Below, in pieces: positions 1 through 55,375 of a stretch of 55,375 nt of DNA (positions are counted from its first letter, which is position 1; the number at the start of each line of letters is the position of its first letter). Source of the DNA: Muribaculaceae bacterium (GTDB lineage: Bacteria > Bacteroidota > Bacteroidia > Bacteroidales > Muribaculaceae). Position numbers and translations under genes: made by a program. Below the pieces are notes generated by a model that was given only the letters and a program-made list of their open reading frames with translations, was not told where the DNA came from and did not search any database. The stretch spans positions 1 through 55,375 of the forward strand of contig JAFZKD010000007.1 in the NCBI GenBank assembly GCA_017553785.1, given 5' to 3'.

Positions 1-1
1 C

Positions 2-1846
2 ATCGACGGCGAATTCGTTATCGACCCGACGTTTGAGCAGATTGAGAAAGCTGACATGGAATTGATGGTAGGTGCGACTTACGATAATATTATGATGGTC
101 GAGGGCGAAATGGACGAAGTGAGCGAAGATGACCTGATTGCAGCCTTGAAGGCCGCTCACGAGGCTATCAAGCCCATGTGTCTCATCCAAAAGGAATTGG
201 CTGCTGAACTTGGTGTCACCAAGCGCGAGTATTGCCACGAGACCGACGATGAGGAACTCCACGAGCGCGTGCGCAAGGAGATCTATCCCAAGTGCTATGC
301 TGTGGCTCAGGCCGGCAAGGCTGATAAGCAGTGGCGCAACGAGACGTTCCAGAAGGCCTATGACGACTTCATGGAGACCATCCCCGAGGAGGAGCGCGAG
401 GAGAAGGAGCCGATGATCAAGCGCTATTATGAGGAAGTTCAGCGCGACGCCGTTCGCCGTTGCATCCTCGACGAGCACATCCGTCTCGACGGCCGCAAGA
501 CCAACGAGATCCGTCCCATCTTGTGCGAGCCCGATTATCTGCCTTATCCCCACGGCTCGGCGCTGTTCAAGCGTGGTGAGACCCAGGCGCTGGCTACCGT
601 CACCTTGGGAACTAAGGACGACGAGAAACTCGTTGATGACGTGCTGCGTCACGAGAACGAGCGTTTCCTGTTACACTATAACTTCCCCGCCTTCTCGACG
701 GGTGAGGCCCGTGCACCGCGTGGCGTGAGCCGCCGCGAGATTGGCCACGGTAACTTGGCACACCGTGCCCTCAAGCGCATGATTCCCGAGGATAACCCCT
801 ACTGCATCCGCATTGTCAGCGAGATTCTGAGCAGCAACGGTTCGTCATCGATGGCTACCGTTTGCGCTGGTTGCATGGCACTGCTCGACGCTGGGGTGAA
901 GCTGAAAAAGCCCGTTGCCGGCATCGCGATGGGTCTAATCACCGACGAGGGTAACGTGAAGCACGCTGTGCTGAGCGACATCCTGGGTGATGAGGACCAC
1001 CTGGGTGACATGGACTTCAAGGTAACAGGTACCGTTGACGGTATCACCGCCACTCAGATGGATATCAAGTGCGACGGTCTGCCCTACGAGATTCTCGAGC
1101 AGGCGCTGCACCAGGCCAAGGAAGGCCGCCTCCACATCCTCAACCTCATCAACGAGGCCATTCCCGAGGCTCGTGCCGACTACAAGCCCCACGTTCCCCG
1201 CATTGTCACCCTCACCGTGGACAAGGAGTTCATTGGCGCCATTATTGGCAAGGGTGGCGAGGTTATCCAAGGTCTGCAGGAAGAGACAGGTACAACCATC
1301 AGCATCGAGGAAGTTGACGGCAAGGGAATCGTCGAGATCGCCGCTGCCAACAAAGAAAGCATCGAGGCCGCAGTGGAGCGCATCAAGGCTATCACCGCTG
1401 TGCCTGAAGAGGGCCAGATCTACACCGGTAAGGTGGTCAGCATCCTTGAGTTCGGCGCATTCGTCGAGTTCATGGCTGGTCGTGACGGTCTGCTGCACAT
1501 CAGTGAGATCAGCTGGGACCGCCTCGAGAACATGGAGGCCAGCGGTCTGCATGAGGGCGACGAGGTCACCGTCAAACTCATCGAGATTGACAAGAAGACT
1601 GGCAAGTTCCGTCTGTCGATGCGTGCCCTTCAGGACAAGCCCGAGGGCTATGAGGAGCGTCGCCAGGGTGGTGGCAATCGTGGTCCCCGTGGCAATGGTG
1701 GTAATGGAGGCAATGGTGGTAACGGTGGCAACCGTGGCCCGCGTCCCAACGGAGGTGGCAACCGCCCGATGGGTGGTGGCAACCGTGGACCCCGTCCCAA
1801 CGGCCCGCGCCGTCCCCGTCGTGACGACCGTCGCGACGACGAGTAA
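2..1846 (+). CDS. pnp: Polynucleotide phosphorylase, 5'-truncated by window edge
   Basis: This is the 3' part of PNPase, the phosphorolytic 3'-to-5' exoribonuclease of RNA decay. The frame is open from base 2, before the first ATG at 56, so the gene begins outside the window; about 100-150 N-terminal residues are missing compared with the usual ~710-740. The second RNase PH core is clear ([37 protein letters not shown]). It is followed by a KH domain ([13 protein letters not shown]) and an S1 domain ([15 protein letters not shown]...GLLHISEIS). The protein ends in an unusually long Gly/Asn/Arg-rich tail of about 55 residues with NGG and RGPRPN repeats, probably an RNA-binding extension. A hairpin repeat and a terminator follow. 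Identification is secure. Confidence 0.97.
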
Positions 1847-1857
1847 TCGACATAACA

Positions 1858-1903
1858 ACTCCTCCCCTAAGATAGGAGAGGTGGCGCCTAGCGCCGGAGG
1901 AGT
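1858..1903. repeat. REP-like imperfect palindrome downstream of pnp
   Basis: Nested complementarity is visible. ACTCCTCC (1858-1865) pairs with GGAGGAGT (1896-1903) around an inner hairpin GGCGC-CTA-GCGCC (1883-1895). An alternative arm CCTCCCCT/AGGAGAGG (1861-1881) could compete. The layout resembles extragenic palindromes I recall from Bacteroidetes genomes, with a short C-rich arm, GTGGCGCC and a GGAGGAGT-like end. Only one copy is present here. Confidence 0.5.
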
Positions 1904-1917
1904 ATGACAACAATAAC

Positions 1918-1952
1918 AAGCGCCGAGGCCTACACGCCCCGGCGCTTATTTT
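1918..1952 (+). terminator. Terminator hairpin after pnp
   Basis: AAGCGCCG (1918-1925) and CGGCGCTT (1940-1947) form a perfect 8 bp GC-rich stem with a 14 nt loop, followed by a short ATTTTCC tract. It lies about 70 bp after the pnp stop and ahead of the next promoter. Confidence 0.7.
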
Positions 1953-2041
1953 CCAATGACAGAATCGTCTGAATTATATGGAGACATTTTGTCGTCTTGG
2001 TGTGAGTGTGTGGCGATTTCAGAGAAAATCAGATGAATCGG

Positions 2042-2071
2042 TTGTTTATAACAGAAAAAAGTGTATTTTTG
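2042..2071 (+). promoter_or_regulatory. Bacteroidetes-type promoter for the PepSY-like pair
   Basis: A consensus -7 box TATTTTTG (TAnnTTTG) lies at 2064-2071, with TTG at 2042-2044 as a -33 element, 22 nt before the ATG at 2094. Confidence 0.65.
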
Positions 2072-2093
2072 CAGCGATTTTTAAAAGACAGTT

Positions 2094-2531
2094 ATGATGA
2101 AGCAGTTACTTGCAGTTGGTATTATTGCCTTAGTATTATTGATGGCGGCCTGCAGCGACAAGCCTGTTGCCCCTGAGCAGTTGCCCGAGCCTATAAAGGC
2201 GTTCATTCAACAGAATTTCCCTGGACAGACTATTTCATATGCTGAAAAAGATGCTGAACTGACAGGCTCTAAGTATGATGTTGTCCTCAATGATGGCAGT
2301 CGTGTCGAATTTGACACCGATAACGTGTGGGACAAGATCGAGTGTCCGCTGACGAACCCTGTTCCCACTGCATTAATTCCAGCGCCGATTGTGGCTCATC
2401 TCCAGTCCCAGTTCCCCAATGCCTTGATTGTCAAGTTAGACAAGGAGCGTTACGGCTACGAGGTGGAACTGGCCAATGGCCTTGAGATGAAATTCAATAA
2501 GCAGGGCGTGTTAACCGAGATGGACGATTAA
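2094..2531 (+). CDS. PepSY-like lipoprotein
   Basis: This 145-residue protein has a lipoprotein signal (LLMAACSDK, predicted lipidated Cys at about residue 20). It then has two copies of a short PepSY-like repeat (putative beta-lactamase-inhibitor-like, PF11396/DUF2874 type): LPEPIKAFIQQNFPG...YDVVLNDGSRVEFD and IPAPIVAHLQSQFPN...YEVELANGLEMKFN. Such proteins are periplasmic or outer-membrane-anchored in Bacteroidales; their molecular role is not established. The next gene encodes a paralogue 35 bp downstream. There are two consecutive ATGs at the start (2094 and 2097). Family assignment is confident; function is unknown. Confidence 0.85.
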   Translation: MMKQLLAVGIIALVLLMAACSDKPVAPEQLPEPIKAFIQQNFPGQTISYAEKDAELTGSKYDVVLNDGSRVEFDTDNVWDKIECPLTNPVPTALIPAPIVAHLQSQFPNALIVKLDKERYGYEVELANGLEMKFNKQGVLTEMDD

Positions 2532-2566
2532 ATCCGCATCAGTTTTTTATTCATTTATAGATTAGT

Positions 2567-3007
2567 ATGAAGAAGATTAAATTATTCCTGTTGATGGCTA
2601 TGGTCATGACCATGAGCCTCACGATGAGTGCCGACGATGACGACCGCATGATCACCTATCAGCAGCTCCCCCAGGCTGCACAGACTTTCCTCAAGCAGCA
2701 TTTCGCTAAGAAAGTGCCCCTCGTTGTGACTGCCGATTGGGACGACTATACCATCGTCTATGAGAGCGGAGAGAAGGTGGAATTTGACAAGAAGGGTAAC
2801 TGGAAAGAGATTGTCTGCCGCACTTCCAAGGTGCCTTCTGATGTGGTCCCCCAGCCAATCAAGACTTACATCCAGAAGAACTACCCCGGCAAGAGCGTGG
2901 TCAAGTTGGATCGCCATCGCAGTGTCTATGAGGTAAAGCTCAACAACGGCATGGAGATTGAGTTCAACCGTTCCTTCCAGGTCATTGACATGGACTACGA
3001 CGATTGA
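2567..3007 (+). CDS. PepSY-like periplasmic protein (paralogue of upstream gene)
   Basis: This 146-residue protein has a cleavable signal peptide (KKIKLFLLMAMVMTMSLTMSA) and no lipobox. Two PepSY-like repeats follow (LPQAAQTFLKQHFAKK...YTIVYESGEKVEFDKKGNW and VPQPIKTYIQKNYPGK...YEVKLNNGMEIEFN). It aligns along its length with the preceding lipoprotein, so the two look like a tandem duplication that diverged in localisation: one lipid-anchored, one soluble. They are probably co-transcribed from the promoter at 2042-2071. A stem-loop follows the stop. Confidence 0.85.
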   Translation: MKKIKLFLLMAMVMTMSLTMSADDDDRMITYQQLPQAAQTFLKQHFAKKVPLVVTADWDDYTIVYESGEKVEFDKKGNWKEIVCRTSKVPSDVVPQPIKTYIQKNYPGKSVVKLDRHRSVYEVKLNNGMEIEFNRSFQVIDMDYDD

Positions 3008-3030
3008 TTCAGATTGAGAAGTGTAATCAC

Positions 3031-3072
3031 AGGGAGGGGGTGATAATACTTAAGGAGCACTTCCTCCCTTTT
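3031..3072 (+). terminator. Terminator-like stem-loop after the PepSY pair
   Basis: AGGGAGG (3031-3037) pairs with CCTCCCT (3063-3069), followed by TTTTG. The loop is long (25 nt), so this is a moderate call. It ends 15 nt before the next start. Confidence 0.5.
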
Positions 3073-3086
3073 GAATTAAATTATTA

Positions 3087-4157
3087 GTGAATATCAAGGC
3101 AGTATACCGACGTTTCAGGCAATGGCAGCTGGCCCCCTTCGAATATAAGTACAGCAGTCAGGATTCACACCGTTGCAACAACTGCGGCCACGACTACGTG
3201 GGCAATTTCTGTCCCATGTGTTCCCAAAAGCAGAATGTGGGTCCTATCACGTGGAAAAGCGTGATTCAGAGCATTGGCGAGGTATGGGGACTGCACAACC
3301 GCTCACTGCTCTACTCGGTAGTGCAGCTGTTTTTGCGCCCGGGCTACTTCATCAGTGACTACATCAGCGGCAAGAAGCAAGTGAGTTTCCCGCCGGTCAA
3401 GATGCTGGCGCTCGTGGCTCTGCTGGGTCTCCTCGTCGACTACCTCACGGGTGCCATCGACGGAATGTTCGGTATGACTTTCGAGGAGGACGAGATGTTA
3501 TTCCTCGACAACGTCTTAATGTGGATGAATACCCATCCTGACTTGATGTCGATGTTCTTCCTGTCCTATCTGATTATCCCCGTCTATTTCATCTTCCGCT
3601 TCGCGCCGCGCAATACGCGTCACACGCTTCCTCAGGGCTTTTTCATCCAGGTGTTCAGTTCTGTATTATTCTTGTTTCTGAATATGCTCTATGACATCAC
3701 CTCGATGGGGTGGTTTGTGTTTGTACTGGGCGTGGTGGCGCTCTTTGTCACCTACAAGCAACTCTTTGGTTACGGCATTTGGGGAACAGCGTGGCGTCTG
3801 GCGGCAGCGATGGTTTGTGCTGTCCTGTTCTTGTTCCTGTTGTTATCCATCGACAACTGCATCCACATGTTTCGTGCTGGGCATAACGACTTGGGCATAA
3901 GGTTTGCCTTCTTCTTCATCCCGTTCTTAATCTTAGTCTTTGTTGGCATCCTGTGGATTTCTTACGCAATCAGCAAGCCCCGCTCAAAGAAACGCAAACC
4001 GAAATCCGCCCCTGCCGAGCCCGCATCAGTTGCCCCTGCCGAGCCCGAACCCGCCAAGCCCGCGACGGTAGCAACGACTTCTGCATCGCCCAAAGCTACT
4101 CCCGCGGGCCAGAAAACGCGCCCAAAACACAAAGCCAGCAAAAAGCACACAAAATGA
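3087..4157 (+). CDS. DUF3667 family membrane protein
   Basis: This 356-residue protein matches the DUF3667 pattern. A zinc-ribbon-like N-terminus, CNNCGHDYVGNFCPMC (about residues 30-45), is followed by GPITWKSVIQSI, a basic segment with GKKQVSFPPVKML, and about five membrane spans (MLALVALLGLLVDYL; MSMFFLSYLIIPVYFIF; the VFSSVLFLFLNML region; FVFVLGVVALFV; MVCAVLFLFLLL; FAFFFIPFLILVFVGILWI). The C-terminus is a low-complexity Pro/Ala/Lys tail of about 60 residues. The likely start is GTG at 3087; no nearby ATG covers the zinc ribbon. The function of the family is unknown. Confidence 0.8.
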   Translation: MNIKAVYRRFRQWQLAPFEYKYSSQDSHRCNNCGHDYVGNFCPMCSQKQNVGPITWKSVIQSIGEVWGLHNRSLLYSVVQLFLRPGYFISDYISGKKQVSFPPVKMLALVALLGLLVDYLTGAIDGMFGMTFEEDEMLFLDNVLMWMNTHPDLMSMFFLSYLIIPVYFIFRFAPRNTRHTLPQGFFIQVFSSVLFLFLNMLYDITSMGWFVFVLGVVALFVTYKQLFGYGIWGTAWRLAAAMVCAVLFLFLLLSIDNCIHMFRAGHNDLGIRFAFFFIPFLILVFVGILWISYAISKPRSKKRKPKSAPAEPASVAPAEPEPAKPATVATTSASPKATPAGQKTRPKHKASKKHTK

Positions 4158-4158
4158 C

Positions 4159-4440
4159 AAACTACGAATTTCACGAATTATTATTCAATTTTCGTAAATT
4201 AGCGCAATTCGTAGTTTAAAAAGTTACGCGTCAGCCAAATCTGTTTAATCCGTGATAATCCGTGGACAGAAAAATAGCCACGCATCAGCCTTCAGAATAA
4301 TCAGATAAATCCGTAGTTTTTTTTAAAAAATGAAGTTGTTTTCGTTGTTCCAAGTTGTTGAAGTTGTTTGACAAGTCAGCGCGTCAGCCTTCGTTTAATT
4401 CGCGCAATTCGTAGTTTTATTTTTCCGCAATTCGTAGTTT
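4159..4440. repeat. Intergenic repeat block (AATTCGTAGTTT and GCGTCAGCC units)
   Basis: AATTCGTAGTTT occurs at 4206-4217, 4406-4417 and 4429-4440, and inverted at 4159-4170. A second word, GCGTCAGCC or GCATCAGCC, recurs near 4229, 4282 and 4381. TAATCCGTG is repeated twice near 4245-4264. The last unit (4429-4440) runs into the 3' end of the minus-strand acyltransferase and encodes its final residues. I see no gene in 4158-4416. Confidence 0.7.
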
Positions 4441-5514
4441 GAGTTTGCGGCAGGTCCAGATGCCCAGCAGGGGGACGGCGGTGCCGACAATGGTGTAGAG
4501 TACCCAAAAGAAATCGGTTGTGCTGCCATCGTGGATGACCATGTGGCAACCGATTTGTGCCCAGTCGAGTCCGTAATACCAGATCTTGAGAGCCGACACG
4601 AGTTTGAAGGAAATGATGTGGAACACGAAGATATAGAGCGTGTTGTTGCCGCAATAGACAAGGAAACGTTTCACGATGCCCTCGTGACGGTCGATCCAAG
4701 AGGCGATAGCGTGAACCATGAGAAAGCCGATGGCACCGGTAACGGGTAGGGTAGCAATGGTGCGGAGTTCGACCTTGAGCGCCATGCCCTGGAAACCTAA
4801 TGCTGCGCCTCCCACCAGCAGGGCGGCATAGAGCAGGGTCAAGGCCCAGTGTTCTCGGATGCGGCTTTCGTGGCGTCGGTACAAAACGCCCAAGCTGAAG
4901 AACAGGACACCCCAACACTCACGAATGCCTCCTTGCACAATAGTGATGATATTCAGATGATTGGCAACCTTGAACCAGGCGAATCCGATAGCAAGGGCAG
5001 CTATCACGATGGGGACAGTGTCGTGGTTGAGCCACTTGTGGCGGTCATGAAGCAGCAGATATAGCACGAGGAACACAATGCTCGATACCAGCAACGCTCT
5101 GAAGAACCAGAAAGCACCTGCCAAGAACTCGTCATATCCGCCCATCGAGAACACGATGTGGACCATCCGCTGGTAGAACTGGTACCAGTCATACGGATGG
5201 GTGACACCGCCAGCCCAATTGCCGTAATGCTCGTTTAAAAGCCCGATTCTGAAAAACAGATTGTGGAAAACCAGGAAGAACAGACTCCACTTGACAAAGG
5301 GCACATACAGCCCTTTGAACCGTTTTTTACAGAAAGTCCATGGGTCATTCAAGTACTTCTTGTCAAAGAAATAGCCTGCCGCGATAAAGAACACCGGCAT
5401 GTGGAACAGATAGATGAAATCCATGAGCAGTTTAGGCCCTTCGGTATGGCCCGCACACATCAGGATGATGGCGATCGCCTTGCAGATCGACAGGTTGGTG
5501 TTATTGCGTTTCAT
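4417..5514 (-). CDS. Acyltransferase family 3 membrane protein
   Basis: This 365-residue polytopic protein starts with the acyltransferase-3 (PF01757) signature: ICKAIAIILMCAGHTEGP, then FIYLFHMPVFFIAAGYFF. The His of CAGHTE (near residue 23) is the conserved catalytic His of OatA-type O-acyltransferases. About ten hydrophobic spans follow. The family moves acyl groups onto extracytoplasmic carbohydrates. It lies 14 bp after a glycoside hydrolase/deacetylase fusion on the same strand, so the two are probably one transcript acting on acylated polysaccharide. The last residues (KLRIAEK) are encoded by a copy of the AATTCGTAGTTT repeat, which suggests the original 3' end was altered. Confidence 0.85.
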   Translation of the reverse strand: MKRNNTNLSICKAIAIILMCAGHTEGPKLLMDFIYLFHMPVFFIAAGYFFDKKYLNDPWTFCKKRFKGLYVPFVKWSLFFLVFHNLFFRIGLLNEHYGNWAGGVTHPYDWYQFYQRMVHIVFSMGGYDEFLAGAFWFFRALLVSSIVFLVLYLLLHDRHKWLNHDTVPIVIAALAIGFAWFKVANHLNIITIVQGGIRECWGVLFFSLGVLYRRHESRIREHWALTLLYAALLVGGAALGFQGMALKVELRTIATLPVTGAIGFLMVHAIASWIDRHEGIVKRFLVYCGNNTLYIFVFHIISFKLVSALKIWYYGLDWAQIGCHMVIHDGSTTDFFWVLYTIVGTAVPLLGIWTCRKLKLRIAEK

Positions 5515-5528
5515 ACAGGGTCAAGAAA

Positions 5529-8051
5529 TCAGTGATTTTCTAGTAGGGTGTTGAGGGGGACAAAAGTGTAACCTTTCTTTTTCAGTTCTTTGATGAGGGC
5601 AGGCAAGCGATTGTAGAATTTCTCTATTCGACGGTCATCGGTACCGAAGTGGACCATCAGCAGGTGCCCATTAAGTGTTTGCTCACGTTCACATCGCATG
5701 ATGCGGTCCCACAGCCACTTGTTGTCGCGGTAGGGGTTACCGCCCGTGATGCCGGGATAGGTGTAGTCCATGCAACTTAATGTGCCGGGTGAATAGTTGA
5801 TGAGCTGCAAGCCCATTTCGCGTGCCCAGGCCGATACTGTGGCATTGTGCCATTCATAGGGCGGAATGAACCACGGAGCCATTTGCGGCGTGATGCCGTA
5901 TTCGGCCAACCGCTGGTAGCTGCGGCGGATGTCATCACTGAACTGTTCCTTGGTCACAAGCAGCGAATCGCGTTTCTCCCACGAGCAATATACCAGGTGC
6001 CCATCGCTGTGGCTGCCGACATAATGCCCGTCCTTGATGAGCCGCTTGACTACGTCGGGGTACAGGTCAAAGAAACGGCCCGTAAAGAAGAATGCGCCCT
6101 TGGTGTCTTGCTTCTTGAGCGTGCTGATTATGCGTTCGGCGCCATCAGCTTTATCATCGGCGGTGAAAACGAGGCAAATCTGTTTTTTGGTAGCGTCGCC
6201 ACGAACGATGGCACCTTCATCCCATGTGAAGTTGCCGCTCTGTCCTCGACCTTCCGACTCATAGAACGAGAACGGAAAGGTCAACGATGCTGTGCCGTCC
6301 ATGGTGGGCTCGTTGGTGCTGTAGTCGTGGGTGTTGTCATGATACACTACATCACTGGGCTGCAGCTGGTCATAGGTGTTTCCCTCGATATTGAGCATGT
6401 CGTCGGACAGATTCACGCCTTTGAGGCTGTTGAAGATGGTTGCATAAACGGGTCCGTCAACCAAGCCGCCAGTGGGCATGCCAACGCGTTCCATCACAAA
6501 GTTGCTGTGAGTAGCGTGCGGGTAGATACCGCTGCGTGGCAATTCCACAATCATGCTCGTGCCCCAGGGATTGCAGCCCAACAGCCAGTCGCGCAGCGCT
6601 CCTTCCATCTCCTCAAACCGGCGGTCACTCGTTAATTGCCTATACAGGATGCACTGAGTAAGCATCGCTGTGGTCAGGTTATTGCTGCACCAGATGCCGG
6701 GTATTCCCCACAAGAATGGATTTCCCGTTTGCTGAGCGCGTTGCTGCACGCGCTCGATGCCTGCCCTGATGTTGCGGATGAATTCGGCTTGCAGACGCTT
6801 GTCACCCTGGGCCTCCTGCACCAGTCGCACATGTCCCATGTTCATGAACGGATACCACTGGTAATGTCGTGCGCTGTCTGCGCCCATCCATGGTGTGACA
6901 GGTTCGCGTCGGCCGTATTCCACCGCCTGGGTGAGATAATCGGCATCGCCAGACATGCGGTAGAGTTCCACTGCGCCCAGTTCCATGTCATCGACCCAGT
7001 TATCCTCTTCATAGATGTATGGTGAAACGACGCTCACCGTCTGTGTGTTGCCAGGTAGGTCAATGCCCACTTGGTAGGCATCGGCGGCTTTAGCGCCGAT
7101 TTTGGCGGCAAATTCGGGATAAAAGGAAGCCAGCACCTGAGCCCCAAGGGCGAAATCGCTGGCGAATTTGCCTGCCGTGCTCGCCGCACCCATGGTGGCG
7201 TTCATGAATTTGCCGCGTTGCTGCGGCTTGCCGTCAATGAAGTAAACAGGTCTGCCGTTGTTGGGACCCCAGCCGTAATCGGCAGGATCGTCTTTAGGCA
7301 GTTTCATGCCGATATGGTCACGGTCATCAGCAATCTGGTTATAGAGTTCTCCTTTGCTGGGGTTCATCTTGTCTAGCCAAGTCAAGCCCCAGTAAATCTC
7401 GTCAATGATGTCGGGGATGCCGTTCGCTCCTTTCAGGCCGTTAGCTTGGTATTGGTCACCGAAGGCCGATGGACACTGTTGCCATGCCAGCATCATTTGG
7501 TAGATGGCGTTAGCACTCGTGGCGGTGTATTGTAGCAGGTCGGCGGCATCGTGCCAGCCGCCTGTCACGTCGATGCGTTGTCCTTCCTTGTCGGGATGAT
7601 AGCGCACATAGGCATCCTTAGTGTGACAACTGTCGCGCTGGAACGGGTTGAATCCGCATCGCTGCTGGCGCATGTAGTTCAGCACAAAGTCGGCTGTGCC
7701 GTCCCACACTCGGTTGTTGATGGGGAACACCGGTGACTGGATGTCACCTGTCACGATACGGTATGCGCCCTCTTCCTGGAAATCGCTGAAATCCAGCCTG
7801 CAGGTTGCCTGCATCTGTCCCCATGGTCCCATGGCTCGGGTAGCAGTCGAACGATAGACGGTTTTACCCGTATATGCATCGACCAGCTCAAACGAGTTGA
7901 TGTTGATTTTCTCCTGGCTAATGAGCACAGCCACTTTAGTGGTATGGGGCAAGTAGCCTAATTGGTTGATGCGTATCCATCCTTCGCCGTGACCAGTCAT
8001 TAATCCCAGTGCCACTATCGTCATCAATGTGGTTATCAGTCGTTTAAACAT
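5529..8051 (-). CDS. GH9 glycoside hydrolase fused to a polysaccharide deacetylase
   Basis: This 840-residue secreted enzyme has four parts. A signal peptide (1-22) comes first. An N-terminal Ig-like CelD_N domain follows (about 24-110: WIRINQLGYLPHTTKVAVL). The GH9 catalytic domain (about 115-600) has GGWHDAAD (164-171, catalytic Asp pair) and STNEPTM (Glu 581, proton donor). A NodB/CE4-like domain ends the protein (about 622-835). In the NodB part, TADD (630-633) replaces TFDDG, HSDGH (681-685) keeps both metal-binding His, and PPYEW (730-734) replaces RPPYG. GH9 enzymes mostly cleave beta-1,4-glucans; the deacetylase would remove acetyl groups. A GH9-CE4 order suggests an acetylated beta-linked substrate, but this is inferred. 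It is followed by an acyltransferase gene. Confidence 0.88.
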   Translation of the reverse strand: MFKRLITTLMTIVALGLMTGHGEGWIRINQLGYLPHTTKVAVLISQEKININSFELVDAYTGKTVYRSTATRAMGPWGQMQATCRLDFSDFQEEGAYRIVTGDIQSPVFPINNRVWDGTADFVLNYMRQQRCGFNPFQRDSCHTKDAYVRYHPDKEGQRIDVTGGWHDAADLLQYTATSANAIYQMMLAWQQCPSAFGDQYQANGLKGANGIPDIIDEIYWGLTWLDKMNPSKGELYNQIADDRDHIGMKLPKDDPADYGWGPNNGRPVYFIDGKPQQRGKFMNATMGAASTAGKFASDFALGAQVLASFYPEFAAKIGAKAADAYQVGIDLPGNTQTVSVVSPYIYEEDNWVDDMELGAVELYRMSGDADYLTQAVEYGRREPVTPWMGADSARHYQWYPFMNMGHVRLVQEAQGDKRLQAEFIRNIRAGIERVQQRAQQTGNPFLWGIPGIWCSNNLTTAMLTQCILYRQLTSDRRFEEMEGALRDWLLGCNPWGTSMIVELPRSGIYPHATHSNFVMERVGMPTGGLVDGPVYATIFNSLKGVNLSDDMLNIEGNTYDQLQPSDVVYHDNTHDYSTNEPTMDGTASLTFPFSFYESEGRGQSGNFTWDEGAIVRGDATKKQICLVFTADDKADGAERIISTLKKQDTKGAFFFTGRFFDLYPDVVKRLIKDGHYVGSHSDGHLVYCSWEKRDSLLVTKEQFSDDIRRSYQRLAEYGITPQMAPWFIPPYEWHNATVSAWAREMGLQLINYSPGTLSCMDYTYPGITGGNPYRDNKWLWDRIMRCEREQTLNGHLLMVHFGTDDRRIEKFYNRLPALIKELKKKGYTFVPLNTLLENH

Positions 8052-8107
8052 AATAGTAAAAATTCAGATTAAAAAACCGTAATCAAAGCCCAAAGGCTCA
8101 CTAGCCA

Positions 8108-8138
8108 CAAAGGTAAAAAGAATATCCTATTATCGCAA
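8108..8138 (-). promoter_or_regulatory. Promoter of the GH9/acyltransferase unit
   Basis: On the minus strand, TACCTTTG (8115-8108) matches TAnnTTTG, with TTG (8138-8136) 20 bp upstream. The leader to the ATG at 8051 is about 50 nt. Confidence 0.7.
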
Positions 8139-8179
8139 GTTTCTCACAAACACAGTGGGATTGGATCAACAAAAAATAG

Positions 8180-8187
8180 TAACTTTG
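8180..8187 (+). promoter_or_regulatory. -7 box of the BspA-like dockerin gene
   Basis: TAACTTTG followed by C matches the Bacteroidetes -7 consensus, 29 nt before the ATG. The -33 element is unclear. It is divergent from the promoter at 8108-8138. Confidence 0.65.
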
Positions 8188-8216
8188 CGCCGTTTTTTTA
8201 ATACGAATGGTTTTTT

Positions 8217-9110
8217 ATGAAAAAGAGTCTTTTTATTTCGATGAGAGTTGCTGTGTTTGCCATTGTAATGAGTGTGGCATCTACAGCTGGCGCTTATGAT
8301 TTTCAGGTTGGTGATGTTTATTTTAACAAGACAGGCGATGCAACGGTGTGTGTGACCTATGGTCCTTCAACCTATAACACCTATAAGGGAGATATCTTTA
8401 TCCCTTCAACGGTAGAGAACGCAGGGGTGAACTACACGGTAACCTCGATTGGCGATTGGGCGTTCATGTATTGTGTGAAACTCACGAGTGTTCAATTGCC
8501 CTCGACTCTTGTTGCGATTGGCGTAAATGCCTTTAACTCTTGCACCCAGCTCGAGAGCATTGTATTGCCTGAAGGCCTTGAGACCATCAGCGATGATGCT
8601 TTCTACTTTTGCAGCAAGATTTCATCAATCACGATACCCAACTCGGTGAAACGCATCAGCGATGAGGCATTCTTCAATTGCAGCGGCCTGTTCTCGGTTG
8701 TTATTGGTAAAGGTGTGACGTCAATCGGTTCTGATGCGTTCGGCTGCGATGGTTACAGTTCATTGTCATCAGTTACTTGCCTGGCAACGACTCCACCTGT
8801 GATGGATGCCAGCGATTGCTTCTTTACCACCACCTATAATATGGGAACCCTCTATGTCCCTGCAGCATCGGTTAATGCTTACAGTACCACCAACTGGTGG
8901 AACAAGTTTTCCAGCATCGTGGGTCTGAACATATCTGTTCCTGGTGATGTGAATGGTGATGGCGTGGTGAATATCGAAGATGTGACCCAGTTGATCGACT
9001 GCTTGCTCACAGGAATTGCTGCCGCTGGTGATGCTGATTGCAATGGTGACGGCAAAGTGAGTATAGATGATGTGACAACCCTTATTGATATGCTTTTAAA
9101 CGGCAATTGA
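8217..9110 (+). CDS. BspA-like leucine-rich-repeat protein with dockerin-like C-terminus
   Basis: This 297-residue secreted protein has a signal peptide (about 1-26). About five LRR_5/BspA-type repeats follow, with the recurring pattern TSIGDWAFMYC..LTSVQLPSTL. A C-terminal dockerin-like pair of calcium-binding loops starts near residue 241: GDVNGDGVVNIEDVTQLID and GDADCNGDGKVSIDDVTTLID. BspA-type repeats are surface-exposed adhesion or ligand-binding modules; dockerin type I modules bind cohesins. The same dockerin type ends several other proteins in this window. The ligand is unknown. A strong intrinsic terminator follows. Confidence 0.85.
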   Translation: MKKSLFISMRVAVFAIVMSVASTAGAYDFQVGDVYFNKTGDATVCVTYGPSTYNTYKGDIFIPSTVENAGVNYTVTSIGDWAFMYCVKLTSVQLPSTLVAIGVNAFNSCTQLESIVLPEGLETISDDAFYFCSKISSITIPNSVKRISDEAFFNCSGLFSVVIGKGVTSIGSDAFGCDGYSSLSSVTCLATTPPVMDASDCFFTTTYNMGTLYVPAASVNAYSTTNWWNKFSSIVGLNISVPGDVNGDGVVNIEDVTQLIDCLLTGIAAAGDADCNGDGKVSIDDVTTLIDMLLNGN

Positions 9111-9132
9111 CCGGTTGTTGCAATGAATGACT

Positions 9133-9168
9133 AAGGCTTGTCTTAATCTGATAAGGCATGCCTTTTTT
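9133..9168. terminator. Intrinsic terminator between convergent genes
   Basis: AAGGCTTGTCTTA (9133-9145) pairs with TAAGGCATGCCTT (9152-9164) over 13 positions, with one mismatch and one G-U pair. The loop is 6 nt and the stem runs into TTTTTT (9163-9168). It serves the upstream plus-strand gene and perhaps the minus-strand chromate transporter operon. Confidence 0.8.
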
Positions 9169-9175
9169 GGTGTCC

Positions 9176-9718
9176 CTAAAAGACGAGCAGGCCGGTGATG
9201 CCGGCGAGGATGATGACCAGGATGGGATGAACACGGGTGAAATAGACGATGCAGAACGAGGCGGCGCAGATGGCGATGGTGATCACTCGCTCATTAATCT
9301 CGTAACCGAAGTTCTCGCTATTCATCAGTAACAGGGCAGCTGAGGCAATGAGACCGACTACCACGGGCCGAAGCCCCATGAAGGCACCCTTGATGAAGGG
9401 GCTCTGCCTGTGGCGCTCAATGTAGTGGGTGGCGATGAGCGTGAGGATGAACGGTGGCAAAACTACGGTCAATGTCGTCACGAGCGACCCCAGCACGCTA
9501 CCTGAGACCACATAGCCGATGTAGGTTGCGCTGTTGATGCCGATGGGGCCGGGTGTCATCTGTGAGATAGCGACAATATCTGTAAACATTTGGCTGGATA
9601 TCCACCCTGAATCCACCACCTCGCGTTGAATGAGTGACAGCATAGCATAGCCGCCGCCAAAGCCGAAAAGGCCAATCTTCAAATAGGCCCATATCAGTTT
9701 CAAATAATTCTCAATCAT
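9176..9718 (-). CDS. Chromate transporter family, half-size subunit (distal)
   Basis: This 180-residue membrane protein is a half-length CHR family member: FGFGGGYAMLSLIQREVV (about 16-33), then SQMTPGPIGINSATYIGY (about 52-69), with about five hydrophobic spans. CHR proteins exist as ~400-residue proteins or as adjacent pairs of ~180-200-residue halves; the pair here is the split form. The start overlaps the end of the upstream half by 8 bp, so translation is likely coupled. The substrate may be chromate or another oxyanion such as sulfate. Confidence 0.88.
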   Translation of the reverse strand: MIENYLKLIWAYLKIGLFGFGGGYAMLSLIQREVVDSGWISSQMFTDIVAISQMTPGPIGINSATYIGYVVSGSVLGSLVTTLTVVLPPFILTLIATHYIERHRQSPFIKGAFMGLRPVVVGLIASAALLLMNSENFGYEINERVITIAICAASFCIVYFTRVHPILVIILAGITGLLVF

Positions 9719-10295
9719 CGCTGGCCTCCTTTCCTTGCTTCTTCAACAAACTATGCATATAATAAATGTAACCGCCGATGGCCCCTAGCACAATAAAGAC
9801 GATGGGATTGGAGATATAAGGTATCTTGCTGTAGATGAGAAGTGCCACGCTTACGGGAATCATCACCGTTTTCCAGTTGATGCCGGCGCTCTTGGCGGTT
9901 GTGAGCACCGGTGCTATGATCAGGGCTACCACGGCAGGACGTATTCCCTTGAAGATGCTGCTGATCACAGCGTTGTTCTTGATGGTGTCAGGGGTGAGAA
10001 ACACGGCGATAGCAAGAATCATCAGGAATGATGGCAGGATGGTGCCGATGGCGGCACAAACGCTTCCTTTCACTCCCTTGAGCCGATCACCGACAACAAC
10101 ACTGATGTTCACCGCCAATATGCCGGGCATCGACTGCGCGACGGCAAGCAGGTCAAGGAACTCGTCAAGGGCAATCCACTTGTGTTTTTCAACAATTTCC
10201 CGTTGTATGATGCTGATCATTGCCCAACCTCCTCCAAATGTAAAGGCTCCGATTTTGCAGAATGTCAAGAAGAGTTGCAGATAAAGGTTGTTCAT
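9711..10295 (-). CDS. Chromate transporter family, half-size subunit (proximal)
   Basis: This 194-residue membrane protein is the partner half: FTFGGGWAMISIIQREIVEKHKW near the N-terminus and AQSMPGILAVNISVVVG, the CHR motif equivalent to TPGP in the other half. The start was chosen at MNNLYLQL (10295), because the longer frame (to 10331) would overlap the preceding gene and adds residues unlike the family. The two halves probably form a heterodimer. Position at the end of the ileS-lspA operon is probably incidental. Confidence 0.87.
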   Translation of the reverse strand: MNNLYLQLFLTFCKIGAFTFGGGWAMISIIQREIVEKHKWIALDEFLDLLAVAQSMPGILAVNISVVVGDRLKGVKGSVCAAIGTILPSFLMILAIAVFLTPDTIKNNAVISSIFKGIRPAVVALIIAPVLTTAKSAGINWKTVMIPVSVALLIYSKIPYISNPIVFIVLGAIGGYIYYMHSLLKKQGKEASDD

Positions 10296-10314
10296 AATGA
10301 TGACCGAGGAGAAA

Positions 10315-11196
10315 TCACTTATCGCGTTCAAACAGACGCTGGCCGTGGATGAATCCGTAGTTTTTCTTATTCATTCGTGTGCGCATGAGTGACAGGCTGT
10401 CCACATATGCGGTGTGTCCACGTTTCATGTCATAGCTCACGTACCCGTAGATGCGTCGAACCTGACGTGCAGAATCGCTCTGGAGATCGATAGTGACCCA
10501 ACCGTCGGTGTTGGTGCCTCGGGTCATTTGTGCTGTGGCACCGTCGGTATAGTCCACGTTGAGACTCACCTTGAACTCATTGTTGCCTCGGGTGAGTTTA
10601 TAGGCGAGTTGGTAGCGGTCGCCTGGTTTGCGGTTAGCATCAGGTTGCAGATCAAAGGTGATGAAGCCTCGCTTGGCCCCTTGTGTCAGCATATAGAATC
10701 TTTGCCCTTGCCACAGGTCGGCACTGTCTCCTTTAATGTCTTTTTTGGGCTTGTGCAGGCGAGGCATGCTTTTACTGGGTCGGGCTTGATGTGTGGGTAA
10801 ACTGATACCTTCGGGAGTGTTCTCCAGGTCACTTGGAACACCGTTTCCAGCGCCGTTATGGTTGACTTTATCGTAACGTTTTTGAATGATACCCATAGCT
10901 TTGTCATAGGCCTTGATGTAATCCTCCATGTTGTGGGCATACCATACCAGAGATGAGTCATAATCCTGCTGGGTGATGCCGTGTTTCTTAAAGATGGACT
11001 GTTTCAGTACCATTCTGCTTGAGTCGCTCTCAAAGTCTCCCCCATTGTGGTCAATATAGGCATCAGCCATATAGAGATCGGCAATGAGGTCAGCCATCTT
11101 GTTCTTACTCATCACGCCCCTGGGCGTCTTGTCGCAAGACGTGAACAGGAGTATGGCAATCATTAAAAACAATATGTGAAGCGAGACCCTGCCCAT
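10315..11196 (-). CDS. DUF4296 lipoprotein
   Basis: This 293-residue protein has a lipoprotein signal (LLFTSCDKTP, lipidated Cys at about 20). An N-terminal DUF4296 domain follows: MSKNKMADLIADLYMADAYI, then SIFKKHGITQQDYDSSLVWYAHNMEDYIKAYDK. A Pro/Lys-rich linker and a C-terminal beta-rich region of about 150 residues complete it. DUF4296 proteins are Bacteroidetes-specific and often sit beside lspA, as here (3 bp gap). The function is unknown; envelope localisation is inferred from the lipobox. Confidence 0.82.
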   Translation of the reverse strand: MGRVSLHILFLMIAILLFTSCDKTPRGVMSKNKMADLIADLYMADAYIDHNGGDFESDSSRMVLKQSIFKKHGITQQDYDSSLVWYAHNMEDYIKAYDKAMGIIQKRYDKVNHNGAGNGVPSDLENTPEGISLPTHQARPSKSMPRLHKPKKDIKGDSADLWQGQRFYMLTQGAKRGFITFDLQPDANRKPGDRYQLAYKLTRGNNEFKVSLNVDYTDGATAQMTRGTNTDGWVTIDLQSDSARQVRRIYGYVSYDMKRGHTAYVDSLSLMRTRMNKKNYGFIHGQRLFERDK

Positions 11197-11199
11197 GGA

Positions 11200-11862
11200 T
11201 TACTCTGATAGTAAATCACTTTCATCCTCGATTTCCTCTTCCTTGCCAGTGCTTGAGGTTGCTGAAGCCAAATAACCGGCATAGAACAAGATTAGCACGA
11301 TGACACTCACGCTCAATGAGGCATCAGCCACGTTGAAAATGGGTTGGAAGAATATGAAATGGTCCCCTCCGATTCCAGGTATCCACTGCGGCCAGTTCCA
11401 CTCGCACAGGGGGAAGTAAAGCATGTCCACAACCCTGCCGTTGAATATGGTGGCATAACCGCCTTCGGGTGGGAGAAATTGGGCCACTTGTGGCGGAACG
11501 GGATTGTTGAATACCATTCCGTAGAAGATGCAGTCAATCACGTTTCCCAACGCTCCGGCTGTGATTAAGGCGATGCAAGCGATGTATCCCTTAGGGATAT
11601 CATTACGTTTACGCAGTCGCCACAAGTAGTAGATGAGCGCTCCTGAAGCGACGATGCGGAATAGAGTGAGCAGCAGTTTGCTGCCCAACTCCATGCCGAA
11701 GGCCATTCCGTTGTTCTCAATGAACAGAATTTTAAACCAGGAGGTCACATCAACCTGTTCACCATAATAGAAGTGGGTCTTGACCCAGATTTTCACGGCC
11801 TGGTCTATGACAATAACCAGCGCGATGATGAGCGCTGCCAATTTGCCGTTAGATAGTTTCAT
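11200..11862 (-). CDS. lspA: Lipoprotein signal peptidase (signal peptidase II)
   Basis: This 220-residue polytopic membrane aspartyl protease cleaves prolipoprotein signal peptides after lipidation. Family motifs are present: VIDQAVKIW near the N-terminus, ENNGMAFG (49-56), GALGNVIDCIFYG (103-115), GRVVDMLYF with the first catalytic Asp at 146, and FNVADASLS with the second at 180. The Bacteroidetes form has a longer loop before VVDM, seen here. A Glu/Asp-rich tail follows the last span. It lies between the DksA-like gene (15 bp gap) and the DUF4296 gene (3 bp gap) in the ileS operon. Confidence 0.96.
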   Translation of the reverse strand: MKLSNGKLAALIIALVIVIDQAVKIWVKTHFYYGEQVDVTSWFKILFIENNGMAFGMELGSKLLLTLFRIVASGALIYYLWRLRKRNDIPKGYIACIALITAGALGNVIDCIFYGMVFNNPVPPQVAQFLPPEGGYATIFNGRVVDMLYFPLCEWNWPQWIPGIGGDHFIFFQPIFNVADASLSVSVIVLILFYAGYLASATSSTGKEEEIEDESDLLSE

Positions 11863-11877
11863 GCGTAGGGTCTAACG

Positions 11878-12264
11878 TCAAAATTTCTTCTTGTTTTTGG
11901 CCTCGATTTCTTTGCCTTCGATAGAAAGTGTGGCATGAGGAACCGCAAGCAGGCGCTCCTTGGGGATGAGTTTGCCTGTGATGCGGCACACACCGTAGGT
12001 CTTGTTCTCGATGCGAACTAATGCCGCCTGAAGCTTGCGGATAAAGTCCAATTGCCTCTGAGCCTGTTGGCTTGACACTTCCTTTTGAAGGGTCGATGCG
12101 CCCTCTTCCATCATTTTGAAGGTGGGATTTGACTCATCCACCATGATGATGTCCTTGAGGCGGTTGTAATTCTCTTGGGCCTGCTCTATCTTAGCCAGAA
12201 TGAGTTCTTTGAACTCTTGCAATTCTTCATCGCTGTATCTGGTCTTCTCTTGCTTGGTTGCCAT
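11878..12264 (-). CDS. TraR/DksA-family protein lacking the zinc cysteines
   Basis: This 128-residue protein has an N-terminal coiled-coil helix pair (about 10-85), then a DksA-type C-terminal module: ALVRIENKTYGVCRITGKLIPKERLLAVPHATLSI. DksA binds the RNA polymerase secondary channel. The canonical four-Cys zinc finger is reduced to a single Cys (GVC), as I recall for other Bacteroidales homologues, so the fold must be held without zinc. The ileS-dksA-lspA gene order is a recurring Bacteroidales arrangement. Confidence 0.85.
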   Translation of the reverse strand: MATKQEKTRYSDEELQEFKELILAKIEQAQENYNRLKDIIMVDESNPTFKMMEEGASTLQKEVSSQQAQRQLDFIRKLQAALVRIENKTYGVCRITGKLIPKERLLAVPHATLSIEGKEIEAKNKKKF

Positions 12265-12314
12265 AATTTGAATGTGATGATTATGATTTGATGTTTAATA
12301 GTCCTTTGTTGGAT

Positions 12315-15300
12315 TTACACTTTCTCAACCTTGACAGGCAACATCCAGCCGTCCATATCAAGTTCTACTGCGGTAGCTGCATCAACAGGCGCCACGGTGA
12401 AGCTTTGGGCAAGCACTTGATGGGCAATGTAATCGCCATAAGCTGATATGGCATCGTTGGTGCGCTCGTCGGGAGCGATGGTTACTGAGATCTTGTCGGT
12501 GATGTCAAAGTTCTTGCTCTTGCGCACATTCTGGATGCGGTTCACCAGTTCGCGTGCAATACCCTCAAGCCTCAGTTCCTCGGTGACGGTGATGTCAAGC
12601 GCCACGGTCAGATTACCCTCGTTGGCGACGAGCCAGCCGGGAATATCCTCGCTGATCACTTCCACGTCGGCAAGTTCCACAGTGGCCAGTTGTCCGTCGA
12701 TGTCAATATCGAGTTTGCCGTCTTTCTCGAATTGGGCAATCTCGGGTTGTGATAGGCCGGTGATTTTAGCAGCCAGGGCCTTCATGATTTTGCCGTACTT
12801 CGGCCCGAGTTTCTTGAAATCGGGCTTAACGCGTTTCACTAGGATGCCTGCATCGTTACCCACGAGCTTGATTTCCTTGACATTGACCTCGTTGCGGATA
12901 AGGTCGGCAACAGCCTCGATGGCATCACGCTGGCTCTCATCGAGCACGGGAACCATGATGGCTTGCAGCGGCTGGCGAACTTTAAGGTTCTGCTTGCGGC
13001 GCAGCGACAACACCATCGAGGTGATGTCTTGAGCGGCCTGCATGCGTTTCTCCAGCTGCTTGTCAATGACATTGGAATCGCTCTTGGGGAAATGGGCGAG
13101 ATGTACCGATGTATCGCCTTGAGTGAGGTCACGATACAAACGGTCACTGTAGAATGGTGCCACAGGCGCCATGAGCAGTGACACCGTGGTGAGACACTTG
13201 TAAAGTGTCTGGTAAGCGGCCAGCTTGTCCTGGGTCAATACTCCTTCCCAGAAACGCTTGCGGTTCAGTCGTACATACCAGTTACTCAAGTGGTCGCCCA
13301 CGAATGTGCTGATGGCACGAGCGGCCTTGGTGGGCTCATAGTCCTCCAGGTCGGCTTGCACATCGGCAATGAGCGAGTTGAGCAGTGAAATGATCCAGCG
13401 GTCAATCTCGGGACGCTCGGCGAGAGGCACTTGAGGCATCTCGGGGTCGAAACCGTCAACGTTGGCGTACAGTGCGAAGAACGAATAGGTGTTATAGAGC
13501 GTGCCAAAGAACTTGCGGGCTACCTCGACAACTCCAGCCTCGTCAAACTTGAGGTTGTCCCAAGGCGACGAGTTGCTGATCATGTACCAGCGCAGCGGGT
13601 CACTGCCGTAGGTCTCAATGGCGCCGAACGGGTCAACGGCGTTACCCAGACGCTTACTCATCTTGTTACCGTTCTTGTCAAGCACGAGGCCGTTGCTGAT
13701 GACGTTTTTGTAAGCCACGCTGTCGAATACCATCGTGGCGATGGCGTGCAGGGTGAAGAACCAACCACGGGTTTGGTCCACGCCCTCGGCGATAAAGTCG
13801 GCTGGGAAGAAAGTCTTGTTATCCACAGCCTCCTTGTTCTCGAAGGGGTAGTGCAGCTGGGCATAGGGCATGGCGCCGCTGTCAAACCACACATCGATGA
13901 GGTCTAGCTCGCGCTTCATGGGCTTACCCGTCTCGCTCACCAGGATGATGTCATCGACGTAGGGGCGGTGGATGTCAATTTTGTTGTAATTCTCTTCGCT
14001 GTAGTCACCGGGGACGAAACCCTTGTCCTTGTAGGGGTTGCTTTGCATCACGCCTGCGGCGACGGCTTTCTCGATTTCGTTATACAGTTCCTCAATGCTG
14101 CCGATGCATTTCTCCTCACCGTCCTCGTCGCGCCAGATGGGTAGCGGAGTGCCCCAGTAGCGGCTACGGCTCAGGTTCCAGTCGTTCAGGTTCTCGAGCC
14201 ACTTGCCGAAACGGCCGGTACCCGTGTGCTCGGGCTTCCAATTGATGGTGTGGTTGAGTTCTATCATGCGGTCGCGGCATGCCGTATCGCGGATGAACCA
14301 GCTGTCAAGCGGGTAATAGAGCACGGGCTTGTCGGTGCGCCAGCAGTGGGGATAGTTGTGGACGTGCTTTTCCATCTTGAAGGCGGTGCCTTCCTGCTTC
14401 ATGCGGATGCAGATGTAGATGTTCAAGTCCTCGGCCTTGTTGGCAGCATCCTCGTCAAACTTGCCGCCAACGGTGTATTGCGGGTCGTAGGCGTTCTTCA
14501 CCCAACGCCCTGCATATTCCTGATAAAGGTCCACGTTGACGAAGTCCTTGACGAAGTCTTCGTCGAGGTCATCGATAGTGTAGTATTTGCCGGTGAGATC
14601 CACCATGGGACGGGTCTCCAGCTTCTTGTTGATCATGTATAGTGCGGGGACGCCGGCGGCCTTGGCCACGCGGGCGTCATCGGCACCAAAGGTGGGAGCG
14701 ATGTGTACGATACCGGTACCATCCTCGGTGGTCACATAGTCACCGGGGATGACGCGGAATCCGTTGTCGTTACCCACGACCTTGCCATCGATTTTATCCA
14801 CTGGCTTCACCCAGGGGAAGAGTTGGGCATAGCGGATTTCGAGCAGATCTTGGCCCTTGAACGATGCGATGACCTTCCAGGGCACCACCTTATCGCCAGC
14901 GTTGTATTCCAGCGGCTGGTCCTTGCCGTCTGCCTTGAAATAAGCTTCCACGCGGGCCTCGGCCAATACATAGATAGCGGGCTTGCCGTTGTAAGGATTA
15001 AAGCTCTCGACAGCAACATAGTCAATTTTGCTGCCCACACACAATGCTGTGTTTGAGGGCAACGTCCACGGGGTGGTTGTCCATGCCAGAATGTATGCCT
15101 CGTTGAAGCCCTCATCGGCGCACTCGTGGATTTTCTTGATCACGGGATGCTCGTTACCGCTAAGCAGTGAGAACTGGGCAGTGACTGTCTGATCCTTCAC
15201 GTCGCGATAGCATCCAGGCAAGTTCAGCTCGTGCGAACTCAGACCGGTGCCGGCAGCGGGCGAGTAGGGCTGGATGGTGTAGCCCTTATAGAGCAATCCC

Positions 15301-15809
15301 TTGTTATAGAGCTGCTTGAGGAGCCACCACAGGCTCTCGATGTAGCTATTCTTGAATGTGATGTAAGGGTCGTTCATGTCCACCCAGTAGCCCATGCGGT
15401 GGGTCAGGTCTTCCCACTCGCGGGTATATTTCATCACCTCCTTGCGGCAGGTGGCGTTGTAATCGTCAACCGAGATCTTCTTGCCGATATCCTCCTTGGT
15501 GATGCCCAGCGCTTTCTCCACACCAAGTTCGACTGGAAGACCGTGGGTGTCCCAACCGGCCTTGCGCATCACCTGATAACCCTGCATCGTTTTGTATCGG
15601 CAGAAGATGTCTTTAATCGTTCTTGCCATCACGTGGTGGATGCCGGGCATGCCGTTAGCGCTGGGAGGACCCTCAAAGAACACGTATGACTTGGCGCCCT
15701 CGCGCTCGCTGATGCTACGGCCGAACACGTCTTCCTTGTCCCACTGTTGCAGGACTTCCTTGTTGATATCTGACAGGTTAAACCCGTTGTATTCGTTGAA
15801 TTTCTTCAT
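12315..15809 (-). CDS. ileS: Isoleucyl-tRNA synthetase
   Basis: This 1164-residue class I synthetase charges tRNA-Ile with isoleucine. The HIGH motif is PSANGMPGIHHVMART (GIHH variant), and the KMSKS motif is GNKMSKRLGNAVDPF. The CP1 editing region lies between (TTPWTLPSNTALCVG; GTGIVHIAPTFGADD). The C-terminal tRNA-binding extension is long, as in the eukaryote-like type. The start was set at MKKFNEYNGF (15809) rather than 15944: the -7 box at 15849-15842 lies between the two, and family members begin close to this point. It is the first gene of a six-gene minus-strand operon. Confidence 0.97.
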   Translation of the reverse strand: MKKFNEYNGFNLSDINKEVLQQWDKEDVFGRSISEREGAKSYVFFEGPPSANGMPGIHHVMARTIKDIFCRYKTMQGYQVMRKAGWDTHGLPVELGVEKALGITKEDIGKKISVDDYNATCRKEVMKYTREWEDLTHRMGYWVDMNDPYITFKNSYIESLWWLLKQLYNKGLLYKGYTIQPYSPAAGTGLSSHELNLPGCYRDVKDQTVTAQFSLLSGNEHPVIKKIHECADEGFNEAYILAWTTTPWTLPSNTALCVGSKIDYVAVESFNPYNGKPAIYVLAEARVEAYFKADGKDQPLEYNAGDKVVPWKVIASFKGQDLLEIRYAQLFPWVKPVDKIDGKVVGNDNGFRVIPGDYVTTEDGTGIVHIAPTFGADDARVAKAAGVPALYMINKKLETRPMVDLTGKYYTIDDLDEDFVKDFVNVDLYQEYAGRWVKNAYDPQYTVGGKFDEDAANKAEDLNIYICIRMKQEGTAFKMEKHVHNYPHCWRTDKPVLYYPLDSWFIRDTACRDRMIELNHTINWKPEHTGTGRFGKWLENLNDWNLSRSRYWGTPLPIWRDEDGEEKCIGSIEELYNEIEKAVAAGVMQSNPYKDKGFVPGDYSEENYNKIDIHRPYVDDIILVSETGKPMKRELDLIDVWFDSGAMPYAQLHYPFENKEAVDNKTFFPADFIAEGVDQTRGWFFTLHAIATMVFDSVAYKNVISNGLVLDKNGNKMSKRLGNAVDPFGAIETYGSDPLRWYMISNSSPWDNLKFDEAGVVEVARKFFGTLYNTYSFFALYANVDGFDPEMPQVPLAERPEIDRWIISLLNSLIADVQADLEDYEPTKAARAISTFVGDHLSNWYVRLNRKRFWEGVLTQDKLAAYQTLYKCLTTVSLLMAPVAPFYSDRLYRDLTQGDTSVHLAHFPKSDSNVIDKQLEKRMQAAQDITSMVLSLRRKQNLKVRQPLQAIMVPVLDESQRDAIEAVADLIRNEVNVKEIKLVGNDAGILVKRVKPDFKKLGPKYGKIMKALAAKITGLSQPEIAQFEKDGKLDIDIDGQLATVELADVEVISEDIPGWLVANEGNLTVALDITVTEELRLEGIARELVNRIQNVRKSKNFDITDKISVTIAPDERTNDAISAYGDYIAHQVLAQSFTVAPVDAATAVELDMDGWMLPVKVEKV

Positions 15810-15841
15810 TTTTGTATAATGTACGTTTTCAAATTTGGGTG

Positions 15842-15849
15842 CAAAGGTA
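15842..15849 (-). promoter_or_regulatory. -7 box of the ileS operon
   Basis: TACCTTTG on the minus strand (15849-15842) is followed by a C and lies 32 nt upstream of the ileS ATG. The -33 element is not clear. Its position rules out the longer ileS frame. Confidence 0.65.
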
Positions 15850-16035
15850 ATCATTTTAATTGGATTGAAAAACATTGTTAATAAAATGGTGATTGTAGCA
15901 ACCATTTTTTTAAATAAAAAATGCATTATCTCATATCGTGTCATGTCTTTATCAGTGGCGTATGGCGATTTGGGCGTTTTTTTGGTCTTTCACTTTATTT
16001 AGTGGGGATTTAGAGTTTTTTTAGATTGGATGTAC

Positions 16036-16043
16036 TAACTTTG
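16036..16043 (+). promoter_or_regulatory. -7 box of the mscS-TPR unit
   Basis: TAACTTTG followed by C lies 20 nt before the ATG at 16064. The upstream stretch is T-rich with no clear -33 box. Confidence 0.6.
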
Positions 16044-16063
16044 CGGCTTAAAACGAAGAGATT

Positions 16064-17224
16064 ATGATATTGAGTAAAATATTGATGCAGATGCCGGTGT
16101 TGACTCCCGACACGACTGCAGCCAATAAGATACAGGAGGCGACCAATGCTGTAACCTCTCAGGTGGATTCGTTGGCTAATAAACTCTCGCCAGACTCTAT
16201 TGCCGCGATGACACCAGGCAAACTTGTTGACCAGTTCAAATACTTGGATTTGGGGACGTTAGTGACATCCTTGTCGAGCCAGATTATTTCGCTGGGATTG
16301 CGCATCCTTGCAGCAATCCTGATTTTCTATCTCGGAAAATTCATCATCAACAAGATTTACAGTGTCGTTCGGGCCATCATGGTGCGCAAGGACTTTGACC
16401 GCTCGTTGGCGTCATTCCTGTTGTCGTTCATCAAGATCACACTGTTGTTCCTGCTTATCATCACTGTCATTGGCGTTTTGGGCATTGAGACCAGTTCGTT
16501 CATTGCCATCTTCGCTAGTGCCGGTGTCGCCATCGGTATGGCGTTGAGCGGAACGCTGCAGAACTTTGCTGGCGGTGTGCTTATCCTGCTGTTGAAGCCT
16601 TACAAGGTGGGTGACTACATTGAGTTTGGTGAACTGAAGGGCACCGTGCGTGAAATCCAGATTTTTAATACGGTCATCAATACCTATAACAACGACCGCA
16701 TTGTCATCCCCAATGGCGGGTTGGCGACCAGTTCGCTTAAGAACTTCAGCGCCGAGCCCTACCACCGCGTGGAGTGGCGTGTTGGAATCACCTATGGCGA
16801 CGATGTGGATACGGCCCGCAAGGTCGCCCTAGACATCCTTGCCGCCGATGAACGGATTGTACATACTGAATCGGACGTAAAGGAGATTGAACCGTTGCCC
16901 GAGGAGAATGAGAACGAGCAGCCGATTGAGGAACTGATGCCCTGGTGGAAACGGCTGTTCCATTGGCATCGCCGCCGCTCAGAGGAATTGCGTGAAACCC
17001 ATGAAGCGCATCTCGCTGCATTGTTGCCTAAGCCCAATTATTCGCCCAGTGTCAATGTCGAGAGCCTTGATGAAAGCCAAGTGACACTCATCGTGCGGGC
17101 CTGGACCGAGATTGCGAACTATTGGAACGTGCTCTATGACGTGAATGAACGGATTTACAAGGAGTTTCCGAAACACGGTATCCACTTCCCGTTCCCGCAG
17201 ATGGATGTACATATTAATAGTTAG
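16064..17224 (+). CDS. MscS-family mechanosensitive channel
   Basis: This 386-residue protein has an N-terminal extracytoplasmic stretch (about 1-60) and three spans. The pore helix and beta domain of MscS are clear: FIAIFASAGVAIGMALSGTLQNFAGGVLIL, then PYKVGDYIEFGELKGTVREIQIFNTVI and RIVIPNGGLATSSLKNFS. The C-terminal alpha/beta domain is interrupted by an insertion of about 60 residues that is first acidic (EIEPLPEENENEQPIEE) and then basic (WWKRLFHWHRRRSEEL). MscS channels release solutes on hypo-osmotic shock. The TPR gene 13 bp downstream is probably co-transcribed. Confidence 0.92.
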   Translation: MILSKILMQMPVLTPDTTAANKIQEATNAVTSQVDSLANKLSPDSIAAMTPGKLVDQFKYLDLGTLVTSLSSQIISLGLRILAAILIFYLGKFIINKIYSVVRAIMVRKDFDRSLASFLLSFIKITLLFLLIITVIGVLGIETSSFIAIFASAGVAIGMALSGTLQNFAGGVLILLLKPYKVGDYIEFGELKGTVREIQIFNTVINTYNNDRIVIPNGGLATSSLKNFSAEPYHRVEWRVGITYGDDVDTARKVALDILAADERIVHTESDVKEIEPLPEENENEQPIEELMPWWKRLFHWHRRRSEELRETHEAHLAALLPKPNYSPSVNVESLDESQVTLIVRAWTEIANYWNVLYDVNERIYKEFPKHGIHFPFPQMDVHINS

Positions 17225-17236
17225 GAGTGAGGAGTT

Positions 17237-18163
17237 ATGTGGAGAGTGAAGATAGGAATCATTGTGTTTTGTGCTGTCATGGCGGCGGGACAGGGTGGGG
17301 CGCAGGTGATAAATTCCATCGGTGACGAGAACATGAAGGTGCCTCAGGGTATGAAACCGCAGGAGCAGAAGAACGAGAGCCCATATGTGGTCGACCTCGA
17401 CACCGAGACGCCTTATTTTCAGTGTGTGGACTCGGCTCAGACCTATATCTATGACCATGACTGGCCGATGGCTGAGCAGTGGCTGCTCAAAGCCATTAAG
17501 GCCGAGCCTGACAATCCTGGCAACTCAATGATTTTGAGCAATATCGCCACCCTGCAACGTTATCAAGGCAAATTGTCCGATGCGGTGAAAAACTATACTC
17601 TCGCCCTTGACATGACACCTCATGCGGTGACACTGCTGTTGAACCGCGCCGCGCTATATGTGCAGATGGACAGCGTGCAGCACGCGATCGATGACTACGA
17701 GCGCGTGTGCGAACTCGACCTCTATAACACTGAGGCGCGCTATTCACTTGGCGTGTTGGCCATGGAACGCGGCGACACCAAACGTGCCGAGGATCTGTTC
17801 AATGAAATCAAACGCATCAATCCCAATTCGGGCCTTTATCACGAGGGAATGGCCCTGTTGCACAAACGCAACGGAAACCATGGCCGCGCCGCCGAACTTT
17901 TCTCGCAGGTCATAAAAGTCCAGCCCAGTGCCCAATTGTTGGGACACCGTGCCGACTGCTATCTGGCGATGAAGCGACTTAATGACGCTGAGGAGGACAT
18001 CCGCACCGCCCTCGAGATGGAACCCGAGGATCCCTATCTGTATCTATTGCGGGCAAAGTTGAACAAACTGCGCTTCCAACGCGACGACATGGAACGCGAC
18101 ATCGACACCGCTGTCTCCCTCGGCCTGAGCCGCGACTACATTACCCAATCTCTGGGTGACTAA
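17237..18163 (+). CDS. Secreted tetratricopeptide-repeat protein
   Basis: This 308-residue protein has a signal peptide (about 1-22) and about five to six TPR units. Recurrent pairs can be read: ALDMTPHAVTLLLNRAALYVQMDSVQHAIDDYERVCEL, ARYSLGVLAMERGDTKRAEDLFNEI and GHRADCYLAMKRLNDAEEDIRTALEMEPEDP. TPRs are protein-interaction scaffolds; the partner is unknown. An AGGAG lies 7 nt before the ATG, unusual in this window, and the gene follows mscS by 13 bp. A long hairpin follows the stop. Confidence 0.85.
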   Translation: MWRVKIGIIVFCAVMAAGQGGAQVINSIGDENMKVPQGMKPQEQKNESPYVVDLDTETPYFQCVDSAQTYIYDHDWPMAEQWLLKAIKAEPDNPGNSMILSNIATLQRYQGKLSDAVKNYTLALDMTPHAVTLLLNRAALYVQMDSVQHAIDDYERVCELDLYNTEARYSLGVLAMERGDTKRAEDLFNEIKRINPNSGLYHEGMALLHKRNGNHGRAAELFSQVIKVQPSAQLLGHRADCYLAMKRLNDAEEDIRTALEMEPEDPYLYLLRAKLNKLRFQRDDMERDIDTAVSLGLSRDYITQSLGD

Positions 18164-18185
18164 TAGAAAACAGCTAGAGGACGAT

Positions 18186-18228
18186 AACAGCAATAACAGC
18201 AGTCAAGGAAAAAGTTGTTATTGTTGTT
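18186..18228 (+). terminator. Stem-loop after the TPR gene
   Basis: AACAGCAATAACA (18186-18198) pairs with TGTTATTGTTGTT (18216-18228) over 13 positions with one G-U pair. The right arm is U-rich. It lies 23 bp after the TPR stop and before the rlmD promoter. Confidence 0.6.
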
Positions 18229-18260
18229 TATATGTTGACTCAGTTGTTTGAAAATCTTTG

Positions 18261-18268
18261 TACCTTTG
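18261..18268 (+). promoter_or_regulatory. -7 box of rlmD, immediately before the start codon
   Basis: TACCTTTG matches TAnnTTTG and ends 8 nt before the ATG at 18277. Transcription would begin only a few bases before the start codon, giving a leaderless or near-leaderless mRNA. The -33 spacing is imperfect. Confidence 0.6.
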
Positions 18269-18276
18269 TGCCCACA

Positions 18277-19686
18277 ATGAGAAAGAAGAAAAAAGATATT
18301 CCGGTAATTGAGAATTTTGAGATAACAAGTGTTGCGGCCGAGGGCAAAAGCCTCGGGCGCTGGAACGACCTGGTGGTGTTTGTTCCTTTCGGGGCTCCAG
18401 GTGACGTGATTGACCTGAAGATTGACCGCAAGAAGCATAGTTTTGCCGAGGGCCACATCGACCGCATGGTCAAGCCCAGCGAACTGCGCGTGGAGCCGAT
18501 TTGCGAGCACTTCGGGCTGTGCGGCGGCTGCAAGTGGCAGCATCTGCCCTACGAGTACCAGTTGCAGTGCAAGCAGCAACAGGTGGTCGATGCCATGGAG
18601 CGCATTGCTAAGGTGCCCATTCCCGCCATCAATCCCATCTTGGGGTCGGCGTCAACGACCCATTACCGCAATAAGCTGGAATTCACTTTCTCGAACAAGT
18701 GCTGGCTCACGCGTGAGCAACTCGAGAGTGGTGCTGAGTTCCCCGACCGCAACGCGGCGGGCTTCCACATCCCCGGTGCCTTTGACAAGGTGCTCGATAT
18801 CAAGCGCTGCTGGCTGCAGGACGATATCAGTAACGAGATGCGCCTGTTCATCCGCAACCTTTGTGTCGAGAAGGGCAACTCTTTCTATGACATCCGTGGC
18901 CAACAGGGTTTCATCCGCATGACCATGACGCGCACCGCCAGCACGGGCGAGGTGATGCAGGTCATCGTCTTCGGCGAGGACAACCCTGCCGCCATCGAGG
19001 ACGTGATGAGTGCCGTGCGCGACCGTTTTCCGCAGATTACGTCACTGCTCTATGTCGTCAACCTCAAGGTCAACGATTCGCTGGCCGACCAGGAGTTTAT
19101 CACTTATAGTGGCCGAGATTATATTGAGGAGGAGATGGAGGGATTGCGTTTCCGTGTGGGGCCCAAGTCGTTCTACCAGACCAATTCACGCCAAGCCTAT
19201 GAGCTTTACAAGGTGGCGCGCCGTATGGCAGCCCTCACGGGCAGTGAGCTGGTCTATGACCTTTACACCGGCACGGGCACCATCGCCAATTTCGTCGCCC
19301 GTCAGGCCCGCCAGGTCATCGGCATCGAGTATGTTCCTGAGGCCATCGAGGACGCCAAGCTCAATTCCCGCGTTAACGGCATCGAGAACACCCTGTTCTA
19401 TGCCGGCGATATGAAGGACGTGCTCACCGACGGTTTCATTGCCGAGCACGGTCGCCCCGAGGTCATGATTATCGACCCGCCCCGCGCTGGTATGCATGAG
19501 GATGTGGTGCAGGTTATTCTCAATGCCGAGCCCCAGCGCTTGGTATATGTGAGCTGTAACCCAGCCACCCAGGCGCGAGACATCGCACTGCTCGATGAGA
19601 AATACCGTGTCATGGAAATCCAACCAGTGGATATGTTCCCGCACACCCACCACGTTGAGAACGTCACCCTGCTGGAGAAGAAATAA
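18277..19686 (+). CDS. rlmD: 23S rRNA (uracil-5-)-methyltransferase RlmD family
   Basis: This 469-residue protein makes 5-methyluridine in rRNA with S-adenosylmethionine. An N-terminal TRAM domain (about 12-65) is followed by an iron-sulfur Cys cluster (CEHFGLCGGCKWQHLPY). The SAM motif is YDLYTGTGTIANFVARQ, the catalytic region is IIDPPRAGMHEDVV, and VSCNPATQARD contains the nucleophilic Cys. The start at MRKKKKDIPVIENF (18277) fits family members; the longer frame from 18232 would run through the promoter box. The family also contains tRNA methylases (TrmA-like), so the exact target base is inferred. Confidence 0.92.
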   Translation: MRKKKKDIPVIENFEITSVAAEGKSLGRWNDLVVFVPFGAPGDVIDLKIDRKKHSFAEGHIDRMVKPSELRVEPICEHFGLCGGCKWQHLPYEYQLQCKQQQVVDAMERIAKVPIPAINPILGSASTTHYRNKLEFTFSNKCWLTREQLESGAEFPDRNAAGFHIPGAFDKVLDIKRCWLQDDISNEMRLFIRNLCVEKGNSFYDIRGQQGFIRMTMTRTASTGEVMQVIVFGEDNPAAIEDVMSAVRDRFPQITSLLYVVNLKVNDSLADQEFITYSGRDYIEEEMEGLRFRVGPKSFYQTNSRQAYELYKVARRMAALTGSELVYDLYTGTGTIANFVARQARQVIGIEYVPEAIEDAKLNSRVNGIENTLFYAGDMKDVLTDGFIAEHGRPEVMIIDPPRAGMHEDVVQVILNAEPQRLVYVSCNPATQARDIALLDEKYRVMEIQPVDMFPHTHHVENVTLLEKK

Positions 19687-19739
19687 TGGCTACCCCCATA
19701 AGCCAATTCTCTAAGAACCAAGGGTCTAATGTCTAACGT

Positions 19740-20414
19740 CTAAAGTTCGGTTTTCTCGACGAGGAATCCGTCAAGCATATTAATCACACGTTGGGCATAG
19801 GAAGCGTCGCGTTGTGAATGGGTCACCATCACGATTGTGGTGCCCTCGTCATTGAGCTGGGCGAGCAGTTCCATCACTTCCTTGCCGTTTTTACTGTCAA
19901 TATTGCCGGTCGGCTCATCGGCGAGGATCAGCTTGGGTTTGCTCACGAGCGCGCGTGCGATGGCGACACGTTGCTGTTGGCCGCCCGATAGCTGGTTGGG
20001 GTAATGATAGGCGCGGTGTGATATGTTGAGTTTTCTCAAGATTTCGGTCACGCGCTTTTTGCGCTTTTCGGGGACCACTCCCATGTACTTCAGCGGCAGT
20101 TCTACATTCTGTTCCACATTGAGTTCGTCGATGAGGTTGAAACTCTGAAAAACAAAGCCGATCTTACCTTTTCTCAGTGCCGTGCGCTGGCTCTCTTTCA
20201 GGTTTGACACTTCGACATCCTCAAGCAGATAATTGCCTTCGCTGGGGTTGTCCAGCAAACCCAGAATATTAAGTAACGTTGTCTTGCCGCAACCCGATGG
20301 TCCCATGATGGCGACAAACTCTCCATCCTCAATTTTCAGGTTGATGCCACCCAGTGCCACCGTATAGACATTGCCATAGTGGAACACTTTCTTGATATTG
20401 CTTAATTCTATCAT
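19740..20414 (-). CDS. ABC transporter ATP-binding protein (MacB/LolD type)
   Basis: This 224-residue nucleotide-binding subunit has Walker [10 protein letters not shown] (38-46), signature [15 protein letters not shown], Walker [11 protein letters not shown], and the [17 protein letters not shown] stretch typical of the MacB/LolD/FtsE group. These transporters use cytoplasmic ATP hydrolysis for mechanical work in the periplasm (lipoprotein release, peptide or antibiotic efflux) rather than classic import. The permease gene lies upstream with a 56 bp gap. A palindrome shared with the secreted-protein cluster lies upstream of the pair's promoter. Confidence 0.95.
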
Positions 20415-20470
20415 GTTTAGTTTTTATTTCAAATCTCTATTTTAGTCAATAGACGATCTCTTATCTCCTA

Positions 20471-22912
20471 TTACTCAGTCTTGATGCTGTTGACAGGATT
20501 CTCACGCGCGGAGCGCCAACTTTGAAGCACAACCGTCCCCATGGTGACGCCTCCTACAAGCAGCAGTGCCAACGGTGGAATCCACCATAAGTTTTTGAAA
20601 ACCAGATCTACATGTTGGTTAAAATATCTCAATGTGAGCCATCCAAAGTACAATGCTAGAGGTGTAGCGATGACAAAACTGATGAGGATGTAAGGCACAT
20701 AATGTCGGCACAGCATCCAAATGATCTCACTGGTTGTCGCACCAGAGACCTTGCGGATACCGATTTCCTTGCGACGGTACTCGGTCTCGAACAATGTAAT
20801 GCAGAACACACCTATCAGTGTGATGATAAGACATATGACGGAGATGAGTCCTATCATGTTCACATAACGGAATTCATTCTCATAAGTCTTATCCTTTAGC
20901 AAGTCATTGAAATAGTTTGCCTCAATAGCGGTTTCTCCAAAATATTTCTTCATTAATTCGTCAACCTGTTGTTTAACGCTCTCATGGTCGGCATTTGTGG
21001 CCACTCTTATATTTACCACGCATAAAGAATCATCCTTTTTCAGGACAAAACCAAAAGGTGTGTTGGTTGTGACACGTGTCGTGCTAAAACGAATATTCTC
21101 GCAGACCCCCACTACTATGGCACTATCAGCATCTTCATCAATAGAACTGATAGGAATGGTGTCCCCTATTCTTAGCCACTTCATGTGTTCTAATGCCGCC
21201 TGATTAAAGATTATGGCCGCAGTGTCGGAATCTACAAAATCACGTCCTTCAATGAGATTGATTCCCATTGTACTCAAGAAGTTGCCATCAGTGTGCATAA
21301 GAGTGTGTTTATAAAGTTTACCCTTATGTTCGTTCAAAAGGAAGTTGTGTCTGTCAGTTAGTCCAATTGGATTTTCAGAAAAGGTCGCTTTTTCAATATC
21401 TTGAAGATTAATCAACTCATCGTAGAATCGATGAATGACTACTGAGTCTTCCCAGGGTGACAGTTGGGCAATCAACAGGTTTTCCTTATTATAGCCGTAG
21501 TTTGATTTATAAATATAGTCAATTTGTGCATACAGGACTCCTATATAGATGACCATGAGCATGGAAATGAATAATTGCATCCCAACCAAAATCTTACGTA
21601 ATCTTCGCCCTTGTGGCGTAAGTCCGAATGTGCCTTTTAGTGCCAATACAGGCTGAAACGAAGTGGCGTAGAATCCCGGGTATACACTAGCCGCGATACC
21701 CAATACAACCGCAATGCCCAACATGAGTAATGCCAATTTCCAATGGTTTGTCAGAGCGATATAGCCTTCGGTCAGATTACCATAAACAGGCAAGGCTGAG
21801 ATGAGGCCACATACAGCAATTGCAAGTATACAGGCCAAAACCGATATCATGATTCCTTCGGATACAATGCCTTTTCTGAGCGATTCTCGAGAAGCGCCTA
21901 ATACCATCCGTGTGTTCAATCCACGTACGCGCATCGGGCTCTCGGCAAGTGTGAAATTCAGGAAATTGATCGTGGCGATAACGATAAGAAGCAAACAAGA
22001 GATAATCAAGATGTATAGCATGCCATGGTATCCGCGATCACTTGTTGAGAATGAAGAGTGTTCAAAGTAGCTATTGGCCAATGGAGTGAACTTGAAGTTT
22101 GTTTTATCAATGGCTTCTTCAAAGATGGGAATGATATTGTATTTGTTTTCTTTCTCCCATTCCGTCTTCATTAGTTCTATAATGGATTGTTTGAATCTGA
22201 ATTCAAAATCGTCCCAGTCACTAGGAACCGTTTTAAATTTGACAATGCAGTTATAATCGCAATCAAGTGAGAGACCATCTTCGTTATTAATGTTGCGATA
22301 GATACGATTGACAAATTCGCTGTTAGCCGGGAAATCCGCATAGACACCTCTCACTATTTTGTGTTTAGGTTTTCCATCCCACACATATTCCATGACCGAG
22401 TCTTTTGCTTTTTCGGTGCCAAAATACTCTTTAGCGATATTGGCAGGAATGATGTAGCCTTCTTTCCCATTTTTATCTTGATCGTTCCATTCAATATCGC
22501 CGTCAACTTTTGTGCCGTTAATGGCACTTATAGCTGTGTTGTTGGCTGTAGCGAATGCATATCGTATTTCCTTACCGTCTTTTTTTTTGAATAGCCAGGA
22601 GTCGAAATACTTGATGTTGGCAGGGGCATAGGTCAATGAGTAGCTTTCCACTTCAGGCATGGAATCCAAAGCGTCAGCAAAAGGGCGGCATACCAAGTTA
22701 CTGGAGGCCCATTCATTATACACATAGTTGCTTTCCATGCTATATAATCGTTCATACCCTTTAATTCCATGATTGTAAGTTGTCTGGAATTTGATTTGCG
22801 TCATGAGCAGGTAGAAAGTGGCATAGGCCAATACTAGCCCCACCAGATTGAGCATTGTCGGCAACTTGAAGCGTCTTGCCAAGTATAATATATTTCTAAA
22901 AACTTCACCCAT
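20471..22912 (-). CDS. ABC transporter permease, double FtsX/MacB type
   Basis: This 813-residue permease has an N-terminal span (about 18-38), a large MacB-type periplasmic domain, and a first FtsX domain with three spans (about 295-430: LYILIISCLLLIVIATINFLNF, ESPMRVRGLNTRMVLGASRESL). A second span set with another periplasmic domain follows, then a C-terminal FtsX domain (about 685-805: ISVICLIITLIGVFCITLFETEYRRKEIGIRKVSGATTSEI). This fused ~800-residue form is common in Bacteroidetes, often several copies beside a NtrY/AtoC-like two-component pair. Here the pair lies 9 kb away, on the far side of the secreted-protein cluster. The substrate is unknown. Confidence 0.92.
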   Translation of the reverse strand: MGEVFRNILYLARRFKLPTMLNLVGLVLAYATFYLLMTQIKFQTTYNHGIKGYERLYSMESNYVYNEWASSNLVCRPFADALDSMPEVESYSLTYAPANIKYFDSWLFKKKDGKEIRYAFATANNTAISAINGTKVDGDIEWNDQDKNGKEGYIIPANIAKEYFGTEKAKDSVMEYVWDGKPKHKIVRGVYADFPANSEFVNRIYRNINNEDGLSLDCDYNCIVKFKTVPSDWDDFEFRFKQSIIELMKTEWEKENKYNIIPIFEEAIDKTNFKFTPLANSYFEHSSFSTSDRGYHGMLYILIISCLLLIVIATINFLNFTLAESPMRVRGLNTRMVLGASRESLRKGIVSEGIMISVLACILAIAVCGLISALPVYGNLTEGYIALTNHWKLALLMLGIAVVLGIAASVYPGFYATSFQPVLALKGTFGLTPQGRRLRKILVGMQLFISMLMVIYIGVLYAQIDYIYKSNYGYNKENLLIAQLSPWEDSVVIHRFYDELINLQDIEKATFSENPIGLTDRHNFLLNEHKGKLYKHTLMHTDGNFLSTMGINLIEGRDFVDSDTAAIIFNQAALEHMKWLRIGDTIPISSIDEDADSAIVVGVCENIRFSTTRVTTNTPFGFVLKKDDSLCVVNIRVATNADHESVKQQVDELMKKYFGETAIEANYFNDLLKDKTYENEFRYVNMIGLISVICLIITLIGVFCITLFETEYRRKEIGIRKVSGATTSEIIWMLCRHYVPYILISFVIATPLALYFGWLTLRYFNQHVDLVFKNLWWIPPLALLLVGGVTMGTVVLQSWRSARENPVNSIKTE

Positions 22913-22942
22913 AGGAAATCATGTGAATCGCTTTAACTGTGG

Positions 22943-22973
22943 CAAATATAGTCCTTTTCAATAGAATAGTCAA
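22943..22973 (-). promoter_or_regulatory. Promoter of the ABC transporter operon
   Basis: On the minus strand, TATATTTG (22950-22943) fits TAnnTTTG, with TTG (22973-22971) exactly 20 bp upstream. The leader is about 25 nt. The palindrome at 23019-23039 is centred about 92 bp upstream of the expected start. Confidence 0.7.
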
Positions 22974-23018
22974 TGTTTTTTTTGAAAAACCTCATGGTGT
23001 ATAGATTTTTCACGAAAT

Positions 23019-23039
23019 AGTGTCAAATTATTTTACACT
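23019..23039. promoter_or_regulatory. Candidate operator AGTGT-N11-ACACT (ABC transporter copy)
   Basis: AGTGT (23019-23023) and ACACT (23035-23039) are separated by 11 nt (CAAATTATTTT). It lies between the terminator of the 23211-25103 gene and the promoter of the ABC operon, so it is neither coding nor in a terminator position. It shares 14-15 nt (GTGTCAAATTATTTT) with the diverged site at 31759-31782. Confidence 0.55.
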
Positions 23040-23113
23040 TTTCCTGTTTTCAGCAATAAGAATGATTGATGCCCTAATGACATCATCAGCATAATTGATG
23101 GTAAATAATCATG

Positions 23114-23152
23114 AAAAAATCCCCAAAAAGTTGGGCTAGCAACTTTTTGGGG
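23114..23152 (-). terminator. Strong intrinsic terminator of the 23211-25103 gene
   Basis: CCCCAAAAAGTTG (23121-23133) and CAACTTTTTGGGG (23140-23152) form a perfect 13 bp stem with a 6 nt loop. On the minus strand the stem is followed by ATTTTTTC (A-run 23114-23119 on the plus strand), as expected for the minus-strand gene ending at 23211. Confidence 0.88.
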
Positions 23153-23210
23153 GGCTTATTGTTCACTCAAACTGATTGTCAAAAGTGAAGCAAAGTCTCA
23201 CTTTCTCTAA

Positions 23211-25103
23211 TCATTTTTCTTGCAAAAGCATGTCAATCAGATCCGTCACATCAGTGATGCTGAAATCGGTAGCGTTTCCGTTGACATCACTCTTCTTGCC
23301 GTTCAGCAGGTGGTCAATCAAGTCTGTCACATCACTGATGTTTACCATGCCGTCGTTATTGAGATCCCACAGATTGGATGCCGCGGCAGGAATCACGAAT
23401 TGGTCGCCATTGGTGTAATAGAGCTTGTTGCCAGTGAACATGGTGGACAGCAAACCGCTCTGAGCACATGGTATAGTGACGTCCCATTCAATGCAGTCGG
23501 GAGTTGTCTCACCTCTGTTGCCTAAAGTCAGGGTGTTCCACGTCTCAACATCAGTCGAGCAATTCAGCAGGCTCTCACCATTCTCATCGTCGTAGCCAAT
23601 CGTTTGTACGGGACACGTCATTGTGCCGTCAGAATGAATGTTCATATAATTGCGCACACAACCCATTCCATACATATTGTACACATACAGGTCACCATCT
23701 TCAGTCTGATACATATAAACAGGTACTTGATACTTGTTGTCGCCGGATGAATCTTGCCCAGGCTTGCGAACAGACGTATTGCCAGACAAATGGTTATGCA
23801 GGTTTTCCCAAGAGGAATCATTGCCCATGATATCTTCGCCACCGCTTCCGTCTACAGGTTTAATAGGTTTACCAACACCTAGAGTTCCAGTTCCAGGTCC
23901 AAGATCAATCGTCCTAAAAACTCTGGATTCAACATGAATTAAGCTGTCATGCAAGTGAATAACCCTGCCAAATGAAGTGTTGTGGCTTGAAGTATTATTG
24001 CCCATGAAATCTCCTCCACCGCTTCCGTCTCCAGGTTTAATGGGTTTACCAACACTAGACCCTACGGGCCCAGGTCCAAATCGATTCTTCATACTTACTT
24101 GACCTAAAACATGTCTCAGGCTGTCCACAAGCAGGTTGTGCACATGAGCCAGGCTGTCCACAATAACCTTATTAAATGGAGTGTTGTTGTTCGAGGTACT
24201 GTTATCTTCAGTCAATCGTTCTCTACCGTTTTCAGGTTTAATAGGTTTTATGGGCTTTCCAGAACCACCAGTACCTTTAGGTCCATTAGGCCGCAAATCG
24301 GTAACCTTTGCCCATCCAGGAAAAACAGATTCTGAGCCTTCTTCTACCGAGGAAGCGCAAAAAAGTTCATCCTTGATTCCTTTCCATGCGTCTTCCGAGA
24401 GAGTTACCTTCTGGTCCTCACGAGTGAATTCATGCACACCATTAGGCATCCTGAGACACATGTTGCGGAAGATGAGTGATAATGCGCCAATTGTGTCGGT
24501 CGAGACAACGGCCTGAGTCTCACGATTAATGCTGGTCGCAACTTCCTCGATGTAGAGGGAGAAGCCTGTATCAAACATGATCGAGCCATCGTTATCGATC
24601 ATGCCATTGATGTCAGCCAAATCGGCATCATCCGACCACAAGCATTCTTCTGGCACAACATAAACGTTTTGCTCCCTTTTGATCTGGATTTCACCCTGCT
24701 GTTCAAAGCTCACGACGATAGCCAAAGAAACACCAGCCTTTAATGTGACCTTACTTGCATGATAATCCACCGCTACAGGAAGAGAGATATCCCCGTAGAA
24801 ACCCTCGATGACCACATGGCCATCACCACTATTGGCAGATGGGGTGAATGTTGTCATCCATCCACTGTTAAAAGGGACTTTCTCCACCGAGAACGTGCCG
24901 TCAGCATCGTTCCAGGTCCAGTCGCAGAGATCGACAGTGGCAATCCTGCACCCCGTCAAATCGTTGAATGACAATTGGCCCGAATTATCCAAGCCAGAAA
25001 CTGATCCTCCAGTAGTGGGCCTGAGTTGTGGCTCTCTGGCCGCCAAGGCGAAAACGGCACCAATACTGATGATTGTGAACAATAAACTCTTTTTCATTTC
25101 CAT
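23211..25103 (-). CDS. Secreted repeat protein with shared novel domain and dockerin-like C-terminus
   Basis: This 630-residue protein has a signal peptide (about 1-21) and an N-terminal beta-rich region. The central part has three degenerate repeats built around GKPIKP (near residues 284, 353 and 412), with Gly/Pro/Asn-rich flanks and His-rich helices (VIVDSLAHVHNLL, IHLHDSLIHVESRV). A domain at about 450-575 (VYMYQ, YNMYGMG, MNIHSDGTM, TNGDQFVIP) is shared with the protein at 29892-31412. A dockerin-like module ends the protein (about 579-630: DLNNDGMVNISDVTDLIDHLL, then FSITDVTDLIDMLL). I recognise no enzyme. It has its own promoter and terminator, so it is probably monocistronic. Confidence 0.72.
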   Translation of the reverse strand: MEMKKSLLFTIISIGAVFALAAREPQLRPTTGGSVSGLDNSGQLSFNDLTGCRIATVDLCDWTWNDADGTFSVEKVPFNSGWMTTFTPSANSGDGHVVIEGFYGDISLPVAVDYHASKVTLKAGVSLAIVVSFEQQGEIQIKREQNVYVVPEECLWSDDADLADINGMIDNDGSIMFDTGFSLYIEEVATSINRETQAVVSTDTIGALSLIFRNMCLRMPNGVHEFTREDQKVTLSEDAWKGIKDELFCASSVEEGSESVFPGWAKVTDLRPNGPKGTGGSGKPIKPIKPENGRERLTEDNSTSNNNTPFNKVIVDSLAHVHNLLVDSLRHVLGQVSMKNRFGPGPVGSSVGKPIKPGDGSGGGDFMGNNTSSHNTSFGRVIHLHDSLIHVESRVFRTIDLGPGTGTLGVGKPIKPVDGSGGEDIMGNDSSWENLHNHLSGNTSVRKPGQDSSGDNKYQVPVYMYQTEDGDLYVYNMYGMGCVRNYMNIHSDGTMTCPVQTIGYDDENGESLLNCSTDVETWNTLTLGNRGETTPDCIEWDVTIPCAQSGLLSTMFTGNKLYYTNGDQFVIPAAASNLWDLNNDGMVNISDVTDLIDHLLNGKKSDVNGNATDFSITDVTDLIDMLLQEK

Positions 25104-25221
25104 TTTTGTTTAAAATTGTTATAAGCTGTCGGGTTGGATTTCTGAAGCTGGGTGTCATTGAGATACTCTGTCAAATAACACGAAAAATAATCATCCATCA
25201 TCCAAGGTCTTTTATTTGTTG

Positions 25222-25229
25222 CAAATATA
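25222..25229 (-). promoter_or_regulatory. -7 box upstream of the 23211-25103 gene
   Basis: TATATTTG on the minus strand (25229-25222) followed by C fits the consensus. The leader to the ATG at 25103 would be about 115 nt. No convincing -33 box is visible. Confidence 0.5.
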
Positions 25230-25512
25230 CAGGATTAAATGCGTTGTCACATTATTATAAGTATATATTAACATTATTTTAACCTTGTCGAGCCTCAATG
25301 TCATCCCCACCATACTAGCCCGTGGTAAAGGGGATTGTGTTATCGCTTGTAATAAGCGAACATTCTCGCGACAGAAATAGCTACCTTATCACAGCATGTT
25401 AATAATTCTCTTTAAGGATTTTGGCAACAAGAGCTACTTGCGGCCTCTGATCCATTACAAAAATAGAAAGAATGCTAGTTCAAATCCAAGAAAAAACACC
25501 AAAAAAATCAAA

Positions 25513-25533
25513 AGTGTAAAAAAATTTGACACT
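25513..25533. promoter_or_regulatory. Candidate operator AGTGT-N11-ACACT (tandem pair, member 1)
   Basis: AGTGT at 25513-25517 and ACACT at 25529-25533, with 11 nt between. Its centre is 23 bp from that of the next copy. A weak minus-strand promoter can be read beside it: TTTG at 25512-25509 and TGGATTTG at 25488-25481, 20 bp apart, with one mismatch to TAnnTTTG. Confidence 0.55.
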
Positions 25534-25535
25534 TT

Positions 25536-25556
25536 AGTGTAAAAATTTTTTACACT
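25536..25556. promoter_or_regulatory. Candidate operator AGTGT-N11-ACACT (tandem pair, member 2)
   Basis: AGTGT at 25536-25540 and ACACT at 25552-25556, with 11 nt between (AAAAATTTTTT), nearly perfectly palindromic. Apart from this pair, 25230-25607 holds a small hairpin (CGCTT/AAGCG near 25343-25360) and no gene I can support. Confidence 0.55.
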
Positions 25557-25607
25557 TTTGGAAAAACACAGCTTTTTTATTGCTGTTTTTAGTCGCTGGA
25601 GGTCTTG

Positions 25608-25724
25608 TTACTTGATCACCTTCCCGGCAGAGCCATCGCTCATCTTGATGATGTTGATGCCAGGCTGCATACAGGTTGGTCATGTGCTGCTTGCTGCAAC
25701 AGGGCAGGTATTCGTTCAGTCTAT
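25608..25724 (-). pseudogene. Decayed T9SS-type C-terminal sorting tail, in frame behind the LRR gene
   Basis: Reading on after the stop of the 25725-27329 gene in the same frame gives stops mixed with recognisable tail sequence. It ends with MQPGINIIKMSDGSAGKVIK and a TAA at 25608-25610. The motif (PGINIIKMSDG...KV.K) is that of the last strand of type A T9SS sorting domains. The distance between the two stops is 117 nt, a multiple of three. I read it as the remnant of a sorting tail once attached to this gene or to a replaced neighbour. Confidence 0.5.
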
Positions 25725-27329
25725 TCAGTTGTTATTCAATAGTTTGTCGATAAGAGTGGTAACATCCTTGATGCCCAATTCGCCATTGCCATCCACATCG
25801 GCATTGATGGGATTGAATGCGGCAGTATCGTTTCCGAGCAGTTTATCAATAAGTGCGGTCACATCGCTGATGCTCAGTTGACCATCACAGTTAGCGTCAC
25901 CGTTACCCAAGACGGTCATTCCCTCAATGTGCTCAAAACGACTCCAGATAAGGGCCTCGCGATAATCATTGACCAATACCCGTGGCACTCGCAATACGGT
26001 GCTATCATAGGCTTGGGTGCTAAACGTCCAGTTGTAGTTGGTCGTGATTGTGAATTCGGGTGGAGCGGGAGCCCAGCATGTAATTGTATCGGGAACGTGT
26101 CCTACAAAAGTGCGATCTTCTAAGAGGGTGACATTCTCGCCCAAGGTGATGTTCTTAAGCGAGCCGAGCGTGGTTTCTGTTGTTCCCCAGCCTTCTTCCC
26201 TATAGCCAATACTCGGATAACTATACGAATCGCTAGAAAGAACACAGTACACATGACCTCCAAAGAAAGCACTAAGACCAATATTTTGAGCCTTGGTTAA
26301 ATCAATTTCCGTCAGTTTGTTGCAACCGGCGAAGGCCCTTTCGCCAAATGTAGTGACATTGTTGAGATTGATATTGGTCAAATTGCGGCAGTCATAGAAT
26401 GTATTATCCTGAATCGTAGTAATGGCATCAGGGAGTGAGATGCTGGTCAGTGAATAGCAATTGAGGAAGGCGCCTTCACTCATGAACTGGAGCGCGGGAT
26501 TGAGGGTAATGCCCTGAAGTTGGTGGCACTCGGCAAAAGCATATCTGCCGATGGATGTGATGCCATTGGCCTCATCAATAGTTTCGAGATTGGTGCAGTA
26601 AGCAAAAGCACCGTCACCAATCACCTTGACCGACCTTGGAATTTCAAAGCTTTTGAGGCTGGTACAGTTGAAAAACGCGGAGTTGCCAATCGTGTCCAGC
26701 GACATGCTATTCTGGTTGTAATCGCTAGAATAATTGAAATATACATGCTCCAATTTTGGACAATCTAGGAACATGCATGAAGATATTTTATTAATCGGCC
26801 TTTGGAATTCAACCGTTTTGAGACGTTCACAGCCTCGAAATTCTCCAGATGTCGGATGATTAACATACCAGCTTGAATTCCCTCCAAATGTGAGCGGTTC
26901 GACATTGTAATCATAATAATAATTATTACCATCAAAATAGATGGTTTCAATACTTGATCCTGCAAAAGCTCCTCGTCCGATTGTGGTGACTGTGGACGGA
27001 ATAACTACATGCTTCAAATCGGAGAATCCACCAAATCCACCATAAATGCTGGTAACAGGAAAATCCCCAATCATCGAGGGTACATAATAAACAGAGTCGG
27101 GATTCCATTCACCATACTGGATTGAGTAGAATTCATCGGTTTCAGGATTCCAGGCTCGCGATATCAGCGATGCCGTACCGGTCCAGGTATCATCATCATA
27201 AATGAGCTCGTACTCAAAACCCTCGAAATCTACAATTTCATATCTTACCTCAGCCGAGGCAGTTTGATAACAAGCGAATGCCAATAATAAAACGCACAGG
27301 CTTTTAATGAAGAAGTGATTCATTATCAT
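25725..27329 (-). CDS. BspA-like leucine-rich-repeat protein with dockerin-like C-terminus
   Basis: This 534-residue secreted protein has a signal peptide (about 1-26) and a beta-rich N-terminal stretch. About ten LRR_5/BspA repeats follow (LKHVVIPSTVTTIGRGAFAGS, LKSFEIPRSVKVIGDGAFAYC, LTSISLPDAITTIQDNTFYDC). The C-terminal dockerin-like module (about 477-534) reads NGDANCDGQLSISDVTALID and ADVDGNGELGIKDVTTLID. It resembles the 8217-9110 protein but with more repeats. It is the last gene of a four-gene minus-strand unit (34 bp after the next gene). A decayed T9SS tail lies in frame behind its stop. Confidence 0.87.
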   Translation of the reverse strand: MIMNHFFIKSLCVLLLAFACYQTASAEVRYEIVDFEGFEYELIYDDDTWTGTASLISRAWNPETDEFYSIQYGEWNPDSVYYVPSMIGDFPVTSIYGGFGGFSDLKHVVIPSTVTTIGRGAFAGSSIETIYFDGNNYYYDYNVEPLTFGGNSSWYVNHPTSGEFRGCERLKTVEFQRPINKISSCMFLDCPKLEHVYFNYSSDYNQNSMSLDTIGNSAFFNCTSLKSFEIPRSVKVIGDGAFAYCTNLETIDEANGITSIGRYAFAECHQLQGITLNPALQFMSEGAFLNCYSLTSISLPDAITTIQDNTFYDCRNLTNINLNNVTTFGERAFAGCNKLTEIDLTKAQNIGLSAFFGGHVYCVLSSDSYSYPSIGYREEGWGTTETTLGSLKNITLGENVTLLEDRTFVGHVPDTITCWAPAPPEFTITTNYNWTFSTQAYDSTVLRVPRVLVNDYREALIWSRFEHIEGMTVLGNGDANCDGQLSISDVTALIDKLLGNDTAAFNPINADVDGNGELGIKDVTTLIDKLLNNN

Positions 27330-27363
27330 AATTATAGTCGTTTAATGAGATTATATAAAAAGA

Positions 27364-27990
27364 TTATGAGCCTTTTAGGAGTCTGTCGATAAGGGTCGTG
27401 ACATCGGTGATTGAGATGTTGGTATCTCGATTGACGTCGGCGCTGACGGGAGCATCACCACCATTGAGCAGCAGGTCGATGAGGCAAGTCACATCGGTGA
27501 TACTGACTTGCCCGTTGAGGTTCACGTCACCAAGCAGGGGCACCACGCAACTGGTGTCACTGAATGTGACTTCCGCGCCTGATGTGAGCGTGAATATGAT
27601 GTTCTTTAGAGTGATAGAGGCCGGTGTCATGAACGAGTCGCTGGTAGTGACTTGGAATGTGGCCAACGCACCGCTATTCCCGCTATAGGGTTTCACCCTC
27701 ATGGAGTAGGACATGAGGCGTATGCCCCCATCCGGGAGAATGCTTGCCGCGATATTGTGGTCCGATGCCTTGCGGTCTGTCAGGTGGAAATTGGCCGCGG
27801 TCATGCCATCGGGCAGGTACATGTCTGCCTGAAATGCGGTGTACTGTTCCACGTTGTCCAGCATGATACTTACCTCTAGGGTCTCTTGAGGCAGAACGGC
27901 AAAGTCCTGGATAAAGAAGAGGTCGGTTGCGGCAACACTCAAGGCTGCCGCAACGACCATCAAAAAGGAAATGAATCTTTTGGTCATCAT
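27364..27990 (-). CDS. Secreted single cohesin-like module plus dockerin-like module
   Basis: This 208-residue protein has a signal peptide (about 1-21), one cohesin-like beta-sandwich (about 23-148: YTAFQADMYLPDGMTAANFHLTD, SGNSGALATFQVT), and a dockerin-like module (about 152-208: GDVNLNGQVSITDVTCLIDLLL, ADVNRDTNISITDVTTLIDRLL). The cohesin-like part is closely similar to the third module of the next protein (28004-29845), so one arose from the other by local duplication. Cohesins bind dockerins in cellulosomes, so this could be an adaptor. The fold assignment is by pattern only; a carbohydrate-binding role is an alternative. Confidence 0.72.
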   Translation of the reverse strand: MMTKRFISFLMVVAAALSVAATDLFFIQDFAVLPQETLEVSIMLDNVEQYTAFQADMYLPDGMTAANFHLTDRKASDHNIAASILPDGGIRLMSYSMRVKPYSGNSGALATFQVTTSDSFMTPASITLKNIIFTLTSGAEVTFSDTSCVVPLLGDVNLNGQVSITDVTCLIDLLLNGGDAPVSADVNRDTNISITDVTTLIDRLLKGS

Positions 27991-28003
27991 AGCTTGATAC
28001 CAA

Positions 28004-29845
28004 TTATTTCAGCATGAGTTTGGTCGCCTTTCCGTTGGCGGTAACCACTACCACTCCGGTAGTTTGGGCCGGAATGCTGGTGCGTCCAGCATCAACATTC
28101 ACGCTAAAGGCGCGTCCCATCATGTCGCTGATAACAACCTTCTGGCTGACAGGACTCTCGACAATGATGTTGTTGCCATCGGTGAAGATGCGCAGATTGT
28201 CAGTGAGTTCCTGTGCTGCCGTCATCTCGCCCCTCACATTGATGCTGATGCTGTCCATGGCAACCGTCTGGCATGAGGTGGTCACCATCTCAATGCCCTC
28301 GACAGAGATATCGCCGTCAACATTACCTGTCGCAGTCACATCAAAGGTGAGCAAGCCGCCGTGATTCCCTGAGATTGGTGACAATTGGGCCGAATAGCAC
28401 ATCACTCTCTGTCTGCCGTCCGAGAGCATGTTGGCATCAAGTTCGTGGTAGCCGGCACGGTCTGTCAGACGGAAATTGCTTGCCGTCATTCCATCGGGCA
28501 ACAGTAGATCAAACTGGAATGCGGTGTACTCCATATCATTATTGAGCTCGATGCTCACAGTGCGGTTCTCTCCAGGATGAAGAAGAATGTCGTCAGCGCT
28601 CAAGGCGTCGTTGTTTTCGCCCATTTCCGGGGCACGCATCATGGACTTGTAGGGGTGGAGCACCTTGTTGGCGATGAGCACCACGTCGGTAACGGTGATT
28701 TCGCTGTCCTCATTCATGTCGGCGGCACCGAAGAGGAACGGATCGGGATCGAGACCGAGCACATGCTGGGCGGTAACAACAACGTCGGTAACGGTTACCT
28801 TGCGGCTGTTATTGGCATCACCCTTGAGATACTCCAGCACATTCAACGCGCCTATGGTCTCACCGCAGTTCAGTTCCACAAACGAGGTGGTGGTCACCCT
28901 GATGTTGCTCAGGTTCAACTCGAAGTCTCCCCATTGGCCATAAGGTGTGGCAATGGTGATGTAGAATAGTTCGCCCTCGTTGCCTGTAATGGCTTGCAGC
29001 GAGGGAGAGTAGCACAACATGCGAATAGCGCCATCCTCTTGGACATTGGTGTAAAGCTCGTGGTCATTGCTCATGCGGTCGGAGGACAATGGATTGGGAT
29101 TTTCCTCATTGCCCGGCACCAGCTGGAAGCCTTCGGGCAGATACAGGTCGGCTTGGAAAGCGGTGATGGCTTCATCGTTGGTCATTGAAACGGGGACGAT
29201 AATCGTGTCGCCATGCAGCACATCGGTTTTGTCTCCGTGCTCGCAATTCACCACCTCGGCCTGGCCGAACGTGAAGATGGGATGCTCACCATCAGGCTCA
29301 GGCTTTCTGGTAATCGTGCCGCTTTTGCTTGACTGACAGCGGGTCACGGTTTCACCACGCGTGTCGGTACCGGCTCCAGTTTTGGCAGAGATATGGATTT
29401 TTCCGCTCTCGAAACTGTCATCGACGCTTAGGGTGAGGAAAAACATCTCCTCATAGTCCCCTGCTTCCCATTTGACGACACCATATTCCGCCAAATTGCC
29501 GTTGCCGTCGGTGTCCCAACCCCCCACTGTCGTGGCGGTCATCAGTAATGAGAGGTCCTCATTGTGTCTGAGTACGGCAGTCACAGTGTTGCGCTCGCCG
29601 TTAGCGTCGAGATAACTAAGGGTCATATCCCGACCGTTGGATATCGAGGTGGGTGTCAGCCCCTCGGGGTAGGTCACTTCAATCTGGAACCCACTCACTC
29701 GGCCATCGAAATGGGCTTTTACGGGCACAGTGATTTCGTGCTTATAGTGTGGAAACTCCGTATCCTCAATACAAAAGTAACTGGGGCCTGCCATGGCAAC
29801 ATTGGCTATGGTCAATGCCATGATATATAATAATATCTTTTTCAT
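28004..29845 (-). CDS. Scaffold-like secreted protein: three cohesin-like modules, dockerin-like module, sorting tail
   Basis: This 613-residue protein has a signal peptide (1-19), then cohesin-like module 1 (about 20-185, most diverged: GFQIEVTYPEGLTP) and module 2 (about 195-338: ITAFQADLYLPEGF, ITGNEGELFYITI). An internal dockerin-like module follows (about 340-400: KGDANNSRKVTVTDVVVTAQHVL, ADMNEDSEITVTDVVLIANKVL). Module 3 comes next (about 415-545: YTAFQFDLLLPDGMTASNF, SGNHGGLLTFDV). The end resembles a T9SS type A sorting domain (about 550-613: PVSQKVVISDMMGRAFSV...ANGKATKLMLK). Repeated cohesins with one dockerin is the plan of cellulosome scaffoldins. Partners are not known. The gap to the next gene is 13 bp. 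Confidence 0.72.
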   Translation of the reverse strand: MKKILLYIMALTIANVAMAGPSYFCIEDTEFPHYKHEITVPVKAHFDGRVSGFQIEVTYPEGLTPTSISNGRDMTLSYLDANGERNTVTAVLRHNEDLSLLMTATTVGGWDTDGNGNLAEYGVVKWEAGDYEEMFFLTLSVDDSFESGKIHISAKTGAGTDTRGETVTRCQSSKSGTITRKPEPDGEHPIFTFGQAEVVNCEHGDKTDVLHGDTIIVPVSMTNDEAITAFQADLYLPEGFQLVPGNEENPNPLSSDRMSNDHELYTNVQEDGAIRMLCYSPSLQAITGNEGELFYITIATPYGQWGDFELNLSNIRVTTTSFVELNCGETIGALNVLEYLKGDANNSRKVTVTDVVVTAQHVLGLDPDPFLFGAADMNEDSEITVTDVVLIANKVLHPYKSMMRAPEMGENNDALSADDILLHPGENRTVSIELNNDMEYTAFQFDLLLPDGMTASNFRLTDRAGYHELDANMLSDGRQRVMCYSAQLSPISGNHGGLLTFDVTATGNVDGDISVEGIEMVTTSCQTVAMDSISINVRGEMTAAQELTDNLRIFTDGNNIIVESPVSQKVVISDMMGRAFSVNVDAGRTSIPAQTTGVVVVTANGKATKLMLK

Positions 29846-29891
29846 AACTGAATCAATTTTAATGGATTATACTGTAAGAATGTTCTGCTGA

Positions 29892-31412
29892 TTATTTATT
29901 GGGCCAAGACCCGGTTTCGAAGTAGTTATAGAGGATTTCAATATCATCCCATCCGATTTCACCGTCCCAATTGCAGTCGGCGTTGTCTAAGCTGAATTCG
30001 TCCGAGTCATCATAGTCGCCACTGCGCAGATGGTCAATCAGGGTAATGATATCATAGATGTCAATTTCATCATCGTTGTTCACGTCACCACGAACAGGAT
30101 AGTAATCGCATGGTAATACGAACTCACTGCCATCAGTGAAGCTCAGCACGTTGTTGGTGAGAGGATAGGTAGGCAGAATCATGCTAGCGCCATCGCTCAC
30201 GCGAACAATATTCGGCAGAACGTAGCATGCGCGATCCCACCTGATGGAGGAGGGTTCTACAGTGCCAACGATTTCGGTGTCACCGGTGAGTTCATCGTTT
30301 TCGTCAAGATTATACACCCAATACCAGCGAACATTGTCCCAATTGTAGTCACTGCCATAGTAGTCGGCATAGTAGTTCCTTAACCTAGGGTCTATTTCTC
30401 CAACAGGCCAATCCAGAGGCATTACCATCGAACCATCGCAGTGGATATTCATCTCGAAACCAGGCATACCCAAGCCGTAGAGGTTGAACACGACAGCGGT
30501 GGTGTCAAACTGGTACATGTAAACGTCCTCAGTACAGTGCCTAGTGCTGCTGGCTTCTATGTCATAGTCATGGGTAGCGTTGGGAACGATGAACTGGGTG
30601 CCTACGTAAATTTCTTCGAACCAGGTGGTATCACTCGACACAACAGAATAGGTGTAACCACTAAATGAACTACCAGAGCGCTTGTAGGTCACCAATGCCT
30701 GATAACCGGCAAACACATAGGGCAACTCACTGCTAAACTCGATGCTGCCATCAACGTACAGGGTACCGGGAATGTCGGAGAAGTCCTCACTCTCGCCGAT
30801 ATACCAGTTATAGTCAACAAGAATCGAGTAGTTAACGGTGTCGGTACGCCTCCAGTTGCTTCCGCCACCAGTTGCTTCACCCTCGATGGTGTCATCTTCA
30901 AGTAGAACACCTGTAGGTAAAGTTACTTCGCCAGTAGTATAGTCAATGTCAATGGGCAGATACCAGGTGCTGCCGGTGTACTGGCTCCAATAGAGACCAG
31001 CGCAATAGAGTTGGCCCTCATATATGTCCCAATAGACGCCCTCACCGCCACGGAAGTGGTAATCATCCCACTCGAGACCGTCGTCACCCATCTTGTAAAC
31101 ATAACGGAAATCCAGATAGTCATTGGATGCGATATCGTCATCAGCAAGACGTCGGGGAGCCTTTTTGGCTAAACGGTTGTCGTTGGGTGTTACATGATGC
31201 TTCTTGAAGAGGTCTCTAGGTGTCATGAAGCTGTTGCCGTTACCGTTGCCATTCTCAGCCTTCATGCTCATGAATGTGTTCATGTGAGGTTTGTTGGTCA
31301 TCATCACCTTATGGTTCACCTTGGTGAAATCGGCCGTTTTAGTGAGCGGTGCTGCCGCTGATGCGGTCAGACATGCTCCCAAACAGATTAAATAAATGAT
31401 CAAATGTTTCAT
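29892..31412 (-). CDS. Secreted protein with shared novel domain and dockerin-like C-terminus
   Basis: This 506-residue protein has a signal peptide (about 1-20) and a low-complexity stretch with basic residues (about 60-90). A Tyr/Trp-rich beta region follows (about 100-290: GLEWDDYHFRGGEGVYWDIYEGQLYC). A domain shared with the 23211-25103 protein occupies about 295-445 (VYMYQ, FNLYGLG, MNIHCDGSM, TDGSEFVLP). A diverged dockerin-like pair ends it (about 449-506: RGDVNNDDEIDIYDIITLIDHL, ADCNWDGEIGWDDIEILYNYF). I recognise no enzyme. It is the first gene of the four-gene unit, about 315 nt downstream of a promoter overlapped by a palindrome. Confidence 0.75.
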   Translation of the reverse strand: MKHLIIYLICLGACLTASAAAPLTKTADFTKVNHKVMMTNKPHMNTFMSMKAENGNGNGNSFMTPRDLFKKHHVTPNDNRLAKKAPRRLADDDIASNDYLDFRYVYKMGDDGLEWDDYHFRGGEGVYWDIYEGQLYCAGLYWSQYTGSTWYLPIDIDYTTGEVTLPTGVLLEDDTIEGEATGGGSNWRRTDTVNYSILVDYNWYIGESEDFSDIPGTLYVDGSIEFSSELPYVFAGYQALVTYKRSGSSFSGYTYSVVSSDTTWFEEIYVGTQFIVPNATHDYDIEASSTRHCTEDVYMYQFDTTAVVFNLYGLGMPGFEMNIHCDGSMVMPLDWPVGEIDPRLRNYYADYYGSDYNWDNVRWYWVYNLDENDELTGDTEIVGTVEPSSIRWDRACYVLPNIVRVSDGASMILPTYPLTNNVLSFTDGSEFVLPCDYYPVRGDVNNDDEIDIYDIITLIDHLRSGDYDDSDEFSLDNADCNWDGEIGWDDIEILYNYFETGSWPNK

Positions 31413-31735
31413 AATAATATAACGATTTTAAATAGTTAGTAAATAATGTTCTTTTTATATTGAGCGTTGCCAGGTTCCCGAGTCAATATCATTGTTGTTC
31501 AATTTTTGCGCTGTATATATTGTGAAATCATCCTATTCAAATGGTATGGCTGCTAGGAACCTGGTGCCGCCCGATGTGTGTTTTACTAGCAAGGCAGCTT
31601 CGTCTGATGTGTTCAGCCTGTGCTGAGCCACATCGTTAAGCTTATGAAAAAATTAGCACTCATAATCATATCATCTCTGATATTTCTAATAGTTTTTGTT
31701 ATGAAAAGGAAAAACAGTTTCCTGTCTCGCTGATG
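31413..31735 (-). ncRNA. Long, possibly structured 5' leader of the cohesin/dockerin operon
   Basis: The promoter at 31736-31768 implies a leader of about 315 nt. It contains inverted repeats CCAGGTTCC (31470-31478)/GGAACCTGG (31556-31564) and CGATGTG (31572-31578)/CACATCG (31629-31635), plus a small CAGC/GCTG hairpin near 31613-31625. This would fold into two adjacent stems. I match it to no known riboswitch. A plus-strand small ORF overlaps its promoter-proximal end. Confidence 0.35.
31644..31733 (+). CDS. Candidate 29-residue single-span membrane protein
   Basis: A 30-codon frame starts MKKLALIIISSLIFLIVFV and ends MKRKNSFLSR. It has a short basic N-terminus, about 17 hydrophobic residues and a strongly basic C-terminus, the layout of bacterial small membrane proteins. 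It lies in the gap between the cohesin/dockerin operon and the two-component genes, on the strand of the latter, about 210 bp before the response regulator. I see no clear promoter or ribosome binding site, and it overlaps the antisense leader, so it may be chance. Confidence 0.3.
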   Translation: MKKLALIIISSLIFLIVFVMKRKNSFLSR

Positions 31736-31768
31736 CAAAGTTAGAATGTGCCGTTTTGTCGTGTCAAA
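31736..31768 (-). promoter_or_regulatory. Promoter of the cohesin/dockerin operon
   Basis: On the minus strand, TAACTTTG (31743-31736) is a full consensus -7 box followed by C. TTTG (31768-31765) lies 21 bp upstream as the -33 box. The -33 box is inside the diverged palindrome 31759-31782. Confidence 0.72.
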
Positions 31769-31782
31769 TTATTTTGGCACGA
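31759..31782. promoter_or_regulatory. Diverged palindrome over the -33 box
   Basis: TCGTG (31759-31763) and CACGA (31778-31782) are the outer arms of a near-perfect 24 bp palindrome containing CAAATTATTTTG. It shares GTGTCAAATTATTTT with the site at 23019, but its right arm differs (GGCAC). A repressor or a polymerase-contacting activator bound here would act directly on the operon promoter. Confidence 0.45.
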
Positions 31783-31790
31783 AAACGCGA

Positions 31791-31811
31791 AGTGTAAAAT
31801 TTTTTTACACT
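31791..31811. promoter_or_regulatory. Candidate operator AGTGT-N11-ACACT (regulator side, member 1)
   Basis: AGTGT at 31791-31795 and ACACT at 31807-31811, with 11 nt between. It is centred about 71 bp upstream of the operon start on the minus strand and about 139 bp upstream of the response-regulator start on the plus strand. Confidence 0.55.
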
Positions 31812-31813
31812 AA

Positions 31814-31834
31814 AGTGTCTATTTTTTTTACACT
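31814..31834. promoter_or_regulatory. Candidate operator AGTGT-N11-ACACT (regulator side, member 2)
   Basis: AGTGT at 31814-31818 and ACACT at 31830-31834, with 11 nt between. Its centre is 23 bp from member 1, the same spacing as the pair at 25513-25556. It is about 94 bp upstream of the cohesin/dockerin start, close to the 92 bp seen at the ABC transporter. Confidence 0.55.
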
Positions 31835-31904
31835 TTGGCTTAAAAGCACCTAAAAAGGTGCAAAAAATATTTGTCGTCGGTGTGTTTTTTCTCGGTATTA
31901 TGAG

Positions 31905-31934
31905 TTGTTTTTTTGAGAATATTTTGTAATTTCG
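31905..31934 (+). promoter_or_regulatory. Promoter of the two-component operon
   Basis: TAATTTCG (31927-31934, one mismatch to TAnnTTTG) with TTG (31905-31907) 19 bp upstream. The box ends 8 nt before the ATG at 31943, the same spacing as at rlmD, so the mRNA would be nearly leaderless. Confidence 0.55.
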
Positions 31935-31942
31935 CTGCCACT

Positions 31943-32470
31943 ATGCAGAATTACGGAACGATATTGGTTGTCGATGACAATGAGGCGATACTTACAGCGT
32001 TAAAGTATTGCTTGGCAGGGACATTTGAAAAGGTGTTGACATTATCCTCTCCCGACAGGGTGCTCACGCTACTGGGGCAGGAAGAGGTAAGGGTCGTCCT
32101 GCTGGATATGAATTTCACTTTGGGCGTGAATAGTGGTCAGGACGGATTGGTGTGGCTGCAGGCCATCCACAAGCATCATCCCGACATCCCTGTAGTGCTG
32201 ATAACGGCTTATGCCGACATTCAGTTGGCGGTGCGCGGCCTCAAGCGCGGCGCAGCCGATTTTATCACCAAGCCATGGGACAATGAAGAGCTGGTGCGTA
32301 AACTCAAGGATGTGTGTGACAAAGCTACGGAGATGACTACGCTCGATGAACTGGAGGCAGACCACATCCGTCGTGCCATAGATCGTTGCCATGGCAACCT
32401 GACGAAGGCCGCAGAACTCCTGGGTGTCACTCGCCAAACCCTGTATAATAAAGTGAAAAAACTGGAATGA
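31943..32470 (+). CDS. Response regulator with receiver and Fis-type HTH but no AAA+ domain
   Basis: This 175-residue regulator has a receiver domain (about 5-125: VVDDN, phospho-acceptor Asp55 in LLDMNFT, Thr88, Lys110 in FITKPWD). A short linker and a C-terminal Fis/HTH_8 domain follow (about 135-175: DHIRRAIDRCHGNLTKAAELLGVTRQTLYNKVKKLE). The receiver closely resembles those of Bacteroidetes AtoC-like sigma-54 activators, but the ~240-residue AAA+ domain is absent, giving a RegA/ActR-like layout. Such proteins act at ordinary promoters by binding palindromes as dimers. The ATG at 31943 was chosen over the upstream TTG (31913), which lies before the -7 box. The kinase gene overlaps by 4 bp. 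Confidence 0.9.
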   Translation: MQNYGTILVVDDNEAILTALKYCLAGTFEKVLTLSSPDRVLTLLGQEEVRVVLLDMNFTLGVNSGQDGLVWLQAIHKHHPDIPVVLITAYADIQLAVRGLKRGAADFITKPWDNEELVRKLKDVCDKATEMTTLDELEADHIRRAIDRCHGNLTKAAELLGVTRQTLYNKVKKLE

Positions 32471-33339
32471 GCAACACGGCTTGGTTATGTATTGTTCTCG
32501 CTGTCGCAGCACTGTTGGTGTTGTGGTTTTGGTTGCATCAGCGCATGCTGGTTCAGCGTGCCCGTTTGATGCAGGAGGCGATACGCAATCGAGATCTGAT
32601 GTTCAGGTTGCCCACGCGCCACATGTTCAGCGGTGAACGGGCACTTCAAGAAGCACTTAACCAGCTGGGAGAGCACATTCGTGAGCAGGTTAATCTAGGT
32701 GAGGTGGAGTCATGGGAGAAACTTACCCGTGTGCTTACCCACGAGATCATGAATGCGACAGCGCCCATTGCCAGTATCAGCCAGTCGATGCTGAATCATC
32801 CCGCCGTGAAGGATTCTGACCTTGAGGAGGGCATAAACGCTATTCACAACACGGTGGTTCACCTCAACTCCTTTGTGGACGGTTATCGCAAGTACTCGGA
32901 ATTACAGAAGCCTGTGCCGCTACCCGTTAATCTGGTGGATGCCGTCAAAAATCTGGAAACGCTGTACCCCGAGGTTGAATGGAAAAACCAACTGACTGGA
33001 GAGATTATCGTCAAGACTGACCCCAATCTGTTGCGCCAAATTCTCATTAACCTAGTTAAAAATGCCGTTGAGGCTGGAGCCAAGACCCAAGGCGTGGAAT
33101 GTGAACGTAGCGAGGAGGGAAAAGTGCTGCTTTATATGAGCAACGATGGAGAAATGATTCCTGCCGACGCACGCTCGTCCATCTTTATTCCTTTCTTTAC
33201 CACAAAGCGCAAAGGAAATGGCATCGGGTTGTCGTTGAGTCGCCGTCTGCTCACCCTTCAAGGCGGCATGATGTCGTTGCTTGACGAGCCACGTTCGGGC
33301 TTTCACACGTCATTTCTCTTGGAGTTTCCTGTTTCATGA
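32467..33339 (+). CDS. Sensor histidine kinase, NtrY-like, minimal sensor
   Basis: This 290-residue kinase has one N-terminal span (about 4-24) and almost no periplasmic part, so it senses a membrane or cytoplasmic signal. The H box is VLTHEIMNATAPIASI (His92), the N box is ILINLVKNAVEAG (Asn199), and the G box is KGNGIGLSLSRRLLTLQGG. Bacteroidetes relatives are paired with AtoC-like regulators and adjacent MacB-type ABC transporters. Its start overlaps the response regulator stop (ATGA), so the two are translationally coupled. A stem-loop follows. Confidence 0.92.
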   Translation: MSNTAWLCIVLAVAALLVLWFWLHQRMLVQRARLMQEAIRNRDLMFRLPTRHMFSGERALQEALNQLGEHIREQVNLGEVESWEKLTRVLTHEIMNATAPIASISQSMLNHPAVKDSDLEEGINAIHNTVVHLNSFVDGYRKYSELQKPVPLPVNLVDAVKNLETLYPEVEWKNQLTGEIIVKTDPNLLRQILINLVKNAVEAGAKTQGVECERSEEGKVLLYMSNDGEMIPADARSSIFIPFFTTKRKGNGIGLSLSRRLLTLQGGMMSLLDEPRSGFHTSFLLEFPVS

Positions 33340-33342
33340 TAT

Positions 33343-33375
33343 CGGCCCGTGCCCAGCAGCCGTCGGGCCGTGTTT
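33343..33375 (+). terminator. Terminator after the histidine kinase
   Basis: CGGCCCG (33343-33349) pairs with CGGGCCG (33364-33370) around a 14 nt loop, followed by TGTTTTA, immediately behind the kinase stop. Confidence 0.65.
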
Positions 33376-33416
33376 TACGATGGATTCATGTGAGTGGATG
33401 AGAAATCCACTTTATT

Positions 33417-33448
33417 TTTGCACAATAACATGAAAGATGTTATCTTTG
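33417..33448 (+). promoter_or_regulatory. Promoter of the thiamine-uptake operon
   Basis: TATCTTTG (33441-33448) with TTTG (33417-33420) exactly 20 bp upstream, just before the TPP riboswitch. Confidence 0.75.
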
Positions 33449-33463
33449 CGGCGTGATTCAATG

Positions 33464-33535
33464 AGTTTGGGGTGCCCTTGCGGCTGAGATCATACCCATC
33501 GGATCTGATCCGGACAATGCCGGCGTAGAGAACAA
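33464..33535 (+). promoter_or_regulatory. TPP (THI-box) riboswitch
   Basis: Conserved elements appear in order: GGGGTGCCC (near 33469), GGCTGAGATCATACCC (33482-33497), GGATCTGATCCGGACAATGCCGG (near 33501-33523), CGTAGAGAA (33523-33531). This is the thiamine pyrophosphate aptamer; the last block differs from CGTAGGGAA by one base. The receptor ATG lies about 20 nt after the aptamer, so control is probably at translation. Confidence 0.93.
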
Positions 33536-33553
33536 CTTATTAATTAAAAATTA

Positions 33554-35809
33554 ATGAAGAAGACATTATTGATGGTTGCCACAGTGTTGGCAACCCTTGG
33601 CGCAGCCGCACAGCAGGCAGCGACCGACACAGTGCCCACCGTCGCCCTGAGCGAGTTGGAGGTGCTGGGTACTCGCGCGAGCGAGAATACTCCCGTAGCG
33701 TTTACAAATATCACTGGCAAACAGCTTGCTGCCGAGAACCATGGCCTGGATATCCCGTTCCTGCTGTCGATGACACCGAGTGTCATCACCACCAGCGACG
33801 CGGGTGCCGGTGTAGGCTATACATCGATGCGCGTTCGAGGTACCGATGCCACCCGCATCAACATCACGGTGAACGACATCCCGATGAATGATGCCGAAAG
33901 CCACAGCATCTTCTGGGTGAACACGCCCGATTTTGCCTCGTCGGTGCGTGACCTGCAGGTGCAGCGCGGTGTGGGTACCTCGACCAATGGAGCAGGAGCC
34001 TTTGGCGCCAGCGTGAACATGCGCACCCAGGGTTTCGCACGCGATGCGTTTGCCGAGGTGTCAGGCAGCTACGGCTCGTTTAACACCAATAAAGAGACCC
34101 TGCGCGTTGGCAGTGGCATGCTTGGCGATCACTGGGCTTTTGAGACCCGCCTGTCGCACATCGGCAGCGACGGCTACCGTGACCGCGCCACCAGCGAGCT
34201 GGTGAGCTACTTTGGGCAGGTGGGTTACTTCGCTGACCGCACATCGTTGCGCTTTGTCACCTTTGGCGGCAAGGAGGATACCTACCACGCCTGGGACGGC
34301 ATCAGTCGAGACGACCTAAAGAATAACCGTACCTACAATCCTAATGGAGAAATCAAGCACGCAGGCCAGGTGACCGGCTTCTATGACGACCAGAAGGACA
34401 TCTACCGCCAGACCCACTACCAGCTCATCTGGAACCAGACGTTCAACCCCATGTGGAAACTCAACGTGGCGTTGCATTATACCGACGGCTACGGCTATTA
34501 CCAAGAGTATAAGAACGCGCGTACGCTCAAAGAGTATGGCCTGGAGCCGGTGGTCACGGCCGAAGGCACGAGCAAGAAGGCGAGCCTGGTGAGGAAGAAA
34601 TGCCTTGACAGCGGTTTTGGCGGCGGCGTGTTCTCGCTGCAATACAGTGGTGAGCGACTGGCAGCGACACTGGGCGGTGGCATCAACCGCTACACTAACG
34701 ACCACTACGGCAACGTTATCTGGGTGGAGAACTATACAAGCGTGCTGGCCCCTGACCACGAGTACTACCGCAACGATGCCCGCAAGAACGACTTCAATAT
34801 CTATGCCAAGGGCAACTACATGATTACTGGCGGCCTAAGTGCCTATGCCGACCTGCAGTTCCGACACATCGGCTACCGCATGAAAGGCGACAACGACAAG
34901 TGGGACTGGACTGCCAACCCCGAGCACCTGCAGGTGCTTGACGTGGACGAGACCTTTGACTTCTTCAACCCCAAGGCAGGTCTGAACTGGCAGATTGATG
35001 ACCGGAGCCGCGCCTACGCCTCGTTTGCTGTGGCACAGAAGGAACCGACGCGTAACAACTACAACGACGGCCCCCTGGTGAAGCATCCCACCAGCGAGAA
35101 ACTCTATGACTGGGAGGTCGGTTACGAGTTCCGCACTGGTGACCTCTATCTGGGCGCCAACTTCTACTACATGAAATACAAGGATCAGCTTGTACTCAAC
35201 GGCAAGATCAACGAGATCGGCGAGTTGATGGCCGAGAACGTTCCCGATAGCTACCGAATGGGTCTCGAACTTATGGCCGGCTACCGCTTCACCGACTGGC
35301 TGCGCTGGGACGTGAACGCAACCCTGAGCCGCAACCGCATCCAGGACTATGTGGGCTATGTGAGCGACTACGACGCCGACAGCTGGGACGAGATGTGGAC
35401 CCAGACCGCCATCGAAGCCGGCAATACCACCATCGCTTTCTCGCCCAGCCTGACTGTGGGCAGCATGATTGCACTGGATTATAAGGGTTTCACGGCAAGC
35501 CTGCAGTCGCAGTATGTGTCGCGCCAATACCTTGACAACTTTGAGCGCGAGGAGGATTCGCTAGATCCCTATTTCGTCAATAACCTTGATATGGCCTATA
35601 CCTTTAAGTTGCCCAATATCCGCAGTATTACCATAGGGGCGACCATCTATAACCTGTTTGACGAGAAATATGAGACCAACGGCTACTCGATGACTAGCGC
35701 ATTGTATCCTGGCGGCAGCAAGGACAACAAGTACACCCTGTACAGCGATCCCCGCTTCTATCCCATGGCCGGCATCAACATGCTTACCCACCTAACCTTC
35801 CGCTTTTAA
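33554..35809 (+). CDS. TonB-dependent outer-membrane receptor, thiamine-regulated
   Basis: This 751-residue receptor has a signal peptide (about 1-20), a TonB-box region (TVALSELEVLG), and a plug domain (about 45-160: NITGKQLAAENHGLDIPFLLSMTPSVITTSDAGAGVGYTSMRVRGTDATRINITVNDIPMND). A 22-stranded barrel ends with MLTHLTFRF, the aromatic terminal strand. The TPP riboswitch upstream and the PnuT-type transporter downstream point to uptake of thiamine or a derivative across the outer membrane. Ligand assignment rests on context, which is strong for this family in Bacteroidetes. Confidence 0.9.
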   Translation: MKKTLLMVATVLATLGAAAQQAATDTVPTVALSELEVLGTRASENTPVAFTNITGKQLAAENHGLDIPFLLSMTPSVITTSDAGAGVGYTSMRVRGTDATRINITVNDIPMNDAESHSIFWVNTPDFASSVRDLQVQRGVGTSTNGAGAFGASVNMRTQGFARDAFAEVSGSYGSFNTNKETLRVGSGMLGDHWAFETRLSHIGSDGYRDRATSELVSYFGQVGYFADRTSLRFVTFGGKEDTYHAWDGISRDDLKNNRTYNPNGEIKHAGQVTGFYDDQKDIYRQTHYQLIWNQTFNPMWKLNVALHYTDGYGYYQEYKNARTLKEYGLEPVVTAEGTSKKASLVRKKCLDSGFGGGVFSLQYSGERLAATLGGGINRYTNDHYGNVIWVENYTSVLAPDHEYYRNDARKNDFNIYAKGNYMITGGLSAYADLQFRHIGYRMKGDNDKWDWTANPEHLQVLDVDETFDFFNPKAGLNWQIDDRSRAYASFAVAQKEPTRNNYNDGPLVKHPTSEKLYDWEVGYEFRTGDLYLGANFYYMKYKDQLVLNGKINEIGELMAENVPDSYRMGLELMAGYRFTDWLRWDVNATLSRNRIQDYVGYVSDYDADSWDEMWTQTAIEAGNTTIAFSPSLTVGSMIALDYKGFTASLQSQYVSRQYLDNFEREEDSLDPYFVNNLDMAYTFKLPNIRSITIGATIYNLFDEKYETNGYSMTSALYPGGSKDNKYTLYSDPRFYPMAGINMLTHLTFRF

Positions 35810-35827
35810 CTCCCGAGCAGTAATTAT

Positions 35828-35856
35828 GACCGCCTGCTTGTGGGCGGGAAATTAAA
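35828..35856 (-). repeat. Short hairpin repeat, TTAATTTCCCG family (inverted copy)
   Basis: Read on the minus strand this is TTTAATTTCCCGCCC, a loop, then AGGCGGTC, with a CCGCC/GGGCGG stem. It lies just after the receptor stop and may act as a terminator or mRNA-stabilising hairpin. Confidence 0.6.
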
Positions 35857-35911
35857 CAAATTCAGAAATAAAAATTTAGCGTTTATATCGTCAATTTTAA
35901 AAAATACTTTG

Positions 35912-35941
35912 TTTTAATTTCCCGTGCGCAGCACGGTATAA
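35912..35941 (+). repeat. Short hairpin repeat, TTAATTTCCCG family
   Basis: TTTTAATTTCCCGTGC then GCACGGTATAA, a perfect CCGTGC/GCACGG stem with a tiny loop, directly before the pnuT start and inverted relative to the copy at 35828. Confidence 0.65.
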
Positions 35942-35950
35942 GGCAAGGAA

Positions 35951-36574
35951 ATGATAAATACGATAATACAATATTTCAGTGAGTTTAGCTGGGTCAAGGC
36001 CATTGATGCGGCTGGTCTGATACTCGGACTTGTCTATCTGTGGCTTGAATTCCGGGCGAGCATCTGGTTGTGGCTGGTGAGCGTTATCATGCCCATTGTC
36101 CATGGATACCTGTATTGGGCGCGCGGGCTGTATGCCGACTTCGGCATGGAAATTTATTATGTGCTTGCCGCCATATATGGTTATGCCATGTGGCGGTGGG
36201 TACGCAACCGCGATGGGGCAGAGGAGAAGGCTGTTGAGCGTCCCATCACACGATTCCCGCTGCGGCAAGTGCTGCCCACGGCGCTTATTGGCTTGGCCTT
36301 GTGGGCAGTGATTTATTGGATACTCATCAGGTGGACTGACAGCACTGTTCCTCTGTTAGACAGTTTCACCACCGCCATGAGCATGGTTGCATTGTGGGCA
36401 CTGGCCCAGAAGTATGCCGAGCAATGGCTGTTGTGGCTGGTGGTCGATGCCGTGTGCACCGCCCTCTACATCTACAAACAGATACCTTTCACCGCCTGCC
36501 TCTACGGTTTCTACACCGTCATGGCAGTGCTGGGTTATCGCTCATGGCTTAAAAAGATGGTGCCTGCAAATTAA
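35951..36574 (+). CDS. pnuT: PnuC-family transporter, probable thiamine transporter PnuT
   Basis: This 207-residue inner-membrane protein has about seven spans and PnuC-family features: WVKAIDAAGLILGLVYLWLEFRASIWLWLVSV near the N-terminus, and ALAQKYAEQWLLWLVVDAVCTALYIYK, the conserved NW/EQW-D region. PnuC proteins take up nicotinamide riboside, but members behind a TPP riboswitch and next to a TonB receptor are the thiamine branch (PnuT). No thiamine pyrophosphokinase gene follows, although one often does in related genomes; the next gene is on the opposite strand 3 bp away. Confidence 0.85.
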   Translation: MINTIIQYFSEFSWVKAIDAAGLILGLVYLWLEFRASIWLWLVSVIMPIVHGYLYWARGLYADFGMEIYYVLAAIYGYAMWRWVRNRDGAEEKAVERPITRFPLRQVLPTALIGLALWAVIYWILIRWTDSTVPLLDSFTTAMSMVALWALAQKYAEQWLLWLVVDAVCTALYIYKQIPFTACLYGFYTVMAVLGYRSWLKKMVPAN

Positions 36575-36577
36575 TAT

Positions 36578-38500
36578 CTATTCCATGCCACGAACGGCTT
36601 TGATGTAATCGTATAACTTCTTGTAGAAGGGGTGACGCGTTAGGGTAGGGGCGTCGCCTAGGATGAAGAGTTTCATCCTAGCACGGGTGATGGCTACATT
36701 CATGCGCCGCAGATCGCGCAGGAAACCGATTTGTCCGGCATCGTTGGCACGTACCAGGGATATGAGTACTACATCACGCTCCTGCCCTTGGAACCCATCT
36801 ACCGTGTTGACCGAAATCAGGTGCCTGAAAGGCTTGAAAAAAGACCTTTTCTTGATCAGACGCTTAAGGTATTGGGCTTGGGCACGGTAGGGAGTGATGA
36901 TGCCAACATCGATGCGGTCGTCCAGGATGCGCTGCTTGCCGATGCGCTGGAAATAGATTTGCAGCAGGCTGATGGTCAGGTTGGCCTCGCCTTTATTGAC
37001 GCGTCCGAATGATTCCCCGATGAATTGTTCCTTGAAATTGTCCTTCTCGTCCTCGCCGAGTTCGATGGTTGAGGTGTCGAACCACAGGATGGGCGCATCG
37101 CCTTCATGGATGAGGCGATGGGCTACCTCGGGAGCCGACGTCATTTTTCCATGATAGAAATAGTTTGAGCTGAACTGCATGATCTCGTCATTCATGCGGT
37201 ATTGCACTTGGAGCAGGGAGACACATTCCGGCTTGTTCTTGACGATGCGTTCCATGAGGGTGTTGCCCAAGCCGCCTTTCAAGGCCTCAAGGCTTTTTAC
37301 TGTTGGAGGCAGTTGGCAGTGGTCGCCAGCAAAAATCACACGGTTGGCGCGGCGGATGGGAATCCAGCAAGCGGCCTCAAGCGCTTGGGCAGCCTCGTCA
37401 ATGAACAGGGTGCCGAATTTTTGTCCGTCAAGCAACTTGTTGCCGGCCCCCACAAGGGTGGAGGCAATGACGCGCACTTGACCAAAGATGTCGGCATTGA
37501 TACGCACCTCAAGTTCAACCGCCAACTCCTTGAGACGGTCAAGTTTCTGGTGGAAGCGTTCGCCCGATTCGTTCCGTTTGCGCCTCATCTCGCGGATGGT
37601 TCGCCTCACTTGCCATAGCTTGGGGTAGTCAGGGTGATCGGCAAAACGGTGCTCATAGGTGAAACTGAGCATTTTGTCGTTGACACGCGTGGGGTTACCC
37701 AGGCGCAGGACAGGGATTCCGCAGTCCACCAGTTTCTCACTGATCCAATCCACTGCGGTGTTGCTTTGTGCGCATACTAGCACCTGGGTCTCGCGCATGA
37801 GGGTCTCATTAATGGCTTCGACCAGGGTTGTTGTCTTGCCTGTTCCTGGAGGACCATGCAGCACGCGCACGTCCTTGGCGCGCAGTACGTCGTTGACGGC
37901 GCGTTCCTGGCTTGGGTTGAGCCACGGAAATTTCATTGCCTCAAAAGTAAAGGTCGCGGCGGGTTGATGGCTATAGAAAAGATCACGCAGGTAGGCCAAG
38001 CGGGTTCCTTTGGCGCTCATGACACGCTCCAGGGCATCAAACATGATGCGGAAACTTGTCTCGTCAAAGAACAGTTGCACGCCCACTTGTGATTGTGCGT
38101 TTTGTAACTCAAGCGCGTGACCTTCAGGTATGGCGATGACCATGCGGTTACCATCGACATAGGAGACCGTGCCCGTGAAACTGAAGTAATGGATTCGTGA
38201 TGCTTGCTTCGGGTCGCCTGCTTGGGTTTCGGAACTGAAGAAGACGACAGGTTTCCCGTATTCGAAGTTGTGGTCAATCTCATCATCACCCTTCCGGCTC
38301 ACCTCGATGCAGTATTGATTGATTGAGTTGTAGTAGGTGCGGCCTATGTGCAACGGGAACCATGCATCGCCGCGTGTCACTTTGCGTGCCAGACCGATGC
38401 TCTCGGTCAGTTGGCGATAGGCCTCTTTCTCCTCTTGGTATTCCAGTTGGAGCAGGTGCCTTTGCTGCTGCAGTTGCGCTATGGGTGATGTGTGGCTCAT
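36578..38500 (-). CDS. UPF1/SMUBP2-like superfamily 1 helicase
   Basis: This 640-residue helicase has an N-terminal beta-barrel region (about 55-170: VSYVDGNRMVIAIPEG). Motif I is HGPPGTGKTTTLVEA (about 214-228), motif Ia is VLVCAQSNTAVDWISEKL, motif II is LFIDEAAQALEAACWIP, motif III is VIFAGDHCQLPPTVKS, then the C-terminal RecA domain carries VQYRMNDEIM, VGIITPYRAQAQYLK, VNTVDGFQGQERDVVLISLVRAN and LRRMNVAITRAR. The family unwinds nucleic acids 5'-to-3'; the bacterial role is not settled. It is single-gene, converging on pnuT. Confidence 0.93.
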   Translation of the reverse strand: MSHTSPIAQLQQQRHLLQLEYQEEKEAYRQLTESIGLARKVTRGDAWFPLHIGRTYYNSINQYCIEVSRKGDDEIDHNFEYGKPVVFFSSETQAGDPKQASRIHYFSFTGTVSYVDGNRMVIAIPEGHALELQNAQSQVGVQLFFDETSFRIMFDALERVMSAKGTRLAYLRDLFYSHQPAATFTFEAMKFPWLNPSQERAVNDVLRAKDVRVLHGPPGTGKTTTLVEAINETLMRETQVLVCAQSNTAVDWISEKLVDCGIPVLRLGNPTRVNDKMLSFTYEHRFADHPDYPKLWQVRRTIREMRRKRNESGERFHQKLDRLKELAVELEVRINADIFGQVRVIASTLVGAGNKLLDGQKFGTLFIDEAAQALEAACWIPIRRANRVIFAGDHCQLPPTVKSLEALKGGLGNTLMERIVKNKPECVSLLQVQYRMNDEIMQFSSNYFYHGKMTSAPEVAHRLIHEGDAPILWFDTSTIELGEDEKDNFKEQFIGESFGRVNKGEANLTISLLQIYFQRIGKQRILDDRIDVGIITPYRAQAQYLKRLIKKRSFFKPFRHLISVNTVDGFQGQERDVVLISLVRANDAGQIGFLRDLRRMNVAITRARMKLFILGDAPTLTRHPFYKKLYDYIKAVRGME

Positions 38501-38560
38501 TTGTTATCAAGCAGCCATTGCCTGTCTGCAAGGATTAATCGGACGTGGATTTCGCGCTTG

Positions 38561-38568
38561 CAAAGGTA
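38561..38568 (-). promoter_or_regulatory. -7 box of the helicase gene
   Basis: TACCTTTG on the minus strand (38568-38561), about 60 nt before the ATG at 38500. No -33 box at the expected distance. Confidence 0.55.
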
Positions 38569-38690
38569 ATGAATCCCCTTCAAATAGTCCACCAAAAATC
38601 ACTTTTATTGCCGTAGGACCATGAGTGAAACCAAACTATGGAATATGCCGAATACCGAATGGAGAATGATTTTTAGGGGCAATAGATAAT

Positions 38691-38738
38691 TATTTTTGTG
38701 GATGTGACGCGGATTCTCAAATAATTAGTGTAAATTTG
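38691..38738 (+). promoter_or_regulatory. Two candidate -7 boxes before the transglutaminase gene
   Basis: TATTTTTG (38691-38698) and TAAATTTG (38731-38738) both fit TAnnTTTG; the second is 26 nt before the ATG and followed by C. The rest of 38569-38690 shows nothing I can name. Confidence 0.5.
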
Positions 38739-38764
38739 CTCGTTAAAACAAAAAACAAGGTAAA

Positions 38765-40189
38765 ATGAAAGGTTTAAAGAGCTTGTTGGCTTTAGCAGTT
38801 AGTGCGTTAGCGCTGACAGGCAATGCTTCTGGTCCCGACTGGCAACAGCAGGTGGACCAGTATATCGCTCAAGGAGAATTTGCCCGTGCCGAGAAATTGA
38901 TGAAGTCTCTGCCCAAGGCCGTAAGACAGACCGATGCAGTCCGCATCGACTCGCTTCGCACAATCATGCAGCGAATCCGCACCGATTTCCGCATCACTCC
39001 AGAGGAGGGAGTGAAAAAGATCCGTGAGAAGATGCCCGAGGCTACTGATGCCCAGATTGAGAACTGGAAACGTACCCGTGCGCTTGAGGTGATGAATATT
39101 GACGGCAAGGAGATGTGGTTCCGCAAGAGTGTGGGAAATCTGTGGCTCCTGGGTAAGGAATTCGCTGCCCAGAATGCTGCCGATAACCATGAGAGTTTCC
39201 TGACCCGCCGCAAGTACTATCTTGAGGCTATGCGGACCCCTGCCGATCAGAACAACGTGCGTGACTGGCGGCACATGAACATCACGTTCACACTTGATGT
39301 CGATGCCGATGCGGTGCCTGCAGGTGAGACCCTGCGCGTGTGGATGCCGATTCCCTATGAGAATTTGCGCCAGCGCAATATCCGTCTTGAGAGCAGTAAC
39401 CGCGATGTGATCTTCAGCCAGGGAAGTATTCACCACACCGTCTATATGGAGGCGGTAGCGGTCAAGGGGCAACCCACCCACTTTGAATACACATTCTCCT
39501 ATGACGTTGGTGAACGTCATTATAGCCAGCAGGACCTTATCGCTATGCTGGAACCCTACGACACCAGTAATCCTGAATACATCAGGTACACAGGTGATGA
39601 ACCTCGCCATGTGATTATCACTGACGATATGCGCGCTCTTGCCCGTAAGATTGTGGGTGAAGAAACAAACCCGGTGTTGCAGGCAGCCAAGGTCTATGAG
39701 TGGATCGGACATAATCTGCCGTGGGCCGGAGCCAGGGAATACAGCACGCTGGCCAATATCCCGCAGTATGTGTTGGAGAACAATCATGGCGACTGCGGCC
39801 AGGTGGCTTTGCTCTATATCACGCTGGTGCGCTCGTTGGGTATCCCTGCACGTTGGGAAAGCGGTTGGATGCTGCATCCTGATGAGATTAACTGGCATGA
39901 TTGGGCCGAGACATACTTTGAGGGTGTCGGTTGGGTTCCTACTGACCCGTCGTTCGGACGCAGTGCCGTGGGCACGGCCCTGAATGACTATTATGCTACG
40001 GGAATTGACGTGTATCGTATGGCGACTAACGAGGGTGTGGGGGACAAGCTGAGTCCTGCCAAGACATTCATCCGTAGCGAAACCGTTGATTTCCAGCCTG
40101 GAGAGGTTGAGTGGCGAAAGGGAAACCTGTTCTATGACAAATGGAATAGTCATCTGAAAGTAAATTCAATAACACCTATCAAGAAATGA
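38765..40189 (+). CDS. Secreted transglutaminase-like protease
   Basis: This 474-residue protein has a signal peptide (about 1-22), an N-terminal helical region, a beta-sandwich (about 165-265) and a transglutaminase core. The triad is Cys344 in NNHGDCGQVALLYITLVRSLGIPAR, His378 in INWHDWAETYFEGVGW, and Asp394 in PTDPSFGRS. Bacterial members are usually cysteine proteases or peptidases. It overlaps the NlpC/P60 gene by 4 bp and is followed by an Ala-Glu epimerase, so it probably works on peptidoglycan-derived peptides in the periplasm. Confidence 0.88.
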   Translation: MKGLKSLLALAVSALALTGNASGPDWQQQVDQYIAQGEFARAEKLMKSLPKAVRQTDAVRIDSLRTIMQRIRTDFRITPEEGVKKIREKMPEATDAQIENWKRTRALEVMNIDGKEMWFRKSVGNLWLLGKEFAAQNAADNHESFLTRRKYYLEAMRTPADQNNVRDWRHMNITFTLDVDADAVPAGETLRVWMPIPYENLRQRNIRLESSNRDVIFSQGSIHHTVYMEAVAVKGQPTHFEYTFSYDVGERHYSQQDLIAMLEPYDTSNPEYIRYTGDEPRHVIITDDMRALARKIVGEETNPVLQAAKVYEWIGHNLPWAGAREYSTLANIPQYVLENNHGDCGQVALLYITLVRSLGIPARWESGWMLHPDEINWHDWAETYFEGVGWVPTDPSFGRSAVGTALNDYYATGIDVYRMATNEGVGDKLSPAKTFIRSETVDFQPGEVEWRKGNLFYDKWNSHLKVNSITPIKK

Positions 40190-41343
40190 ATATCAAATCA
40201 TTGATTATCGCTCTGGCGATGGCTTTGTCGACCCTCTATGCCGTTGCGATAACTCCAGTAGAGACACTTGCCGATCTCAAGCAGCGCATCGCCCCTGACA
40301 AGCGCACAGCCATTTGGGATGTGAACGCCACTCAGCAACAAGGCGGAAAATGGGTGCTGTCGGGAACGGTAGGTACCCAGGCGCAAAAAAAGGCCATTCT
40401 CGCGGCAATGCTCAAGAATGGTTTCAGTGGTTATACCGACAAGATTACCGTTCTTGAGGACGGCATCCCCGCCGCACGCAAGTGGGCGCTGGTAAAGCTG
40501 AGTATCGCCACATTGCGCACCGAGCCTAAACACAGTGCCGAGATTGCCACTCAGGGCATCATGGGCGCTCCAGTAAAGGTCCTGCAGAAGTGTGATGACT
40601 GGTATCGCGTTCAGATGGCTGATGACTACATCGCATATGTTCCCGAGAGCTCACTGGCATTCAAGACAGACGCCCAGATGAAAGCCTGGCGCAAGGCCAA
40701 GCGCTATATCGTCACGGCGTACGACTCACGCCTTGTGACCGAAGCCCATGGTGATGAGACCGTGAGCGACTTGGTGATGGGCAACATACTTGAGTTCAAG
40801 GCCGAGCAAGGCCGATGGTTGAAAGTGGTGACCCCTGACGGTCGTACTGGCTGGGTGGACGGCGCCGATGTCGCAGAATTGTCGCAATGGAGCCAGCAGG
40901 GTTTCAGTGCTGCCCAAATCGAGAAGACCGCGCGTCGCATGATGGGTTCAAGTTATCTGTGGGGCGGCACGTCGACGAAGGTGACCGATTGCTCAGGCTT
41001 ATCAAAAGTGAGCTATCTGAGCAATGGCATCATCCTGCAACGCGACGCCTCGCAACAGGCGTTGACTGGTCAGATTATGCCGAAAGGAACAGACTGGCAC
41101 AAGTATGAGACAGGCGACCTGTTGTTCTTCGGCAACGAGAAGACGGGACGCGTGACCCACGTGGGCATCTATCTGCGTGATGGCAAGTACATCCACTGCT
41201 CGGGTCAGGTGAAAATTAATAGTCTGGACCCCAAGGCCAGTGATTATCCTTACTTGTATTCGCCGTTGAGTGCCAGCCGCATCAAGGGCAAGGTGGGAAC
41301 CAAGGGCATCGTCGCCCTTAAGAACCACCCATGGTATTTCTAA
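40186..41343 (+). CDS. NlpC/P60 (C40) endopeptidase with SH3-like domains (YkfC-like)
   Basis: This 385-residue protein has a signal peptide (about 1-21), two bacterial SH3-like domains (about 100-160 and 170-230: TGWVDGADVA) and a C-terminal NlpC/P60 domain. Cys269 lies in VTDCSGLSKVSYL, His325 in THVGIYL, and the third polar residue is His337 in YIHCSG. The layout matches YkfC-type gamma-D-glutamyl-L-diamino-acid endopeptidases, which need a free N-terminal L-Ala and therefore act on muropeptides after amidase cleavage. Its start overlaps the transglutaminase stop; the epimerase that handles the released L-Ala-D-Glu lies 43 bp downstream. Confidence 0.9.
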   Translation: MNIKSLIIALAMALSTLYAVAITPVETLADLKQRIAPDKRTAIWDVNATQQQGGKWVLSGTVGTQAQKKAILAAMLKNGFSGYTDKITVLEDGIPAARKWALVKLSIATLRTEPKHSAEIATQGIMGAPVKVLQKCDDWYRVQMADDYIAYVPESSLAFKTDAQMKAWRKAKRYIVTAYDSRLVTEAHGDETVSDLVMGNILEFKAEQGRWLKVVTPDGRTGWVDGADVAELSQWSQQGFSAAQIEKTARRMMGSSYLWGGTSTKVTDCSGLSKVSYLSNGIILQRDASQQALTGQIMPKGTDWHKYETGDLLFFGNEKTGRVTHVGIYLRDGKYIHCSGQVKINSLDPKASDYPYLYSPLSASRIKGKVGTKGIVALKNHPWYF

Positions 41344-41386
41344 TCAATTATTCGCAACTAAAACAAAGGACTAAAAACTCTATAAA

Positions 41387-42559
41387 ATGGACCGAAGAAA
41401 ATTTATTGCAGGAATGGGATTGACGGCGATTGCAGCAACATCGCCCGTATCAATTAACGCCGTGGAGCGTGTGACAAGAAGGAGATACAACAGAAGAAGG
41501 GCTGTACCCAGAGTCAACCAGGTGGCCAAGACAGGCAAGTTGAAACTGTCGTTTTTCCCCTATGAGTTGAAGTTGCGCCATGCCTTTAATTTGGCGCGTT
41601 ACAGCCGCACGACAACGCCCGACGTGCAGGTAACGCTCGAGTATGATGGCATCAAGGGATATGGTGAGGCCTCAATGCCTCCTTATCTGGGCGAGAGCGT
41701 GGAGAGCGTGACCACGTTCCTCAACAAGCTTGACCTGGAGCAGTTCAAGGATCCCTTCTGCATCGAGGATATTCTGGATTATGTGGATCATGTCGATGAG
41801 AACAACCGTGCTGCTAAAGCCAGTATCGACATCGCCCTGCATGACCTCTTGGGAAAAATCATGGGACAGCCTTGGTACAAAATCTGGGGCTATAATCCCG
41901 AGAAAACGCCCGTGACCAGCTTCACCATAGGTATTGACACTCCTGAGGTGGTGCGTCAAAAGGTCGAGGAGGCCCGTCCCTATAAGCTCATTAAGGTGAA
42001 GATGGGTCTTGACCGCGATCAGGAGACTATCGACATTATCCGTGAGATGATGCCCGATGTGCCCATTTGCGTGGATTGCAACCAGGGATGGAACAACAAG
42101 GAGCATGCGTTGGAAATGTGCCATTGGTTAAACGAGCGCAACTGCCTGTTTGTTGAACAGCCGTTTGATAAAACTTGGATCGATGAGACCGCATGGCTGC
42201 GTGAGCGCTCGCCGCTGCCCATTATCGCCGACGAGGCATTCCAGCGTCTGCCGGATATCGTACGGTTTAAGGGCGTGTATGACGGTATCAACATCAAACT
42301 GATGAAGAGCACTGGACTTTACGAGGCCCACAAGATGGTAACCTTGGCCCGTGCCTTGAACATGAGGGTGATGATTGGCTGCATGACCGAGACGTCTTGT
42401 GCCGTTACTGCAGCGGCAAACCTGTCGCCGGTAGTGGACTTTGCCGACTTGGACGGCAATCTGCTCATCGCCAATGACCGCTTCACTGGCATGACCGTTG
42501 AGAATGGCAAGATTACGCTTCATGACCGTCCCGGCCTGGGTATTGAATTGCTAAAATAA
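41387..42559 (+). CDS. L-Ala-D/L-Glu dipeptide epimerase (enolase superfamily)
   Basis: This 390-residue enzyme of the muconate-lactonizing subgroup has KVK at 203-205, metal ligands Asp230 (VDCNQGW), Glu257 (FVEQPFD) and Asp282 (IADEAF), and Lys304 (NIKLMKS). It converts L-Ala-D-Glu from peptidoglycan to L-Ala-L-Glu so that ordinary peptidases can use it. Unusually for a cytoplasmic family, it starts MDRRKFIAGMGLTAIAAT, a Tat-like RR signal, as in several Bacteroidales homologues; this implies action outside the cytoplasm. Its position after the NlpC/P60 gene supports the substrate. Confidence 0.9.
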   Translation: MDRRKFIAGMGLTAIAATSPVSINAVERVTRRRYNRRRAVPRVNQVAKTGKLKLSFFPYELKLRHAFNLARYSRTTTPDVQVTLEYDGIKGYGEASMPPYLGESVESVTTFLNKLDLEQFKDPFCIEDILDYVDHVDENNRAAKASIDIALHDLLGKIMGQPWYKIWGYNPEKTPVTSFTIGIDTPEVVRQKVEEARPYKLIKVKMGLDRDQETIDIIREMMPDVPICVDCNQGWNNKEHALEMCHWLNERNCLFVEQPFDKTWIDETAWLRERSPLPIIADEAFQRLPDIVRFKGVYDGINIKLMKSTGLYEAHKMVTLARALNMRVMIGCMTETSCAVTAAANLSPVVDFADLDGNLLIANDRFTGMTVENGKITLHDRPGLGIELLK

Positions 42560-42575
42560 CGAATAATACGAACTT

Positions 42576-42613
42576 ATATTTCCGTGCTAGCGGGAAAAAC
42601 GCCGGCACGGGGA
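42576..42613 (+). repeat. Short hairpin repeat, TTTCCGTGC variant
   Basis: CCGTGC (42582-42587) and GCACGG (about 42605-42610) form a stem with a longer loop than in the other copies. It sits after the epimerase stop; a GTG inside it makes a spurious upstream start for the next gene. Confidence 0.5.
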
Positions 42614-42625
42614 GTGGTTTGCTGT

Positions 42626-43423
42626 ATGAATAAGTCTTATTGGGGGCTTTGGAGTCTGTTGTTTGCCGCACTAGCGCTGTTTGTGGCCCTGTCTTACTGG
42701 CAGGACGGCATCAATGTGGGCGGCTTGAACATCAAAACCGCGTCATTCGCCCGCGACTTCGGTTCTGCGTCTGATGTTGGCGATAAGGTGAAGCAGGACA
42801 CTTCCGGAACCACAAAAGACAGTAAAGCGGATGCTGACTCGTGTCGTGCCCCGATGGACACTACAGCCAAGACTATTCTCTTTTTCGGGGACTCGATGCT
42901 CGAGGGGTTGGCTCCGCGTCTTGCCGCCTACTGTGACAAGAACGGTCACAAGCTGATTGAGGTCATTTGGTACAGCAGTTCCACGCTGTGCTGGGGCGAA
43001 TCGTCAAGACTTACGGAACTGATCAACAAGTATCATCCTGACTATATCTTTGTGTGTCTGGGCGCCAACGAGTTGTACGTCCCTGACATCAAGCGTGCCC
43101 GTCGTCCGTATCTGAAAAAGATTCTTGCTGAAATTGGTGATATACCTTACGTTTGGATCGGTCCTCCTAACTGGGATAAGGATACGGGCATTAATGACAT
43201 GTTGGCCCAAGAACTTGGCAAGGGGCGTTTCTACTTAAGTGCGAATGACGAGTTTGAGCGCAGCCGTGATGGGGCGCACCCCAAGCGTTCCTCGGCTTAC
43301 AAGTGGATGGACCGTGTTGTGAAATGGATGGAGACTGATTGTGCTCATCCCATTAGACTGGCTCGTCCCGCCAAAGGCAGCAGCCGCGCCACACACATTG
43401 TAATTTATCAGCCACCCAAATGA
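42626..43423 (+). CDS. SGNH/GDSL hydrolase-like protein, membrane-anchored (DUF459-like)
   Basis: This 265-residue protein has an N-terminal span (about 6-24) and a periplasmic SGNH domain. Block I is FFGDSMLEGLAPRL with the Ser nucleophile, block III is CLGANELY, and block V is RDGAHPK with Asp-x-x-His. It would be an acyl-esterase or acyl-transferase on the periplasmic side. The MBOAT gene starts 4 bp after its stop, and such pairs O-acetylate polysaccharides or peptidoglycan (PatA/PatB, AlgI/AlgJ). The ATG at 42626 was chosen because the longer frame starts inside a repeat. Confidence 0.85.
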   Translation: MNKSYWGLWSLLFAALALFVALSYWQDGINVGGLNIKTASFARDFGSASDVGDKVKQDTSGTTKDSKADADSCRAPMDTTAKTILFFGDSMLEGLAPRLAAYCDKNGHKLIEVIWYSSSTLCWGESSRLTELINKYHPDYIFVCLGANELYVPDIKRARRPYLKKILAEIGDIPYVWIGPPNWDKDTGINDMLAQELGKGRFYLSANDEFERSRDGAHPKRSSAYKWMDRVVKWMETDCAHPIRLARPAKGSSRATHIVIYQPPK

Positions 43424-43427
43424 TTCT

Positions 43428-44903
43428 ATGCTATTGAATACCATTGACATAACGGAGTTGTTCTCATTGCTGGCATTCAATCGCGACGAGCCGTTACTAT
43501 TTACCAGCGGGTTGTTCTGGGTGCTGTTCCTGGTGTTCCTGCCGGTGTACGCTTTGCTGAAGTCTCGTCGCAAGAAGATGATGCTCTTCGTTATCGCGTT
43601 CAGCCTCTATTTCTTCTACAAGTCCAGCGGCGTGTTCTTCCTGCTGCTGGTGGCGACTTCCATCTTTGACTGGTGGGTAGCACAGTTCATTTATTCCAGC
43701 AAGAACCGCACCGAGCGCCGGATAGCCTTGTCGGTATCACTTGTGTTCTCGTTGAGCATATTGCTGTACTTTAAGTACAGTAATTTCGTGATGTCAAATT
43801 TCGAGGCGCTCATCGGAGGCAATTTTCAGCCGTTGGATTTGATTTTGCCTGTGGGCATCTCGTTTTACACCTTCCGCACCATTAGCTATGTGGTAGACGT
43901 GTATCGTGGCAAGATCCAGCCGGTGGATGATTATATAGATCATCTGTTTTTCCTGTCATTTTTCCCCTGCCTGTTAGCGGGGCCTATCGTTCGCTCATGT
44001 GATTTCATCCCGCAACTGCAGCAAAATAAGCCTGCAACGCGCAAGATGATTTATGGCGGTTTGTGGCTCATTATGCTGGGTATCCTCAAGAAGGCTGTCT
44101 TTGCCGATTATATCGCCCAATACAACAACATCGCTTTCGGTAACCCCACGGGTTACACTGGCTTTGAATTGCTTATGGCTGTGCTGGGCTTCACGATGCA
44201 GATTTACTGTGACTTCTCGGGCTACAGTGATATGGCGATCGGTTTGGGCAGTATCATGGGCTTTGATTTAGGCATTAACTTCAACTACCCCTATCGCTCG
44301 TTAAATGTCACCGAGTTCTGGCACCGTTGGCACATCACGCTGTCCACCTGGTTGCGGGACTACATCTACATCCCGTTGGGCGGTAACCGTAAGGGTAGGG
44401 TGCGACAGCATTTCAACCTCATGGTGACGATGCTCCTTGGTGGACTGTGGCACGGTGCGGCGTGGACGTTTGTTGTCTGGGGCGCGGGTCACGGCATTGC
44501 CTTGTGCGTCCACAAGTTGTGCAAGCCTTGGCTTGACAAGATCGCAAGCACGCGCTTCACCCGTTTCTTCTCATGGTTGCTGACTTTCTCCTTTGTCGCT
44601 TTCCTGTGGATATTCTTCCGTGCCAACACCTTCCATGCGGCGGGTCAGGTGATCAGCGGTATAGTCACTGATTTTGAATGGGCTTATCTTCAAGTCTTCC
44701 TTGACCGTCGCAGCACCTGGTGCATCATGCTCGCCATCATCTTTGGTCTGCATTTCGTGCCAGTTCGCATCTGGGATCAGTTGCGCGACCGCTTCATCGC
44801 TGCGCCATGGTGGGTCAAGCTGTTGCTGTTTATCATTCTTATCCAGTTGGTGCTCCAATTCGCCAGCGCCACTGTCCAGCCCTTCCTCTACTCCCAGTTC
44901 TAG
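43428..44903 (+). CDS. MBOAT-family O-acyltransferase (AlgI/PatA-like)
   Basis: This 491-residue polytopic protein has the MBOAT signatures PVGISFYTFRTISYVVDVYRGK, FFPCLLAGPIVRSCDFIPQ, EFWHRWHITLSTWLRDYIYIPLGGNRKG and LLGGLWHGAAWTFVVWG, the last with the catalytic His. It moves acyl groups from a cytoplasmic donor across the membrane; the SGNH protein upstream would complete transfer to the sugar. The substrate could be peptidoglycan, given the murein-peptide genes just upstream, or an exopolysaccharide. Confidence 0.93.
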   Translation: MLLNTIDITELFSLLAFNRDEPLLFTSGLFWVLFLVFLPVYALLKSRRKKMMLFVIAFSLYFFYKSSGVFFLLLVATSIFDWWVAQFIYSSKNRTERRIALSVSLVFSLSILLYFKYSNFVMSNFEALIGGNFQPLDLILPVGISFYTFRTISYVVDVYRGKIQPVDDYIDHLFFLSFFPCLLAGPIVRSCDFIPQLQQNKPATRKMIYGGLWLIMLGILKKAVFADYIAQYNNIAFGNPTGYTGFELLMAVLGFTMQIYCDFSGYSDMAIGLGSIMGFDLGINFNYPYRSLNVTEFWHRWHITLSTWLRDYIYIPLGGNRKGRVRQHFNLMVTMLLGGLWHGAAWTFVVWGAGHGIALCVHKLCKPWLDKIASTRFTRFFSWLLTFSFVAFLWIFFRANTFHAAGQVISGIVTDFEWAYLQVFLDRRSTWCIMLAIIFGLHFVPVRIWDQLRDRFIAAPWWVKLLLFIILIQLVLQFASATVQPFLYSQF

Positions 44904-44989
44904 AGGCCATCTTGGCTTGATGCAATAACGGCTTTGTGGAGTATCTCTTGGATCAAAACCCGTTAAATAACCCTAATATCAATCAAAGC

Positions 44990-45021
44990 TTTGTGCCATT
45001 GAGGGAAAAGTAGTACCTTTG
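44990..45021 (+). promoter_or_regulatory. Promoter of glyS
   Basis: TACCTTTG (45014-45021) followed by C, with TTTG (44990-44993) exactly 20 bp upstream. The leader is about 40 nt. Confidence 0.75.
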
Positions 45022-45064
45022 CCGCTTGAAAAATAGAATAATCAAAAACAGATAATAGACTACA

Positions 45065-46609
45065 ATGGCAAAACAGGAAGACGTTTTCAAGAAAATCGTG
45101 TCACATGCCAAGGAATATGGCTTTGTGTTCCCCTCGAGTGAAATCTATGACGGCTTGGGCGCTGTTTATGACTATGCGCAGAACGGTGTTGAGCTGAAAA
45201 ACAATATCAAGCGTTATTGGTGGGAGGCAATGACCTTGCTGCACGAAAACATCGTGGGCATTGACAGTGCCATCTTCATGCATCCCACTATTTGGAAGGC
45301 TTCGGGCCACGTTGACGCGTTCAATGATCCCCTGATTGACAACCGCGACAGCAAGAAACGCTACCGTGCCGACGTGCTCATCGAGGACGAGATTGCCAAG
45401 ATCGAGGAGAAGATGAACAAGGAGTGTGAGAAGGCTGCCAAGCGCTTTGGCGACAAGTTCGACGAGGCGATGTTCCGTCAGACCAATCCTCGTGTGCTTG
45501 AGAACCAGAAAAAGCGTGACGAGTTACACGCCCGCTACGAGAAGGCGATGAACGACAATGACCTCGCCGAGCTGAAGCAGATTATCGTGGACTATGAGAT
45601 TGTGGACCCCGTGAGCGGTACCAAGAACTGGACCGATGTGCGCCAGTTCAACCTTATGTTCAAGACGCAGATGGGCAGCAGCGCCGACTCCACGATGGAC
45701 GTTTATCTGCGTCCCGAGACCGCTCAGGGCATCTTCGTCAACTTTCTGAATGTGCAGAAGACCGGCCGCATGCGCATCCCCTTTGGCATCGCCCAGATTG
45801 GTAAGGCCTTCCGCAACGAGATTGTGGCCCGTCAGTTCATTTTCCGCATGCGCGAGTTTGAGCAGATGGAGATGCAGTTCTTCGTTCGCCCGGGCGAGGA
45901 GTTGAAGTGGTTTGAGTTCTGGCGTGAGACCCGTCTGCGCTGGCACAAGGCGCTGGGCTTGGGTGACGAGAAATACCGCTTCCATGATCATGAGAAGTTG
46001 GCTCACTATGCCAATGCCGCTACTGACATCGAGTTCAAGATGCCGTTCGGTTTCAAGGAGGTGGAGGGTATCCACAGCCGCACCGACTTCGACCTGAGCC
46101 AGCATGCGAAGTACTCCGGCAAGAAGATCCAGTACTTCGATGCCGAGTTGAACGAGAGCTACACGCCTTACGTCATCGAGACTTCCATCGGCGTGGACCG
46201 CATGTTCCTCTCGGTGATGTGCTCCAGCTACGAGGATCAGCAGCTTGAGGGCGGCGACACCCGCGTGGTGCTGCATTTGCCCAAGGCTCTGGCGCCTATC
46301 AAATGCGCCATCTTGCCGCTTGTACGCAAGGACGGTATGCCCGAGAAGGCTCACGAGATCATGAACATGCTCAAGTTCGACTTCGCTTGCTATTACGAGG
46401 ACAAGGACACCGTGGGTAAGCGCTACCGTCGCCAGGATGCAATCGGCACTCCTTATTGCATTACCGTTGACGGTCAGACCCTCGAGGACAACACCGTCAC
46501 CCTGCGCGACCGTGACACCATGCAGCAGCAGCGAGTTGCCATCGCCGACCTGCCTGCTATCATCAGCCAGGAGTGCAGCCTGAACAATGTTCTGCGCAAA
46601 CTCATGTAA
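45065..46609 (+). CDS. glyS: Glycyl-tRNA synthetase, homodimeric (alpha2) type
   Basis: This 514-residue class II synthetase charges tRNA-Gly. It starts EDVFKKIVSHAKEYGFVFPSSEIYDGLGAVYDYAQNGVELKNN, typical of the single-chain form. Motif 2 region is GRMRIPFGIAQIGKAFRNEIVARQFIFRMREFEQMEMQ, motif 3 is VIETSIGVDRMFLSVM, and a C-terminal anticodon-binding domain follows (about 400-510). It is unlike the glyQ/glyS two-subunit enzyme of proteobacteria. Its own promoter precedes it; a short hairpin repeat and an FKBP gene follow. Confidence 0.96.
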   Translation: MAKQEDVFKKIVSHAKEYGFVFPSSEIYDGLGAVYDYAQNGVELKNNIKRYWWEAMTLLHENIVGIDSAIFMHPTIWKASGHVDAFNDPLIDNRDSKKRYRADVLIEDEIAKIEEKMNKECEKAAKRFGDKFDEAMFRQTNPRVLENQKKRDELHARYEKAMNDNDLAELKQIIVDYEIVDPVSGTKNWTDVRQFNLMFKTQMGSSADSTMDVYLRPETAQGIFVNFLNVQKTGRMRIPFGIAQIGKAFRNEIVARQFIFRMREFEQMEMQFFVRPGEELKWFEFWRETRLRWHKALGLGDEKYRFHDHEKLAHYANAATDIEFKMPFGFKEVEGIHSRTDFDLSQHAKYSGKKIQYFDAELNESYTPYVIETSIGVDRMFLSVMCSSYEDQQLEGGDTRVVLHLPKALAPIKCAILPLVRKDGMPEKAHEIMNMLKFDFACYYEDKDTVGKRYRRQDAIGTPYCITVDGQTLEDNTVTLRDRDTMQQQRVAIADLPAIISQECSLNNVLRKLM

Positions 46610-46610
46610 T

Positions 46611-46637
46611 TTTAGTTTCCCGTGCGAAGTACGGTAA
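46611..46637 (+). repeat. Short hairpin repeat, TTAGTTTCCCG copy
   Basis: TTTAGTTTCCCGTGCG then TACGGTAAT, with a CCGTRC/GTACGG-type stem and a tiny loop, directly after the glyS stop. Confidence 0.55.
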
Positions 46638-46656
46638 TATTTTAATTAGAATTATA

Positions 46657-47190
46657 ATGAAGAAAATATTTTATATGCTCATCACGGCTGTCGTGGCAAT
46701 TACCATGCTCGACTCATGCTTGGGCAATGACGTCTATGACGAGTATAAGGACTGGCGGCAGCAAAACGATGCCTGGTACCAGCAACAGACCACATCAGGA
46801 CAGTATACCACGGTCATCGCGCCATGGGATCCCTCGGCTCAGGTGCTCATGCGTTGGCACAACGACACGATGCTGACCAAGGATAACCTCAAGCCCCTGA
46901 TTACTTCGACCGTTGACGTGAAATATCACCTGAGCATGTATAATGGAACGCCTGTAGATTCGTCTTACATTTTGACTTCGCCTGCCGACAGCATCTACCG
47001 CTCAAAACCCAATGCTAATGTCGAGGGGTGGATGATCGCGCTCACTCGCATGCATGTGGGTGACAGTTGCACCGTGATCGTTCCTTATCAGCAGGGATAC
47101 GGCTCGACCAAGAAAGGTGACTTGCTCCCTTACAGCATGCTCCTCTTTGACATTAAACTGGTGGACATTTACAAGTATATAGCCAACTAA
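46657..47190 (+). CDS. FKBP-type peptidyl-prolyl isomerase lipoprotein
   Basis: This 177-residue protein has a lipoprotein signal ending LDSCLGN (Cys about 20). A C-terminal FKBP domain follows (about 85-177: VDVKYHLSMYNGTPVDSSY, VEGWMIALTRMHVGDSCTVIVPYQQGYGS, LLPYSMLLFDIKLVDI). It would assist folding of exported proteins. The ATG at 46657 was chosen because the longer frame crosses the hairpin repeat and reads into glyS. It is probably co-transcribed with glyS. Confidence 0.88.
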   Translation: MKKIFYMLITAVVAITMLDSCLGNDVYDEYKDWRQQNDAWYQQQTTSGQYTTVIAPWDPSAQVLMRWHNDTMLTKDNLKPLITSTVDVKYHLSMYNGTPVDSSYILTSPADSIYRSKPNANVEGWMIALTRMHVGDSCTVIVPYQQGYGSTKKGDLLPYSMLLFDIKLVDIYKYIAN

Positions 47191-47198
47191 TTGGAATT

Positions 47199-47250
47199 CA
47201 TAAACCGCAATCCCATCAAGGTCAACGCCTTGATGGGATTATCGTTTATG
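47199..47250. terminator. Long perfect hairpin between convergent genes
   Basis: AATCCCATCAAGG (47209-47221) and CCTTGATGGGATT (47228-47240) pair perfectly over 13 bp. They are extended by CATAAAC (47199-47205)/GTTTATG (47244-47250) across a 3x3 internal loop. It lacks a T-run but is placed as a bidirectional terminator. Confidence 0.7.
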
Positions 47251-47299
47251 AAGTGTAGAGTTTAAAGTTTAGAAAATTGCGCTCCTCCTTTCTTTAATC

Positions 47300-48403
47300 T
47301 CATCTTAGCGAGAGTTGGTAGTTGTAGTACTTCTCGTTGCCGGTGATGTCCTCGATGACTTTGATGAAGGGTGGGAACTCGACCTCGTCGCCTTCCTTGA
47401 TTCCCTCAAGTTCCAAAATCTGCATACCGAGTTTGGGCTCAATGTAGGTATCGAGTTCGAAATAGCGGTTCTTCCACACGAAACACTTGCGCATCTTGCT
47501 GATGGGCTTGCGGTTGGGGTCGGCCAGTTGCAGCAGATCCACGTATTGCTGGGCGGTGATGCGGCGCTCGGTCTCAATCTGCTTGTCACTGCTGACGGTC
47601 TTCTTGATGGTCTGGAAATAGACGTAGCTGCCCTGCCAGCCGCGTTTGCGCACGCGCATCTCGGTGCCGGGTTCGCTCAGCAGATAGGTCTGGGTGATCT
47701 CGCTCTCGGTGTAGTCGGGAATATCGCCAGTGACCTTGACGATGTATTTGCGCTCCTGCTCGATGGGACTGGGTACGCCCAGCACAGTCGAAATCTCGTT
47801 GAGCACCTGGCGCAGCTTGTCGTCAAAGTCTGTCTGGTTGCCGATGACGCGTAGATGGGGATGGCCCGTCCACGCGCTCAGCACCTTGCGGTCGAGCTCA
47901 CGCGCCAGTTCCACGTCCTCGCTGCGGAACTTATTGTTCTCGTTGGTGTAGAACTGTTCGGCGCCGGCAGCAGCCGTCACCATGTGCAGGATGGCCTCGT
48001 AACGCGCGTCGCGCAGTTTCACGGTATTGGTGCCCATTTCCTCGGTGAGTGCCTGCCACACTTCGGGCGTGACATAGGCGCTGATATCCATGGTGCCGCG
48101 GTCGCACACGATGAGTACGGGCTTGCTGCACTGCGACGCCATCTTAGCGAAATGGTCCTCGAGCGCGAGCTGAATATTGAGCGTTGATTTCTCGGCCTCA
48201 AAAAAGAGAGCCTTGTTTTGGGTCAGATAGTTAATGCCGGCACTGCTGAACATTGTGGGCACCTCGGGGATGGCGAAAACCTGGAACCCCAGGCTGCTGA
48301 AGTGCTCTATGATGCGTGCCATCGCAGTTGTCTTGCCAGCGCACGGGCCGCCGGTCAACACGATCTTGGTGATTTTATTAGTGATCTTGTCAGTCATTTT
48401 CAA
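47300..48403 (-). CDS. P-loop ATPase/kinase fused to a CYTH domain (TTD14-like)
   Basis: This 367-residue protein has an N-terminal AAA_28/NadR-like P-loop (Walker A GGPCAGKTT, 18-26; VLIVCDRGTMD as Walker B region, about 95-105) and a C-terminal CYTH domain (about 212-365). The CYTH signature ExExK is present as Glu214, Glu216 and Lys218, and the barrel continues with MRVRKRG, KKTVSSDKQIETERRIT and FELDTYIEP. CYTH enzymes bind triphosphates (tripolyphosphatase, thiamine triphosphatase). The same order is found in animal TTD14, a GTP- and phosphatidic-acid-binding protein. The bacterial substrate is unknown. Confidence 0.85.
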   Translation of the reverse strand: MKMTDKITNKITKIVLTGGPCAGKTTAMARIIEHFSSLGFQVFAIPEVPTMFSSAGINYLTQNKALFFEAEKSTLNIQLALEDHFAKMASQCSKPVLIVCDRGTMDISAYVTPEVWQALTEEMGTNTVKLRDARYEAILHMVTAAAGAEQFYTNENNKFRSEDVELARELDRKVLSAWTGHPHLRVIGNQTDFDDKLRQVLNEISTVLGVPSPIEQERKYIVKVTGDIPDYTESEITQTYLLSEPGTEMRVRKRGWQGSYVYFQTIKKTVSSDKQIETERRITAQQYVDLLQLADPNRKPISKMRKCFVWKNRYFELDTYIEPKLGMQILELEGIKEGDEVEFPPFIKVIEDITGNEKYYNYQLSLR

Positions 48404-48433
48404 GTCTTATTTTCTCATTTCACAAAAGGAAGC

Positions 48434-48464
48434 CAAAGTTACTATCTTTTCTTGACTCCCGCAA
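48434..48464 (-). promoter_or_regulatory. Promoter of the ATPase-CYTH gene
   Basis: On the minus strand, TAACTTTG (48441-48434) with TTG (48464-48462) exactly 20 bp upstream; leader about 25 nt. Confidence 0.75.
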
Positions 48465-48571
48465 CCTTTTGAGGAAAAAGATATTTACAAGTCCACAAAG
48501 AAATTAGAAGAAACGGGGCTTGGAACATCCTATAGTCCAATCCTGCAAGAAACCTTGTTGTTCAAGTATTG

Positions 48572-48586
48572 CGAGCTACTAGCTCG
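48572..48586 (-). terminator. Small hairpin after the cytidylate-kinase-like gene
   Basis: CGAGCT-ACT-AGCTCG is a perfect 6 bp stem with a 3 nt loop, 12 bp after the stop of the minus-strand gene. No T-run follows, so termination is uncertain. Confidence 0.4.
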
Positions 48587-48597
48587 TAAGGCATTCG

Positions 48598-49245
48598 CTA
48601 CTCTGCTGTTAGCCGGCGCTTGACGAAGTCCACGATGAAATTTGCCGTGCCCTCGATGCCCATCAGGCTGGAATCGATGCACAAATCATAGCTCTCGGCG
48701 TGGCCCCAAAGCTTGTCGGTGTAGAAGTTGTAGTACTCGGCGCGCAGCTTGTTGGCCTTGTCGGCGCGTTTCGCGGCTGCCTCGGGGGTGTCGCAGTCGC
48801 CGCGTTCCATGATGCGCTTCACACGGTTTTCAATCGGGGCGTGAAGGAACACGCTGATGACAGGACAATAATCGCGCAGCACATAATCGGCGGTGCGTCC
48901 CACGATGACGCAGGGCTTGCGGTCAACAAGGTCTTTCATTACTTGACACTGGGCCTTGTAGATAGAGTCGTCGCTCATGGGAATCTCGCCCCCAAAAGTA
49001 GACCCTGCCATGGCAAGGTTAAGTGGCCACAGGCTGGGAAAGAATTTTGGCGTGCGCTCATCGGCGGCCTCGAACATCTCGGGGTTGATGCCGCTGGCCT
49101 TGGAGGCTTCCAGCAACAGCTGCTTGTCGAAGTAGTTGATATCCAGCAGCTGTGCCACGCGCTGGCCAACTTCACGCCCACCGCTACCGAACTGGCGTCC
49201 GATGGCAATCACATAATTCTGGTTGGTTTTAGGGTTAATATTCAT
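48598..49245 (-). CDS. Cytidylate-kinase-like family protein
   Basis: This 215-residue P-loop protein starts YVIAIGRQFGSGGREVGQRVAQLL (about residues 11-34), the signature of the cytidylate-kinase-like family (PF13189). It continues PCVIVGRTADYVLRD and VFLHAPIENRVKRIMER, then YNFYTDKLWGHAESYDLCIDSS. The family is related to Cmk, but the natural substrate of these stand-alone members is not established. It is 20 bp downstream of the secreted unknown and probably in its transcript. Confidence 0.87.
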   Translation of the reverse strand: MNINPKTNQNYVIAIGRQFGSGGREVGQRVAQLLDINYFDKQLLLEASKASGINPEMFEAADERTPKFFPSLWPLNLAMAGSTFGGEIPMSDDSIYKAQCQVMKDLVDRKPCVIVGRTADYVLRDYCPVISVFLHAPIENRVKRIMERGDCDTPEAAAKRADKANKLRAEYYNFYTDKLWGHAESYDLCIDSSLMGIEGTANFIVDFVKRRLTAE

Positions 49246-49265
49246 CTTATTATCATTTTTTTGTT

Positions 49266-49883
49266 TTATTTCTGCAACCTTGCCGGGGCATCAAAGGAGC
49301 TGCTGTCTTCGTTCGGGTCTTCGTTGATGATGACCGTGAGCATCCTCAGCCCGCTGTCGGGATGCCAGCATCCTATGACATTCGTGGGGAGGATAGGTGT
49401 TTTGAATTCAACAAATTCAAATTCTTGGATAAAGGTCACCTTACTCTGGCGTTTAAAGGTGCGTTCGAGCAATTCCTGATTGTCTTTTCCCAGGAGCACC
49501 ACAAAATGATGGCGGTTGAGCTCAAAAGTGCCGAAGTAGTTGCTCTCGGCGTCTCGCCCCCTTGTCACGATGTCGTCGTTGCGTGCGGCAATGCCGATTT
49601 CGCCGTTGGGCCTTGGCTCGATCAGCATCACAAAAGTGCGATTGAGGTAGTCTTCCTTGGCAATGGTGTCCATCACATGGCTGATGGCGTCCATCAGGCT
49701 AACGTCGGCTTTTTTATTGAAAGCCAGTCTCTTTGTCTCGACAGTGATGGTTTTCTCGGGCAGAGACTTGCGCTGCGCCATGGTGAGTTGGCGGGTCACG
49801 ATGACTTCGTCATCTTTGGCCCACAGGCTGCCTGCCACACACATGGCGACGGTCAATGTGATCAACAATCGTTTCATTTTCAT
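49266..49883 (-). CDS. Secreted protein of unknown function
   Basis: This 205-residue protein has a signal peptide (about 1-22, ending SLWA) and no domain I recognise. It has a helix-rich middle (KKADVSLMDAISHVMDTIAKEDYL) and a Bacteroidales-looking C-terminus with strands (RHHFVVLLGKDNQELLERTF, VTFIQEFEFVEFKTPILPTNVIG). It is the first gene of a two-gene minus-strand unit. No clean -7 box is visible upstream; CTAAGTTA near 49892 is one base off. Confidence 0.6.
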   Translation of the reverse strand: MKMKRLLITLTVAMCVAGSLWAKDDEVIVTRQLTMAQRKSLPEKTITVETKRLAFNKKADVSLMDAISHVMDTIAKEDYLNRTFVMLIEPRPNGEIGIAARNDDIVTRGRDAESNYFGTFELNRHHFVVLLGKDNQELLERTFKRQSKVTFIQEFEFVEFKTPILPTNVIGCWHPDSGLRMLTVIINEDPNEDSSSFDAPARLQK

Positions 49884-49963
49884 CTTTCAACCCGCTAAGT
49901 TACATATTTTTTAGACATCAAAACCATGCAAAGGTTTATTTTTAAATTTTCTTTTACGAGGTA

Positions 49964-49994
49964 TTGCAATCATTTATTTTTTATTCTAACTTTG
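49964..49994 (+). promoter_or_regulatory. Promoter of the amylase gene
   Basis: TAACTTTG (49987-49994) followed by C, with TTG (49964-49966) exactly 20 bp upstream. The leader is about 85 nt. Confidence 0.75.
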
Positions 49995-50084
49995 CATTAT
50001 CAATATCGTCATGATATCGTGTTTCCCTAATGAGAAATATTACTGCATAACTAAAAGAGTATTAATCAATAATTGTTTGGGTTT

Positions 50085-53000
50085 ATGAAAAAGTTATATC
50101 TCTTGTTTGTTGTGGCGCTTTTTGCGCCGTTGAGTGTGCTTTCCCAAGGTTGGCCTTCAAACTACGGTGGCGTAGTGCTGCAAGGCTTCTTTTGGGACAG
50201 TTTCCGTCCTGCCGAAGGCCAGACCAATTGGACGATGGCGACGATGTATGGCGCAGGGTGGGGTGAGAATGACCAGTGGTTTGTTCCCGTGACGACTTGG
50301 GCCGAGTTGTTGAATCAGAAAGATAACATCGCACCCTACATCGACCTGCTGTGGCTCCCGCAGAGCGGCGCCACGGTGTGCTCCGACCAGAGTGTCTTCA
50401 CCACCGAGTGGGAAGCCTGGAGAGCTGGCCACAACGGATCGTGGGTATGTACTCACTATGGCGACACCATCAACAATCCTGACTGTATGGGCTTTGTGCC
50501 GGTCTTCTACTTGGACCATAACAGGGGCCAGACCTACAATGTCAATGGCACCACATGGGCTCCCAAGAGCTATTTTGGCACCGAGGCTGAGCTCATCAAC
50601 CTCATCAGTGCTTATAAACAGGCGGGAACCGCAGCCATGGAGGATGTGGTAGCCAACCATAAGGGTGGACTCAGCACATGGAATGAAGGTGTGCAGTATG
50701 CCTACGACTTTGTGGACGAAGTCAATGTCATCGGCCCCACCACAGGCAAGACCTACAGCATCCAGTGGGAATGGGACGAGAACGGCAAGTGCAAGGACAT
50801 CTGCTGGGATGACGAGTGCGGAATGGGCAGCGGAAATGCCGACTGCGGCGGTGATGCGGGCAAGGGCCCTTGGGCACGTGACATCGATCATCACAACCCC
50901 GCAACTCAGCAAAAGATACTGACCTATCTGTGCTACCTCAAGGATGAATTGGGCTACGAGGGCTTCCGTTACGACTATGCGCGTGGTTTTGAACCCAAGC
51001 ATTTCGCCTACTACAACACCCAGTTGCGTCCCACATTCTCGGTGGGTGAGTTCTGGGGAACGTTCGGCGATATCGCCGCATGGATCAAGGGCGTATATGA
51101 TGAGGGCGGCTTCCAGAGTGCGGCCTTTGACTTCCCTTTGCAGGAAATGATCAGGCAGGCGTTCAACGATGGCTCTGGACACAGTTTCCGCTTGCTCAAG
51201 AATGACGGCCTCATTTGGGACTATCGTCTCAGACGATATGCTGTGACCTTCATCGATAACCACGACACGTTCAAAGACCTGCCGACAGATGCCAGCAACA
51301 GCAACTATCAGCACCGTGTCAACAATCAGATTGTCGAGGCTAACTGCTTTATCCTGGCCATGCCGGGTACACCGTGTCTGTTTTATCCTCATTTCATGCA
51401 CCAGGGATGGCACGACATCTTGGCTCGTTTCATCAAGGCGCGCCGCACTGCGGGCATAACCAACCAGAGCACTGTCTGGGATCCCGAGATGATTGGCTCA
51501 TACAGTATCGCTTGGCGTGTGACGGGTGAAAATGGTGATCTGTACCTGCAATTGGGTGATGAGTCGGTCAATGCTGGCGTTCCCGATGGATTCTCCCAAG
51601 TGTGGTGCAACGATCAGGGCACATGTCGCCTGAGTATCACCTCATCGCTGGCCGGCCTGGTGGACGGTAATGTCAAGCAGGACTTGTCCAACGGTTATCC
51701 TGTAGTGAACAAGAGCAGCGGCAACTACGCCTCACCCGTCGAGGTGAATGTGAAACCTTCGACCGAGGGCACCGTGCTGGTTTACACGACCGACGGCAAG
51801 ACCCCCAATGCCTACAGCAAGCAAATCACCGACACTGCCGGCATGGATTTCACCTTCACGCAGAACACGACGCTCAAGGTGGGCGTCTTGGCAAATGGCG
51901 AAGTGCGTCCGACAAGTATTGTGACCAAGGAGTATATTGTTGACGGCAATGCCGGTAACGGCACAATCAAGGTCTATGTGAAATATGATGGAGGTACACT
52001 GCCTTACATTTACGCGTTTGATGACAATGGCAATTCGCTCACAAGCGGTTTCCCGGGATGGCAATACGACGTCAATAACAGTGTGGTAATCGGTGGCGTG
52101 ACCTGGCTACATGCGACGGTGCCTGCCAACAAGATTAACTTCATCCTCAGCTATGGCAGTGGCAACTCGCAGACAGCCGATATTACCGGCGTGACCAGCG
52201 ATGTGTTCTATAGCTTTGCTGATGGCGTGGCCTATGACTTGACCGCCATTTATACCAAGGCGCTCAACAATCCCATTGTTTCTATCGACTTGCACAGTGG
52301 CGAATATGACCATGCGATCTCGCCACGCATCACTGCCAGCAACAGTAATGCGGTGATTGTGTACACAACTGACGGCAGCGAACCGTCGCCGACCAACGGC
52401 ACTCAAATTACCTATCAGGGTACCGTGGTGTTCAATACCGATGGTAACCATGTGCTCAGGGCTGGAATACTCTACAATGGCAGCGTCATCAATCAGGTGG
52501 CCCGCACCTACTTTGTCGGAGGCAGCGGCAAGGTGAACATCTTCGTTTTGGCCGAGAATAATCCTTACATCTATACTTGGGAGGTGATTAATGGCCAAGA
52601 TGTTTCGAATATGAACTGGCCAGGCGTTCAGTTGACTGAAAAGGATGAGCAGGGCTGGTATCACTACACACAGGATGCCTCTTCGCTCAATATCATCTTC
52701 AACAACGGCAGCGGTGCTCAAACCGAGAATATCACGGGTCTCACCCCAGGTAATCACTATTTCACTTATGACGGTGGCTCGGGCTATACCCGAGTTCAAG
52801 TGGAGGAGTCGGCTAATTTGCCTTCCTGCGCGACTGGAATGGGAGATGATGTGTTCTACTGCTATTTCGAGGGTAATGCCCATTATGGCGATCCCTATGC
52901 ATGGGCAACCAACCAGTCGTCAATCTATACCGGCAGCTGTTGGCCCGGCGAATCGCTTGGTTCGCCTGTTGGTGTGGCACCTAACGGAAATCTCGTTTAC

Positions 53001-54095
53001 AGGTGGGTTTACAATGGCGATTTCACGACGATGCCTACCAGTATTATCTTCAGCGATAATGGTAACCAATCGACACAGACGTCAGACTTTGTATTCGTCA
53101 ACGGCGGTTACTATACCGTCAACGGACTCGTGGGTGTTGTCAACAGCAATGTGATGACGCTTGCCGACATCGTCAGCAAAGGCGAGGTAGGTAAGGAATA
53201 TGTCGTTGCCAACGACTTGACCGGTGTATGGGTGAATGATCAAGACAAGTGGCTGTGGGTTAAAGACGAGAATGGCGATGCCGTTAATCCCAGTTACAAC
53301 ACGCGATTGTTGCCCGTGCCTGAATCAAACAGCGATGTGGAGTATGACCAGAGCAACTGGGCGCAACTCATACTCAAAGAGACTGTTACAACGGGTATGC
53401 AAGGCAGCGTCTTGCTGGGGCAGACTGTGATCGGCACGTTGACCGACCGTGACAATCCCACAGTTGAACTGCGTGCTAATCCCATCCCTACGGGTTCAGC
53501 GCCTTATGTGCCCAACACGTTCGTGCCGGCGAATTTCGTTGAGCAGAATGATTACTTCATGGTACAGCCCAAACCGCAGGAGTATGTGAACATTGAGTTG
53601 GCCGTCTGCCGTGAACAAGTCAACGACACCACCTTCATTTTGGCTATTCCCAAATGCGGTGGTGACTACAACAGCGAGAACATGACTGGTGCGTTCAAGG
53701 CGAGTGTCAAGCGAGGCTATTGGGAGGATATGTCAATGTTTGATCCTATGACTTCGATCCGTAGGGGTAACATGTACGCTTTGACCGGTATCGTCAGGGC
53801 AGTTGACGGCAGTCAGTATATGAAGGCTGAGTTTAGCCCCGATGACGCAGGCCATTCTCCTGTGAGTGATATGTGGGAACTTTACATCATTGGCGTGACC
53901 GATGTACAGGTTAGTGTTATGTTAGGTGATGTCAATGACGATGGAATAGTCAGCATCAAGGACGTGACAGTGCTGATTGACTATCTGTTGGGCAGCAATC
54001 CACAGCCCTTCAATATGCTTAATGCCGATGTGAATGTCAACGGAAGCGTTACAATCGCCGACGTGACGGCATTGATCGAGATGCTGCTGGAGTAG
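50085..54095 (+). CDS. Multimodular secreted alpha-amylase (GH13) with starch-binding and dockerin-like modules
   Basis: This 1336-residue enzyme has a signal peptide (1-20) and a GH13 domain (about 25-510). Catalytic residues are Asp297 (GFRYDYARG), Glu322 (SVGEFWG) and Asp394 (FIDNHDT). Two chitobiase-C-terminal-like segments follow (YTTDGKTPN and YTTDGSEPSPTNG), alternating with three CBM26-like starch-binding modules (starting near TIKVYVKYDGG, KVNIFVLAENNPYIYTWE and DVFYCYFEGNAHYGDPYAW). A beta-rich region precedes the C-terminal dockerin-like pair (GDVNDDGIVSIKDVTVLID, ADVNVNGSVTIADVTALIE). It would hydrolyse starch outside the cell. The dockerin-like end suggests attachment to another protein. 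The ATG at 50085 was preferred to TTG at 50073. Confidence 0.93.
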   Translation: MKKLYLLFVVALFAPLSVLSQGWPSNYGGVVLQGFFWDSFRPAEGQTNWTMATMYGAGWGENDQWFVPVTTWAELLNQKDNIAPYIDLLWLPQSGATVCSDQSVFTTEWEAWRAGHNGSWVCTHYGDTINNPDCMGFVPVFYLDHNRGQTYNVNGTTWAPKSYFGTEAELINLISAYKQAGTAAMEDVVANHKGGLSTWNEGVQYAYDFVDEVNVIGPTTGKTYSIQWEWDENGKCKDICWDDECGMGSGNADCGGDAGKGPWARDIDHHNPATQQKILTYLCYLKDELGYEGFRYDYARGFEPKHFAYYNTQLRPTFSVGEFWGTFGDIAAWIKGVYDEGGFQSAAFDFPLQEMIRQAFNDGSGHSFRLLKNDGLIWDYRLRRYAVTFIDNHDTFKDLPTDASNSNYQHRVNNQIVEANCFILAMPGTPCLFYPHFMHQGWHDILARFIKARRTAGITNQSTVWDPEMIGSYSIAWRVTGENGDLYLQLGDESVNAGVPDGFSQVWCNDQGTCRLSITSSLAGLVDGNVKQDLSNGYPVVNKSSGNYASPVEVNVKPSTEGTVLVYTTDGKTPNAYSKQITDTAGMDFTFTQNTTLKVGVLANGEVRPTSIVTKEYIVDGNAGNGTIKVYVKYDGGTLPYIYAFDDNGNSLTSGFPGWQYDVNNSVVIGGVTWLHATVPANKINFILSYGSGNSQTADITGVTSDVFYSFADGVAYDLTAIYTKALNNPIVSIDLHSGEYDHAISPRITASNSNAVIVYTTDGSEPSPTNGTQITYQGTVVFNTDGNHVLRAGILYNGSVINQVARTYFVGGSGKVNIFVLAENNPYIYTWEVINGQDVSNMNWPGVQLTEKDEQGWYHYTQDASSLNIIFNNGSGAQTENITGLTPGNHYFTYDGGSGYTRVQVEESANLPSCATGMGDDVFYCYFEGNAHYGDPYAWATNQSSIYTGSCWPGESLGSPVGVAPNGNLVYRWVYNGDFTTMPTSIIFSDNGNQSTQTSDFVFVNGGYYTVNGLVGVVNSNVMTLADIVSKGEVGKEYVVANDLTGVWVNDQDKWLWVKDENGDAVNPSYNTRLLPVPESNSDVEYDQSNWAQLILKETVTTGMQGSVLLGQTVIGTLTDRDNPTVELRANPIPTGSAPYVPNTFVPANFVEQNDYFMVQPKPQEYVNIELAVCREQVNDTTFILAIPKCGGDYNSENMTGAFKASVKRGYWEDMSMFDPMTSIRRGNMYALTGIVRAVDGSQYMKAEFSPDDAGHSPVSDMWELYIIGVTDVQVSVMLGDVNDDGIVSIKDVTVLIDYLLGSNPQPFNMLNADVNVNGSVTIADVTALIEMLLE

Positions 54096-54126
54096 GAATA
54101 AAAGAAAAATAAACTCTTGAACAGGG

Positions 54127-54153
54127 GCGGGCGACTCAGAGCGGGTCGCCCGC
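54127..54153 (+). terminator. Terminator after the amylase gene
   Basis: GCGGGCGAC (54127-54135) and GTCGCCCGC (54145-54153) form a perfect 9 bp GC-rich stem with a 9 nt loop. Only TT follows directly. Confidence 0.65.
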
Positions 54154-54200
54154 TTCAGTTGCCACGTGGCATAGAGCCGATAAAAACAATCTGCTAACAG

Positions 54201-54230
54201 TTGGGATTTGACAAATTTTCATTAATTTTG
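54201..54230 (+). promoter_or_regulatory. Promoter of the DUF1460 gene
   Basis: TAATTTTG (54223-54230) followed by C, with TTG (54201-54203) 19 bp upstream, 26 nt before the ATG. Confidence 0.72.
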
Positions 54231-54256
54231 CGCTTGGTAATTTAATCTGTATTGTT

Positions 54257-55141
54257 ATGAAACATATTATACTTATTATAACGCTATTTCTTTTGGCCTG
54301 CACATCGCAGCAAACTAACCAGCAGGTGGCTAATGCGGCTGTACTGCCGCAGATGCGCTTTCATTGCGATGGCGATACGACACTTATCAATCAGCTCTTG
54401 CAGAAAGGGAGTGAAAGCGGAATCACCGATGCCAATGGCCTGATCGAGTTCTATGCCCGCCAGTTGCTGGGCACTCCATACGTCGCACATACCTTGGAGG
54501 GTGACGAGGAGGTGCTGACAATCAATATACATGAGTTGGACTGCCTCACCTTTATAGAATCATTGTATGCGCTCACGCGCGCGACGCTACAGGGGCGCTA
54601 TTCTTGGCGGGACTATGCGGCCAATATCGAGAACGTTCGCTACCGTGGCGGCCAGATGGGGGATTATTCTAGCAGAATCCATTATATCAGCGAGTGGATT
54701 ATCGATAACAATGTGCGCGGTAATCTCGTGGAAGTAACCCCCGATTTGCCTCATGTCGATTACATGGTCAAGAACATCGACTACATGACGCATCACACCG
54801 ACAGTTACCGTCAGCTCAAGGATGATAGCGCCATGGTCGAGAAGATACGCCGATTCGAGCTCCGTAACCACCGTTTCCCTTACTTGAAGCGCTCTTGGCT
54901 GAACGATAAGGCTGTAAAATCCGCGCTCCGTTCAGGTGACTTCGTTTCCCTGGTTACAAAAATTGAGGGTTTGGATGTGTCGCACAATGGCATAATCATC
55001 GTTGATGAAAAAGGAGATCCCTATCTGCTCGATGCCTCCATGTCTGGCGGCAAGGTGATGTTGGAGTCGAAACCCATGTATAAGTTTTTGGAGCGTTCCA
55101 AAACTAACATCGGTGTGCGCGTCTTCCGCATGATGCAATAG
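54257..55141 (+). CDS. DUF1460 amidase-like lipoprotein
   Basis: This 294-residue protein has a lipoprotein signal (LFLLACTSQQ, Cys15). The DUF1460 domain is an NlpC/P60-like fold known in Bacteroides as an N-acetylmuramoyl-L-alanine amidase-like protein. The likely catalytic Cys is in INIHELDCLTFIESLYAL (about 95) and the His in GLDVSHNGIIIVDEKG (about 243). It would cleave the sugar-peptide bond of muropeptides, upstream of the YkfC/epimerase activities encoded at 38-42 kb. It has its own promoter. Confidence 0.87.
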   Translation: MKHIILIITLFLLACTSQQTNQQVANAAVLPQMRFHCDGDTTLINQLLQKGSESGITDANGLIEFYARQLLGTPYVAHTLEGDEEVLTINIHELDCLTFIESLYALTRATLQGRYSWRDYAANIENVRYRGGQMGDYSSRIHYISEWIIDNNVRGNLVEVTPDLPHVDYMVKNIDYMTHHTDSYRQLKDDSAMVEKIRRFELRNHRFPYLKRSWLNDKAVKSALRSGDFVSLVTKIEGLDVSHNGIIIVDEKGDPYLLDASMSGGKVMLESKPMYKFLERSKTNIGVRVFRMMQ

Positions 55142-55200
55142 TTTCCCGGCTAGTACATTTTGTAATTAATATCATTGCTGTCCACTAAACGATGCACCCC

Positions 55201-55260
55201 GTGGCGTCATGCCTCGTGGCGTCATGCCTCGTGGCGTCATGCCTCGTGGCATCGTGTCCC
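55201..55260. repeat. 15-bp tandem repeat
   Basis: GTGGCGTCATGCCTC is present three times exactly (55201-55245), followed by a degenerate fourth copy (55246-55260). Units match without a spacer. No convincing gene crosses it. Confidence 0.85.
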
Positions 55261-55338
55261 GTGGATGACGCCTCCGCCGTCATTAAAGATCATGCTATCG
55301 AACGAGAAGCGTAATTTTAATAGCACTATTTTAAAAAT

Positions 55339-55346
55339 TAATTTTG
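55339..55346 (+). promoter_or_regulatory. -7 box near the window end
   Basis: TAATTTTG followed by C fits the consensus. Its gene would lie beyond the window. Confidence 0.4.
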
Positions 55347-55347
55347 C

Positions 55348-55375
55348 TTAATTTCCCGCCCGTCAGGGCGGTTAA
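55348..55375 (+). repeat. Short hairpin repeat, TTAATTTCCCG family
   Basis: TTAATTTCCCGCCC, a 4 nt loop, then GGGCGGTTAA, with a perfect CCGCCC/GGGCGG stem. It is the most symmetric copy of the family and runs to the window edge. Confidence 0.65.

Follow-up and report, generated by a model that had tools for sequence, protein, structure and literature searches.

A putative tandem-palindrome operator at sigma-A-type promoters, and the NtrC-like response regulator without AAA+ domain that probably acts at it, in a Muribaculaceae bacterium

The window, a stretch of 55,375 nucleotides from a Muribaculaceae bacterium, carries a two-component system, an ABC transporter and a group of cohesin- and dockerin-bearing genes, and copies of one palindrome lie between these units (Table 1). 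The response regulator combines a receiver domain (PF00072, 75.9 bits) with a Fis-type helix-turn-helix domain (PF02954, 54.8 bits), both of which are found in NtrC-type regulators, whilst a Pfam scan found no AAA+ domain, the central domain of that type. The gene for the ABC ATPase is likely to lie in the same operon as that for the FtsX-type permease. A Pfam scan of the secreted-looking 630-aa protein returned no match.

Table 1. Genes, putative operators and predicted promoter elements of the locus.
Feature	Position	Strand	Basis
ABC ATPase, 224 aa	19740..20414	-	Pfam ABC_tran; best NCBIfam models DarD and MacB, below cut-off
FtsX-type ABC permease, 813 aa, predicted target	20471..22912	-	Pfam FtsX; NCBIfam ADOP and DarB below cut-off
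-7 box TATATTTG of the ABC-permease promoter	22943..22950	-	sequence and register
Single putative operator TAGTGTCAAATTATTTTACACTT	23018..23040		leftward -7 box 68 bp from its edge
630-aa protein, secreted-looking, C-terminal repeats resembling dockerin, predicted target	23211..25103	-	sequence, by eye
-7 box TATTTTTG, 47 bp from the pair	25458..25465	-	sequence and register
Tandem putative operator pair, 23-bp period	25512..25557		pattern matches and register
BspA-type LRR plus dockerin protein	25725..27329	-	Pfam; dockerin just under cut-off
Dockerin protein	27364..27990	-	Pfam
Cohesin/dockerin protein	28004..29845	-	Pfam
Dockerin-bearing protein, first gene of a predicted target operon	29892..31412	-	Pfam Dockerin_1
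-7 box TAACTTTG of the dockerin operon, 47 bp from the pair	31736..31743	-	sequence and register
Tandem putative operator pair, 23-bp period, between divergent units	31790..31835		pattern matches and register
Likely -7 box TAATTTCG of the regulator, 92 bp from the pair, out of register	31927..31934	+	sequence
Response regulator, receiver plus Fis-type HTH, recognition helix TRQTLYNK	31943..32470	+	Pfam PF00072, PF02954
Histidine kinase, 290 aa	32467..33339	+	Pfam HATPase_c; AtoS best NCBIfam model, below cut-off

Exact copies of AGTGT-N11-ACACT number five in the window, against 0.03 on average and at most 1 in 100 dinucleotide shuffles. The five positions given in a first-pass annotation of this DNA (23019, 25513, 25536, 31791 and 31814) were all recovered, with no others in the window; it had described the copies as intergenic, and indeed no listed ORF of at least 80 aa overlaps any of them, and the identical 23-bp spacing that it had noticed in both tandem pairs was found as well. 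When two mismatches were allowed, 19 matches were found in the window where 20.8 were expected, which is the level of chance, and the signal therefore resides in the exact copies. The supposed clustering of the motif within 9 kb did not survive a search of the window's own 2.54-Mb assembly (80% complete), in which ten exact copies are present; eight of these have an AT-rich core and the two that do not (C33 and C122) may be chance occurrences. The genome-wide scan that had been proposed, run with the refined pattern AAGTGTNNAAWWWTTNNACACTT and up to three mismatches, gave 15 matches, the weakest of which may be due to chance, and 0 for the reversed control.

The anatomy of the site was defined from 74 non-redundant sites (at most two mismatches) in loci fetched from congeneric genomes that carry the regulator. 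The matrix reads A-A-G-T-G-T-(C/A)-(A/T)-A-A plus its mirror, and the site, close to AAGTGT(C/A)WAAWWWTTW(G/T)ACACTT, occurs singly or as tandem pairs exactly 23 bp apart. At the score used, 23 of the 74 sites have a partner palindrome at +23 and 22 have one at -23, and every other offset up to 80 bp is empty. Grouping gave 64 clusters, 33 pairs and 31 singles, and the distal site outscores the proximal one in 22/32 pairs. An outward-facing sigma-A-type promoter lies at a fixed distance in 59 of the 64 clusters, the fixed upstream position relative to a complete promoter that marks a class I activator, although these clusters are partly orthologous promoters of related genomes and the counts are not independent. 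The -7 box, TAnnTT[T/C]G, lies 46-48 bp from the pair in 32/33 cases and 67-70 bp from the single site in 27/31, and of 104 -7 boxes within 300 bp of sites, 68 occupy the 11 register positions, where 1.4 would be expected. A -33 TTG is present in 58/64 promoters, compared with 8/64 and 12/64 in two control windows, and -7 boxes facing toward the sites show no distance peak in the 64 clusters. The consensus TAnnTTTG has been reported at -12 to -5 for a flavobacterium (PMC9723704, excerpt); from this placement and the register distances, single operators and the distal operator of a pair are predicted to centre near -92, and the proximal operator near -70, from the inferred start, a placement as for an activator. 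Within the window, the register holds between the single site and the ABC-permease promoter, between the first pair and the leftward promoter of the gene for the 630-aa protein, and between the second pair and that of the leftward cohesin/dockerin/LRR operon. The first-pass annotation had placed copies about 92-94 bp upstream of the ABC and dockerin promoter starts; the distal sites centre at about -91 and -93 when the -7 box is set at -12 to -5 (PMC9723704, excerpt), which is close to, if not exactly, what it had claimed.

This geometry bears on two other accounts of the palindromes. That the same regulator binds the sites and represses the promoters is unlikely: the sign of regulation cannot be read from DNA, and divergent arrangements and multiple sites are also found at repressed promoters, but the operators stand clear of the -33 and -7 boxes and keep fixed upstream positions in the 59 in-register clusters. 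Moreover, the three full-length homologues that were scanned (442-448 aa) carry a sigma-54 activation domain (AAA+), which suggests an activator ancestor. Terminators or copies of a dispersed repeat are scarcely credible readings of the palindromes. As RNA, the tandem pairs can form structures of -14 to -21 kcal/mol, more stable than those of shuffles, but the one single copy that was folded is weak (-6.4 kcal/mol), and a separate strong hairpin exists at 23110-23160. Random scatter or a terminator role had been named in the first-pass annotation as the outcome that would count against its regulon; instead, the sites lie upstream of promoters in one register and their number depends on the presence of the regulator.

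The latter dependence was found by comparison of 101 genomes of the genus, 28 of which have an orthologue of the regulator (at least 79% identity). At least four sites were present in 26 of the 28 regulator-bearing genomes and in 0 of the 73 congeneric genomes without the regulator, some of which are incomplete assemblies, and the mean number of sites per genome was 10.1 with the regulator and 0.27 without (Fisher p 4e-22, ignoring kinship). The exceptions are G058, which has no site at two mismatches but carries a single weaker one next to the regulator, and G080, in which two sites were found; under a relaxed pattern neither stood apart, regulator-lacking genomes being equally high. In a tree of GlyRS from 40 genomes, 27 of them regulator-bearing, a single-gene tree with weak support for many inner branches and a bootstrap that had not converged, the regulator label needs 10 gains or losses, at least seven of them forced by well-supported branches, and is no more clustered than shuffled labels (150/500 as low). 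The five supported sister pairs have 4/0, 9/3, 8/0, 12/0 and 0/1 sites in the regulator-plus and regulator-minus member, respectively. It was also observed that in G058 and L049 the regulator is present with a single recognisable site, next to its own gene and the ABC operon, an arrangement known from the other genera; this may be an unexpanded or shrunken regulon inside the expanded clade.

Genes besides the regulator may share the distribution of the sites across genomes. In a search of 20 genomes for an orthologue of the M16 target (at least 75% identity), the window's genome had one, as did four of nine further genomes with the regulator, three of which keep the operator; none of the ten genomes without the regulator had it. 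Co-occurrence alone cannot name the binding protein where several genes may be distributed in this way, and the palindrome could be bound by another co-distributed DNA-binding protein of which the response regulator is merely a neighbour. This we regard as very unlikely, given that the motif adjoins regulator homologues at other loci and that the operator varies with the recognition-helix residue of the regulator across genera. Outside the genus, a listed homologue is found no more than 8 kb from nine of the 75 motif matches listed (two of the nine share one locus), where about 0.6 would be expected. In eight loci that were fetched, translations examined by eye place both a homologue of the regulator and an FtsX-like ABC operon close to the sites.

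Covariation of helix and operator was first seen in four short homologues from other genera, in which TLYR replaces TLYN in the recognition helix and the palindrome is TGTATGAAAATCATACA. The test set comprised 37 short regulators from public records (L119-L155), of which L119, L120, L121 and L154 belong to the window's genus and had already been seen. An exact TGTATGANNNTCATACA was present in the fetched locus of 13/14 regulators with A, S, R or K at the helix position, compared with 1/23 with N. The TGTATGA version is carried, for example, by Leyella stercorea DSM 18206 (L145), a cultured commensal relative. The sole non-N miss, L148, is a locus that holds only 65 bp upstream; hybrid half-sites occur at several N-type loci (for example L122, L125, L127, L128, L129 and L134), and no operator was seen in the fetched DNA of two N-type loci, L119 and L151. 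By a strict tandem count, at least three TGTATG half-sites were found at 1/25 N loci and 12/13 non-N loci (p 6e-8, ignoring kinship), in a set that includes the four hypothesis-giving loci and the N duplicates L014/L154, L017/L119 and L024/L120; the strict tandem search found no tandem operator in 20/45 N and 6/19 non-N loci. Other-genus homologues with a changed helix residue have a different palindrome with the same period and promoter distance. In LuxO, Arg427 is part of the recognition helix, and DNA binding is lost when it is replaced by alanine (PMC11407668, excerpt); by motif reading this residue is equivalent to the one that varies here. Per-genome counts of TGTATGANNNTCATACA (at most one mismatch) were dropped as a test: five genomes with short non-genus orthologues gave 1-4 matches, not always above the reversed control (3 and 3 in G322), and the information lies in position and 23-bp pairing, not in number.

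Four lines, namely co-occurrence, the motif beside homologues, the helix/operator covariation and the fixed sigma-A promoter distances, support the proposal of the first-pass annotation that this Fis-type regulator acts at the palindromes on the ABC and dockerin units, and on these sequence comparisons it very probably named the right protein. Its regulon of three units was too narrow, since the predicted regulon is genome-wide and many of the predicted targets are secreted proteins. Self-regulation, which it had also proposed, fared less well: the second pair lies 92 bp from the regulator's likely -7 box, out of register, and therefore does not establish self-control in the window. Of 20 regulator loci of the genus that were examined, 10 have a strong site immediately upstream of the regulator gene. 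Predicted targets were taken as the longest ORF starting at most 600 nt from an in-register -7 box, which gave 58 picks; after removal of three under 150 aa and four kinase picks, 51 proteins were scanned, some of them cut by the locus end. Plain counts of families among the 51 were LRR_5 11, dockerin 10, C10 peptidase 6, Spi inhibitor 6, FtsX 3, S41 peptidase 3, DUF805 3, esterase 3, M16 peptidase 2 and cohesin 2, alongside targets of another kind (UbiA family 2, PP-loop family 2), and signal-peptide-like starts were seen by eye in many.

Full-length relatives of the regulator show a different arrangement. A sigma-54-like TGGC-N7-TTG box lies within 160 bp of the operator at 16/25 full-length loci, against 0.3 expected from shuffles, and all of these boxes are 50-53 bp from the operator edge; the pattern was defined after viewing six of the loci, and in the other 19 it was found in 12. 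The same box is near the operator in 3/37 short loci, one of which, L173, seems to be a full-length gene whose frame is broken. The 46-48 bp sigma-A distance holds in 31/33 short loci with regulators from named records (28/30 without L120, L121 and L154, which belong to the window's genus), compared with 1/19 full-length loci. The operator period is 23 bp in 36/38 short tandem loci, N and non-N together, and 21-22 bp in 13/14 full-length loci, counts that contain the three duplicate pairs listed above. Two short regulators, L156 and L158, have a 21-bp operator period yet 47 bp to the sigma-A -7 box, and are possible intermediates between the two layouts. Loss of sigma-54 was ruled out as a cause of the switch, as the rpoN domain is present in 279/297 genomes of the family, that of the window included.

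If the full-length form is ancestral, as we infer, these differences may be read as a series within the Bacteroidales. It is reasonably probable that an NtrC-type activator lost its ATPase, that its promoters moved from sigma-54 to sigma-A with a new exact distance, that the operator was recoded with one helix residue, and that in one clade a local switch for a pump then grew into a genome-wide regulator of genes for secreted proteases and dockerin/LRR surface proteins. If true, this would be a testable natural example of the conversion of a sigma-54 activator to ordinary promoters, with a candidate one-residue specificity switch that can be tested in vitro.

Several known systems share parts of this arrangement. 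Like the NtrC family of bacterial enhancer-binding proteins, the regulator has a receiver and a Fis-type HTH, and by eye its full-length relatives have the same kind of palindrome beside FtsX-type ABC operons; unlike that family, it has no AAA+ domain, and its targets in the genus have TTG/TAnnTTTG sigma-A boxes rather than sigma-54 promoters. The ActR/PrrA/RegA family also consists of a receiver plus Fis-type HTH without AAA+, as in the window's regulator, but the relatives and operators of the latter tie it to NtrC-type regulators of the Bacteroidales, and it scores 62.8 bits against an NCBIfam ActR_PrrA equivalog cut-off of 250. The operator presumably resembles the TyrR box, and activation at sigma-70 promoters by NtrC-type proteins without a working GAFTGA loop is a further resemblance that we assume. 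The GlrR/QseF operator TGTCN10GACA is likewise a TGTC...GACA palindrome of an NtrC-type response regulator (PMC8745638, excerpt); here the spacing is N9, with a tandem 23-bp period and sigma-A promoters, and the regulator scores 57.7 bits against the GlrR/QseF equivalog cut-off of 763. A survey of sigma-54 promoters found the ABC permease class COG0577 among those enriched in Bacteroidia, which fits the full-length systems found here; the window's version is sigma-A, and the survey, in its excerpted text, names neither regulator nor operator (PMC12316311). Consistent with the first-pass annotation, which knew of no such regulator-operator pair, none was found in the titles and abstracts returned by searches of the open-access literature, nor was a description of the control of these Bacteroidota surface and secreted proteins found in that literature. 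The parts are thus of known kinds and the new element is their combination and the evolutionary series; a layout of regulator, operator and promoter is proposed for this set of proteins.

From the computed motif, spacing, promoter register, co-occurrence and covariation we infer that the palindromes are, in all likelihood, operators through which the response regulator, with its adjoining kinase, activates sigma-A promoters. Phosphorylated dimers of the regulator would occupy one 23-bp palindrome with its centre near -92, and in many cases also a second that abuts it, near -70, and would activate transcription, probably by contacting RNA polymerase in the manner of a class I activator. In the window this would switch on the FtsX ABC operon, the gene for the 630-aa protein and the cohesin/dockerin/LRR operon, and across the genome many of the activated targets would be secreted or surface proteins (LRR/BspA, dockerin, and C10, M16 and S41 peptidases). 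The regulator itself would descend from NtrC-type sigma-54 activators by loss of the AAA+ domain, with targets that are now sigma-A promoters. The signal may be envelope or peptide-export stress, perhaps sensed via the transporter.

Further features were observed in the window. A third, degenerate palindrome, CGTGTCAAATTATTTTGGCACG, at 31760-31781 overlaps the likely -33 region of the dockerin-operon promoter; it lies about 30 bp from the first operator, outside the 23-bp period. The predicted leaders of the 630-aa protein gene (about 360 nt, 25104-25465) and of the dockerin operon (about 330 nt, 31413-31743) gave no Rfam match at gathering score, and opposite the latter a small ORF-like sequence, about 29 codons long and hydrophobic at its start (31644-31733, plus strand), was noticed by eye. 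An RNA-based account of the palindromes was set aside, as the sole Rfam match in the window at gathering score was a TPP riboswitch away from them. This riboswitch (33458-33550, plus strand) is immediately followed by an ORF of 751 aa (33554-35809), the product of which, judged by eye, resembles a TonB-dependent receptor.
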